From Micrococcales bacterium (GTDB lineage Bacteria; Actinomycetota; Actinomycetes; S36-B12; GCA-2699445): a stretch of DNA of 38,923 nucleotides. The notes beneath the pieces were generated by a model, which did not search any database, was not told the DNA's origin, and saw only the letters and a program-made list of their open reading frames with translations. Below are positions 1-38,923 of the stretch, in pieces. The DNA lies in assembly GCA_002699445.1 (NCBI GenBank), contig PAAU01000075.1, positions 1 through 38,923 of the forward strand, given 5' to 3'. A program made the position numbers and the translations under genes. Position 1 is the first letter of the stretch. Each line of letters opens with the position of its first letter.

Positions 1-275
1 GTTGAGCCCCATTGCCCAGTGACGGCAACTGAGTGCAAACCCTGAGAAGAAATATCTGCCCGCTGAGCACTCGATTCAAGGGCCTCCGCTACCGCGCGTC
101 GCAGTGCCGTTGCCCATTCCCCGGGATCTTGTGTTGCCGTGCCATCTAGGCCTATATCGACCGTGACCGGCTCATCACCCGTGCCGAGAATAGTGCCGTC
201 CAACCCAACAACGGCGGCCTTAGTCCCGCTGTTTCCCTGATCGATAGCCAGAATCCACCGATCCGGAGCCGACAC
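1..275 (-). CDS. FGGY-family carbohydrate kinase, N-terminal part (runs off window)
   Basis: The translation begins MSAPDRWILAIDQGNSGTKA, the ATP-phosphate-binding segment of the FGGY/xylulokinase fold. A TQDPGEW motif follows near residues 54-60 and a VAVTGQWG segment near residue 85, both typical of FGGY kinases. Only about 91 residues lie inside the window; the rest is beyond base 1. The start is GTG at 275-273, immediately after the TAG stop of the upstream lyase-like gene with no base between, so the two are almost certainly co-transcribed and translationally coupled. FGGY kinases phosphorylate sugars or polyols with ATP; the substrate cannot be read from this fragment. The pairing with a phospho-amino-alcohol lyase suggests a linked catabolic step (inference). 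Confidence 0.85.
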   Translation of the reverse strand, partial: MSAPDRWILAIDQGNSGTKAAVVGLDGTILGTGDEPVTVDIGLDGTATQDPGEWATALRRAVAEALESSAQRADISSQGLHSVAVTGQWGS

Positions 276-1691
276 CTAAATGTCCTGGACCGGAGGTGCA
301 ACCTCGTGCATGGCATCGAGCACGCCACCCATGAGCTGGTTCAGCGTCTGGTTCCCTTGCGGGCTACCACCAAAGCCATACATGGCTCCGCTTTGTGCTG
401 GAGTACCGGAATTCATCAGTGCCCAACGCACTGCATCGCGTAGATCAGCAACAAAAGTCTCCGCAACTCCGGGCTGGGTATTAGGGCGCGTTACGCAGAA
501 ATGAAGGGCCGGGGGCAACTGGAGTGAGTTCAATCGCCAACCAGCCTCTTTCAGATGGTCATTGACCAAATAAATATCAAGAGCCGAGTGGTTGGATTCG
601 AACGCAATGAGGAAAGTTGGGTCCCCAATCATTGTTAGCTCCTCGATCCCGGCAACCCCCGCACGAATAATCTCTGCGGCGGCCAGAATCTCTTGAGCTG
701 ACTGTAGATATTGCTGACGCCCTGTCGTCACCATGGCCGCCCACGTCGCCGCGATGAGCCCGCCGGACCGTGAACCTGAAAGACCCGGCGACAGGTATAG
801 GCCGCCCGGCCAGTCCGGATAGGTAAAGTACTGTCGGCGACGCAGATCGCGATCGCGATATAGCAGCGTGGACGTTCCCTTGAGAGCGTAGGCATACTTG
901 TGGGTGTCTGCCGATATCGACGTCACGCCAGGTACTCGAAAATCCCACAGCGGAATATCGTGACCCAACTCTTCAAACCAGGGCAGCAGAAAACCGCCTA
1001 AACATCCGTCCACATGTAGACCAACATTTCGCTGCTGGGCGATCTCGGACAACCCTTCGATCGGATCGACGAGGCCGTGCGGGTAGTTACCAGCCGAACC
1101 GACTATCGCAATCGTTTGATCGTCCACAAGATCAGCAACTGCTGACACATCTGCCCGATACTCAGAATCAAGCGGAGCGTGCCTGATCTCCACGCCGAGC
1201 CAATGTCCACCCTTATCTAGCGCAACGTGGGCAGTGACCGGCATGACGAGATTGGGTCGGGTCACGCCACGCTGTTCGCGAGCCTGCTCTCGGTAGGTGA
1301 ACATGGCTGTCACCAAGCTCTCACTGCCGCCGCTGGTCAGCACCCCGCAGGCGCCCGTACCAGCAACCTCGCCATGCAACATATCGAGGGTCATAGCGAT
1401 TATTTCGCCTTCAAACTTTGTAGCCGATGGGTACATGTCTCGCTGCAACACGTTCGCATGACCAAAGAGCCCAAAGATTTCAGCAAGATAGCGATAGTGG
1501 TCGTGATCGCCACTGTACAAACTTCCCGATACTTTGCCTGCGTCGCCGATAGCGTCTTCTTGCATCGCGATCCGCTGCAGTTCGGCGAGTACCGTTGCAC
1601 GATCCGCCGGTATGTCCGGGATGCTTCGATAGTTGGCCGTTTGACCCCGGTAAGGCCAAAATCCATCAACAAAATCGTCTTGGTCACTCAT
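276..1691 (-). CDS. Sphingosine-1-phosphate lyase-like PLP-dependent enzyme
   Basis: The 471-residue protein is a group II PLP decarboxylase-fold enzyme that resembles eukaryotic sphingosine-1-phosphate lyase over its whole length. Visible landmarks are KVSGSLYSGD (53-62), TSGGSES (119-125), the PLP-aspartate segment HVDGCLGGF (D228), the Schiff-base segment SADTHKYAYALKG (K265), a WPGGLYLSPGLSGSRSGG stretch, LQLPPALHFCVT, and GAMYGFGG near the C terminus. Family members cleave phosphorylated long-chain amino alcohols into phosphoethanolamine and an aldehyde; related branches decarboxylate glutamate or tyrosine, but the motif set here favours the lyase branch. I chose ATG 1691 because GAGGAG lies 6 nt upstream at 1703-1698; an in-frame GTG at 1706 lies in that Shine-Dalgarno region. 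It follows smpB by 29 nt and abuts the FGGY kinase gene. The natural substrate is unknown. Confidence 0.85.
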   Translation of the reverse strand: MSDQDDFVDGFWPYRGQTANYRSIPDIPADRATVLAELQRIAMQEDAIGDAGKVSGSLYSGDHDHYRYLAEIFGLFGHANVLQRDMYPSATKFEGEIIAMTLDMLHGEVAGTGACGVLTSGGSESLVTAMFTYREQAREQRGVTRPNLVMPVTAHVALDKGGHWLGVEIRHAPLDSEYRADVSAVADLVDDQTIAIVGSAGNYPHGLVDPIEGLSEIAQQRNVGLHVDGCLGGFLLPWFEELGHDIPLWDFRVPGVTSISADTHKYAYALKGTSTLLYRDRDLRRRQYFTYPDWPGGLYLSPGLSGSRSGGLIAATWAAMVTTGRQQYLQSAQEILAAAEIIRAGVAGIEELTMIGDPTFLIAFESNHSALDIYLVNDHLKEAGWRLNSLQLPPALHFCVTRPNTQPGVAETFVADLRDAVRWALMNSGTPAQSGAMYGFGGSPQGNQTLNQLMGGVLDAMHEVAPPVQDI

Positions 1692-1720
1692 GGGCGCTCT
1701 CCTCACCCGCTGCGAAAGCG

Positions 1721-2197
1721 CTATTCGATGCCTTTAGCCCGTCTCCCGACGGCGCGTTCGGCCTCACGTTTGGCTTCTCGCTCGGCGATAGCATGTCGCT
1801 TGTCAACAGCCCGACGCCCTCGCGCGAGCGCCAACTCCACTTTGGCATAGCCATCCGAGAAATACAGGGCCAGCGGAATTAGCGTGGCACCAGACTGCTT
1901 CGTTTTTCCGATTAACTTGTTGATTTCGGTGCGGTGCAAAAGCAGTTTTCGGGCCCGCCGTGGTTCGTGGTTGGTCCAAGATCCGTAGTCATATTCGGGA
2001 ATATGCACCCCGTATAGCCACACCTCACCGTCATAGACGGTTGCGTAACCATCAACAATTGTGGCCCGACCAGCCCGCAGTGATTTTACTTCTGTTCCGG
2101 TCAGCACCATGCCGGCTTCGTAGGTGGCGTCGATAAAGTAGTCATGCCGAGCTTTGCGATTTGCCGCGATAAGTTTGCGATCATCCTTGCTAGACAT
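1721..2197 (-). CDS. smpB: SsrA-binding protein SmpB
   Basis: The 158-residue protein is a full-length SmpB, the tmRNA partner that delivers SsrA to stalled ribosomes for trans-translation. It shows the N-terminal [10 protein letters not shown] segment, the [10 protein letters not shown] core, the [10 protein letters not shown] loop and a basic C-terminal tail rich in Arg and Lys that enters the mRNA channel. The order ftsE-ftsX-(peptidase)-smpB is the usual actinobacterial arrangement. It lies 47 nt downstream of the M23 peptidase gene and 29 nt upstream of the lyase-like gene, probably in one operon. The tmRNA gene ssrA, which often follows smpB, is not in this window. Confidence 0.98.
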
Positions 2198-2244
2198 GGC
2201 ATCAGTGTGTCGGATGACAACTCAATTGCCCAACCTCAGGGTGT

Positions 2245-3531
2245 CTATACACAGACGCGAGACTTCGAGCCCGAGCCGAACCAGCCTCGTGGACTGTACG
2301 GAGCTCCACCAATTCGGGCCTCGAAGTGAAGGTGCGGCCCAGTGGAAAGGCCCGTAGAACCCACAGACCCAATGATTTGACCTCGTTGCACGGATTGGCC
2401 AGTGCTGACCGAAATGCTTGATTGGTGTGCGTAGCTACTGGTGAGTCCGCCGCCATGACCGATCGTCACCAGATTTCCATAGCCGCCATTCCACCCGGCC
2501 TGAATCACCACGCCGCTATCTACCGCTCGAATTGGGGTACCAGAAGGTGCACTTACGTCAGCACCGGCATGACAGCGGGTATAACCCAGGATTGGATGGA
2601 GGCGCCAACCCGCATCTGATCCGATTGAGTAGCCGGGTAGGGGGAAATACCAATCGCCGTTTCCGGTACCGGTCGGCAATCCGCTTTGTCGCTCCAACCG
2701 TGCAGCCGCTTTCGCGATCTGTTGCTGAAGGCGGGCCTGCTCCGAAGCGAGCCGATCGTACTGCTGCTTCACTGCGGCTCGATGCCGCCGGGCCTGAGCT
2801 AACGCACGCTCTTCCTGCTGCACTAATTTTTCAACTTCACGTTTGGCAGCCGCGGCCTCGGCCGCCGCTTGCTCCGCCGCCGCCAAGAGTGCTTCGGCCT
2901 CGGCCTTTTTCTCCTTGGCGACCTTGCGCAGTCGTTCTAACTCAATCTGCGCTTGCTCCATCTCGAGCTGTTTTTGCGCCATCCGGTCCAACGACGCGTT
3001 ATTGGCTGCAGCGACTGACCGAATGGCAGCCAATCGATCAGTCAGCTCACTAGGATCCTTCGCTTCGAGAACGATCTCCAACTCGGCGAATGGGCCCATC
3101 TGGTAGGTGGCACGAGCAAAATCGCCCACCTCCAATTGAAGCTGAGCCAGCCGGGCCTCCAGCCGCTCAATACGTTGCTCCATGCGGATCACCGCGGCAA
3201 CTGCTTCCTCTAGCTCTTGTTGAGCTCGCTTGTCGGCGGCCTGACTAGTCGCCTGCTTCGCTTTGGCCTTATTTAATTTCGTCCGAGCACCAGGCAATTG
3301 CCCGCGTGCATCAAGGACCTGACGGGTAGCAGAACGAATCTTGCTATTGAAGGCCAGCACCTCATCGTGAGCGTCATCGAGTCGCTGATCTACTTTGGCC
3401 TTTTCCGACCGCTTTTCGTCTAGATCGTTGGCGGCAGTCGCGGCTCCAGCAATCAGGCCCAGACTCAATGCTGACGCAGCGAAAACAGCCAGAGGCGCTT
3501 TACGCCCCGAAAGCCGCGCTACACCGCTCAT
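2245..3531 (-). CDS. Secreted coiled-coil M23 (LytM) peptidoglycan peptidase, EnvC-like
   Basis: The 428-residue protein has an N-terminal signal peptide (hydrophobic 12-33, AxA-type cleavage near 33-34), a long Glu/Lys/Gln/Ala-rich coiled coil (about 36-285) and a C-terminal M23 metallopeptidase domain. The zinc and catalytic residues are all present: H321 and D325 (HAGAD), H369, and H400/H402 (HLHFE), so the domain should be active, unlike degenerate LytM activators. I chose ATG 3531 because GGAGG lies 9 nt upstream and the signal peptide starts right after it. The position 56 nt downstream of ftsX matches coiled-coil hydrolases or activators driven by FtsEX (EnvC, PcsB; in mycobacteria FtsEX acts on RipC). 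Expected role: septal peptidoglycan cleavage outside the membrane. That FtsX gates it is inferred. Confidence 0.9.
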   Translation of the reverse strand: MSGVARLSGRKAPLAVFAASALSLGLIAGAATAANDLDEKRSEKAKVDQRLDDAHDEVLAFNSKIRSATRQVLDARGQLPGARTKLNKAKAKQATSQAADKRAQQELEEAVAAVIRMEQRIERLEARLAQLQLEVGDFARATYQMGPFAELEIVLEAKDPSELTDRLAAIRSVAAANNASLDRMAQKQLEMEQAQIELERLRKVAKEKKAEAEALLAAAEQAAAEAAAAKREVEKLVQQEERALAQARRHRAAVKQQYDRLASEQARLQQQIAKAAARLERQSGLPTGTGNGDWYFPLPGYSIGSDAGWRLHPILGYTRCHAGADVSAPSGTPIRAVDSGVVIQAGWNGGYGNLVTIGHGGGLTSSYAHQSSISVSTGQSVQRGQIIGSVGSTGLSTGPHLHFEARIGGAPYSPRGWFGSGSKSRVCV

Positions 3532-3587
3532 CGCGATAGTCCTCCCACTCCACTGACGTATCGGCATCTCTCGCGCCGACCTGGAGG

Positions 3588-4493
3588 TCAGACCCGCAGA
3601 TACCTCCGCAATGTCAATACAGCTGACAGCGCAGCCAACAGAACACCCATGACCACAAGAATCACGGCTACCTGCCAGACCGCCTCCCAACCCACAAACG
3701 GGGTGAACTGGAAGGAAGGTTCCAAGAACCCATCGACCAGAACTATCTTGACCCCAATGATCGCCCCAATTGCGAGCGACGCGCCGAGAAGCGCCGCAAT
3801 CACACTTTCGAGCACAAATGGCAACTGGATATAAAACTTAGACGCTCCCACTAGACGCATAATTCCAGTTTCTCGACTGCGACTATGCGCTGCCAACCGC
3901 ATCGTGTTGCTGACCAGCAGGACGGTGACAAGGAGCATGGTGATGGCAATTCCCAGCGCTATGGCCTGCAACCCGTCGAGGAGTCGGAACAATTTGTCCA
4001 GCACTTGCTTTTGGTCATCAACTTTTTCCACGCCAGGTCTACCCGTAAACGTGCTGGTGATCACGCTGTATTGATCGGGGTCGGCAAGCTTTACCCGATA
4101 GGACTCCCCGAGATCTTCTGGCGTTGCTGACTCCGCAATAGGAGAGCCCGCAAATTGCTCTTGGAAGCGCTCGTAGGCTTCCTGAGAGGTCTCGAAGTAG
4201 ACCTCCTCAACCAAGGGCTTCAATCCCTCAAGTTCTGCGGCGATCTGGTCTTTTTGCTCCGTAGTCGCTACCCCGGTGCACGATGTTTCCGGTGAATTCT
4301 TAGTGCACAAGAAGATCGAAACCTCGACCTTGTCGAACCAGAAACCCTTCATCTGGGCTACTTGTTGCCGCACTAGCAAACCTGCACCAAGCAGTGCCAA
4401 CGACACGGCAATGGTGATGATTAATGCGAGCGTCATCGTTAGATTCCGCCTTAGTCCGGTCCACACTTCGCCAAAGACGAACCTGAGCCTCAT
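3588..4493 (-). CDS. ftsX: Cell division protein FtsX
   Basis: The 301-residue membrane protein is FtsX, the permease-like partner of FtsE. TM1 lies near residues 18-42, followed by an extracytoplasmic domain (about 43-170) with two nearby cysteines (CTKNSPETSC) that could form a disulfide, and then three TM segments in the C-terminal half ending in a basic tail. The segment LAAHSRSRETGIMRLVGAS is the FtsX/MacB permease signature. The start ATG 4493 has GAGGGAG upstream. FtsEX couples ATP hydrolysis to activation of a cell-wall hydrolase at the septum; here the adjacent M23 peptidase is the likely client. ftsE ends 33 nt upstream. Confidence 0.97.
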   Translation of the reverse strand: MRLRFVFGEVWTGLRRNLTMTLALIITIAVSLALLGAGLLVRQQVAQMKGFWFDKVEVSIFLCTKNSPETSCTGVATTEQKDQIAAELEGLKPLVEEVYFETSQEAYERFQEQFAGSPIAESATPEDLGESYRVKLADPDQYSVITSTFTGRPGVEKVDDQKQVLDKLFRLLDGLQAIALGIAITMLLVTVLLVSNTMRLAAHSRSRETGIMRLVGASKFYIQLPFVLESVIAALLGASLAIGAIIGVKIVLVDGFLEPSFQFTPFVGWEAVWQVAVILVVMGVLLAALSAVLTLRRYLRV

Positions 4494-4526
4494 TTCACTC
4501 CCTCTCAGAGACTGTCTCGTACCCGT

Positions 4527-5216
4527 TCACAGCGACATGCCGTAAACGCCGCGCGCTTCATCGCGAATTACGATGCCATCAGCCAACTCCACGACCCGCT
4601 TGCGGACCTGATCCACAATCTGCGCGTCATGCGTCGCCATCACGATGGTGGTTCCGGTGCGGTTGATTCGATCAAGCAGTTTCATGATCCCGATGCTGGT
4701 ATTGGGATCAAGGTTTCCGGTCGGCTCATCCGCGATAAGGATCTCCGGTCGATTGACGAATGCTCGCGCGATCGCCACTCGCTGTTGCTCACCTCCGGAG
4801 AGCTCATGCGGAAAGCGTTTCTCTTTTCCGTCTAGCCCCACCATCTCGAGAACTTCAGGAACAACTTTGGCGATATGACTACGCGGTTTTCCGATCACTG
4901 CCAGCGCGAACGCAACATTTCCAGCCACATTCTTGTTGGGTAAGAGTCGAAAATCTTGAAAGACCGTTCCGATCTGTCGACGTAACTGGGGGACTTTCCA
5001 ACTCGACAGCTTGCCCACATTCTTGCCGGCTACCCATACCGATCCAGCAGACGGTTTATCTTCCTTCAGGCACAGCCGTAGGAAGGTCGTCTTTCCTGAG
5101 CCAGAAGGACCCACCAGGAAAACGAACTCCCCTTTCTCAATCTCAACGGAGACATCGCGCAGCGCGGGAGTGTGTTGGGTCTTGTATTGCTTCGAGACAT
5201 TGTCAAAGCGAATCAT
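4527..5216 (-). CDS. ftsE: Cell division ATP-binding protein FtsE
   Basis: The 229-residue ABC ATPase carries Walker A GPSGSGKT (36-43), a Q-loop ([12 protein letters not shown]), signature [14 protein letters not shown], Walker [14 protein letters not shown] and the switch histidine in ATHDAQ. I chose ATG 5216 ([11 protein letters not shown]), which gives the family length and has AAGGAAG just upstream; an in-frame ATG at 5231 overlaps that Shine-Dalgarno. FtsE pairs with FtsX to regulate septal peptidoglycan hydrolysis. Its upstream gap (5217-5582) also holds a 6C RNA transcribed the opposite way, so ftsE and that RNA are divergent. Possible minus-strand -10 elements, such as TACACT near the start codon, are visible but not decisive. 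Confidence 0.97.
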
Positions 5217-5416
5217 TCGCTTCCTTCCCATACATCGGGTCAGCGGCGTCTCAGTGTATGCCGCGAATTTATCTTCCGACGTATATCCAACGAAAAACCT
5301 TTCGGCCTGTCTACCGTGCTGAGAGGTACGGCCGAGGTAACGTTGAGAGCGCCGACGGCAGATCCAGCTCGCTTCTCACCCTGAAATAATCTTCGTAATC
5401 AAATCGTTACAAAATG

Positions 5417-5430
5417 GTGATGCGAGTCAC
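5417..5430. promoter_or_regulatory. CRP/GlxR-like palindrome upstream of 6C RNA
   Basis: GTGATGCGAGTCAC contains the perfect GTGA-N6-TCAC core of CRP-family operators. Its centre is 30-40 nt upstream of the likely 6C RNA start; a CATGAT hexamer (5443-5448) could be the -10. The site also sits in the upstream region of the divergent ftsE gene, so it could affect either unit. Binding is inferred from the core motif only. Confidence 0.45.
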
Positions 5431-5454
5431 GTTCGGAAGTTGCATGATAGAGGC

Positions 5455-5570
5455 ACCCAACGGGCCGTCGGGAAATCCCCCCCAACCCCGCACGGCCGCG
5501 CCGCACAGCGGCGCAACACCCTCCAGGTGAGAGGCCCCGGGATAATCCCCCCCCTTCCCGGGGCCTCTGT
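5455..5570 (+). ncRNA. 6C small RNA (actinobacterial C-rich hairpin RNA)
   Basis: Three consecutive hairpins lie between ftsE and prfB. Hairpin 1 pairs 5463-5472 with 5487-5497 (one bulged C) and exposes a loop with seven consecutive C. Hairpin 2 is GCGCCGC (5498-5504) with GCGGCGC (5508-5514). Hairpin 3 is a perfect 13-bp stem (5530-5542 with 5556-5568) whose loop contains eight consecutive C. Two hairpins with six or more loop cytosines define the 6C RNA motif described in Actinobacteria; in mycobacteria the C-rich loops pair with G-rich target mRNAs. Hairpin 3 probably also acts as the 3' end, though the T-tract after it is weak. The 5' boundary is estimated. The prfB stop is 13 nt beyond, convergent. 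Confidence 0.88.
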
Positions 5571-5582
5571 GTTGCCCGGGCT

Positions 5583-6695
5583 CTATTCGGGGACTGTTTC
5601 CGTCCGACGCCATCGAATACCTGATTCGACGAAATCATCGATTTCACCGTCAAGCACATTGGCGGTGTTGCCTGTTTCGGTACCCGTGCGCAAATCTTTG
5701 ACCATTTGATAGGGGTGTAAAACGTAGGAACGCATTTGGTCACCCCACGATCCACTGGCATCACCTTTCAGTGCATCCATCTCAGCTTTTTCTTCTTGCC
5801 TTCTCAGCTCAAGAAGGCGTGATTGCAAAACCCGCATGGCGGCGGCTCGGTTTTGAATCTGCGACTTTTCATTCTGGCAAGAGACCACAATTCCGGTTGG
5901 CTCATGAGTGATCCGCACTGCCGAATCAGTCGTATTGACGCTCTGACCGCCAGGTCCGGAAGATCGGAAAACATCCACCCGAATATCGCTTTCGGGGATA
6001 TCGATGTGGTCGGTCTGTTCTGTGATCGGGAGGACCTCAATCCGAGCAAACGACGTTTGCCGGCGTCCCTGATTATCGAAAGGTGAAATCCGGACTAGTC
6101 GGTGTGTTCCCTGTTCCACGCTAAGGGTCCCGTAGGCATAGGGCGCCTCAACCTGAAAAGTCGCCGACTTTATACCCGCCTCCTCGGCATAGGAGACATC
6201 CAAGACTTCATGCTTCCATCCGTGTCGCTCGCAGTAGCGGGTATACATCCGCAGCAGCATTTGGGCCCAATCGGCAGCATCGACTCCACCAGCACCCGAG
6301 TGCACATGCACCAGAGCACCGCGTTGGTCGTAAATACCCGAAAGTAAAGTACGAACTTCCATCTCCGCGATCTCTCCGGCCAGTTCGGTCAGTTCCGACT
6401 CCGCCTCGGCCGCCGCCCCGGAATCGCTCTCTGCCTCTGCCAACTCATGAAGGACCAAGACATCATCAAGCCTAGAACGCAGCGTCTCCACCCGCCTCAC
6501 TTCGTTTTGCAGGAAAGAGAGGCGAGAGGTTACTTGCTGAGCTCGCTCTTGGTCGTCCCACAGACCAGGATCAGACGCTTTCTTTTCCAGTTCGGCGATT
6601 TCCCGCCGAGCAGCATCTACGTCCAGTACGTCGGTAATTGAAGCTAACGTCGCACTGAGTGAAGAGATCCTTGCGGAAAAATCGATATCGACCAC
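5583..6695 (-). CDS. prfB: Peptide chain release factor 2
   Basis: The 370-residue protein is RF2, which recognises UGA and UAA. It has the SPF tripeptide anticodon (204-206, in RISPFDNQG) that separates RF2 from RF1, and the catalytic GGQ loop (249-251, in [17 protein letters not shown]). The reading frame is continuous from the start, so the programmed frameshift found in many bacterial prfB genes is absent. The start is GTG 6695; GAGGAG lies unusually close (1 nt), but the N terminus aligns with actinobacterial RF2. It follows the glutamate dehydrogenase gene by 33 nt and precedes ftsE, as in mycobacteria, although a 366-nt gap with 6C RNA separates them here. Confidence 0.98.
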
Positions 6696-6728
6696 GCTCC
6701 TCAGGGTACGGCAGACGAGGTGGAGTCC

Positions 6729-9700
6729 TTACGACCGAGACTGGGCGACCAACGTACGCATTGCCCGAAGCGCGACGCTGAGCGACGCGAGATCATGTCT
6801 TTCGAGGAGGGAAATTTGGCGCAGCGTTGCTTTGACCCTCGAAGTCTCGGCGGAGTTCTCTTCCTCCCACTGCTCGATTCTTTCGTCCGCGCCCTGTGCG
6901 CTATCGCTACCACGTGCGATCTGAGCGGTCAGCGAGGCCAAAACCTGATACAGATCACTTCGCATTGCCTGGCGGGCCAGTGCATCCCATCTACCTTCCC
7001 TCGGTAGACCAGAAATCCGAGTGAGGAACTCATCGACTTCATAATGTTCACTGACCGCAAAATACAGCCGAGCCGTGGGATCTGGATCTGATGTAGTCCG
7101 CTCCGCGATGCGAACTACATCAAGCAAACTGAACCGATACAACAAGGATGCGGCCCAAGTCGCCAAGTCCGTCGGAATGCCTTGACCGCTAAGTCGATCC
7201 GCGATCGATTGCAATCGTTTCAGCTCATCGCCACGCAGCATCTCTGGCAGTTTGGGTCCGAGATCAGTAATTAGCGGAAGGTACCGCGGTACCTCTGTTG
7301 TGAGGTCGATACCGGAACCGTAGGTTTGCACCAGCCATCGGGTAGTTCGATCCAGCAAACGCCTCACTTCTAGATGCACCGCGGTTTGGGCGGCTGTCGC
7401 TACTTCATTGTCCAGCGCTGCCGTTTGTCGCCATAGCTCAGGCAGTTCGAAGACATCACGAGTGAAGGCGAACCCATGCACGACTTCCAGAGGCTGGGCT
7501 CCCGTCTCTTCGCTCACTCGAAAGACGAACCCAATACCACCGTGATTCACGGTTTCATTCACAACTGCGGTGCGAATTATGCCGGCCGCAAGTGGATGTT
7601 GAGGCAACCGATCAGCGAACCTGTCAGCCAACCGCTGGGGGAAATAGTGAGCAAGTACTGGCTGGAAGTAGGGATCTGAGGCTACATCAGTTGGCTCCAT
7701 TGCTGTGCTCAATGTCATCTTGGAGTAAGCCAGCAGCACACTCAGCTCGGGTGAGGTTAACCCCCGATGCAGGGCCAAGCGTTCTGCCATCTCCTCATCA
7801 GTTGGCAACGACTCGAGCTTTCGATCAATGACGCCATCGGCAACCCACTGTTGGATTAACCGTTGGTGAACCGGCAACATAGCTGCCGCCTGCGCTCGGG
7901 CTGTACCCAAGACCAAGTTCTGGGCGTAGTTATCCGCTAGCACTAGCGCGGACACTTCAGCCGTCATGGCACTCAACATGTCATTTCGTTGCTTGATCGT
8001 GAGATCCCCGGCTTGGATTACTTCACTAAGCAATATCTTGATGTTGACTTCGTGATCGGAGGTATCCACACCGGCGGAGTTGTCGATAGCGTCGGTATTT
8101 AGGCGCACTCCGGCGAGCGCAGCTTCGACGCGTCCCGGCTGGGTCAACCCGAGGTTGCCACCCTCGCCCACTACCGCCACTCGTAGCTGATCGCCATTAA
8201 CCCGCACTGCATCGTTGGCCTTATCTCCCACCTCCACATTAGTCTCGTGCTCAGATTTCACATAGGTACCGATGCCGCCATTCCACAGCAACTGCGCCTC
8301 GCTGCACAAAATGTCCCGGATTAGTTCAGCCGGGCTCAACGAACGAGTATCCGCATCAAGCGACAGGGCAATACGCATTTCTTCGGTAATGGGAATCGAT
8401 TTGGCGGTCCGGGGGAAGACGCCACCTCCTGGGGAAATCAGGCTACGTTCGTAGTCATCCCATGATGATCTAGACAGCTGAAAGAGCCGCTCTCGCTCCT
8501 CGTAAGAGGAACCCGCGTCTGGATATGGATCGACAAAAATATGGCGGTGATCAAATGCGGCGACTAGCCGAATGTGACGGCTGAGCAGCATGCCATTGCC
8601 AAATACGTCTCCACTCATGTCCCCGATACCTACGCACGTGAAGTCTTCGGTTTGGGTGTCGATGTCCATCTCACGGAAATGTCGTTTGACCGATTCCCAC
8701 GCTCCACGGGCTGTAATTCCCATAAGTTTGTGGTCGTATCCGTCAGAGCCACCCGAGGCAAAGGCATCTCCCAGCCAGAATCCGTATTCCGCAGCGACCG
8801 AGTTCGCGAGATCAGAAAACGTCGCAGTGCCTTTGTCCGCGGCAACTACGAGATACGGATCGTCACCATCGTGTCGAACAACACGGGGGGGCGGAAGCAC
8901 ATCACCCGCAATTCGATTATCAGTCAGATCCAACAGTCCGGAAATAAAACGCACGTAAGCGTGTTTTCCTGCGGCTGCATACCCGTCACGATCATTCGGG
9001 TCAGGCAACTGTTTGGCGATGAACCCGCCTTTGGCGCCCGCAGGCACAATGACCGTGTTCTTCACTTCTTGGGCCTTCACGAGTCCTAAGATTTCCGTTC
9101 GGAAGTCTTCCCTTCGATCACTCCAACGTAGGCCCCCGCGCGCTACCGCAGCGAAACGCAGGTGTACGCCCTCGACAACTGGTGAATAGACCCAGATCTC
9201 GAACATCGGGCGTGGTTCCGGTAAACCTGAGATCTCTTGAGGCAAGAGTTTAAACGCCACTTGTAGCGGATGATCTGGCTCTTGTTCCTGGAAAAATGTA
9301 GTACGGACACACTTAACGATAAGGTCCAACAGAAATCTTAGAATTCGATCAGCATCGAGCGAAGCGATCGCGTCGATTCGCTCGAGAATCGACGCTCGAA
9401 TCCTTTCGGATCGCTCCTCTCGTGCCTCTCCCAACGCCGGGTCGAAGCGTGAGCGAAATAGCTTCAATAGGGAAGTTGTGATGCCAGGATTTCTACCTAG
9501 CACTTCTTCGATATATGACTGTGAAAACGACAAGTTCACCTGCCGCAGATAGCGAATAAGAGCTCGCAGCACTACAACGTCTTGCCAAGACAAAGCCGCT
9601 CGCAGCACGAGTGCGTTGAAACCGTCGTTGTCGGAGCGACCTGACCAGACAGCCAAAAAAGTCTCTTCGAAGCGTTGCTTCAAACTCTCATCGTCGGAAT

Positions 9701-11600
9701 GCTGATCATCCGGAAACTCCAGCCCAAGGTCATAAATTCGGTAGGGACCCCCACTTGCGGCAGGGAAAGCGAAGGGGCGTTCATCAATGACATGCACTCC
9801 CATGTTTTGCAGGATGGGCAAAATGAGAGATAAAGAAAGCGCATCCCCGGATCGATAAATCTTGAGTCGGCGGTACCGATCCCCCACCTCGTAGGGGCGA
9901 TATAAATTGAGCACCATCTCACCGTGCTGCAGTTGATCCAGTTGGCGTACGTCGGCCACACCGGTGCGGGCGGCGAAGGCCTCCTTGTATGCCTCCGGTA
10001 TAGCGCCACGAAAGAGTCCGGCTAGCCGCGCGCCGTCTTCTTCGCCGATAGCTTCAACAAGTTCATCGTCAAAAGAGTCCTCCCACGACCTGACTGCCGC
10101 CATGATCTCTCGCTCCAGTAGCCGCTGATCCGGAACGGGCAGATGTTCCCCCGGGGCTACTCGCACGACGAAATGTAATCGAGCGAGCACACTCTCTGAG
10201 ACTTTGGTCTGATAGTCAACGGAGGCGCCATTCAGTGCGTCGCTGAGGATGCTTTCTATCTGCAACCTCACTTGGGTGGTGTAGCGATCCCGCGGCAAGT
10301 ACACCAAGCACGACATAAATCGTTCGTAGTCATCTCGACGAAGGAACAACCTGACCCGGCGACGTTCCTGAATCTGCAGTACAGCGAGCGCAGTAGCGAG
10401 GAGTTCCGCAACTCCAGTTTGGAAAAGCTCATCCCGCGGATAGGTCTCCAAGAACAACTGAAGATCCTTGCCGCTGTGCGAATCGGGAGCAAATCCACTG
10501 AGTTCGGCGACCCTCTTCACTTTGGCTCGCAGTACGGGAATCCCTTCGACGCTATGTGTGTAAGCGGACGCTGCATAGAGACCAAGGAATCGATGCTCAC
10601 CGATCACAGATCCGGAACTGTCGAACTGCTTCACTCCCACGTAATCCAGATAGGCAGAGCGGTGAACACGAGACTTTGAGTTTGCCTTTGTCAGGAGCAG
10701 TGGGGCAGTTTCCAGGGCGCGCTCTTGGACAGCTGCGGAAAGCTGAGATAACAAGCGACGTCTACCATCGCCGCCACGAGTAATGCCCAGGCCACTGCCA
10801 GGCTCTACTGCTAGCCACTCTTGACCCTCATCTCGGACTAAGTCATAGCTTCGGTAACCGAGAAAAGTGAAGTTCCCATCAGCCAGCCAATGGAGGAATT
10901 CAGCTGCTTCGCCGCGTTCGGCACCATCAACTCCACCGCTACCCCCATCGACTAGCTCGGCTGCAACGGCAACGGCACGCTGCTGCATCGAAGACCAGTC
11001 CTCCACTGCAGAACGAACATCTGTCAAAACAGCCGCCAAGTTTTGCGCAAGAGCATCTAGCTCCTCAGCATCAGACTCTCGGTCAATATCAATATGGATC
11101 CAAGACTCCAGATTGTGTTGAGGCTCACCACCTGGCGCACCTGTCGATTGAAGTTCCCCCTGGTTATCTCGTTGAACCTGAAATCGTGGGTGGATTATGA
11201 GGTGAATCGATCGACCAGCTCCCGCTAACGCCGCCGACAAAGAGTCAACAAGGAAGGGCGAGTCGTCCACAACGGCTTCCACTACCGTGTGACCGTTAGA
11301 CCAACCATGTTCCGCAATCGTCGGATTGTAGACGCGCAACAACGCCTCTCCGGTATCGCGCCCATGAGCAAGTTGCCGTTGAGAAAGCGCCAATCCCAGC
11401 AGGTCGATTGGATCGCTCTCTTGCAGATCGATCGCAGCAACATTTGCGAAAAACTCGGCCAGATACTCAGACAGCTCCGGGACCGCCTCGCCACCAAGCG
11501 TCCTACTCTCAGCAACGGCAGCGGCAACAGCCTCTGCTCGCACTCGTTCCTCGGTACCGCCGGTCGCGTCGTGGCCCGCCGGCGAGGGTCGGACTGCCAT
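6729..11600 (-). CDS. gdh: NAD-specific glutamate dehydrogenase, large (180-kDa) class
   Basis: At 1623 residues this matches the large L_180 class of NAD-dependent glutamate dehydrogenases (the mycobacterial enzyme is about the same length). The N-terminal half is a regulatory region with ACT-like segments (for example SPFLVDSLSAAL near 114-125). The catalytic domain holds RGGLRWSDRREDF (822-834) and KAQEVKNTVIVPAGAKGGF (842-860) with substrate-binding lysines, then the NAD-binding GIGDMSGDVFGNGML (992-1006). The enzyme oxidises glutamate to 2-oxoglutarate and ammonium in the cytoplasm, which fits the nearby P5C dehydrogenase. The start ATG 11600 has only a weak, distant GAGGA. The upstream gap is shared with a divergent DUF2505 gene and contains a strong palindrome. 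Confidence 0.96.
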   Translation of the reverse strand: MAVRPSPAGHDATGGTEERVRAEAVAAAVAESRTLGGEAVPELSEYLAEFFANVAAIDLQESDPIDLLGLALSQRQLAHGRDTGEALLRVYNPTIAEHGWSNGHTVVEAVVDDSPFLVDSLSAALAGAGRSIHLIIHPRFQVQRDNQGELQSTGAPGGEPQHNLESWIHIDIDRESDAEELDALAQNLAAVLTDVRSAVEDWSSMQQRAVAVAAELVDGGSGGVDGAERGEAAEFLHWLADGNFTFLGYRSYDLVRDEGQEWLAVEPGSGLGITRGGDGRRRLLSQLSAAVQERALETAPLLLTKANSKSRVHRSAYLDYVGVKQFDSSGSVIGEHRFLGLYAASAYTHSVEGIPVLRAKVKRVAELSGFAPDSHSGKDLQLFLETYPRDELFQTGVAELLATALAVLQIQERRRVRLFLRRDDYERFMSCLVYLPRDRYTTQVRLQIESILSDALNGASVDYQTKVSESVLARLHFVVRVAPGEHLPVPDQRLLEREIMAAVRSWEDSFDDELVEAIGEEDGARLAGLFRGAIPEAYKEAFAARTGVADVRQLDQLQHGEMVLNLYRPYEVGDRYRRLKIYRSGDALSLSLILPILQNMGVHVIDERPFAFPAASGGPYRIYDLGLEFPDDQHSDDESLKQRFEETFLAVWSGRSDNDGFNALVLRAALSWQDVVVLRALIRYLRQVNLSFSQSYIEEVLGRNPGITTSLLKLFRSRFDPALGEAREERSERIRASILERIDAIASLDADRILRFLLDLIVKCVRTTFFQEQEPDHPLQVAFKLLPQEISGLPEPRPMFEIWVYSPVVEGVHLRFAAVARGGLRWSDRREDFRTEILGLVKAQEVKNTVIVPAGAKGGFIAKQLPDPNDRDGYAAAGKHAYVRFISGLLDLTDNRIAGDVLPPPRVVRHDGDDPYLVVAADKGTATFSDLANSVAAEYGFWLGDAFASGGSDGYDHKLMGITARGAWESVKRHFREMDIDTQTEDFTCVGIGDMSGDVFGNGMLLSRHIRLVAAFDHRHIFVDPYPDAGSSYEERERLFQLSRSSWDDYERSLISPGGGVFPRTAKSIPITEEMRIALSLDADTRSLSPAELIRDILCSEAQLLWNGGIGTYVKSEHETNVEVGDKANDAVRVNGDQLRVAVVGEGGNLGLTQPGRVEAALAGVRLNTDAIDNSAGVDTSDHEVNIKILLSEVIQAGDLTIKQRNDMLSAMTAEVSALVLADNYAQNLVLGTARAQAAAMLPVHQRLIQQWVADGVIDRKLESLPTDEEMAERLALHRGLTSPELSVLLAYSKMTLSTAMEPTDVASDPYFQPVLAHYFPQRLADRFADRLPQHPLAAGIIRTAVVNETVNHGGIGFVFRVSEETGAQPLEVVHGFAFTRDVFELPELWRQTAALDNEVATAAQTAVHLEVRRLLDRTTRWLVQTYGSGIDLTTEVPRYLPLITDLGPKLPEMLRGDELKRLQSIADRLSGQGIPTDLATWAASLLYRFSLLDVVRIAERTTSDPDPTARLYFAVSEHYEVDEFLTRISGLPREGRWDALARQAMRSDLYQVLASLTAQIARGSDSAQGADERIEQWEEENSAETSRVKATLRQISLLERHDLASLSVALRAMRTLVAQSRS

Positions 11601-11675
11601 AAGCCGAGAGTATCCTCGCCTCCCGTGACGTTGCCGGTCCTGGTCTGTCCTGCCGCTTGCGAGAAATTATTGACT

Positions 11676-11694
11676 ACCTAAGGCATGCTTAGGT
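11676..11694. promoter_or_regulatory. 19-bp palindrome between divergent gdh and DUF2505 promoters
   Basis: ACCTAAG (11676-11682) and CTTAGGT (11688-11694) are perfect inverted arms around GCATG. On the plus strand a TTGACT -35 element (11670-11675) directly abuts the left arm. On the minus strand CTGACC (11697-11692) can serve as -35 and AATAAT (11671-11666) as -10 for gdh, with a 20-bp spacer. The palindrome therefore fills the spacer of both face-to-face promoters. Overlong spacers with ACCT...AGGT dyads are typical of MerR-family sites, but the regulator is not identified here. Confidence 0.5.
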
Positions 11695-11719
11695 CAGATA
11701 TTCCCGACTTGGAGACAGC

Positions 11720-12214
11720 ATGGCCAAGAAGCTTGAGAAGACTCAGCGTTATGACGCGACACCAGAGCAAGTCTGGGACATGTTGCTAAACGAAGATTTC
11801 GTCAAGGAAAAGTGCGAAGCCGCGGGTGCGACTGAAGTATCGGTTGAGACTCTCGAAGAAGATGACGGCACTACCCTTGTCTGCCGACGAGTACTGCCCG
11901 CCAAATTACCTGGGTTTGCAAAGAAGTTCGTCGGTGACTCCATCACGATCACCGAGACACAGCGCTGGAAAAACCCCGACGGGAAATCCCGATCTGCCGA
12001 GTATCTGGCCGACTTCGGCAATAACCCGATATCCATGCAGGGTACGATCTCGGTCGAATCTGACGGTGACGGCACCGTTGTACGGACCTTAGCCAAGGTG
12101 AAGTGCACTGTTGCCTTCGTTGGCGGGAAGATCGAGGGGGTAGCCGTGGATTGGACAGACAAATATCTCGATAAAGAAAATAAGGTTGGTCAGGAGTGGC
12201 TGAACCGATCCTGA
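11720..12214 (+). CDS. DUF2505-family START-like protein
   Basis: The 164-residue cytoplasmic protein has no signal peptide or TM segment. It begins with an alpha/beta segment typical of SRPBCC/START-like folds (RYDATPEQVWDMLLNEDFVKEKCEAAGA) and ends with a long amphipathic helix (GGKIEGVAVDWTDKYLDKE). This matches the actinobacterial DUF2505 family, whose function is unknown; the fold usually holds a hydrophobic ligand. ATG 11720 has GGAG 5 nt upstream. It is the only plus-strand gene in this region and is divergent from gdh, with the shared palindrome between them. It converges on the GT87 gene, 108 nt away. Confidence 0.8.
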   Translation: MAKKLEKTQRYDATPEQVWDMLLNEDFVKEKCEAAGATEVSVETLEEDDGTTLVCRRVLPAKLPGFAKKFVGDSITITETQRWKNPDGKSRSAEYLADFGNNPISMQGTISVESDGDGTVVRTLAKVKCTVAFVGGKIEGVAVDWTDKYLDKENKVGQEWLNRS

Positions 12215-12268
12215 CCCCTCAGTCGTTGCGCGGAGAAGATTCAAAGTTCCCGCTGCCATCGCTGGTCT

Positions 12269-12288
12269 TCCCGGTAACGGGACCGGGA
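12269..12288. terminator. Possible hairpin in convergent gap
   Basis: TCCCGGT (12269-12275) pairs with ACCGGGA (12282-12288) around AACGGG, between the DUF2505 stop and the GT87 stop. No good T-tract follows on either strand, so a terminator role is only suggested by position. Confidence 0.3.
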
Positions 12289-12322
12289 GTCTGGATCTAA
12301 CGGATCGAAGTCACTTTTACAG

Positions 12323-13531
12323 TCAGGCTTGCGGCAACGTCTCGCGCCGCTCGGTGACGTCCACTGCCAATGACTCGGCCGGGCGTGACATCCGAGCGAG
12401 GGCGACTATACAAGCTACGACTACAAGACCTATCCGCACGGTCTGAAGCAACACTGGAAACCATTCGCCAATCATGAATCCTGCATAACCCCAGGGGTAC
12501 AGTACTTGGGCTAGCCCCGCCGCAATCAGCAACAACAAGACCGGCAGGCGTAATCTCGATCTGGAGCTGGCCACGCAGAGCCCTCCGATCGCGAGCAACC
12601 AAATCGAATACTGCGGAGAGAATACTCGAGAAAAAGTGACGCTCGTCAGCACGACGGTAAGAGCAACGTCGGCCGGCAAGTGAGTCGCCAGCACTCCGCG
12701 CCACCAGCACAAGCCCAACCAGCCTAGGGCCAATAAGAGTCCAGCGGTGGTGAGGGCAGCAGCCGGCCCAGCTCCCGAACTATCAACCTCCATGGCGCCA
12801 AAGCGATATGTCATTTCTATATCGCCGCCAAAAGCATTCCCGATCATGAAAGGGAGCGCTGCCACCGATTCGATCTGCAGCCCCCGACCGCGTTGGCCGG
12901 CAAGGAAGCCTCCGACCTCATCAAAAAGCAGGAAGGTCAACCCGAGGAGGGCGAGCGAGACGACCGCAAACACCGTCACGCCGCGCAGCGCCTGTCGCTT
13001 CGGCAAGATGATCAGCAGCAGTACCGGCCAGAGCTTTAGAGCGGCGCCTAACGCGGTCCATACCCCCACTCGAACCGGTCGATTGGCCGAAAGGATGGCC
13101 AAGACCGCCAGCAAGGCGGGAATAACATCAAACCGATACAGCAGCACGGGCCCGATTACCAACCCGGAAGCAATCCAAAACCAACCTGCAGTCGAGCTGT
13201 GTCGGTAGAGAACTACGGTCAAGAGCAAGTCTACAAAGACGAAAGCACCCACAAGAACCGCCGTAGGCGTGCTACCGATCAAACCGATGGCGAAAACAAT
13301 CGCTGCCGCCGGCGGGTACTGCCACATCTCATCGACCGGTAGCTCCCCTGCCGCGATACTGGGTAGCCAGCGTACGTACACCTCTATATCGTCAAAGACC
13401 AAGGTTCCAGCTGGATACCAAGAAAGCGGCACCAGACCCGCCACGACTAGCCACGCCCGACTCGTCAACCACGCGAGAGCTGGTAGCCACAGACGAGTAA
13501 ACGTTCCTGCCCCCTCTTTATGCACTGTCAC
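12323..13531 (-). CDS. GT87-type (DUF2029) polyprenol-phosphate-dependent mannosyltransferase
   Basis: The 402-residue polytopic membrane protein has around ten hydrophobic segments. The GAALKLWPVLLLIILP stretch in its first half is characteristic of GT87/DUF2029 glycosyltransferases, and a FSRVFSPQYSIWLLA segment is also typical. Actinobacterial members transfer mannose from polyprenol-phosphate-mannose outside the membrane onto lipoglycans or phosphatidylinositol mannosides. The start GTG 13531 overlaps the TGA stop of the P5C dehydrogenase gene (GTGA). A second GTG two codons later has GGAG 5 nt upstream and could be the real start. The exact acceptor cannot be told from sequence. Confidence 0.85.
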   Translation of the reverse strand: MTVHKEGAGTFTRLWLPALAWLTSRAWLVVAGLVPLSWYPAGTLVFDDIEVYVRWLPSIAAGELPVDEMWQYPPAAAIVFAIGLIGSTPTAVLVGAFVFVDLLLTVVLYRHSSTAGWFWIASGLVIGPVLLYRFDVIPALLAVLAILSANRPVRVGVWTALGAALKLWPVLLLIILPKRQALRGVTVFAVVSLALLGLTFLLFDEVGGFLAGQRGRGLQIESVAALPFMIGNAFGGDIEMTYRFGAMEVDSSGAGPAAALTTAGLLLALGWLGLCWWRGVLATHLPADVALTVVLTSVTFSRVFSPQYSIWLLAIGGLCVASSRSRLRLPVLLLLIAAGLAQVLYPWGYAGFMIGEWFPVLLQTVRIGLVVVACIVALARMSRPAESLAVDVTERRETLPQA

Positions 13532-15156
13532 TCCATATGTGGGTAGCGATGATCAGTAGGAGGGTCAAAGCTCTCCTTTATCGATCGGGTGCTCGTCCAC
13601 CGCATCAGATTTTGCGCCGCACCAGCCTTGTCATTCGTACCCGACGCTCGAGCCCCACCGAAGGGCTGTTGGCCGACCACTGCGCCAGTGGGTTTGTCGT
13701 TGATATAGAAGTTACCGGCCGTATATCGAAGTCCATGCATCGCATTCGCCACTGCCGTTCGATCTTGAGCAATGATCGATCCGGTGAGTGCATAAGGCGA
13801 GACTCTATCGAGTTGCCGCAGCATCGCCTCATAGTCTGCATCTTCGTAGACATGCACCGAGAGGATAGGGCCGAAATACTCGGTGGAGAAGTACTCCGCA
13901 GCCGGATCGCGGCACTCCAGTACGGTGGGTCGCACGAAGTACCCCTGCGAATCATCGGCGGTGCCACCAGCCAAAACTTCCACTGAATCGTCGGCAGCAG
14001 CACGCTGTTGCACTCCGGTGAGTTTGTCGAAAGCTCGCCTATCGATAACTGCCGACATGAAATTACTGAAGTCCAAAACGCTTCCCATCTCGAGTGCATT
14101 GGCCGTGCTCGCGACCTCGTCTCGAATCTGGGACCACAGACTCCGCGGCACATACGCGCGGGAGGCGGCGGAGCATTTTTGCCCTTGATATTCGAAGGCG
14201 CCTCGAATCATGGCAGTAACAGCCACCGCCGGGTCAGCGGATGGATGAACCACGATGAAATCCTTACCCCCAGTCTCGCCAACTATCCGGGGGTAACTGC
14301 GGTAACCCTCAATATTGTTGCCCACCGAACGCCAGAGCATTTGGAACACTGCGGTTGACCCCGTGAAGTGAATGCCGGCGAGGTCTGGATCGCCTAGCAC
14401 TACCTCTGAAACTGGCGGTCCGTAGCCGGTCACCATATTGATAACGCCTGGTGGCATACCAGCCTCAATCAGCAACTCCATCAGCAACGAGGCGGCGAAC
14501 TGTTGTGTCGGCGCTGGCTTCCAAATCACTGTGTTACCCATCAGAGCCGGCGCCGTCGGGAGATTGCCAGCAATTGCGGTGAAATTAAATGGGGTAACGG
14601 CATACACGAATCCCTCTAGAGGGCGATGATCACTTCTGTTCCATACCCCTCGCGACGAGATGGGTTGTTCGGCAAGGATGTCGCGAGCGAAGGCCACATT
14701 GAATCGCCAGAAGTCAATGAGTTCGCAGGCTGAGTCAATCTCGGCTTGAATAGCGGTCTTGGATTGACCCAACATGGTCGCGGCATTCACAGTGTCCCGC
14801 CAAGGACCCGCCAACAAGTCGGCCGCCTTCAGTAAAATGGCTGCGCGGCTATCGAAATCAAGATTGCGCCAGTCTTGCGCCGCCTCTTTGGCAGCTCTAA
14901 CCGCTCCTTCCGCATCCACCTGCGTGCTCTCGTGTCCAACACCCAAGACCTGTTCATGGGCATGTGGTTGTACTACCGAAAACTCCTCCCCGGATGCTGG
15001 TAACCAGTTACCACCCACGTACTGAGCGAATTCTCGGGCTGAGCCACGGTCCAGTTCGGCCAAGCGCTGCTGCAGCGACTCACGATGTCGGCTACCTGGC
15101 TCGTAGTTGCGAATAGGCTCGTTTACTGGCGTAGGGGTATTAGAGACGGCGTCCAC
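13528..15156 (-). CDS. pruA: L-glutamate gamma-semialdehyde (delta-1-pyrroline-5-carboxylate) dehydrogenase
   Basis: The 542-residue aldehyde dehydrogenase has the general-base glutamate in VGETGGKDF (E294) and the catalytic cysteine in GQKCSAASRAYVP (C328), with NAD-binding segments AVTPFNFTAIAGN and HFTGSTAVF. Length and motifs fit the P5C dehydrogenase subfamily, which oxidises glutamate semialdehyde to glutamate, the second step of proline catabolism. I chose GTG 15156 because GGAGG lies 5 nt upstream and the protein then begins MDAVSNTPTPVNEPI, like mycobacterial RocA; upstream in-frame ATGs lack a well-placed Shine-Dalgarno. No proline dehydrogenase gene is in the window. It is coupled to the GT87 gene by a 4-nt overlap, and gdh nearby would use its product. 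Confidence 0.95.
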   Translation of the reverse strand: MDAVSNTPTPVNEPIRNYEPGSRHRESLQQRLAELDRGSAREFAQYVGGNWLPASGEEFSVVQPHAHEQVLGVGHESTQVDAEGAVRAAKEAAQDWRNLDFDSRAAILLKAADLLAGPWRDTVNAATMLGQSKTAIQAEIDSACELIDFWRFNVAFARDILAEQPISSRGVWNRSDHRPLEGFVYAVTPFNFTAIAGNLPTAPALMGNTVIWKPAPTQQFAASLLMELLIEAGMPPGVINMVTGYGPPVSEVVLGDPDLAGIHFTGSTAVFQMLWRSVGNNIEGYRSYPRIVGETGGKDFIVVHPSADPAVAVTAMIRGAFEYQGQKCSAASRAYVPRSLWSQIRDEVASTANALEMGSVLDFSNFMSAVIDRRAFDKLTGVQQRAAADDSVEVLAGGTADDSQGYFVRPTVLECRDPAAEYFSTEYFGPILSVHVYEDADYEAMLRQLDRVSPYALTGSIIAQDRTAVANAMHGLRYTAGNFYINDKPTGAVVGQQPFGGARASGTNDKAGAAQNLMRWTSTRSIKESFDPPTDHRYPHME

Positions 15157-15255
15157 CAGATCCTCCGTGCGGTCTTCGAGTTGGACTCTCATCCTTGCAC
15201 CGCAGAGGCAACGATCGCACATCTTTCGCGCCCAGATAGAGGGTGATCGCGCGGA

Positions 15256-16251
15256 TTAGCCAACTTCCGATAAGTGGTCTGGCCCAACATTTTCTGGATC
15301 CCGGAGGGCTTGCACGCTGGTCCGTAACGAGGTTTCCAACACATCGATCCGGCGGGGCAGATCCATCACATTGCCGCCCATCGCCTCTAGATCTTCCGGA
15401 CCGGGACCAATGATGGTGACCTGACAGCCCTTAGAACGCACATTCTCGGCTTCGCGCAGACATCGTTTCGTAACTTGCAACCGCCAACGACGTTCGAGTC
15501 GAGTGAGCAGATGATTCGGACGGTCAAGGTGGAAAGACACCATGGGGGCAAGGACAAAAACTTCGTCTAAGCCTTGCCCGGCAAGAAGATCGACATTGGT
15601 TGCCGACCAGGTACCGCCGTCGATATATTCCCTGTCGCCTATCTTCACCGGGCTAAACCAACCCGGGATGGCGCAGGATGCCATAACGGATTCTGACAAT
15701 GGGGCTACCGGTGCACCGGGCTTCCCAAACGCCACACGTTGGCCATCGGAGTAATCCATAGCGACTATCCATACGTTTGGATGCGGAGACCATTCGTCCA
15801 TAGGCGTCACCGCTTCAACCAAATGGCCAACGCGTGCCAATGACCCGGTACCGACCGGCAGGAAGCCACTGAGTACCGCTGTCGGGGGCATGCTGCGACC
15901 ACGACGCAGGCTGGTCCCTATCAGCTTTGCCGAACCCGGACCAAGGAGGCGTGGTCTTTTCGGACGACCACTCCCCGTCGCTTTCTCATAGTCAAACGAG
16001 TAGCCCGCAAGCGGTCCATCTGTAATCGGGTGACCACGCTGATGAGAGAGCATTTGTTCACTGGATACGCCAGCGCCAAGTAGTGCCGCCAACACGGATC
16101 CGGCTGATGTCCCTGCAAGCACATCACATTCTCGCGGGTCGATACCGTGAACTTCACGCAGCGCGTTCAGGGCCCCGACCATCCATGCCGCCCCAAGTAC
16201 TCCGCCGCCGCCAAGGACTAAGCCCCGGCGGATACTTCGTCGAGCGGCCAT
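15256..16251 (-). CDS. Patatin-like phospholipase
   Basis: The 331-residue protein has the patatin oxyanion loop LGGGGVLGAAW (13-23), the nucleophile elbow GTSAG with S49, and the catalytic aspartate in DGG (D211-G213), so the Ser-Asp dyad is intact. No convincing signal peptide or TM segment is seen, so a cytoplasmic or peripheral location is likely. Such enzymes hydrolyse acyl esters of phospholipids or neutral lipids. ATG 16251 has AAGGTGAG upstream. It follows a WS/DGAT acyltransferase gene by 61 nt on the same strand, suggesting linked synthesis and turnover of storage lipid (inference). Confidence 0.9.
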   Translation of the reverse strand: MAARRSIRRGLVLGGGGVLGAAWMVGALNALREVHGIDPRECDVLAGTSAGSVLAALLGAGVSSEQMLSHQRGHPITDGPLAGYSFDYEKATGSGRPKRPRLLGPGSAKLIGTSLRRGRSMPPTAVLSGFLPVGTGSLARVGHLVEAVTPMDEWSPHPNVWIVAMDYSDGQRVAFGKPGAPVAPLSESVMASCAIPGWFSPVKIGDREYIDGGTWSATNVDLLAGQGLDEVFVLAPMVSFHLDRPNHLLTRLERRWRLQVTKRCLREAENVRSKGCQVTIIGPGPEDLEAMGGNVMDLPRRIDVLETSLRTSVQALRDPENVGPDHLSEVG

Positions 16252-16312
16252 ATTCTCACCTTACGTGTCGAGACAAGAACTCTGCGTAGCGGTCTGGTTA
16301 CAAGCGACTCCG

Positions 16313-17731
16313 CTATGCCTTTACGGTACGCCTTCTGCCACTGGGCGTAGTTGTATCGAGCAATTCGGACAAAGCTGCGACAATACAGTCAGATAGGACA
16401 TCTATGTCAGGCATCGCATCCCGATCGGCATTCAGCCCGAAGTACACTCCTCCGTCATAAGAGGTAAGCCCCACACTGACAGCCTGATTCTTAGCTAATG
16501 GGACCACCGGGTAGGCCGCAACCATTTTCGATCCACCAGCGTAAAGCGGGAATTGAGGTCCTGGAACATTCGTGACTACTAGATTCCACACCCGGCGGGT
16601 TAGGCCGCTAGCAGCGCGAGCTCCTGCCGCATGCAGCGTCGGAGGCGCGAAACCAGTCAGTCCAACCAGAGCTTGAGCACCCATTGCCTGACCGCTCGAC
16701 TTCAACTGACCCATTTCAAAAGCAACTCGTTGAAGCCGCACCACCGGGTCGGGCTCACCGACCGGTAAATCACACAGGAATGCGGCCACATGATTGCCCT
16801 CGGTCGAATCAGTCTCGGGCTGCACACTGACGGGCACGAGTGCGCGCATAGTACTTCGAGGAGATAGGTTCTCGCCTCGAGTCATCAACCACTCACGGAG
16901 TGCACCGGCAAGAACTGCCAGAACCACATCGTTGACCGTACCTCCATGAGCCTTACGGATTCGTTTGTAATCGTCGAGTTGGGTATCAGCGGTACCGTAC
17001 CTGCGCTGCTCCCCAATCTCCACATTCAACGGACTGCTATCGGGTGGTCGAACAACTGTGGCTGCGGCGCTCAAGACCCCAGCCATATTTCTGCCGATCC
17101 CTACCGCACTCTCGCGAACATCACTAAGACCCACCCGGACTGATTCCATGATGGTGGCCGGTGAGCGCAGCGCATCCGCCATGCCACCTGCAAGTAACTC
17201 GAATGACGAAGGTTCTCGAGCCGGGCGCCAGACATCGGTACCCATCTGACGCGGCTCCGGTGTTACGTCAAGAATCACCTGTCCAATATCGACGGCAGCC
17301 ATACCATCAACCATGGCATGGTGACTCTTGGTCAAGATTGCGAAGCGGCCTCCTTCCAGACCTTCGATTAGATACATCTCCCAGAGCGGACGAGCTAGAT
17401 CAAGTGGTCTCGACATGATGCGAGCGACCAGCTCTCTCAGTTGTCCGTCTGTGCCTGGACGCGGAAGAGCCGAACGACGTACGTGATAGGTAACGTCGAA
17501 GGACTCGTCGTCAACCCAGACGGGATTCGCGAACCTACCGGGAACTCGCCGGATCCGTTGCCGATAGCGTGGGACGAAAGCGATACGTGTCCTGATCAAC
17601 TGCACCAGCCGGTCGTGATCGAACCCGTCTGCCGGTGCTTCAAAGACCGCCACGCTGCCAACATGCATCGGTGTTGTCGCTTCCTCCAGGTAGAGGAAAG
17701 ACGCATCGAGCGGGCTCAGCCGGTCTGCCAC
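16313..17731 (-). CDS. WS/DGAT wax ester synthase / diacylglycerol O-acyltransferase
   Basis: The 472-residue protein begins MADRLSPLDASFLYLE, the PLDAxFLxxE signature of actinobacterial WS/DGAT enzymes, and carries the catalytic HHxxxDG motif as HHAMVDG (137-143). A second family motif, NDVVLAVLAGALREWL, lies past the middle, and VVTNVPGPQFPLYAGG near the C terminus. It transfers acyl groups from acyl-CoA to diacylglycerol or fatty alcohols to make triacylglycerol or wax esters at the membrane or lipid droplet. The start is GTG 17731 with AGGAGG 4 nt upstream. It is first in a minus-strand run, with the patatin-like gene after it and the large non-coding gap before it. Confidence 0.95.
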   Translation of the reverse strand: MADRLSPLDASFLYLEEATTPMHVGSVAVFEAPADGFDHDRLVQLIRTRIAFVPRYRQRIRRVPGRFANPVWVDDESFDVTYHVRRSALPRPGTDGQLRELVARIMSRPLDLARPLWEMYLIEGLEGGRFAILTKSHHAMVDGMAAVDIGQVILDVTPEPRQMGTDVWRPAREPSSFELLAGGMADALRSPATIMESVRVGLSDVRESAVGIGRNMAGVLSAAATVVRPPDSSPLNVEIGEQRRYGTADTQLDDYKRIRKAHGGTVNDVVLAVLAGALREWLMTRGENLSPRSTMRALVPVSVQPETDSTEGNHVAAFLCDLPVGEPDPVVRLQRVAFEMGQLKSSGQAMGAQALVGLTGFAPPTLHAAGARAASGLTRRVWNLVVTNVPGPQFPLYAGGSKMVAAYPVVPLAKNQAVSVGLTSYDGGVYFGLNADRDAMPDIDVLSDCIVAALSELLDTTTPSGRRRTVKA

Positions 17732-17854
17732 GAGGCCTCCTGTCGTCTTCTCTAGTATCCACGCGAGTCAGATCGCATTGACGGGGGCATGCCGTGGAGT
17801 TCGCTCAGAACCGCTCGATTTGCCCCTTAAACCCCCGCTGTCCGCACAGGCTAC

Positions 17855-17885
17855 GGATTCTGAATCCCCATAACGGGTGAATCCC
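17855..17885. repeat. TGAATCCC direct repeat overlapping a perfect dyad
   Basis: GGATTC-T-GAATCC (17855-17867) is a perfect inverted repeat. TGAATCCC occurs at 17861-17868 and again at 17878-17885. They lie upstream of the WS/DGAT gene (minus) and upstream of the putative plus-strand RNA, so they could be an operator or part of an RNA structure. No family is assigned. Confidence 0.4.
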
Positions 17886-17934
17886 ACGGTCGGTTGACGC
17901 TTCACGTTGCCATCATCACCCGGACAAAGTCACC

Positions 17935-18264
17935 ATTAGGTGTCCACCTGCGTCGTTGCCCCGACACCCATCTCCAGGCCCCGACCCAGATGGAAACAAG
18001 TTCATAGCGTGAACAGGCAAACGACGGAGTCAGAACTGGTTCCTGCTTTGGTCGCCGATCGCATAGCCGACGGTTCTGTGATTTATGTCCCGAAAGAACG
18101 GTGACTCAGGAAACACACCGGGATCGCAGGAGGATCGGAGACAAGAGAAAGCAACCGATGCCAGGGCTCACCTGTAGTGCTATCGAACAACTCCCGTAGC
18201 GGGTCATACCGCTGCATAGAGCCGGGGCCCTCGCACCCGTAGAGCGAGGGCTCCGGTTTCTTTT
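17935..18264 (+). ncRNA. Putative structured non-coding RNA ending in a strong terminator
   Basis: The gap 17732-18377 has no convincing protein gene. Its right part contains several possible stems on the plus strand: 17939-17944 with 17963-17968, 17968-17973 with 17988-17993, 18031-18038 with 18071-18078, 18088-18092 with 18119-18123, and 18134-18138 with 18155-18159. It ends in an intrinsic terminator at 18221-18264. The flanking genes are both on the minus strand, so a plus-strand terminator implies a plus-strand transcript. The sequence lacks recognisable tmRNA or RNase P core motifs and could be a 6S/Ms1-like or undescribed RNA. Two short frames of about 30 codons (GTG 18009 and ATG 18086) lack Shine-Dalgarno sites and overlap each other. 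The 5' end is unknown and the start given is approximate. Confidence 0.5.
18221..18264 (+). terminator. Strong intrinsic terminator (plus strand)
   Basis: A 14-bp GC-rich stem (18221-18234 with 18244-18257, including two G-U pairs) closes a 9-nt loop and is followed by TTTCTTTT (18257-18264). The T-tract is only on the plus strand, so it terminates plus-strand transcription. Confidence 0.85.
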
Positions 18265-18377
18265 GCGTAGACCGCTCTCAAAACCTGTTTAACGGCTGCC
18301 CCTCAGAGCCGGATCCGACTCTTTAAGTCCTGTGTTGAGGCCGACTTTCCAGGCCACACAACACATCGGCCGGCCGG

Positions 18378-21300
18378 TTAGCCAGACTCCCCCTGCCCCG
18401 CTGAATCCGCATTCACAGCGTTGGCATCAGTCGCCTCAGACTGTTCAGCAAGCTTACGTTCTAAAGCTCTTCCCTCAAGATCCAGATCAGGCAAGATCCG
18501 GTCGAGAAAACCTGGTAACCACCAGGTGCCGCGGTTAAACAACGTGAGGGCAGCGGGGGCCAACAGTAAAACCAAGAAAGCAGCGAACGCCACTGCAGCC
18601 GTCAGGCCGATCCCGAATTGTTTGACAACGGGGTCAGGATTAATAACGAAACTGCCAAACACGCTCATCATGATCAGTGCCGCAGTGACAATCACCTTCG
18701 CGGCACCTGCTACGCCCGCTTTTACAGCCGCCCTAGCGCTTTTCCCGGATGCATGTTCGCCCTGAATCGTACTCATCATGAAGACTTGGTAGTCCATGGA
18801 AAGCCCAAAGAGAGCCGCGAACATCATGAGCGGGACATAACTCACGACAGGAACCGTTCCGTAAGCACTGGGCAATCCGATTGCATCCAGTCCCCAGCCC
18901 CATTGAAAAATCACAGTGACGAGACCAAATGCCGCACAAGCCGCCAAGAGGTTCGCCACGGCCGCCTGTAACGGAATCAGTAGTGATCTAAAGGCGATCA
19001 GCAGCAAAATGGAACTCAATATCGTCACCGTCAGAATCACCAGCAACATCTTCGCCGTGATCATTGCAGCAAGATCAATGTTGGCTGCAGTCGTGCCACC
19101 CACATCGGCAGTCATTCCAGGAGAAAGCGCTGAAGGAATGACCTCCGTGCGTTCTTGCTCTACGAGATCAGCGGTCTCTGGTGCCGCGGGCCGACTCTTG
19201 GCAATCACACTCATCGTTAGAGCCGTACCAGCATCATTAATTTGTGGCGGGGAAACGAGATCAACATCCGACGGTTCAGCCAAGGCCGTCTGCAACTTGA
19301 CGATGCGAGGATCAGTCCCTCGCGCATCGCCGCCAGCTGCCGTCAACTCTTTGGTCAGCTTCTTTTGCAGCTTTTCCGCCTGCGCCTGCTCCGCCTGCGC
19401 CTGCTGTAGTTCGGCCTCCAGTTCGTCTGCACTCTGTTCAAGAGCCGCCGCCGCTGCTTCTAATGCTGCTTTTTCCTGCGCCAACTCACGGCCGGCCGCG
19501 GCCAGTTGAGCTGCCTCGCTCAACAGCTCCTTTTCCGCCGCCGCGAGTCCCGCCGCACTTCTCGCCAAAGCCTTGGCGCCTTGCTCCAGTTGTCGGATTT
19601 CACCACGTAACACTGAAGCCTGCTTAGCCAACTGCTCCAACTGTTGACTATTCGCCCTCAGCTCAGCTCTTAACTCAACCTCCGACTGCTGCAGTTGCGC
19701 CAGTTCTCGTTGCAGCGCAGCCCTGACAACTGGATCTGTCGCTGCATCAATACGAAGATTCAGCTCTCGCTGCCGCAGATCATTGACGGCCAGCTGACGA
19801 AAGGTACGCCGTATCTCGGTGAGGGTTACCTGATCCGCCGGCGAGAGTTGAGCAAGATTCCTTTGCAGCTTCTGCTCAATCCGCTGTTGCCGTTGTTTAG
19901 CCTCGGTCAGTGCCCGATCCAGTAGCCGCTTGATAGCCGGATCACTTGTCCGAGCAATCGCTACTTCCAGTTTCTTTATATCGAGCTCATTTTCGACGGC
20001 GCGAGTGATCAGGCGCTTTTCCTTGACAAAGATTGCCTGGCCCTCGGGTGAGAGTCTCTGCTCCAGTGCGCTGATTTCTTGACGCAGCTCCGCTTCTCGC
20101 TGTTGGGCCTGCGCCAGCTCTCGCTCCAAGGCCTGGATAGCAGCGGGATCATCCGGTTGACTCAAAACGTTGTCGATGAAGGCCTGTTCTACAACATTGA
20201 AGCCAAGCCGGGTCCCTAACTTGATCTCATTGAGCGCAGCACCGTCCGTCTCGGCCGCCAAGGCGGCTACGTCGGCCACAATCTGCTGACGCTCAGCTTT
20301 CAGTTGCTGCTTCTCTTTAGTCAGTTGCCGTGCTTGTTGTGCAAGTTTCTTCTCGGCATTGGCAAGAGTGCCTGCCTCCGCCTCTAATGCAGCCAATCGA
20401 ACGAGCAAAGCGGCTTCCTGCTCCTCCAGCAGAGCTTCTTGTGCCTCCAATGCTGCCTGCTCCGCAGGTAGCGTTTGCTGTGCCTCATCCAACGAAGTTT
20501 TCAGCGACTCGGCTTCGTTGTATTGCTTTTCGTATTTGTCGCTCGGAGTCGCCTTCGGCTTTATGCTCACCGCAACAAGGAGCGGTCCGTTGTAGCCAGG
20601 ACCGAATCCGTCCGACATCAGGTCGTAGGCATCCCGCTCTGAGGTTCCGGGAGGCGATACCGACAAATCCTCTTGACCCAAGGTCATGGAGGTGACTGGG
20701 ATCGCTAAGGGAATCAGCAAGAGTGCAGCTACCAGAGCGCTGGCCCAGGGCCGCCTAGTAACCAACGTTGCCCAGCGGGTGGCAATGGGGTGATCGGTTC
20801 GCCGCCCCACAAATGGCAACCGTAAAGCTCCGATTCCTCCTCCGATAATGGCCAGTACCGCGGGAAGTAACGTCACTGCCGCCAGCACGGCGCCCACCAC
20901 TGCCACTGCTGCGGCAAGTCCAAGCGCTGCGATGAACGGAATACCAGCTACCTGAAGCGATACCAGCGCGATTACCACGGTGCTACCCGCAAAGATGATC
21001 GCACCACCGCTAGTAGCTACGGCCCGACCAGCTGCCACTTTGGGATCCAAGCCGTCGCCCAAGACGTAACTTCGGTATCGAGTTACCAGAAAGAGCGCGT
21101 AGTCAATCCCAACTCCCAGACCAATCATTCGGGCAATAGTCACGCCGATAGACGGGGTATCTACGACAGTTCCCAAAACCCAAATACCGGAAAGCCCGAG
21201 GAGGAGGCCAAATACTGCCGACATCAGTGGCATACCCATTGCGACCAAGCTGCCAAATGAAATCGTGAGGATGATGCCCGCCGCTATGACTCCCAACTTC

Positions 21301-21845
21301 TCGCTGTTGCCTGTATCTGGCTGAGATAAGACGCTGCCAATCGGGCCGCCTACGGCCGCTTCTAGTCCTACTCCTTGCGGTCCGGTTGTAGCGGTCTCGT
21401 ACAACTCCTCTGCAATCTCTTCAGTTAACTGCTGAGAGTCCAAGTCAAGCAAGATCGGGATAAATGCGTACTTACCGTCTTTACTGACGAATCCTGCCGC
21501 AGGCTGCTCAAACGGGTTGGTTACCGAATTGACGCCGTCTTGCTTCTTCAGCGCCTTGTAGGCGTCAGTTATAGCCTTCTGATTCTTACCCCCGTCATCG
21601 ACTTTCCCTTTAGCTGCGTAATACACCGCTGGTGAGGTGCCGTTTTGCTGGGGTGGGAACTCCTGGGTGAGCAGATCGGTAGCGGCCTGACTCTCGGTCC
21701 CAGGCAAGGACACTGAGTTGTTTGTGGTCGGACCCAAGATCCCGGTCAAGGCGGTCAGACCCACAACCAGGACAAGCCAGACCGCTAAGACAGCCCAACG
21801 AAACTGCGCGCAAAATGCGCCCACTCGTCCGAGGGCTTCACCCAT
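18378..21845 (-). CDS. MMPL/RND-family transporter with a very long extracytoplasmic coiled coil
   Basis: The 1155-residue protein has the MMPL layout: TM1 (17-37), a first extracytoplasmic domain (40-180), TM2-6 (183-340), TM7 (368-388), a second extracytoplasmic loop (390-925) and TM8-12 (928-1105). Charged TM residues typical of the family appear in GLGVGIDYALFLVTRYR and FGLSMDYQVFMM. The second loop is swollen by an Ala/Gln/Glu/Leu-rich coiled coil (about 437-840). Its middle part is a tandem repeat with an exact 69-residue period: DP at 566, 635 and 704, LSP at 598 and 667. Family members export lipids or drugs using the proton gradient. ATG 21845 follows GGTAGG. A -35/-10 pair with an internal palindrome lies just upstream. 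The cargo is unknown. Confidence 0.93.
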   Translation of the reverse strand: MGEALGRVGAFCAQFRWAVLAVWLVLVVGLTALTGILGPTTNNSVSLPGTESQAATDLLTQEFPPQQNGTSPAVYYAAKGKVDDGGKNQKAITDAYKALKKQDGVNSVTNPFEQPAAGFVSKDGKYAFIPILLDLDSQQLTEEIAEELYETATTGPQGVGLEAAVGGPIGSVLSQPDTGNSEKLGVIAAGIILTISFGSLVAMGMPLMSAVFGLLLGLSGIWVLGTVVDTPSIGVTIARMIGLGVGIDYALFLVTRYRSYVLGDGLDPKVAAGRAVATSGGAIIFAGSTVVIALVSLQVAGIPFIAALGLAAAVAVVGAVLAAVTLLPAVLAIIGGGIGALRLPFVGRRTDHPIATRWATLVTRRPWASALVAALLLIPLAIPVTSMTLGQEDLSVSPPGTSERDAYDLMSDGFGPGYNGPLLVAVSIKPKATPSDKYEKQYNEAESLKTSLDEAQQTLPAEQAALEAQEALLEEQEAALLVRLAALEAEAGTLANAEKKLAQQARQLTKEKQQLKAERQQIVADVAALAAETDGAALNEIKLGTRLGFNVVEQAFIDNVLSQPDDPAAIQALERELAQAQQREAELRQEISALEQRLSPEGQAIFVKEKRLITRAVENELDIKKLEVAIARTSDPAIKRLLDRALTEAKQRQQRIEQKLQRNLAQLSPADQVTLTEIRRTFRQLAVNDLRQRELNLRIDAATDPVVRAALQRELAQLQQSEVELRAELRANSQQLEQLAKQASVLRGEIRQLEQGAKALARSAAGLAAAEKELLSEAAQLAAAGRELAQEKAALEAAAAALEQSADELEAELQQAQAEQAQAEKLQKKLTKELTAAGGDARGTDPRIVKLQTALAEPSDVDLVSPPQINDAGTALTMSVIAKSRPAAPETADLVEQERTEVIPSALSPGMTADVGGTTAANIDLAAMITAKMLLVILTVTILSSILLLIAFRSLLIPLQAAVANLLAACAAFGLVTVIFQWGWGLDAIGLPSAYGTVPVVSYVPLMMFAALFGLSMDYQVFMMSTIQGEHASGKSARAAVKAGVAGAAKVIVTAALIMMSVFGSFVINPDPVVKQFGIGLTAAVAFAAFLVLLLAPAALTLFNRGTWWLPGFLDRILPDLDLEGRALERKLAEQSEATDANAVNADSAGQGESG

Positions 21846-21858
21846 CCTGTTACCTACC

Positions 21859-21888
21859 CTTAGAGACTTCTCGGCAAAAGTCTGTCAC
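21859..21888 (-). promoter_or_regulatory. MMPL gene promoter with internal operator-like palindrome
   Basis: On the minus strand GTGACA (21888-21883) and TCTAAG (21864-21859) are separated by 18 bp. The spacer is nearly filled by AGACTT-N8-AAGTCT (21864-21883), a perfect 6+6 inverted repeat. This is the position expected for a TetR-type repressor site on an efflux-pump promoter. No regulator gene lies next to it. The predicted start would leave a leader of only about 7 nt before the ATG. Confidence 0.45.
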
Positions 21889-21979
21889 TTGTTCCAGTGC
21901 CGGTAAGGCGCATCCACATTTTGGATGGTTCCCGCGGCGTGGTCGCAGCTGAGCAACTTTCGCACTCGTCAGAATAACG

Positions 21980-23107
21980 TCATCTCACCGAGGCCACTTG
22001 GGCAACCGAAGCGGGGGGCATCAGCGGTGGCAAGGACCGGAGCCCCTCGCGTAGCTCACACTCTGGAGCGACGACTCGCAATGGTCCCGCCTCCCGATTC
22101 ATTGCCGCCGCCGCTACTTCATCCTCTGGAAGAATGGCAAAGCCCACTCCCGTTCCCGCCAGTGCCGATGCTTCTCGCAATCTAGCGACCGGGTCAGCAC
22201 CCAATGCCGCGACGCCTAAACCACCGACGCCATTCCAAATCAAAGTAACCACTCCAGAGAGCACCGGTCGATGGCGTGCCCACCATCGAGTCAGTCGATG
22301 CATTCCAAGTGCGGTCGGTGCGGCCACTACTGCAACACCGTCAGCTCGGGCAACTGCGGCGGCAGACCAGTCAGACAGATCGCCACTGCCACAGTCCAAA
22401 ACGGTCACTTCAGCACACTCACGACTAATCTCGGTTAGGACCGGCAGCGTCCCCGCTAGCGATATCAATGTTTCTTGATCTGAGGAACCGGTGGCTAGCA
22501 GGATCTCGCCCGCAACCGGTGCTAGACACATCCGCCAACTTTCGCGATCGATTGTTCCTACTTGTCCCTGCGCGAGGGCAGCCAGGAGACCCGAAGGCTC
22601 CTCGCGAACGCCAAGCAGAAAGGCTTGGGAGGGACTTCGAGGGTCGGCATCGATAAGTACAGCCTCACTCGTGGTCTCGGCCGCCACATTCGCGGCAACA
22701 GTCGAGATCCCGGGTGAGCCCGCAGGTCCGCACACCGCCAGCACCTGTCCAGAACCACGTTGCAAGTACTCCGGCTGATCCAAAGCTGATGCAATCCCTT
22801 CCGCTGAACCATCGCACAGCGCAACTCTTAAAGATTCCGCCCGTGATCGATCCGACGGTAATTCTGGGGACCCAACTAGGAGACAGCGAGCGCCAGTTCC
22901 CGTCAGCCGGGAGAACAGCTCTGAGTTGGCTCCCAAGAATTTCACCGATACCAGCACCACTTCCGGTCGGAGGGCGGTCACTGCGCTCGCTAACTCCACG
23001 GGGTCAGTGGTCTCGCGCAAGATCAAGAACTGTGAATTCGACCGGCGCAACGGTTTCAACCAGCCCGACTCGCTATCAGCTCCTACTACGACAGACACCG
23101 GACGCAT
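21980..23107 (-). CDS. CpaE/SSD-like P-loop protein with degenerate Walker A
   Basis: The 375-residue protein has an N-terminal receiver-like domain (about 1-115) and a MinD/ParA-like ATPase domain (about 120-360), the architecture of CpaE and the mycobacterial septum-site-determining protein SSD. The expected deviant Walker A is GPAGSPGIST (127-136), without the invariant lysines, while the following VLIDADPRSPS (150-160) and VTVLDCGSGD are conserved. Nucleotide hydrolysis is therefore doubtful. ATG 23107 has GGGAG upstream. In mycobacteria the SSD gene heads a tad pilus cluster; here no tad genes follow. It is divergent from a small HTH gene, 64 nt away. A role in cell-pole or septum positioning is inferred from family only. 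Confidence 0.75.
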   Translation of the reverse strand: MRPVSVVVGADSESGWLKPLRRSNSQFLILRETTDPVELASAVTALRPEVVLVSVKFLGANSELFSRLTGTGARCLLVGSPELPSDRSRAESLRVALCDGSAEGIASALDQPEYLQRGSGQVLAVCGPAGSPGISTVAANVAAETTSEAVLIDADPRSPSQAFLLGVREEPSGLLAALAQGQVGTIDRESWRMCLAPVAGEILLATGSSDQETLISLAGTLPVLTEISRECAEVTVLDCGSGDLSDWSAAAVARADGVAVVAAPTALGMHRLTRWWARHRPVLSGVVTLIWNGVGGLGVAALGADPVARLREASALAGTGVGFAILPEDEVAAAAMNREAGPLRVVAPECELREGLRSLPPLMPPASVAQVASVR

Positions 23108-23171
23108 GATTATCTCCCTAAAAACTACCCAGAATCCGGCACTACGTCGGAGTCCATGCCAGCATTAGATC

Positions 23172-23393
23172 GTGGTCAATCATTTTCTTACGCTGGCGGA
23201 TGTTGCAGATGTGCTGAACATCTCAGCCGACCAGGCCTATTCCTTGGTGCGAAGCGGAGAGTTGCGAGCAATCAAGGTTGGCGGTCGAGGGCAATGGCGC
23301 ATCGGCGAAAACGATCTCGAAGACTACATTCAACGGATGTACGCGCAGACAGAAGAATCAATCAAGACACCTGATCAGACGACGGACGTCTAG
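23172..23393 (+). CDS. Excisionase/BldC-like helix-turn-helix protein
   Basis: The 73-residue protein is a single winged HTH of the excisionase/MerR-like type: LTLADVADVLNISADQAYSLVRSGELRAIKVGG is followed by GQWRIGENDLEDYIQRM. Chromosomal actinobacterial members, such as BldC, bind DNA as small regulators rather than phage excisionases. No phage genes are nearby. The start is GTG 23172 with no clear Shine-Dalgarno, so the transcript may be leaderless or poorly translated. It is divergent from the CpaE-like gene, and its last 32 nt overlap the 3' end of the next gene on the opposite strand. Confidence 0.85.
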   Translation: MVNHFLTLADVADVLNISADQAYSLVRSGELRAIKVGGRGQWRIGENDLEDYIQRMYAQTEESIKTPDQTTDV

Positions 23394-23910
23394 GGATAAG
23401 CTGCGGCTCCCGCCAATTCAAGATCAGTAGCGCCCCGAGTGGGACTAACTCCAAAGTCTGGCCACATGCGAGAACCAGATGGTCGGCACCAACTTCTTGA
23501 AGGGTGCCGACGGCGACACTACCGTCGACGAGATCTGCTCTGACTGATGTATCCAACAGTTGCCGAATCACCGTCCGCATGGAGCCCCGTTCGATCCCGC
23601 GCGGAGGAAGGGCCGGTGGGATGCGGCCTACCTGCGCCGAGATCACGGCACTCATCGGGATGAGCCAATTCTGATCATGCGATCGAAGGGCCACAGCATC
23701 TTCGGTTACGAGCTTCACTGTGCCGGCGCACTGATGTCCGCCACCTAGTCGAAGCACGATTTCTGATCCCGTTTCACCCCGGAGTCGCTGGAGCAACGGG
23801 ATGGCGCTTTGCTCCAGCTGAACAGCTGCACTCAGTTCTTCTTCATCCTGCTCTTGCTCTACGCGCCGCAGCAACTCGGTCAACTCCCAGGTCTGCAGTG
23901 GATCCACCAT
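23362..23910 (-). CDS. Hypothetical actinobacterial protein with two Sm-like modules
   Basis: The 182-residue protein is not assigned to a named family. An N-terminal helical region rich in Glu and Gln (1-50) is followed by two similar beta-rich modules: one around GTVKLVTEDAVALRSHDQ...LIPMSAV and one around GTLQEVGADHLVLAC...LVPLGAL. The pattern resembles two small Sm-like barrels (inference). No signal peptide or TM segment is seen. ATG 23910 has an unusually G-rich Shine-Dalgarno (GGAGGGGGAGGAG, 5 nt upstream). Its 3' end overlaps the convergent HTH gene by 32 nt. It is divergent from the Rv3235-like gene across an AT-rich promoter region. Confidence 0.75.
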   Translation of the reverse strand: MVDPLQTWELTELLRRVEQEQDEEELSAAVQLEQSAIPLLQRLRGETGSEIVLRLGGGHQCAGTVKLVTEDAVALRSHDQNWLIPMSAVISAQVGRIPPALPPRGIERGSMRTVIRQLLDTSVRADLVDGSVAVGTLQEVGADHLVLACGQTLELVPLGALLILNWREPQLIPRRPSSDQVS

Positions 23911-24025
23911 GACTCTCCTCCCCCTCCAGAATCCACGCCACGTCAGATTGCGAAGCACTGGTTTTCCACCGGGTGACTCAGGCCACAGGATTGCCACTTG
24001 ATCTAAGGGCTAGATCGACGTTAAC

Positions 24026-24054
24026 TTGATCAAATATTATTAAATAAGTACAAA
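24026..24054 (+). promoter_or_regulatory. Promoter of the Rv3235-like gene
   Basis: TTGATC (24026-24031) and TACAAA (24049-24054) are separated by exactly 17 bp in a very AT-rich stretch, a good housekeeping-sigma match for the gene starting at 24107. Confidence 0.6.
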
Positions 24055-24072
24055 TCGCATCAAATCATATTA
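24029..24072. repeat. Imperfect 14-bp direct repeat overlapping promoter
   Basis: ATCAAATATTATTA (24029-24042) and ATCAAATCATATTA (24059-24072) match at 12 of 14 positions and start 30 bp apart, close to three helical turns. They flank and overlap the -35/-10 region, so they could be tandem operator sites. The protein that binds is unknown. Confidence 0.5.
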
Positions 24073-24106
24073 CCAAGATCAGCGTCAGTTGATTGTGGGA
24101 GGACAT

Positions 24107-24520
24107 ATGCCGGCCCGTCAGAACTTCCAACAGCAACGACTACCCCTTGAGTGGAGACGGCACGGAGTCACCCCAGTCCCTCGGCAACCTAGCCCGCCGG
24201 CGTCCACGGCCACCCAACGCTGGATAGGCCGAGCAGCCGCGGCAGTTGTGGAGATCTCGGCAGGAATGCGACCGGCAGACAACTTGCTGCGCATCGTGAC
24301 TCCCGCGACTCAGGCGAGGCTCCGCATTCTTCATGCCACGGCAGCCGCACGAAGTAATGTGCCAGTGCGGCGCACTACCAGCGTACGAGTCGTGAGGACA
24401 GAATCTGGAGTCCTGGAGGCCTGTGCGGTAGTTCAAGGCAAACATCGTTGCCAGGCGGTCGCATTCCAACTGCGTCAGCGAGGCGAGCGCTGGCTAATAA
24501 CTGCAGTAGAAGTGCGTTGA
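24107..24520 (+). CDS. Rv3235-family (DUF6459-like) protein of unknown function
   Basis: The 137-residue, arginine- and alanine-rich protein has a variable basic N terminus (about 1-45), then a helix-strand region (RIVTPATQARLRIL near 65) and a C-terminal beta segment ending RGERWLITAVEVR. The C-terminal pattern and the position next to secA match the actinobacterial Rv3235 family, which has no established function. ATG 24107 has GGGAGG 4 nt upstream. Its stop is separated from the convergent secA stop by a single base, leaving no space for a dedicated terminator. Confidence 0.7.
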   Translation: MPARQNFQQQRLPLEWRRHGVTPVPRQPSPPASTATQRWIGRAAAAVVEISAGMRPADNLLRIVTPATQARLRILHATAAARSNVPVRRTTSVRVVRTESGVLEACAVVQGKHRCQAVAFQLRQRGERWLITAVEVR

Positions 24521-24521
24521 C

Positions 24522-27341
24522 TTACCGCCGCGAACCCTTCTTCTGCTTTTTCTTAGACCGCGTGCGGTTCGCTCGCCGCCGCTCAGCTCGAGACGCATTG
24601 GGATCCACAGGAGCGGCTTCGTCAACACCGTCATCAACGTCCGCGGTTCGTGTCACTGCACCAGCGGATCCATCAACACTAGGCGCAGTAAATTGCATGT
24701 TTTGTGGCCGCTGCGGCCCTAAACCCTTGGCGGTTACCCCCGGTCCTCCACCGACTCCCAGGTTGGCCCCTAAGGATTGGCCTGCGCCGCTTGCGGTCGC
24801 GTCGACTAGCCCATCCGGGACCTCAGCTACTTCTTCCGCCTCTTCTTCCACCTGAACGTCCGCGTTGAACAGGTACCCCACAGTTTCCTCGCGAATCGCA
24901 TCCATCATGCCGCTAAATAAATCGTATCCTTCTCGCTGATATTCCACTAGCGGATCTCGCTGGGCCATGGCGCGCAGCCCGATGCCGTGCCGCAAGTGAT
25001 CCATCTCGTGAAGATGTTCACGCCATTTCCGGTCCAGGACCGAAAGCACAACCTTGCGCTCAAACTCCCGCATAGCGTCTGTGCTTAACTCTTCTTCCCG
25101 CTTTCCGTATGCGTCGCTGGCGTCGGCGATCAACTCTTCCATTAAGAAGTCGCTAGTCAGGTCAGATACATCGCCACCACTTTCCGCTACTAAGTCATCC
25201 ACGGTGACCTCTAGCGGATACAACTGTCTGACCGCAGTCCACAGCTGATCGAGATCCCAGTCCTCCGCGTACCCTTCTGTGGTCGCATTCACGACGTAAC
25301 CGCGAATGGTCTCCTCCATGAACTGACGCACCTCTGAAGAGATGTCCTGACCGTCGAGTACCCGATGCCGCTCGTCATAGATAACCGAACGCTGTCGATT
25401 CAACACATCGTCGTACTTTAAAACATCCTTACGGATTTCAAAGTTTTGCGCCTCACGCTGAGTCTGAGCCGACGCAATTGCCTTTGTCACCATTTTCGCT
25501 TCGATGGGCTGATCGTCGGGTACGTTGAACCTTCGCAGAAAAGCATCAACCATTTCCGCCTTGAACAGTCGCATCAAGTCGTCCTGCAGCGAAAGGTAGA
25601 ACCGGGTTTCCCCAGGGTCTCCCTGACGACCTGATCGACCGCGCAGCTGATTATCGATTCGGCGCGATTCGTGACGTTCGGTGCCCAGAACGTACAAACC
25701 ACCCAGCTCACTAACTTCGTCGTGCTCTTGTTCAACCGCGTGTTGTGCGTCGGTCAGTGCCTCTGGCCATGCCGCTTCGTAGCCTTCCGGATCCTCGACT
25801 GGATCCAGCCCCTTCTTCTCCAACGCTTCGTTCGCCATGAACTCCGAGTTGCCGCCGAGCATGATGTCAGTGCCTCGACCTGCCATATTTGTCGCAACAG
25901 TTACCGCACCTTTGCGGCCCGCTTGAGCGACGATCGACGCTTCCCGATCATGTTGTTTCGCATTCAGAACCTCGTGAGAGACGCCACGCTTTCGCAGTTG
26001 GTCGGACAGATACTCACTCTTCTCGACACTAACTGTGCCCACCAAAACTGGTTGACCCTTGTCGAATCTTTCAGCGATATCTTCAACTACCGAATCGAAC
26101 TTGGCCTTCTCGGTCCGAAAGATCAGGTCAGCCTCGTCGGCTCGCGCAAGCGGTTTATTACTGGGGATCGGAACAACACCCAAACCGTAAATCTGCCCGA
26201 ATTCCGAAGCCTCAGTCATTGCCGTTCCGGTCATACCGGACAGTTTGTCGTAAAGGCGGAAGTAGTTTTGGAGAGTGATCGTGGCCAAGGTCTGGTTTTC
26301 AGCCTTAATCTCTACATTTTCCTTCGCCTCAAGAGACTGGTGCAATCCCTCGCTATAGCGGCGACCAGAAAGAACTCGACCGGTGTGCTCGTCAACGATG
26401 AGAATCTCCCCATCCATGATCACGTAGTCGCGGTCTCTCTTGTACAACTCCTTAGCCTTGACCGAGTTGTTGAGGTAACCGACAAGCGGCGAGTTGACCG
26501 TGTCGTAGAGGTTGTCTATTCCGAGTTCATCTTCAACTCGATCAATCGCGCTTTCAAAGATAGAGACGTTTCGCTTTTTCTCATCAACGTCGTAGTCTTC
26601 CTCGCGTTTGAGCTTGCCAGCTAGCCGCGCAAACTCGCGGTACCACTGCGGGGCATCGTCAGCTGGGCCACTGATGATCAGCGGGGTTCGCGCCTCATCG
26701 ATGAGAATCGAGTCGACTTCGTCGACGATCGCGAAGCTGTGGCCTCGTTGCACCATTTCCGCCGGCGTCCACGCCATGTTGTCGCGCAGGTAATCGAAGC
26801 CGAACTCATTATTCGTGCCGTAGGTGATGTCCGCGCCGTATGCGATCTTTCGCTCCAGCGGATTCATTGCAGCCAGAATCGCCCCAACCTCAAGGCCCAA
26901 GAACCTATGCACTCGGCCCATCCACTCGGAATCTCGTTCGGCTAGATAGTCGTTCACGGTAATGATGTGAACGCCTTCTCCGCTTAGAGCGTTGAGATAG
27001 GACGGAAGCGTCGAGACCAAGGTTTTACCCTCACCGGTCTTCATCTCGGCGATATTGCCGAGGTGAAGGGCCGCGCCACCCATTATTTGCACGTCGTAAT
27101 GTCGCTGCCCCAGCGTCCGCTTCGCAGCTTCACGAACCGTAGCGAAGGCTTCCGCCATCAACGAATCCAGACTCTCACCGTTATCGAACCGCTCCCGATA
27201 CTGCGGAGTGAGCGCTCGCAACTCATCGTCGGACATTGCGACGTAGTCTTCTTCGATCGCATTTACCTGTCGGTTTACGGATTCCAGATTGCGCAAAATA
27301 CGCTTTTCCCCCACCCGGAGGAGACGTTCCATCAACGACAC
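24522..27341 (-). CDS. secA: Preprotein translocase ATPase SecA
   Basis: The 939-residue protein is SecA, the motor that drives preproteins through SecYEG. Visible are Walker [10 protein letters not shown] (100-108), the DEAD-box region [35 protein letters not shown] and [12 protein letters not shown] of the second helicase domain, and the helical scaffold domain. The C terminus is a basic tail ([18 protein letters not shown]) without the zinc-binding C-x-C...CH motif of proteobacterial SecA. The start is GTG 27341 with GGAAGG 7 nt upstream; an ATG three codons later is possible. A TAAGAT -10-like hexamer lies at 27388-27383. The order hpf-regulator-secA matches the mycobacterial secA1 neighbourhood. 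Confidence 0.98.
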
Positions 27342-27420
27342 GCTTCAGCCTTCCTCGAGGATGCCAAGTTATTTCTACCTCTATCTTAGTGTGCCGCGAG
27401 CTCGGCTGACCGGGGCAGGC

Positions 27421-28074
27421 TCAAGCCAACCTGATCAAACCCGCACGAGCAGCTCGGACAACCGCCTCAGTTCGAGACTGAGCCTGTAGTTTTTCCAAAA
27501 TGCTACGGACGTGATTGCGCACTGTATTTTCTGAAATATACAACTGCTCCGCTATTGACCGGTTACCGGAACCATCCGCCATCAGGAGCAGGATTTCTTG
27601 CTCCCGCGCCGTCAACCCCACTCGCAGATCCCTCAATGCTTCACCCGCAGTAGACATCCGCTCAAGTAGAGCGCCGCCCACATCGGCTGAGACGAATGGG
27701 GAACCAGTCAAAGCACCCGCGACGACGCGGAGCAAATCCGCGCTGTCGCCGTCACGATCCCAAATCCCTGCCAGGCCTTGATCAAGCAAGGGCTCAATTT
27801 CGCGCGCCTCATCTCTCGAAGCGCTGACCACCACTCGCAGCGACGATCCCTGCAATGTTGGCCACAAGGTATCGTCCTGCAACAAGACTCGGAGATCTAC
27901 CAGTAGAAGATCTGGGGACTTTCCCAGCAAATCTCGCAACTCGGTGGCCGATGACGTCGTCAGTAGCTCATAGCCAGCATCACTAAGAAATCCGGTCAAT
28001 CCGCGTAAAAGGACGGGCGACCTGTCAGCAGCCGCGACCAACTGCTGATGCTGTGCGGCACCTTCACGATTCAA
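27421..28074 (-). CDS. LuxR-type regulator with atypical receiver domain
   Basis: The 217-residue protein has an N-terminal receiver-like domain (about 10-130) and a C-terminal LuxR HTH (LTAREQEILLLMADGSGNRSIAEQLYIS, ENTVRNHVRSILEKL). The putative phospho-acceptor aspartate D60 (LLLVDLRV) is kept, but the usual acidic pair is reduced to a single D17 and the conserved lysine near residue 106 is replaced within GIWDRDGD. Normal phosphorelay signalling is therefore doubtful. The apparent start is TTG 28074, overlapping the TGA stop of hpf; no Shine-Dalgarno is visible and a later TTG is possible. Overlap with hpf suggests coupled expression and a role tied to growth state (inference). Confidence 0.85.
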   Translation of the reverse strand: MNREGAAQHQQLVAAADRSPVLLRGLTGFLSDAGYELLTTSSATELRDLLGKSPDLLLVDLRVLLQDDTLWPTLQGSSLRVVVSASRDEAREIEPLLDQGLAGIWDRDGDSADLLRVVAGALTGSPFVSADVGGALLERMSTAGEALRDLRVGLTAREQEILLLMADGSGNRSIAEQLYISENTVRNHVRSILEKLQAQSRTEAVVRAARAGLIRLA

Positions 28075-28727
28075 CTTGCTGCGCGACCATCAGTTGGAAG
28101 GTCCAATCGGATCAGGCCATAGTCGAAGCCTCGGCGTCGGTAAAGCACACTAGGTCGGTCTGACTCCGAGTCGTGGAAGAAGAAAAAATCATGCCCTACT
28201 AGTTCCATTTCGTCGAGCGCGTCCAACACGGTCATAGGCTTGGTGGCGTGCCGCTTTTCGCGGACTAATACCGGGCCTTCGGAAATAACTACCCCCGCTA
28301 CGTCTGCTTCATCGACAGAGACATCATTTTGTTCCGCGGACTCGGGTGCGTCCATTAGTTCATCGCTTAGCAGCGGAGCCGGGCTATCGGCCGCAACTAA
28401 ACGAGCATGGCGGCGGCGCTTGCTTCGACGTTTATCAGCCGCTCGCCGTAATCGTTCGTTGAGAGTGTTGCAGGCATCATCTAACGCTGCGTACTTATCT
28501 GCGGCGTGCGACTCGACCCGGATCAAGGGACCCCGGCCGTGACAGTTGATCTCGACTTCGATAGCTCGATCGGCCAGTCTGGGATTCCGTTCTCGCGAGA
28601 CTTCTACATCCGCTCGAACGATATCGAGGCCAAATCGCTCCATTCGCGCGAGCTTGTCGTTGACTAGCTCTCTGAAACTCTCTGGCACATCCATGTGCCT
28701 GCCGCGAACCACAATGTCCATCGCCAC
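28071..28727 (-). CDS. hpf: Ribosome hibernation promoting factor, long form
   Basis: The 218-residue protein has the N-terminal ribosome-binding HPF domain (MDIVVRGRHMDVPESFRELV to about 105), a variable charged linker, and the C-terminal dimerisation domain (KPMTVLDALDEMELVGHDFFFFHD, SDRPSVLYRRRGFDYGLI). Long HPF dimerises 70S ribosomes into inactive 100S particles in slow growth. GTG 28727 (GGAG 8 nt upstream) and ATG 28721 (AAGGG 8 nt upstream) are both plausible starts. It overlaps the LuxR-type regulator gene by a TTGA junction. Confidence 0.95.
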   Translation of the reverse strand: MAMDIVVRGRHMDVPESFRELVNDKLARMERFGLDIVRADVEVSRERNPRLADRAIEVEINCHGRGPLIRVESHAADKYAALDDACNTLNERLRRAADKRRSKRRRHARLVAADSPAPLLSDELMDAPESAEQNDVSVDEADVAGVVISEGPVLVREKRHATKPMTVLDALDEMELVGHDFFFFHDSESDRPSVLYRRRGFDYGLIRLDLPTDGRAAS

Positions 28728-28815
28728 AACCCTTTCTCCCGGATCTACCTCAATAGCTTCATCCCCGATTGAAACCTAAGGACGTACCCCAACGCTAGCG
28801 CTGCAGCAGCAGGAT

Positions 28816-29484
28816 TCATGGACCAGACGAGCAGAAATTTCCAGTCAAACCATTCTGCGTCGCACAGATGACCGAACCCAGACTGGCTGAGACCCCGGCA
28901 ACCTTCAAAGCTCTCAGAGCCGCGGACATAGTTGCGCCCGTTGTCAAAACGTCATCGACGACGACGACGTTGCCACCCGTCGGGAGCATCTGCCAATCAG
29001 CGTCGAGTGCTTTAAGCATGTTTTGTCTTCGCTGTTCTGCGTTCAACTTCTTCTGCATTCGCCGCCGACCCGACCATCTCAATGCTGGCACTGCGACACC
29101 TCGCAACTGAGCTGCAGTTTCTATAGCCAAGTCTGCTGTCGGGTCCGTCCCACGACGGCGCACCGAGCCACGGCTCGCTGGAACTGGCACTAGGACTGGA
29201 GCTGAGAGTCCGTGGGCCCGAACTGCCACAGATAGCCGCTCGACCAGGAAACCTCGCAATGCTCGAATACCTCCGTCTTTGTGTGACCGCACTGCCGCCG
29301 CGAGATCTCTATAGTCACCTGCCACAAAAATTTGGTCTTCTCCCAGTGACACCACCCAAGGATCTGCTGCTTCAGCCCGAGCCCTGCACGGATCACACCA
29401 CCAGTTACCTAGCTCGCCACAACTGCAGCAATTCGAAGGCAGTAATAACTGGCGGATATCACGAGCTAACGATTCGCCCTTCAT
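28816..29484 (-). CDS. ComF-like phosphoribosyltransferase-fold protein
   Basis: The 222-residue protein has an N-terminal zinc-ribbon-like cysteine cluster (CCSCGELGNWWCDPC, about 18-32) and a C-terminal phosphoribosyltransferase fold with the PRPP-binding motif VVVVDDVLTTGATM. This is the ComF/GntX family, linked to DNA uptake in competent bacteria but of unclear role in actinobacteria. I chose ATG 29484 because GGAGG lies 8 nt upstream. It lies between mtrB and hpf, as in mycobacteria. No other competence genes are in the window. Confidence 0.9.
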   Translation of the reverse strand: MKGESLARDIRQLLLPSNCCSCGELGNWWCDPCRARAEAADPWVVSLGEDQIFVAGDYRDLAAAVRSHKDGGIRALRGFLVERLSVAVRAHGLSAPVLVPVPASRGSVRRRGTDPTADLAIETAAQLRGVAVPALRWSGRRRMQKKLNAEQRRQNMLKALDADWQMLPTGGNVVVVDDVLTTGATMSAALRALKVAGVSASLGSVICATQNGLTGNFCSSGP

Positions 29485-29551
29485 CTCTGCAGCCTCCGAC
29501 AAACGGATCTGTCTGCACAAGGACCCCGAATTCCGGGGGAAACTCAGCCAC

Positions 29552-31075
29552 TCACGGCGCTGTGGATCCGGCCATATCCAGTGGTTCGACTGGCTCTGGC
29601 GCTTGCAGGGGGAGCGAGAGGGTAAAGACACAACCCTTACCCGGCGCGGAAGACACGGCTAGCTCCCCGCCATGTAAGCGCGCATCCTCACGAGAAATCG
29701 ATAGTCCCAACCCGTTCCCGCCCAAAGTACGAACTCGTGCTGGATCTGCCCGCCAAAACCGCTCAAAAACGTGTTCCGCATCTGCAGCCTTCAGCCCGCT
29801 GCCATGGTCGATAACCCGAATTTGGGCAGTACTACTTGCGCTGGCCACACTGACCTGGACCGGGAATCCAGCACCGTATTCGATGGCATTCACCAGCAGA
29901 TTTCGAATGATGCGTTTGATACGTCGACTGTCACATCCCACGTAGAGTTCCGGAAGCCCCCGCAATCCCAGTTCGACCTGGTTTTCTAACGCAACTGCCT
30001 GCAATGACTGGATTTGTCCGGAGACTAACTCCACCAGGTCGACATCTTCAATCTCGACTACCGCCTGACCCGAGTCAATGCGCGAGACTTCAAGCAGATC
30101 ACCAAGGAGCGACTCAAAGCGTTCTACCTCGGACTGCAATAGTTCCGCTGTTCTCTGGGACTGAGGTTCCGCAATAGTGGAGGACTCTGCCAGCACCTCG
30201 GCGGCCATGCGGATCGTGGTCAAGGGCGTACGAAGTTCGTGAGATACGTCTCCGACGAACCGACGCTGCATCTCCGATAAACGCCTCAACTGCAAAATCT
30301 GTGATTCGAGACTGTCAGCCATACTGTTGAAGGAAGAAGCCAATCGGGCCATTTCGTCTTCGCCCCGCACCTCGAGTCGTCGACTCAAGTCACCGGTAGC
30401 CAAGGCCGATGCTGTTCGAGCTGCTTGCCGGACCGGCTTCACCAGCCGATGAGTCAACAGCCAAGCCATGAGCCCCAAGAGAACTACCAATGCCACCCCA
30501 ACCAAGAGAACAGTTGATCGCACGAGGGCGATAGTCTCCTCAACCTCCTTTAGTTGGAACAGGTAGTAGAGCCGATACTGACCGACTCCTTTGATGTTCA
30601 CCGGTGCCCCAACAATGAGCCCAGGTTCAGCGCGATCATCGTTGTAACGGATATCGGCGTAGACCCAAGCGTTCCCATTCGAGTCCTGTACGGCTTGCCC
30701 CAGATAGTCGGGTATGGACTCCTCCGACACGAGTTCAGTCGCGCCAAACGGGCGAGAGCGAGCCTTAGGTACTAAGACGATGTCATACCCGGGTTTGCCA
30801 CCTCTTTCTGCGAGATCAGCCACAAGGTCGTCGATCAGCAGCTCAGGGGCAGTATCGGCACCAGGGTCGGCATAGGTGCGGGCTATTGAACGTCCAGCAG
30901 CCGCTTCGGCGAGGGCCTTACGTTGCTCTGCGGCCAGAAGCCCATCTGAAATTCGCTGAACTAGGACGACGCCCGCGGCCCCGACCACCAGGACCGTCAC
31001 TAACACGGTCGTGACAACAGTCCGGAACTGGAGCGACTCCCGCCATGTCTGAAGCAGCCCGTGCGGCCGGAACAT
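29552..31075 (-). CDS. mtrB: Sensor histidine kinase MtrB
   Basis: The 507-residue kinase has TM1 (about 20-40), an extracytoplasmic sensor domain (41-185), TM2 (187-207), a HAMP domain (210-262), the H-box DVSHELRTPL with H279, the N-box RIIRNLLVNAIEYG and G-boxes DHGSGL and GGNGLGLSI. It phosphorylates MtrA and in mycobacteria controls cell-wall and division genes. The ATG at 31075 overlaps the mtrA stop as TGATG. The lipoprotein gene lpqB, which usually follows mtrB, is absent; a ComF-like gene follows directly. Confidence 0.96.
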   Translation of the reverse strand: MFRPHGLLQTWRESLQFRTVVTTVLVTVLVVGAAGVVLVQRISDGLLAAEQRKALAEAAAGRSIARTYADPGADTAPELLIDDLVADLAERGGKPGYDIVLVPKARSRPFGATELVSEESIPDYLGQAVQDSNGNAWVYADIRYNDDRAEPGLIVGAPVNIKGVGQYRLYYLFQLKEVEETIALVRSTVLLVGVALVVLLGLMAWLLTHRLVKPVRQAARTASALATGDLSRRLEVRGEDEMARLASSFNSMADSLESQILQLRRLSEMQRRFVGDVSHELRTPLTTIRMAAEVLAESSTIAEPQSQRTAELLQSEVERFESLLGDLLEVSRIDSGQAVVEIEDVDLVELVSGQIQSLQAVALENQVELGLRGLPELYVGCDSRRIKRIIRNLLVNAIEYGAGFPVQVSVASASSTAQIRVIDHGSGLKAADAEHVFERFWRADPARVRTLGGNGLGLSISREDARLHGGELAVSSAPGKGCVFTLSLPLQAPEPVEPLDMAGSTAP

Positions 31076-31764
31076 CAGTCTTCAGAGCCCGCCCGGTAGC
31101 CGACGCCCCGCACCGTGATGACGTACTTGGGTCGTTCTGGGTCAGGCTCTACTTTGCCGCGCAATCGCTGCACATGAACATTCACCAGACGGGTGTCTGC
31201 CGCATGCTGATATCCCCATACCTCACGCAATAACATGTCGCGGGAAAAAACCTGCCACGGCGAACGCGCCAGGCAGGAGAGCAACTCGAACTCCAGCGGC
31301 GTAAGTGGAATAAGTTCCCCCGATCGGGTCACGGTGTGACCCGAATAGTCGATCTCCAAATCGAGCAGCGTCAGAACTTCACGCGAGGCGACTCGGCCAG
31401 GACGCATCTGTGCGCGAAGCCGAGCAATAAGCTCTTTCGGTTTGAACGGTTTGACCACGTAGTCATCCGCACCGGCCTCCAGCCCGCGGACAACATCAGC
31501 AGTGTCTGACCGCGCAGTAAGCATGATGACGGGAGTATCGCCCTGTTCCCGAATCTCCCGACACACCCGCACACCATCAACACTGGGCAACATGACATCC
31601 AGCAACACCGCATCGGGGGGTTCCTGGCGGAAGCTGTGCAGCGCTGTTTCACCGTCGCCACAGACTGCCACGCTATAGCCCTCGCCTCGCAGGACAATCG
31701 TCAACATCTCAGCGAGGGCGGGGTCATCGTCTACCACAAGAATTCGACCTGCCACATCACACAT
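31075..31764 (-). CDS. mtrA: Response regulator MtrA
   Basis: The 229-residue OmpR-type regulator has a receiver domain (8-120) with acidic pocket D12-D14, phospho-acceptor D56 (VLLDVMLP) and conserved lysine in VVKPFKPKE, then a winged-helix DNA-binding domain (LTPLEFELLSCLARSPWQVFSRDMLL to VRGVGYRAG). I chose ATG 31764 (MCDVAGRILVVDDD) because it places the aspartate at 56, as in mycobacterial MtrA. No clear Shine-Dalgarno is seen, so the mRNA may be leaderless. MtrA governs division, cell-wall hydrolase and osmotic genes. It is divergent from the PQQ-propeller gene. Confidence 0.97.
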   Translation of the reverse strand: MCDVAGRILVVDDDPALAEMLTIVLRGEGYSVAVCGDGETALHSFRQEPPDAVLLDVMLPSVDGVRVCREIREQGDTPVIMLTARSDTADVVRGLEAGADDYVVKPFKPKELIARLRAQMRPGRVASREVLTLLDLEIDYSGHTVTRSGELIPLTPLEFELLSCLARSPWQVFSRDMLLREVWGYQHAADTRLVNVHVQRLRGKVEPDPERPKYVITVRGVGYRAGSED

Positions 31765-31855
31765 GATGTCACTTGTTGTCCAAGAGTTTGCACACCCGTG
31801 GCATGCGGGTTTCGACACGACCACCCCGGATGACCATTTTTCTCGGTTCCCTGCC

Positions 31856-31861
31856 TACGCT
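31856..31861 (+). promoter_or_regulatory. -10 element for a leaderless transcript
   Basis: TACGCT fits the TANNNT -10 pattern and ends 6 nt before the GTG at 31868, the spacing that starts transcription at the start codon. No Shine-Dalgarno precedes the gene. The -35 is weak. Confidence 0.45.
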
Positions 31862-31867
31862 GTTCTG

Positions 31868-33439
31868 GTGAAACTGAACCGCACCACGCTAGCCGCTATC
31901 GGCATCTTCCTCGTATGTGGTGCGGCTCTCCTGGCCTCCGTCCAAAGCGATCCGGTGCAGCAAGCCGTTGCCGCGAATCAGGAATCTGGCGAAACGGAGG
32001 CAGCCGATGCAGTGGAAACACCCGCGAATCCGGAAGAACCGACACAGCCGAGCCTAGTCAATGACTCCCCCTATTGGTCCGACCCAGCCAACGTCGGTAA
32101 GCCTTACCCGCCGGGTGAAGTACCTGGATTGTTGACGTTTCGCGGTAACCCCACCCGAACGTATTACGGAACCGGGCCAGTCCCTCGGACCCAGCCGCAA
32201 CAGTCCTGGCGCTACCCAGCCGAGGGCGGATTGTGTGGCATCTCGAACGATGGAAGTGGTGCAAAATCTTGGTGTGGTACCGGGTGGACCGGACAACCTG
32301 CGGTCTTTGAACGAGATGGACGCACCTGGTTAGTGTTCGGCGCCTACGACTACGGAGTCCATTTTCTTGATGCCGATACTGGAGAGCAGCTCCTACCCAC
32401 CTTTAAAACCGGGGACATCATCAAAGGTTCCGTGACCATCGATCCAGACGGTTACCCCATCGTGTATACGGGATCCCGCGACAACTACCTTCGGGCGATT
32501 GCGTTCGATGGCCGCAAACCCCGCGAACTTTGGAAGTTGAGCGCCGACGCCGTTTCTCCAATTAAGTGGAACAACGATTGGGATGGTTCACCACTGATCA
32601 TTGATGACTATCTATTCGAAGGCGGAGAAAACAGTCAGTTCCACATCGTCAAACTTAATCGGGGGTACAACAAAGCCGGTCGGGTGACGGTCGATCCGGA
32701 ACTCGTCTTTAATACACCCAGCTGGGACGACGAGCTCCTGTCAAAGTTTGGTAGTGATCAGGTTTCCATCGAGAACTCAGTCGCAATCTACGAAGACACT
32801 GTCTACTTTGCTAACTCTGCTGGACTCGTCCAGGGGTGGGATTTATCGGGCCTTACCCAAGGGCAGCAGCCCAAACGGGCTTTCCGGTTCTGGACCGGCG
32901 ACGATACTGATGCTTCCGTAGTGATCGATGAGCTGGGCTTTCTCTACATTGGTTCCCAGTTTGAGAAGGGTAACGAACGATCACGGAAGATCGGCCAGAT
33001 GATGAAGTTGGATCCCAACAAGAAGAATCCGGTGGTCTGGTCCGCAGATGATCAGGGAGGCATCCCTTCTGGGATTTGGGGTACGCCGGCTTTGCATGGT
33101 GACACCGTCATCTTCGACACTAATGGTGGTGAGGTGGTGGCTCTCGACCGCGATTCCGGGGACGAGAGATGGCGAATGCAACTGGCCGGCCCTACCTGGC
33201 AGTCTCCGGTCGTGGTCGATGATGTCTTGATCATTGGTGACTGCGGCGGTGATCTGCACGGTTATGACATTGCCGATAGCAACTCGGATCCAAAAAAACT
33301 GTGGAAAGTGAAACTAGGCGGCTGTATCGAGTCCACGCCCGCAGTATGGGACGGCGGTATTTACCTGGGAACGCGTAATGGCGCTGTCTATGGCCTTTCT
33401 GCCGAGACCACTAGTCCTTCTGAGGCCTCGGCCCCGTAA
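31868..33439 (+). CDS. Exported PQQ-type beta-propeller protein
   Basis: The 523-residue protein has an N-terminal signal or anchor segment (about 9-27, LAAIGIFLVCGAALLASV), a Pro/Glu/Ala-rich linker (about 35-65) and a domain of repeated propeller blades of PQQ/BamB type (for example FLDADTGEQLLPTFKTG, VVALDRDSGDERWRM, YGLSAETT). The cysteine in the hydrophobic segment does not fit a lipobox. Such proteins usually bind partners in the cell envelope rather than PQQ. I chose GTG 31868 because the signal segment follows directly and a -10 element sits 6 nt upstream. It is divergent from mtrA and its stop touches the stop of the convergent CPBP gene. The function is unknown. Confidence 0.85.
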   Translation: MKLNRTTLAAIGIFLVCGAALLASVQSDPVQQAVAANQESGETEAADAVETPANPEEPTQPSLVNDSPYWSDPANVGKPYPPGEVPGLLTFRGNPTRTYYGTGPVPRTQPQQSWRYPAEGGLCGISNDGSGAKSWCGTGWTGQPAVFERDGRTWLVFGAYDYGVHFLDADTGEQLLPTFKTGDIIKGSVTIDPDGYPIVYTGSRDNYLRAIAFDGRKPRELWKLSADAVSPIKWNNDWDGSPLIIDDYLFEGGENSQFHIVKLNRGYNKAGRVTVDPELVFNTPSWDDELLSKFGSDQVSIENSVAIYEDTVYFANSAGLVQGWDLSGLTQGQQPKRAFRFWTGDDTDASVVIDELGFLYIGSQFEKGNERSRKIGQMMKLDPNKKNPVVWSADDQGGIPSGIWGTPALHGDTVIFDTNGGEVVALDRDSGDERWRMQLAGPTWQSPVVVDDVLIIGDCGGDLHGYDIADSNSDPKKLWKVKLGGCIESTPAVWDGGIYLGTRNGAVYGLSAETTSPSEASAP

Positions 33440-34204
33440 CTACGCGAGTGCCAATATCGCCAACGTCCCGGGCAAATTATTGACCGCGTGGGCGATGATG
33501 GGCGCTCCCAGTCGTCCGGTCCGCAATCGTAACCAGCCGAGACACAGCCCGACGACAAAGAGAACTCCAAATCTCACCGGCTCGAAGTGAAATGCGGCAA
33601 ATAGAAAAGAAGTTAGGAGCACGACGGCCCAACTCACGAGACCCGACCTGGCCAATGAGGCAAATAGTAGGCCACGAAATGCAAGCTCCTCCGCCAGCGG
33701 AGCACCTATCAGAACTAGACCCGCAAAGATCCAAAGCTGCCAGCTCGGGCCGCTACCAGCCAAACGGGTAGCCGCATCACCAGCTGCAGAGTCAAATCCG
33801 CCAAAGAAGGCCTCCGTGAGGAGCGTGGCACCCAGACCCAGAACGTATGCCACGACCCCACCCAACACACCCCATGCGATGTCTTGACGGTTCCAAGCGA
33901 GTCCGAGGTCTATCCCCGCCCCGTTCCCCCAGCGCCGCGTAGCGACAAGGGGCCAACCAGCGAGTACCAGCCACGGTGTCGCGGCCCCAAACACAAGGGC
34001 CACACCGAAACCTGGGTTCAAACCATTCGCCGCGAGAAACGCAAGGAAGAGGCTGATCGTGAGCCCGAGAACCCAGGTACCGATGAGGCAAATGGCTGAG
34101 TCACCAAGCCCCCATCGCGTCTCAACAAGGACCCGTCCTTCGCTACTCGCTTGTTCGGCGGTGGCTGGACATCCCGGATAGTCGGCTGGTTTTCGGGTTC
34201 GCAC
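33440..34204 (-). CDS. CPBP-family intramembrane metalloprotease
   Basis: The 254-residue protein has several TM segments and the CPBP/Abi motifs: EELAFRG (172-178, with E172, E173 and R177), FAAFHFEP and a late AHAVNN. These form the intramembrane active site of the family that includes CAAX proteases; bacterial members include self-immunity and envelope proteins. The apparent start GTG 34204 lies one base after the ahcY stop with no Shine-Dalgarno, so translation may depend on ahcY. The first 30 residues are hydrophilic and may not be translated if a later start is used. Confidence 0.88.
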   Translation of the reverse strand: MRTRKPADYPGCPATAEQASSEGRVLVETRWGLGDSAICLIGTWVLGLTISLFLAFLAANGLNPGFGVALVFGAATPWLVLAGWPLVATRRWGNGAGIDLGLAWNRQDIAWGVLGGVVAYVLGLGATLLTEAFFGGFDSAAGDAATRLAGSGPSWQLWIFAGLVLIGAPLAEELAFRGLLFASLARSGLVSWAVVLLTSFLFAAFHFEPVRFGVLFVVGLCLGWLRLRTGRLGAPIIAHAVNNLPGTLAILALA

Positions 34205-34205
34205 C

Positions 34206-35633
34206 TCAGTAGCGGTAATGCTCCGGCTTGAAAGGCCCGGAAGCGTCCACTCCCAAGTACTCGGCCTGCTCTTTGGTCAACTTAGTCAGCTCGACCCCTA
34301 GGGCAGACAAGTGCAACTTGGCGACCATCTCGTCCAGGTGCTTCGGCAGCACGAAGACTCCGATGGGATAGTCAGCTGATTTGGTGAACAGCTCAATCTG
34401 CGCCAGCACTTGATTGGTGAAGGAGTTCGACATCACGAAGGAGGGATGTCCGGTGGCATTCCCTAAGTTCATCAGTCTTCCCTCACTGAGCAGAATGATG
34501 GTGTGATCGTCGGCAAAACGCCATTCATCAACCTGCGGTTTGATGATGGTGCGCTTAGCAATGTCGTCCAGACCAACTACATCGATTTCATTATCGAAGT
34601 GACCGATGTTGCCAACTACCGCTTGGTGCTTCATCTCCGACATTTGCTCAGCGGTTATAACGTCCTTACAACCCGTCGCTGTTATGAAAATATCGGCGGA
34701 GCCGAGCACATCCTCCAGCCGTGCAACCTGATATCCATCCATGGCCGCCTGTAGTGCACAGATGGGATCAATTTCGGTAATGATGACTCGGGCACCTTGT
34801 CCGCGTAACGAATCCGCACAGCCCTTACCAACATCGCCATAACCACAAACCACAGCAGTTTTGCCACCGATCAGAACATCGGTGGCCCGATTAATGCCAT
34901 CAACGAGGGAGTGTCGGCAGCCATATTTGTTGTCGAACTTACTTTTCGTTACTGAGTCGTTGACATTAATCGCTGGGAACAACAGGGTCCCGTCCTGCAT
35001 CATCTCGTACAGACGATGGACTCCTGTCGTGGTTTCCTCTGTCACACCGATGATTTGTTGTGACATTTCCGTCCACCGACGCGGCTGCTCGGCGAGCACG
35101 CCTCTGAGCAACTCGAGTATGACTCGGTACTCCTCATTGTCGTCTTCCGTTGCTTTGGGTACCGCACCCGCTCCCTCAAACTCGACGCCCTTGTGAATGA
35201 GGAGCGTCGCGTCGCCACCGTCGTCCAACAACATGTTCGGTCCCTGCTCACCCCAATCGAGTGCGCGCTCGGTGCACCACCAGTATTCGGGAAGGGTCTC
35301 GCCTTTCCACGCAAAGACTGGCACGCCAGCAGGCTTCTCTGGAGTTCCCTCGGGACCGACAACGACTGCAGCCGCCGCGTGATCCTGAGTTGAGTAAATA
35401 TTGCACGACGCCCAGCGCACGTCCGCACCTAGCACTGTGAGCGTTTCAATAAGAACAGCGGTCTGAACCGTCATGTGCAAAGAGCCGGTTATCCGCGCCC
35501 CTTTGAGCGGCTGTCGTTCGCCGAACTCGGCCCGCATGGCCATAAGACCGGGCATTTCATGCTCAGCCAACCTAATCTCGTTACGGCCAAACTCTGATTC
35601 CGATAGATCGGCGACTTTATATTCGAAACTCAT
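34206..35633 (-). CDS. ahcY: Adenosylhomocysteinase (S-adenosylhomocysteine hydrolase)
   Basis: The 475-residue enzyme cleaves S-adenosylhomocysteine to adenosine and homocysteine in the methyl cycle. It has the N-terminal segment [23 protein letters not shown], the NAD-binding [20 protein letters not shown] and the C-terminal PFKPEHYRY with the conserved tyrosine. ATG 35633 has AGGAG 8 nt upstream. The 117-nt gap before it (35634-35750) shows no SAH or SAM riboswitch pattern that I recognise. The CDF transporter gene is upstream, and the CPBP gene follows after one base. Confidence 0.98.
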
Positions 35634-35750
35634 GTCTCGTACTCCTGCAAATGTGAAGGCAACCGTGTGGGAACGAACGGCACGAGACTTCGATGGTTCG
35701 ACCTCAGTATTGTGACACGAGATCCATCACTCTGCCTAGCGCAACTTCCG

Positions 35751-36689
35751 TCAGACACTCTCGGCTGGGCTCTCACCAGGCCGGATAATGTCAGGTTCCA
35801 AATAAATGACGAGTTTCTTACTAGGTACGGCTGCTCGCAGGCGTACTTCTGCGGCATCGATGGCTTTAGATATGTCAGATCCGGTTTGATCTCGCTTGAC
35901 CCCGATTTTTGCCGCCACGAGGATTTCATCAGGGCCCAGATGAAGAGTTCGCAGATGAACGACTCCCACAACACCGTCACTTTCGGATAGTGCCGTGGTG
36001 ATCGCTCGCTGTTCCTCTGGAAGGGCACTCTCCCCAACCAGCATCGAGGTCATCTCCATCGCAAGAAAAATGGCGATGATGACCAAGAGCACCCCGACGG
36101 ACATCGCACCTAGACCATCCCATGCCCCATTACCGGTAATCGTGGCCATGCTGACGCCGAACAATGCGAAGCACAGCCCAACCAGAGCGCCCATGTCTTC
36201 CAACATCACTACCGGTAACTCTGGTTGGCGAGTGTCGTGCACGAATCGAAAGAGTCCGCGCCGGCCCCGGACCTTACGAGACTCCCGAAGGGCTGTTCGC
36301 AACGAGAGCCCTTCAAGTGCCATGGCCACAAGCAGGACCAGGAAAGCAACCCAGGCATCTTCCAACGGTTCCGGATAATGAAACTTGTGAAAGCCCTCGT
36401 ATAAGGAAAAGAGTCCGCCGACAAGAAACAACACGATGGCTACTACGAATCCGTAGACGTATCGGAGCCGGCCGTATCCGAATTGGTGCGTCCTATCTCG
36501 TTTTTGATGAGCGCGCTTATTTCCGAATAGCAGCAGTAGTTGGTTGCCCGAATCAGCCAAAGAGTGAATCGCCTCGGACAGCATCGACGACGAGCCCGTG
36601 AACACGAATGCCAGGAACTTGGAGATAGCGATCCCGACATTGGCAGCGAGGGCGGCAAAGACCGCTTTTAGGCCACCCTCAGTGCTCAC
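35751..36689 (-). CDS. Cation diffusion facilitator transporter (SLC30A9/ZnT9-like)
   Basis: The 312-residue protein has about six TM segments and a C-terminal cytoplasmic domain. TM2 carries EAIHSLADSGNQ, the HxxxD half of the metal site, and TM5 carries MLEDMGALVGL; the HQFGYGRLRYVYGF segment places it in the SLC30A9-like branch. CDF proteins export zinc or other divalent cations by proton exchange; the metal here is not determined. GTG 36689 overlaps the manA TGA stop (GTGA), so it is coupled to manA. That link may provide or balance metal for the metal-dependent isomerase (inference). Confidence 0.92.
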   Translation of the reverse strand: MSTEGGLKAVFAALAANVGIAISKFLAFVFTGSSSMLSEAIHSLADSGNQLLLLFGNKRAHQKRDRTHQFGYGRLRYVYGFVVAIVLFLVGGLFSLYEGFHKFHYPEPLEDAWVAFLVLLVAMALEGLSLRTALRESRKVRGRRGLFRFVHDTRQPELPVVMLEDMGALVGLCFALFGVSMATITGNGAWDGLGAMSVGVLLVIIAIFLAMEMTSMLVGESALPEEQRAITTALSESDGVVGVVHLRTLHLGPDEILVAAKIGVKRDQTGSDISKAIDAAEVRLRAAVPSKKLVIYLEPDIIRPGESPAESV

Positions 36690-37756
36690 GAGGACTCGGC
36701 AGCAGCTGCTGCTTGTCCCGTCGTCGTAAACGTAATTGTGTCATTTCCCGGAGGCACGGCTAATGCATCACCGGCGCCTAAGTCGAAAGACTCACCTTGG
36801 ACTTCCGCGTGGCCGACGCCCGCCAACTGTAAGACGAGCCGATAGCCCGGATCCGACAGTTTGGCCGACTCCGTTACTGCTATCGCGCGAAAGGGAGCAC
36901 CAGCAACGCGGTAATCAGTTGTTTCCGATCCGCGAAGTAGAGTTGAATGAAGTCGCGGGTCGAGAGCGGCGAGCGCATCCGGAACTGAGATCTCCTTACT
37001 GGTGAGACCCAACCGCAATACGTTGTCTGAGTTACGCATTACCTCTATCCCCAGGCCATGGACGTAGGCATGTGGCACACCGGCTGGTACGTAGACGGCA
37101 TCACCGGCGGCTAGCTGTTGCGGCTGCAGCAAAGCAGCAACTGCGACTCCCGGATCGGTGCCGAAGGCTCGAGCAACCTCCACGAGAGCCGCTGCCTCTG
37201 AGTCAGGCAAGTGAGCCGCCCTTGCGGCCGCGGACCATTGCGCTTCGGTCAACGATAACGGCTGGCTGCCGAGCAACCGTCCGACCGCGTCGGCTCGATC
37301 GTCACGCTGCAAAGCTTCGAGAACTCCCGCGGCGGCACCAGCTTCGGCTAGTAAACGATGGGCGATTTCTATCGGCCGCCAGTCCGATAGCGTCGTGAAC
37401 GGCTGATCTGCCAGCAACATCTCCGTCTTTTCGACATCATCAGCCAACAACCGCGATGAGGATGCATCGGTCCGCATCCGTCCGATCTGTTCGGTTGTGG
37501 GATGGACTTGCAGGGACAACGGCCCGGCAGCCGCAAGAATTTTCACAAGGAGCGGCGGTCGATAGTCTCCCCAGACATCGCCTAGATTGCGGTCTGGCTC
37601 GTCGCGGAGCGGTGAAGGGGCCGCGGGGTGACATCCGAACCACATTTCTGCTTGCGGGCGTCCGTCAGTCTTGGCACCCCAAGGGGTGAGCCCGTTTATG
37701 ACGCCCCAGTCATAGTTGCGAACCGAACCACGCAGGACTTGCGGCATGGGAGTCAT
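36686..37756 (-). CDS. manA: Mannose-6-phosphate isomerase, class I
   Basis: The 356-residue enzyme interconverts fructose-6-phosphate and mannose-6-phosphate. It shows the N-terminal RNYDWG, the zinc-site segment QVHPTTEQ and the cupin stretch GDAVYVPAGVPHAYVHGLGIEVMRNSDNVLRLGLTSK. A second cupin-like segment is near the C terminus. With manB it supplies mannose phosphates for GDP-mannose and mannosylated envelope lipids. Its ATG overlaps the stop of the Trm112-like gene (ATGA) and its stop overlaps the CDF start. Confidence 0.97.
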   Translation of the reverse strand: MTPMPQVLRGSVRNYDWGVINGLTPWGAKTDGRPQAEMWFGCHPAAPSPLRDEPDRNLGDVWGDYRPPLLVKILAAAGPLSLQVHPTTEQIGRMRTDASSSRLLADDVEKTEMLLADQPFTTLSDWRPIEIAHRLLAEAGAAAGVLEALQRDDRADAVGRLLGSQPLSLTEAQWSAAARAAHLPDSEAAALVEVARAFGTDPGVAVAALLQPQQLAAGDAVYVPAGVPHAYVHGLGIEVMRNSDNVLRLGLTSKEISVPDALAALDPRLHSTLLRGSETTDYRVAGAPFRAIAVTESAKLSDPGYRLVLQLAGVGHAEVQGESFDLGAGDALAVPPGNDTITFTTTGQAAAAAESS

Positions 37757-37941
37757 GACGATTGCACTACTTCCGCCTGGTCAGTGAGCATGATCGGCAA
37801 CCCATCTCTCACCGGGTAAATATTGCCGCATTCGGTGCACACCAGCGACGAAATCTGAGTTTGGGCATCCAATTTTGCGTGATGCGGAAGCGGACAGCGT
37901 AACAACTCCAGCAGCCACGGGGCGACGCCAAGTTCAGCCAT
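37753..37941 (-). CDS. Trm112/UPF0434-family small zinc-ribbon protein
   Basis: The 62-residue protein begins with LLELLRCPLPH and ends with LVCTECGNIYPVRDGLPIML, the UPF0434/Trm112 pattern. Three cysteines (C16, C35, C38) are visible; the usual CPxC is CPLPH here. Eukaryotic and archaeal Trm112 activates methyltransferases; the bacterial role is unclear. ATG 37941 has GGGAGGG upstream. It overlaps the end of manB by 8 nt and the start of manA by 4 nt. Confidence 0.88.
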   Translation of the reverse strand: MAELGVAPWLLELLRCPLPHHAKLDAQTQISSLVCTECGNIYPVRDGLPIMLTDQAEVVQSS

Positions 37942-38923
37942 CAGTTCCCTCCCGGATAACGCTCAAAACTCGTTCAGTGATCTGGTTGAGCTCCTCGGAA
38001 TCCCGGGCTTCGGCATTCAATCGCAGAAGCGGCTCCGTATTGGACGGGCGAACGTTGAACCACCAATCTCCACCGGTGAAGGTGAGACCGTCCAACTCAT
38101 CAACTTCAGCCTCATCTTCAAATCGTTGACGCACCCGTTCAATCGCTGCGGGGACATCGTCAACTGTCGAATTGATTTCACCCGAAGAGGAGTAGCGGTC
38201 ATATTGGTCAACCAATTCCGACATCGTGCCCCCGCTGCGGCCAAGCAGGGCCAGAACATGCAAGGCGGCCAACATCCCGGAGTCCGCGAACCAGAAGTCG
38301 CGAAAGTAAAAATGCCCAGAGTGCTCACCGCCGAAGACCGCACCTTGCTCCGCCATTGTGGCCTTAATGAACGAGTGACCCACCCTGGTTCGCACCGGTA
38401 GGCCTCCGTTTTCAAGAATTATTTCTGGGACGGCACGGCTCGTGATCAAGTTATGAATAACGGTTGCACCAGGATCTTCAGTCAACATGCTTGCCGCGAT
38501 CATGGCGGTGATAGCCGACGGGCTGACCAGGTCACCGTTTTCGTCGACAACGAAACAGCGATCTGCGTCGCCATCAAAAGCCAATCCCACGTCAGCCCCC
38601 ACCTTGCGAACTCGGTCTTGGAGATCCCTCAAATTTTCCGGGTTGATGGGATTTGCCTCATGATTGGGAAATGTTCCGTCCAGTTCGAAATACATGGGTA
38701 GCAGCGTGATCGGCGCTGGCGGCAGGTCCGATTCGCCGCCAAGAACCGCTGGCGCAGTGAATCCGGCCATCCCATTTCCCGCGTCTACGACTACCCGCAG
38801 CGCCTGAATATCACTGATGTCTACCATGCTGCGCAGGAAAGAGGCGTAGTCATGCAACATGTCTCTCTCTCGTAATGTGCCAGCCTCATCGGCAGCTTCC
38901 GGAAATTCTCCGTTAGCCACCAT
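37934..38923 (-). CDS. manB: Phosphomannomutase/phosphoglucomutase, C-terminal part (runs off window)
   Basis: The 329 residues inside the window cover most of a phosphohexomutase: the metal-binding loop FDGDADRCFVVDE, the sugar-recognition segment FGGEHSGHFYFRD and the phosphate-binding loop RPSNTEPLLRL. About the first 130 residues, including the active-site serine, lie beyond base 38923, so the ATG at the edge is internal. The enzyme converts mannose-6-phosphate to mannose-1-phosphate for GDP-mannose. It leads the coupled run with the Trm112-like gene, manA and the CDF gene. Confidence 0.93.
   Translation of the reverse strand: MVANGEFPEAADEAGTLRERDMLHDYASFLRSMVDISDIQALRVVVDAGNGMAGFTAPAVLGGESDLPPAPITLLPMYFELDGTFPNHEANPINPENLRDLQDRVRKVGADVGLAFDGDADRCFVVDENGDLVSPSAITAMIAASMLTEDPGATVIHNLITSRAVPEIILENGGLPVRTRVGHSFIKATMAEQGAVFGGEHSGHFYFRDFWFADSGMLAALHVLALLGRSGGTMSELVDQYDRYSSSGEINSTVDDVPAAIERVRQRFEDEAEVDELDGLTFTGGDWWFNVRPSNTEPLLRLNAEARDSEELNQITERVLSVIREGTDG

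Follow-up and report, generated by a model that had tools for sequence, protein, structure and literature searches.

A previously undescribed structured small RNA predicted upstream of a wax ester synthase gene in one family of uncultured Nanopelagicales

We analysed a stretch of actinobacterial DNA of 38,923 nucleotides (hereafter, the window) and found that a non-coding gap within it, at 17732-18377, very probably holds the gene for a previously undescribed, stand-alone structured small RNA of approximately 325 nt, with transcription predicted from the plus strand. So far, the RNA is known from only one family of uncultured actinobacteria, family f1 of the order Candidatus Nanopelagicales (Actinomycetota), for which eight genomes from five genera were compared. 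Computation shows a conserved structure at a conserved position, with no conserved reading frame and no known RNA family. A first-pass annotation had read the gap as an undescribed structured RNA ending at a plus-strand terminator. This reading gains support from sequence conservation ending at the terminator, compensatory changes, a consensus fold whose stability far exceeds that of column shuffles, and a similar locus in all eight family genomes.

The gap is flanked by two minus-strand genes, as previously annotated, and Pfam matches assign these to WS/DGAT and MMPL proteins. No open reading frame of at least 60 amino acids lies wholly inside 17756-18331 on either strand. The features of the locus are as follows:

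16313-17731, minus strand: wax ester synthase/DGAT gene (WS/DGAT; Pfam PF03007)
17857-17884, plus strand: conserved element CTACGGATTC..CATAACGGGTGAATCC upstream of the RNA gene, with a proposed role as its activator site
17907-17912, plus strand: putative -35 box TTGCCA, of which TTGC is conserved in all eight aligned family loci
17931-17936, plus strand: weak candidate -10 box CACCAT (nAnnnT form), from the family alignment
17943-18264, plus strand: structured small RNA, from its predicted 5' end to the terminator as 3' end, based on the conservation block, fold, covariation and consensus energy
17968-17993, plus strand: short 5' hairpin CCAUCU/AGAUGG of the consensus fold, with two outer pairs broken in G001
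18000-18188, plus strand: long hairpin, imperfect and with internal loops, closed by GUUCAUAGCGUG / UAGUGCUAUCGAAC
18196-18215, plus strand: short 3' hairpin GUAGCGG/CCGCUGC, invariant and hence without covariation
18221-18264, plus strand: intrinsic terminator with a 14-bp stem carrying compensatory changes, loop ACCCGUAGA and a U-rich tail
18378-21845, minus strand: MMPL transporter gene (Pfam PF03176)

The MMPL gene is missing from the locus in G001, where WS/DGAT and a CpaE/Ssd-like gene are the immediate neighbours of the RNA; because the RNA is still present there, it is independent of MMPL. More broadly, the order patatin, WS/DGAT, (RNA), Ssd/CpaE-like, HTH_17 (15256-23393 in the window) is conserved in several genomes of the order. 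The gap between WS/DGAT and Ssd in f2, f5 and f7 genomes consists of other coding frames or almost nothing, and the RNA is not there.

Using BLAST, the RNA element was matched in both other genomes compared from the window's genus, g1 (G001 and G002). Identity to G002 was 69% over 17732-17856, 96% across the upstream element, 60% over 17885-17942, and 88-96% from 17943 to the terminator, dropping to 43% past it. Short conserved boxes with loose spacers, followed by a solid block that ends at the terminator, are as expected for a promoter and its RNA gene. The three g1 genomes share one stretch, GACACCCATCTCCAGG, without any difference. The remaining five family genomes showed little or no likeness by BLAST; all eight carry a divergent non-coding gap of similar size in the same place, upstream of WS/DGAT. 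In the other five, GGGTGAA and the TTGC box are found in this gap on the same strand as a strong hairpin located approximately 500-690 nt from the WS/DGAT start, while the sequence between the shared boxes and the hairpin is largely rewritten. The RNA region had no match in phage records.

GGGTGAA is present in all eight family genomes, and the longer pattern CGGGTGAA-N23-CGTTGC occurs once per genome in five of them, every time at the RNA locus. The proposed -10 box sits 17-18 nt past the -35 box, and across the family loci the distance from the upstream element to the RNA is steadier than that to WS/DGAT.

Folded as a single sequence, positions 17943-18268 (326 nt) gave z = -4.19, with 0/100 shuffles as good. 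With the three g1 sequences as input, RNAalifold placed a short hairpin on either side of a long imperfect one, followed by the terminator. When all 326 nt were folded as a single sequence, the result differed from this consensus and lacked the long hairpin. The stems that the first-pass annotation had placed before the terminator are therefore present but not purely local, as the consensus joins them in the long hairpin at 18000-18188. The comparison with relatives proposed in that annotation revealed paired changes that keep stems, with compensatory changes in helices 3, 4, 5, 6 and 8 of the long hairpin. In the g1 alignment, 95.5% of cells pair in the named structure, which contains 8 double-changed pairs compared to 3.0 (SD 1.3) in shuffles (0/500 reach 8), and only 0-1 when pairing partners were slid. 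Refolding column shuffles of the three-sequence alignment gave a number of compensatory pairs similar to that of the real one, which leaves the named-structure control as the only clear one. The g1 consensus energy was -62.1, compared to -38.2 (SD 4.5) for column shuffles, and the corresponding values for G004 and G007, both of genus g3, were -69.6 and -42.7 (SD 4.7). Between G004 and G007, a single helix is kept through three adjacent double changes. Their fold has two domains, with the widest pair spanning 0.58-0.59 of the length versus 0.84 in g1.

The terminator stem comprises 14 pairs, two of them G-T, with arms at 18221-18234 and 18244-18257, a loop of 9, and the tail TTTCTTTT at 18257-18264 on the plus strand, which bears out the annotated 14-bp hairpin with a T tail as a plus-strand terminator. 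The hairpin (18221-18257) is the longest terminator-like hairpin of the window; a terminator scan with a loop limit of 8 missed it because its loop is longer than the limit. Twenty dinucleotide shuffles of the whole window contained 4 hairpins with at least 14 pairs, so that, taken alone, the terminator hairpin exceeds chance only moderately. Strong hairpins occur in the same place and on the same strand in all eight family loci. Genera g1 and g3 retain CCCGUA in the loop despite changes in the surrounding stem; the loop motif was not found in G003, G005 or G006.

We considered it very unlikely that the conserved block is instead regulatory DNA, a leader of the minus-strand WS/DGAT gene, or a protein remnant, with no RNA gene at all. 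The minus strand of 18050-18096 reads FRDINHRTVGYAIGD, similar to the GGDEF-domain motif FRDINDSLGHAVGD (L004/L009), and this 47-nt match to an antisense GGDEF gene has an E value of 1.2e-4. A protein remnant was what the first-pass annotation had named as evidence against an RNA. However, the GGDEF-like frame is broken in G001, where the RNA structure is kept, and we rejected it as a preserved reading frame. A 44-aa minus-strand frame is common to the window and G002, but the differences in it are mostly amino-acid-changing. Folding energy supports the plus orientation in g1 only (-62 for the plus strand versus -44 for the minus), whereas the two strands fold about equally well in G004 and G007. 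The hairpin and T-rich tail at the plus-strand end of the block, together with the closer tie of the upstream element to the RNA than to WS/DGAT, also argue for an RNA gene.

A search with Rfam covariance models had been suggested for the gap, and Rfam 15 returned nothing above gathering scores in the window or in seven relatives. ARAGORN likewise found no known RNA, and no tRNA, in the window. The RNA region matched neither tmRNA nor RNase P RNA (ARAGORN, Rfam RF00010), in agreement with the first-pass annotation, and in all eight family genomes RNase P RNA is encoded at another place. A weak likeness to Pseudomon-1/ErsA (RF01719; 24.9 bits, E 0.017, against a gathering score of 50) was confined to the area around the terminator, and this candidate was rejected. 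The 6S covariance model (RF00013) had no match in the window or in six family genomes searched, while five control genomes were matched. 6S RNA also forms a long hairpin with internal loops, but measures approximately 190 nt in Rfam compared to approximately 325 nt here; judged by sequence, the RNA is not 6S. Corynebacterium lacks both Ms1 and 6S and has an unrelated RNA polymerase-binding RNA, CoRP (PMC11077062). Compared by description, CoRP and the f1 RNA are both structured and limited to one lineage lacking Ms1 and 6S; however, CoRP is 516 nt long and lies among tRNA genes, and it binds RNA polymerase, as the f1 RNA may also do.

In the published description, Ms1 forms a long hairpin that contains a bubble, has a short hairpin close to either end, and reaches its terminator approximately 304 nt from the start (PMC4191392). 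Ms1 RNAs include Ms1 of M. smegmatis, MTS2823 of M. tuberculosis and scr3559 of S. coelicolor. Ms1 had no Rfam match; other actinomycetes were instead examined for it in the gaps that follow HAD-IB genes. From canonical loci we derived a hallmark, ACCCACGCGG ... GCACGCYTGGTAAC, which in the form ACCCACG[CT] ... GCACGC[CTA][TA]GGT is 77-169 nt long and extends from mycobacteria-like to many other actinomycete loci (L132-L153, L194-L204, L208-L209, L224-L226); Streptomyces-like loci carry GGACGCYTGGTAACC. A model, R1, was built from 15 canonical loci, among them G009 of f3, and among Nanopelagicales it recovers Ms1 from families f3, f4 and f7 with a best E of 1e-8 (L229, L231-L237, L239-L242 and L244; matches near position 1513, or near 186 in L234). 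The published Ms1 table (PMC9130861) is without Nanopelagicales. The Ms1 match of G013 from f7 (C28) lies on a different contig from that of the best HAD-IB genes.

None of the eight f1 genomes gave a convincing match to model R1; a weak one in G007 (E 0.09) was dismissed because its surroundings are not Ms1-like. The window itself has neither a match to R1 nor the hallmark. Nor does the locus show the gene arrangement of Ms1, which follows a HAD-IB hydrolase gene beside an Ssd/CpaE gene; here the RNA lies beside WS/DGAT instead. We also dropped identification as Ms1 by synteny with the Ssd/CpaE-like gene: G004 has its Ssd-like/HAD neighbourhood at a separate place, with no Ms1 after the HAD gene, and in the f2, f5 and f7 genomes that were read, the interval from Ssd to WS/DGAT showed coding frames alone or was very short. 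Given the lack of hallmark and model match and the foreign gene order, membership in Ms1 was rejected; on these grounds the RNA is not canonical Ms1. The two RNAs are nevertheless alike in being single transcription units (predicted for the f1 RNA) of approximately 300 nt with a long imperfect hairpin, end hairpins and an intrinsic terminator, a build found in the window's genus, from which the two-domain fold of G004 and G007 departs. Of the options given in the first-pass annotation, a 6S/Ms1-like RNA or a new class, a new family thus stands by sequence and a 6S/Ms1-like build by structure, while a recognisable 6S or Ms1 does not.

A further likeness lies upstream. Three f3 Ms1 genes (G021, G025, G041) carry the CGGGTGAA element 97 nt upstream of the hallmark, where 0.0026 sites are expected per 150 nt, although this was spotted post hoc, after looking. 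The element lies approximately 57 nt upstream of the proposed -10 box in f1 and approximately 47 nt in f3, a difference of one helical turn as counted by eye. This hints that one regulator may drive both the f1 RNA and f3 Ms1. The f7 Ms1 genes showed no conservation of an upstream element among them.

Our tentative best explanation is that the f1 RNA binds RNA polymerase and works like Ms1, 6S and CoRP. It would be transcribed from its own promoter, with the element at 17857-17884 and boxes near 17907 and 17931, and the transcript of approximately 325 nt would stop at the intrinsic terminator. The long double-stranded hairpin with its internal loops could then lie in the nucleic-acid channel of the polymerase, core or holoenzyme, and the bound RNA would store or idle polymerase when growth slows, standing in for Ms1 in family f1. 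We counted in favour of this the architecture shared with published Ms1 (PMC4191392), the failure to find 6S in the six f1 genomes searched or a convincing Ms1 in all eight, while f3, f4 and f7 have Ms1, the CGGGTGAA element of the three f3 genes, and the precedent of CoRP (PMC11077062). Against it, we counted the missing hallmark, the two-domain g3 fold, the single-sequence fold lacking the long hairpin, the compensatory pairs in refolded column shuffles, the post hoc recognition of the shared element, and families f2, f5 and f6, in which our searches found neither the f1 RNA nor Ms1, so a lineage can live without either. Ms1 persists in sister families but seems to have been lost in f1. It is conceivable, if doubtful, that a non-homologous polymerase-binding RNA replaced it there under the same upstream regulator, which together with Ms1 and CoRP would make three actinobacterial types. 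That the RNA is instead a true Ms1, homologous by descent but relocated and very diverged, appears improbable: the overall build, the shared CGGGTGAA element and the lack of a recognisable Ms1 in f1 would all fit, but the hallmark is missing, although f3 and loci ranging from mycobacteria-like to Streptomyces-like retain it, the gene order differs, the Ssd-like/HAD neighbourhood of G004 is elsewhere and empty of Ms1, and the f3 RNA is much shorter (<200 nt by eye).

Regulation of mRNAs by base pairing is common among bacterial intergenic small RNAs. A trans-acting RNA of this kind, pairing for example through the C-rich loop ACCCGUA and the conserved ACACCCAUCUCC, is possible and nearly as likely as a polymerase binder. 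Both sequences resemble anti-Shine-Dalgarno seeds, and the retention of CCCGUA in g1 and g3 despite a changing stem, as well as the identity of GACACCCATCTCCAGG across three g1 genomes, would suit such a role. However, the loop motif is missing in G003, G005 and G006, some bases of the conserved stretch are predicted to be paired within the 5' hairpin, and the RNA is long and heavily paired for one that acts by seed pairing.

To our knowledge, 6S RNA is largely missing from Actinobacteria, where Ms1 and, in Corynebacterium, CoRP fill its place. If the f1 RNA is a further independent solution, bacteria would appear to keep reinventing RNA control of polymerase; even otherwise, it adds a new family of small RNAs from an uncultured lineage that has been little studied. 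The hallmark and model presented here extend Ms1 to Nanopelagicales, and the hallmark should be useful for a covariance model.

Two minor observations concern the locus itself. Upstream ACGGGTG (17873-17881 in the window) is perfectly complementary to CACCCGT of the terminator loop (18236-18242); this 7-bp pairing, absent in G003, G005 and G006 and found with wobble pairs in g1 and g3, was left as a curiosity. The MMPL protein (18378-21845) is 1155 aa long and contains, mid-protein, a very long Glu/Gln/Leu-rich, coiled-coil-like stretch.
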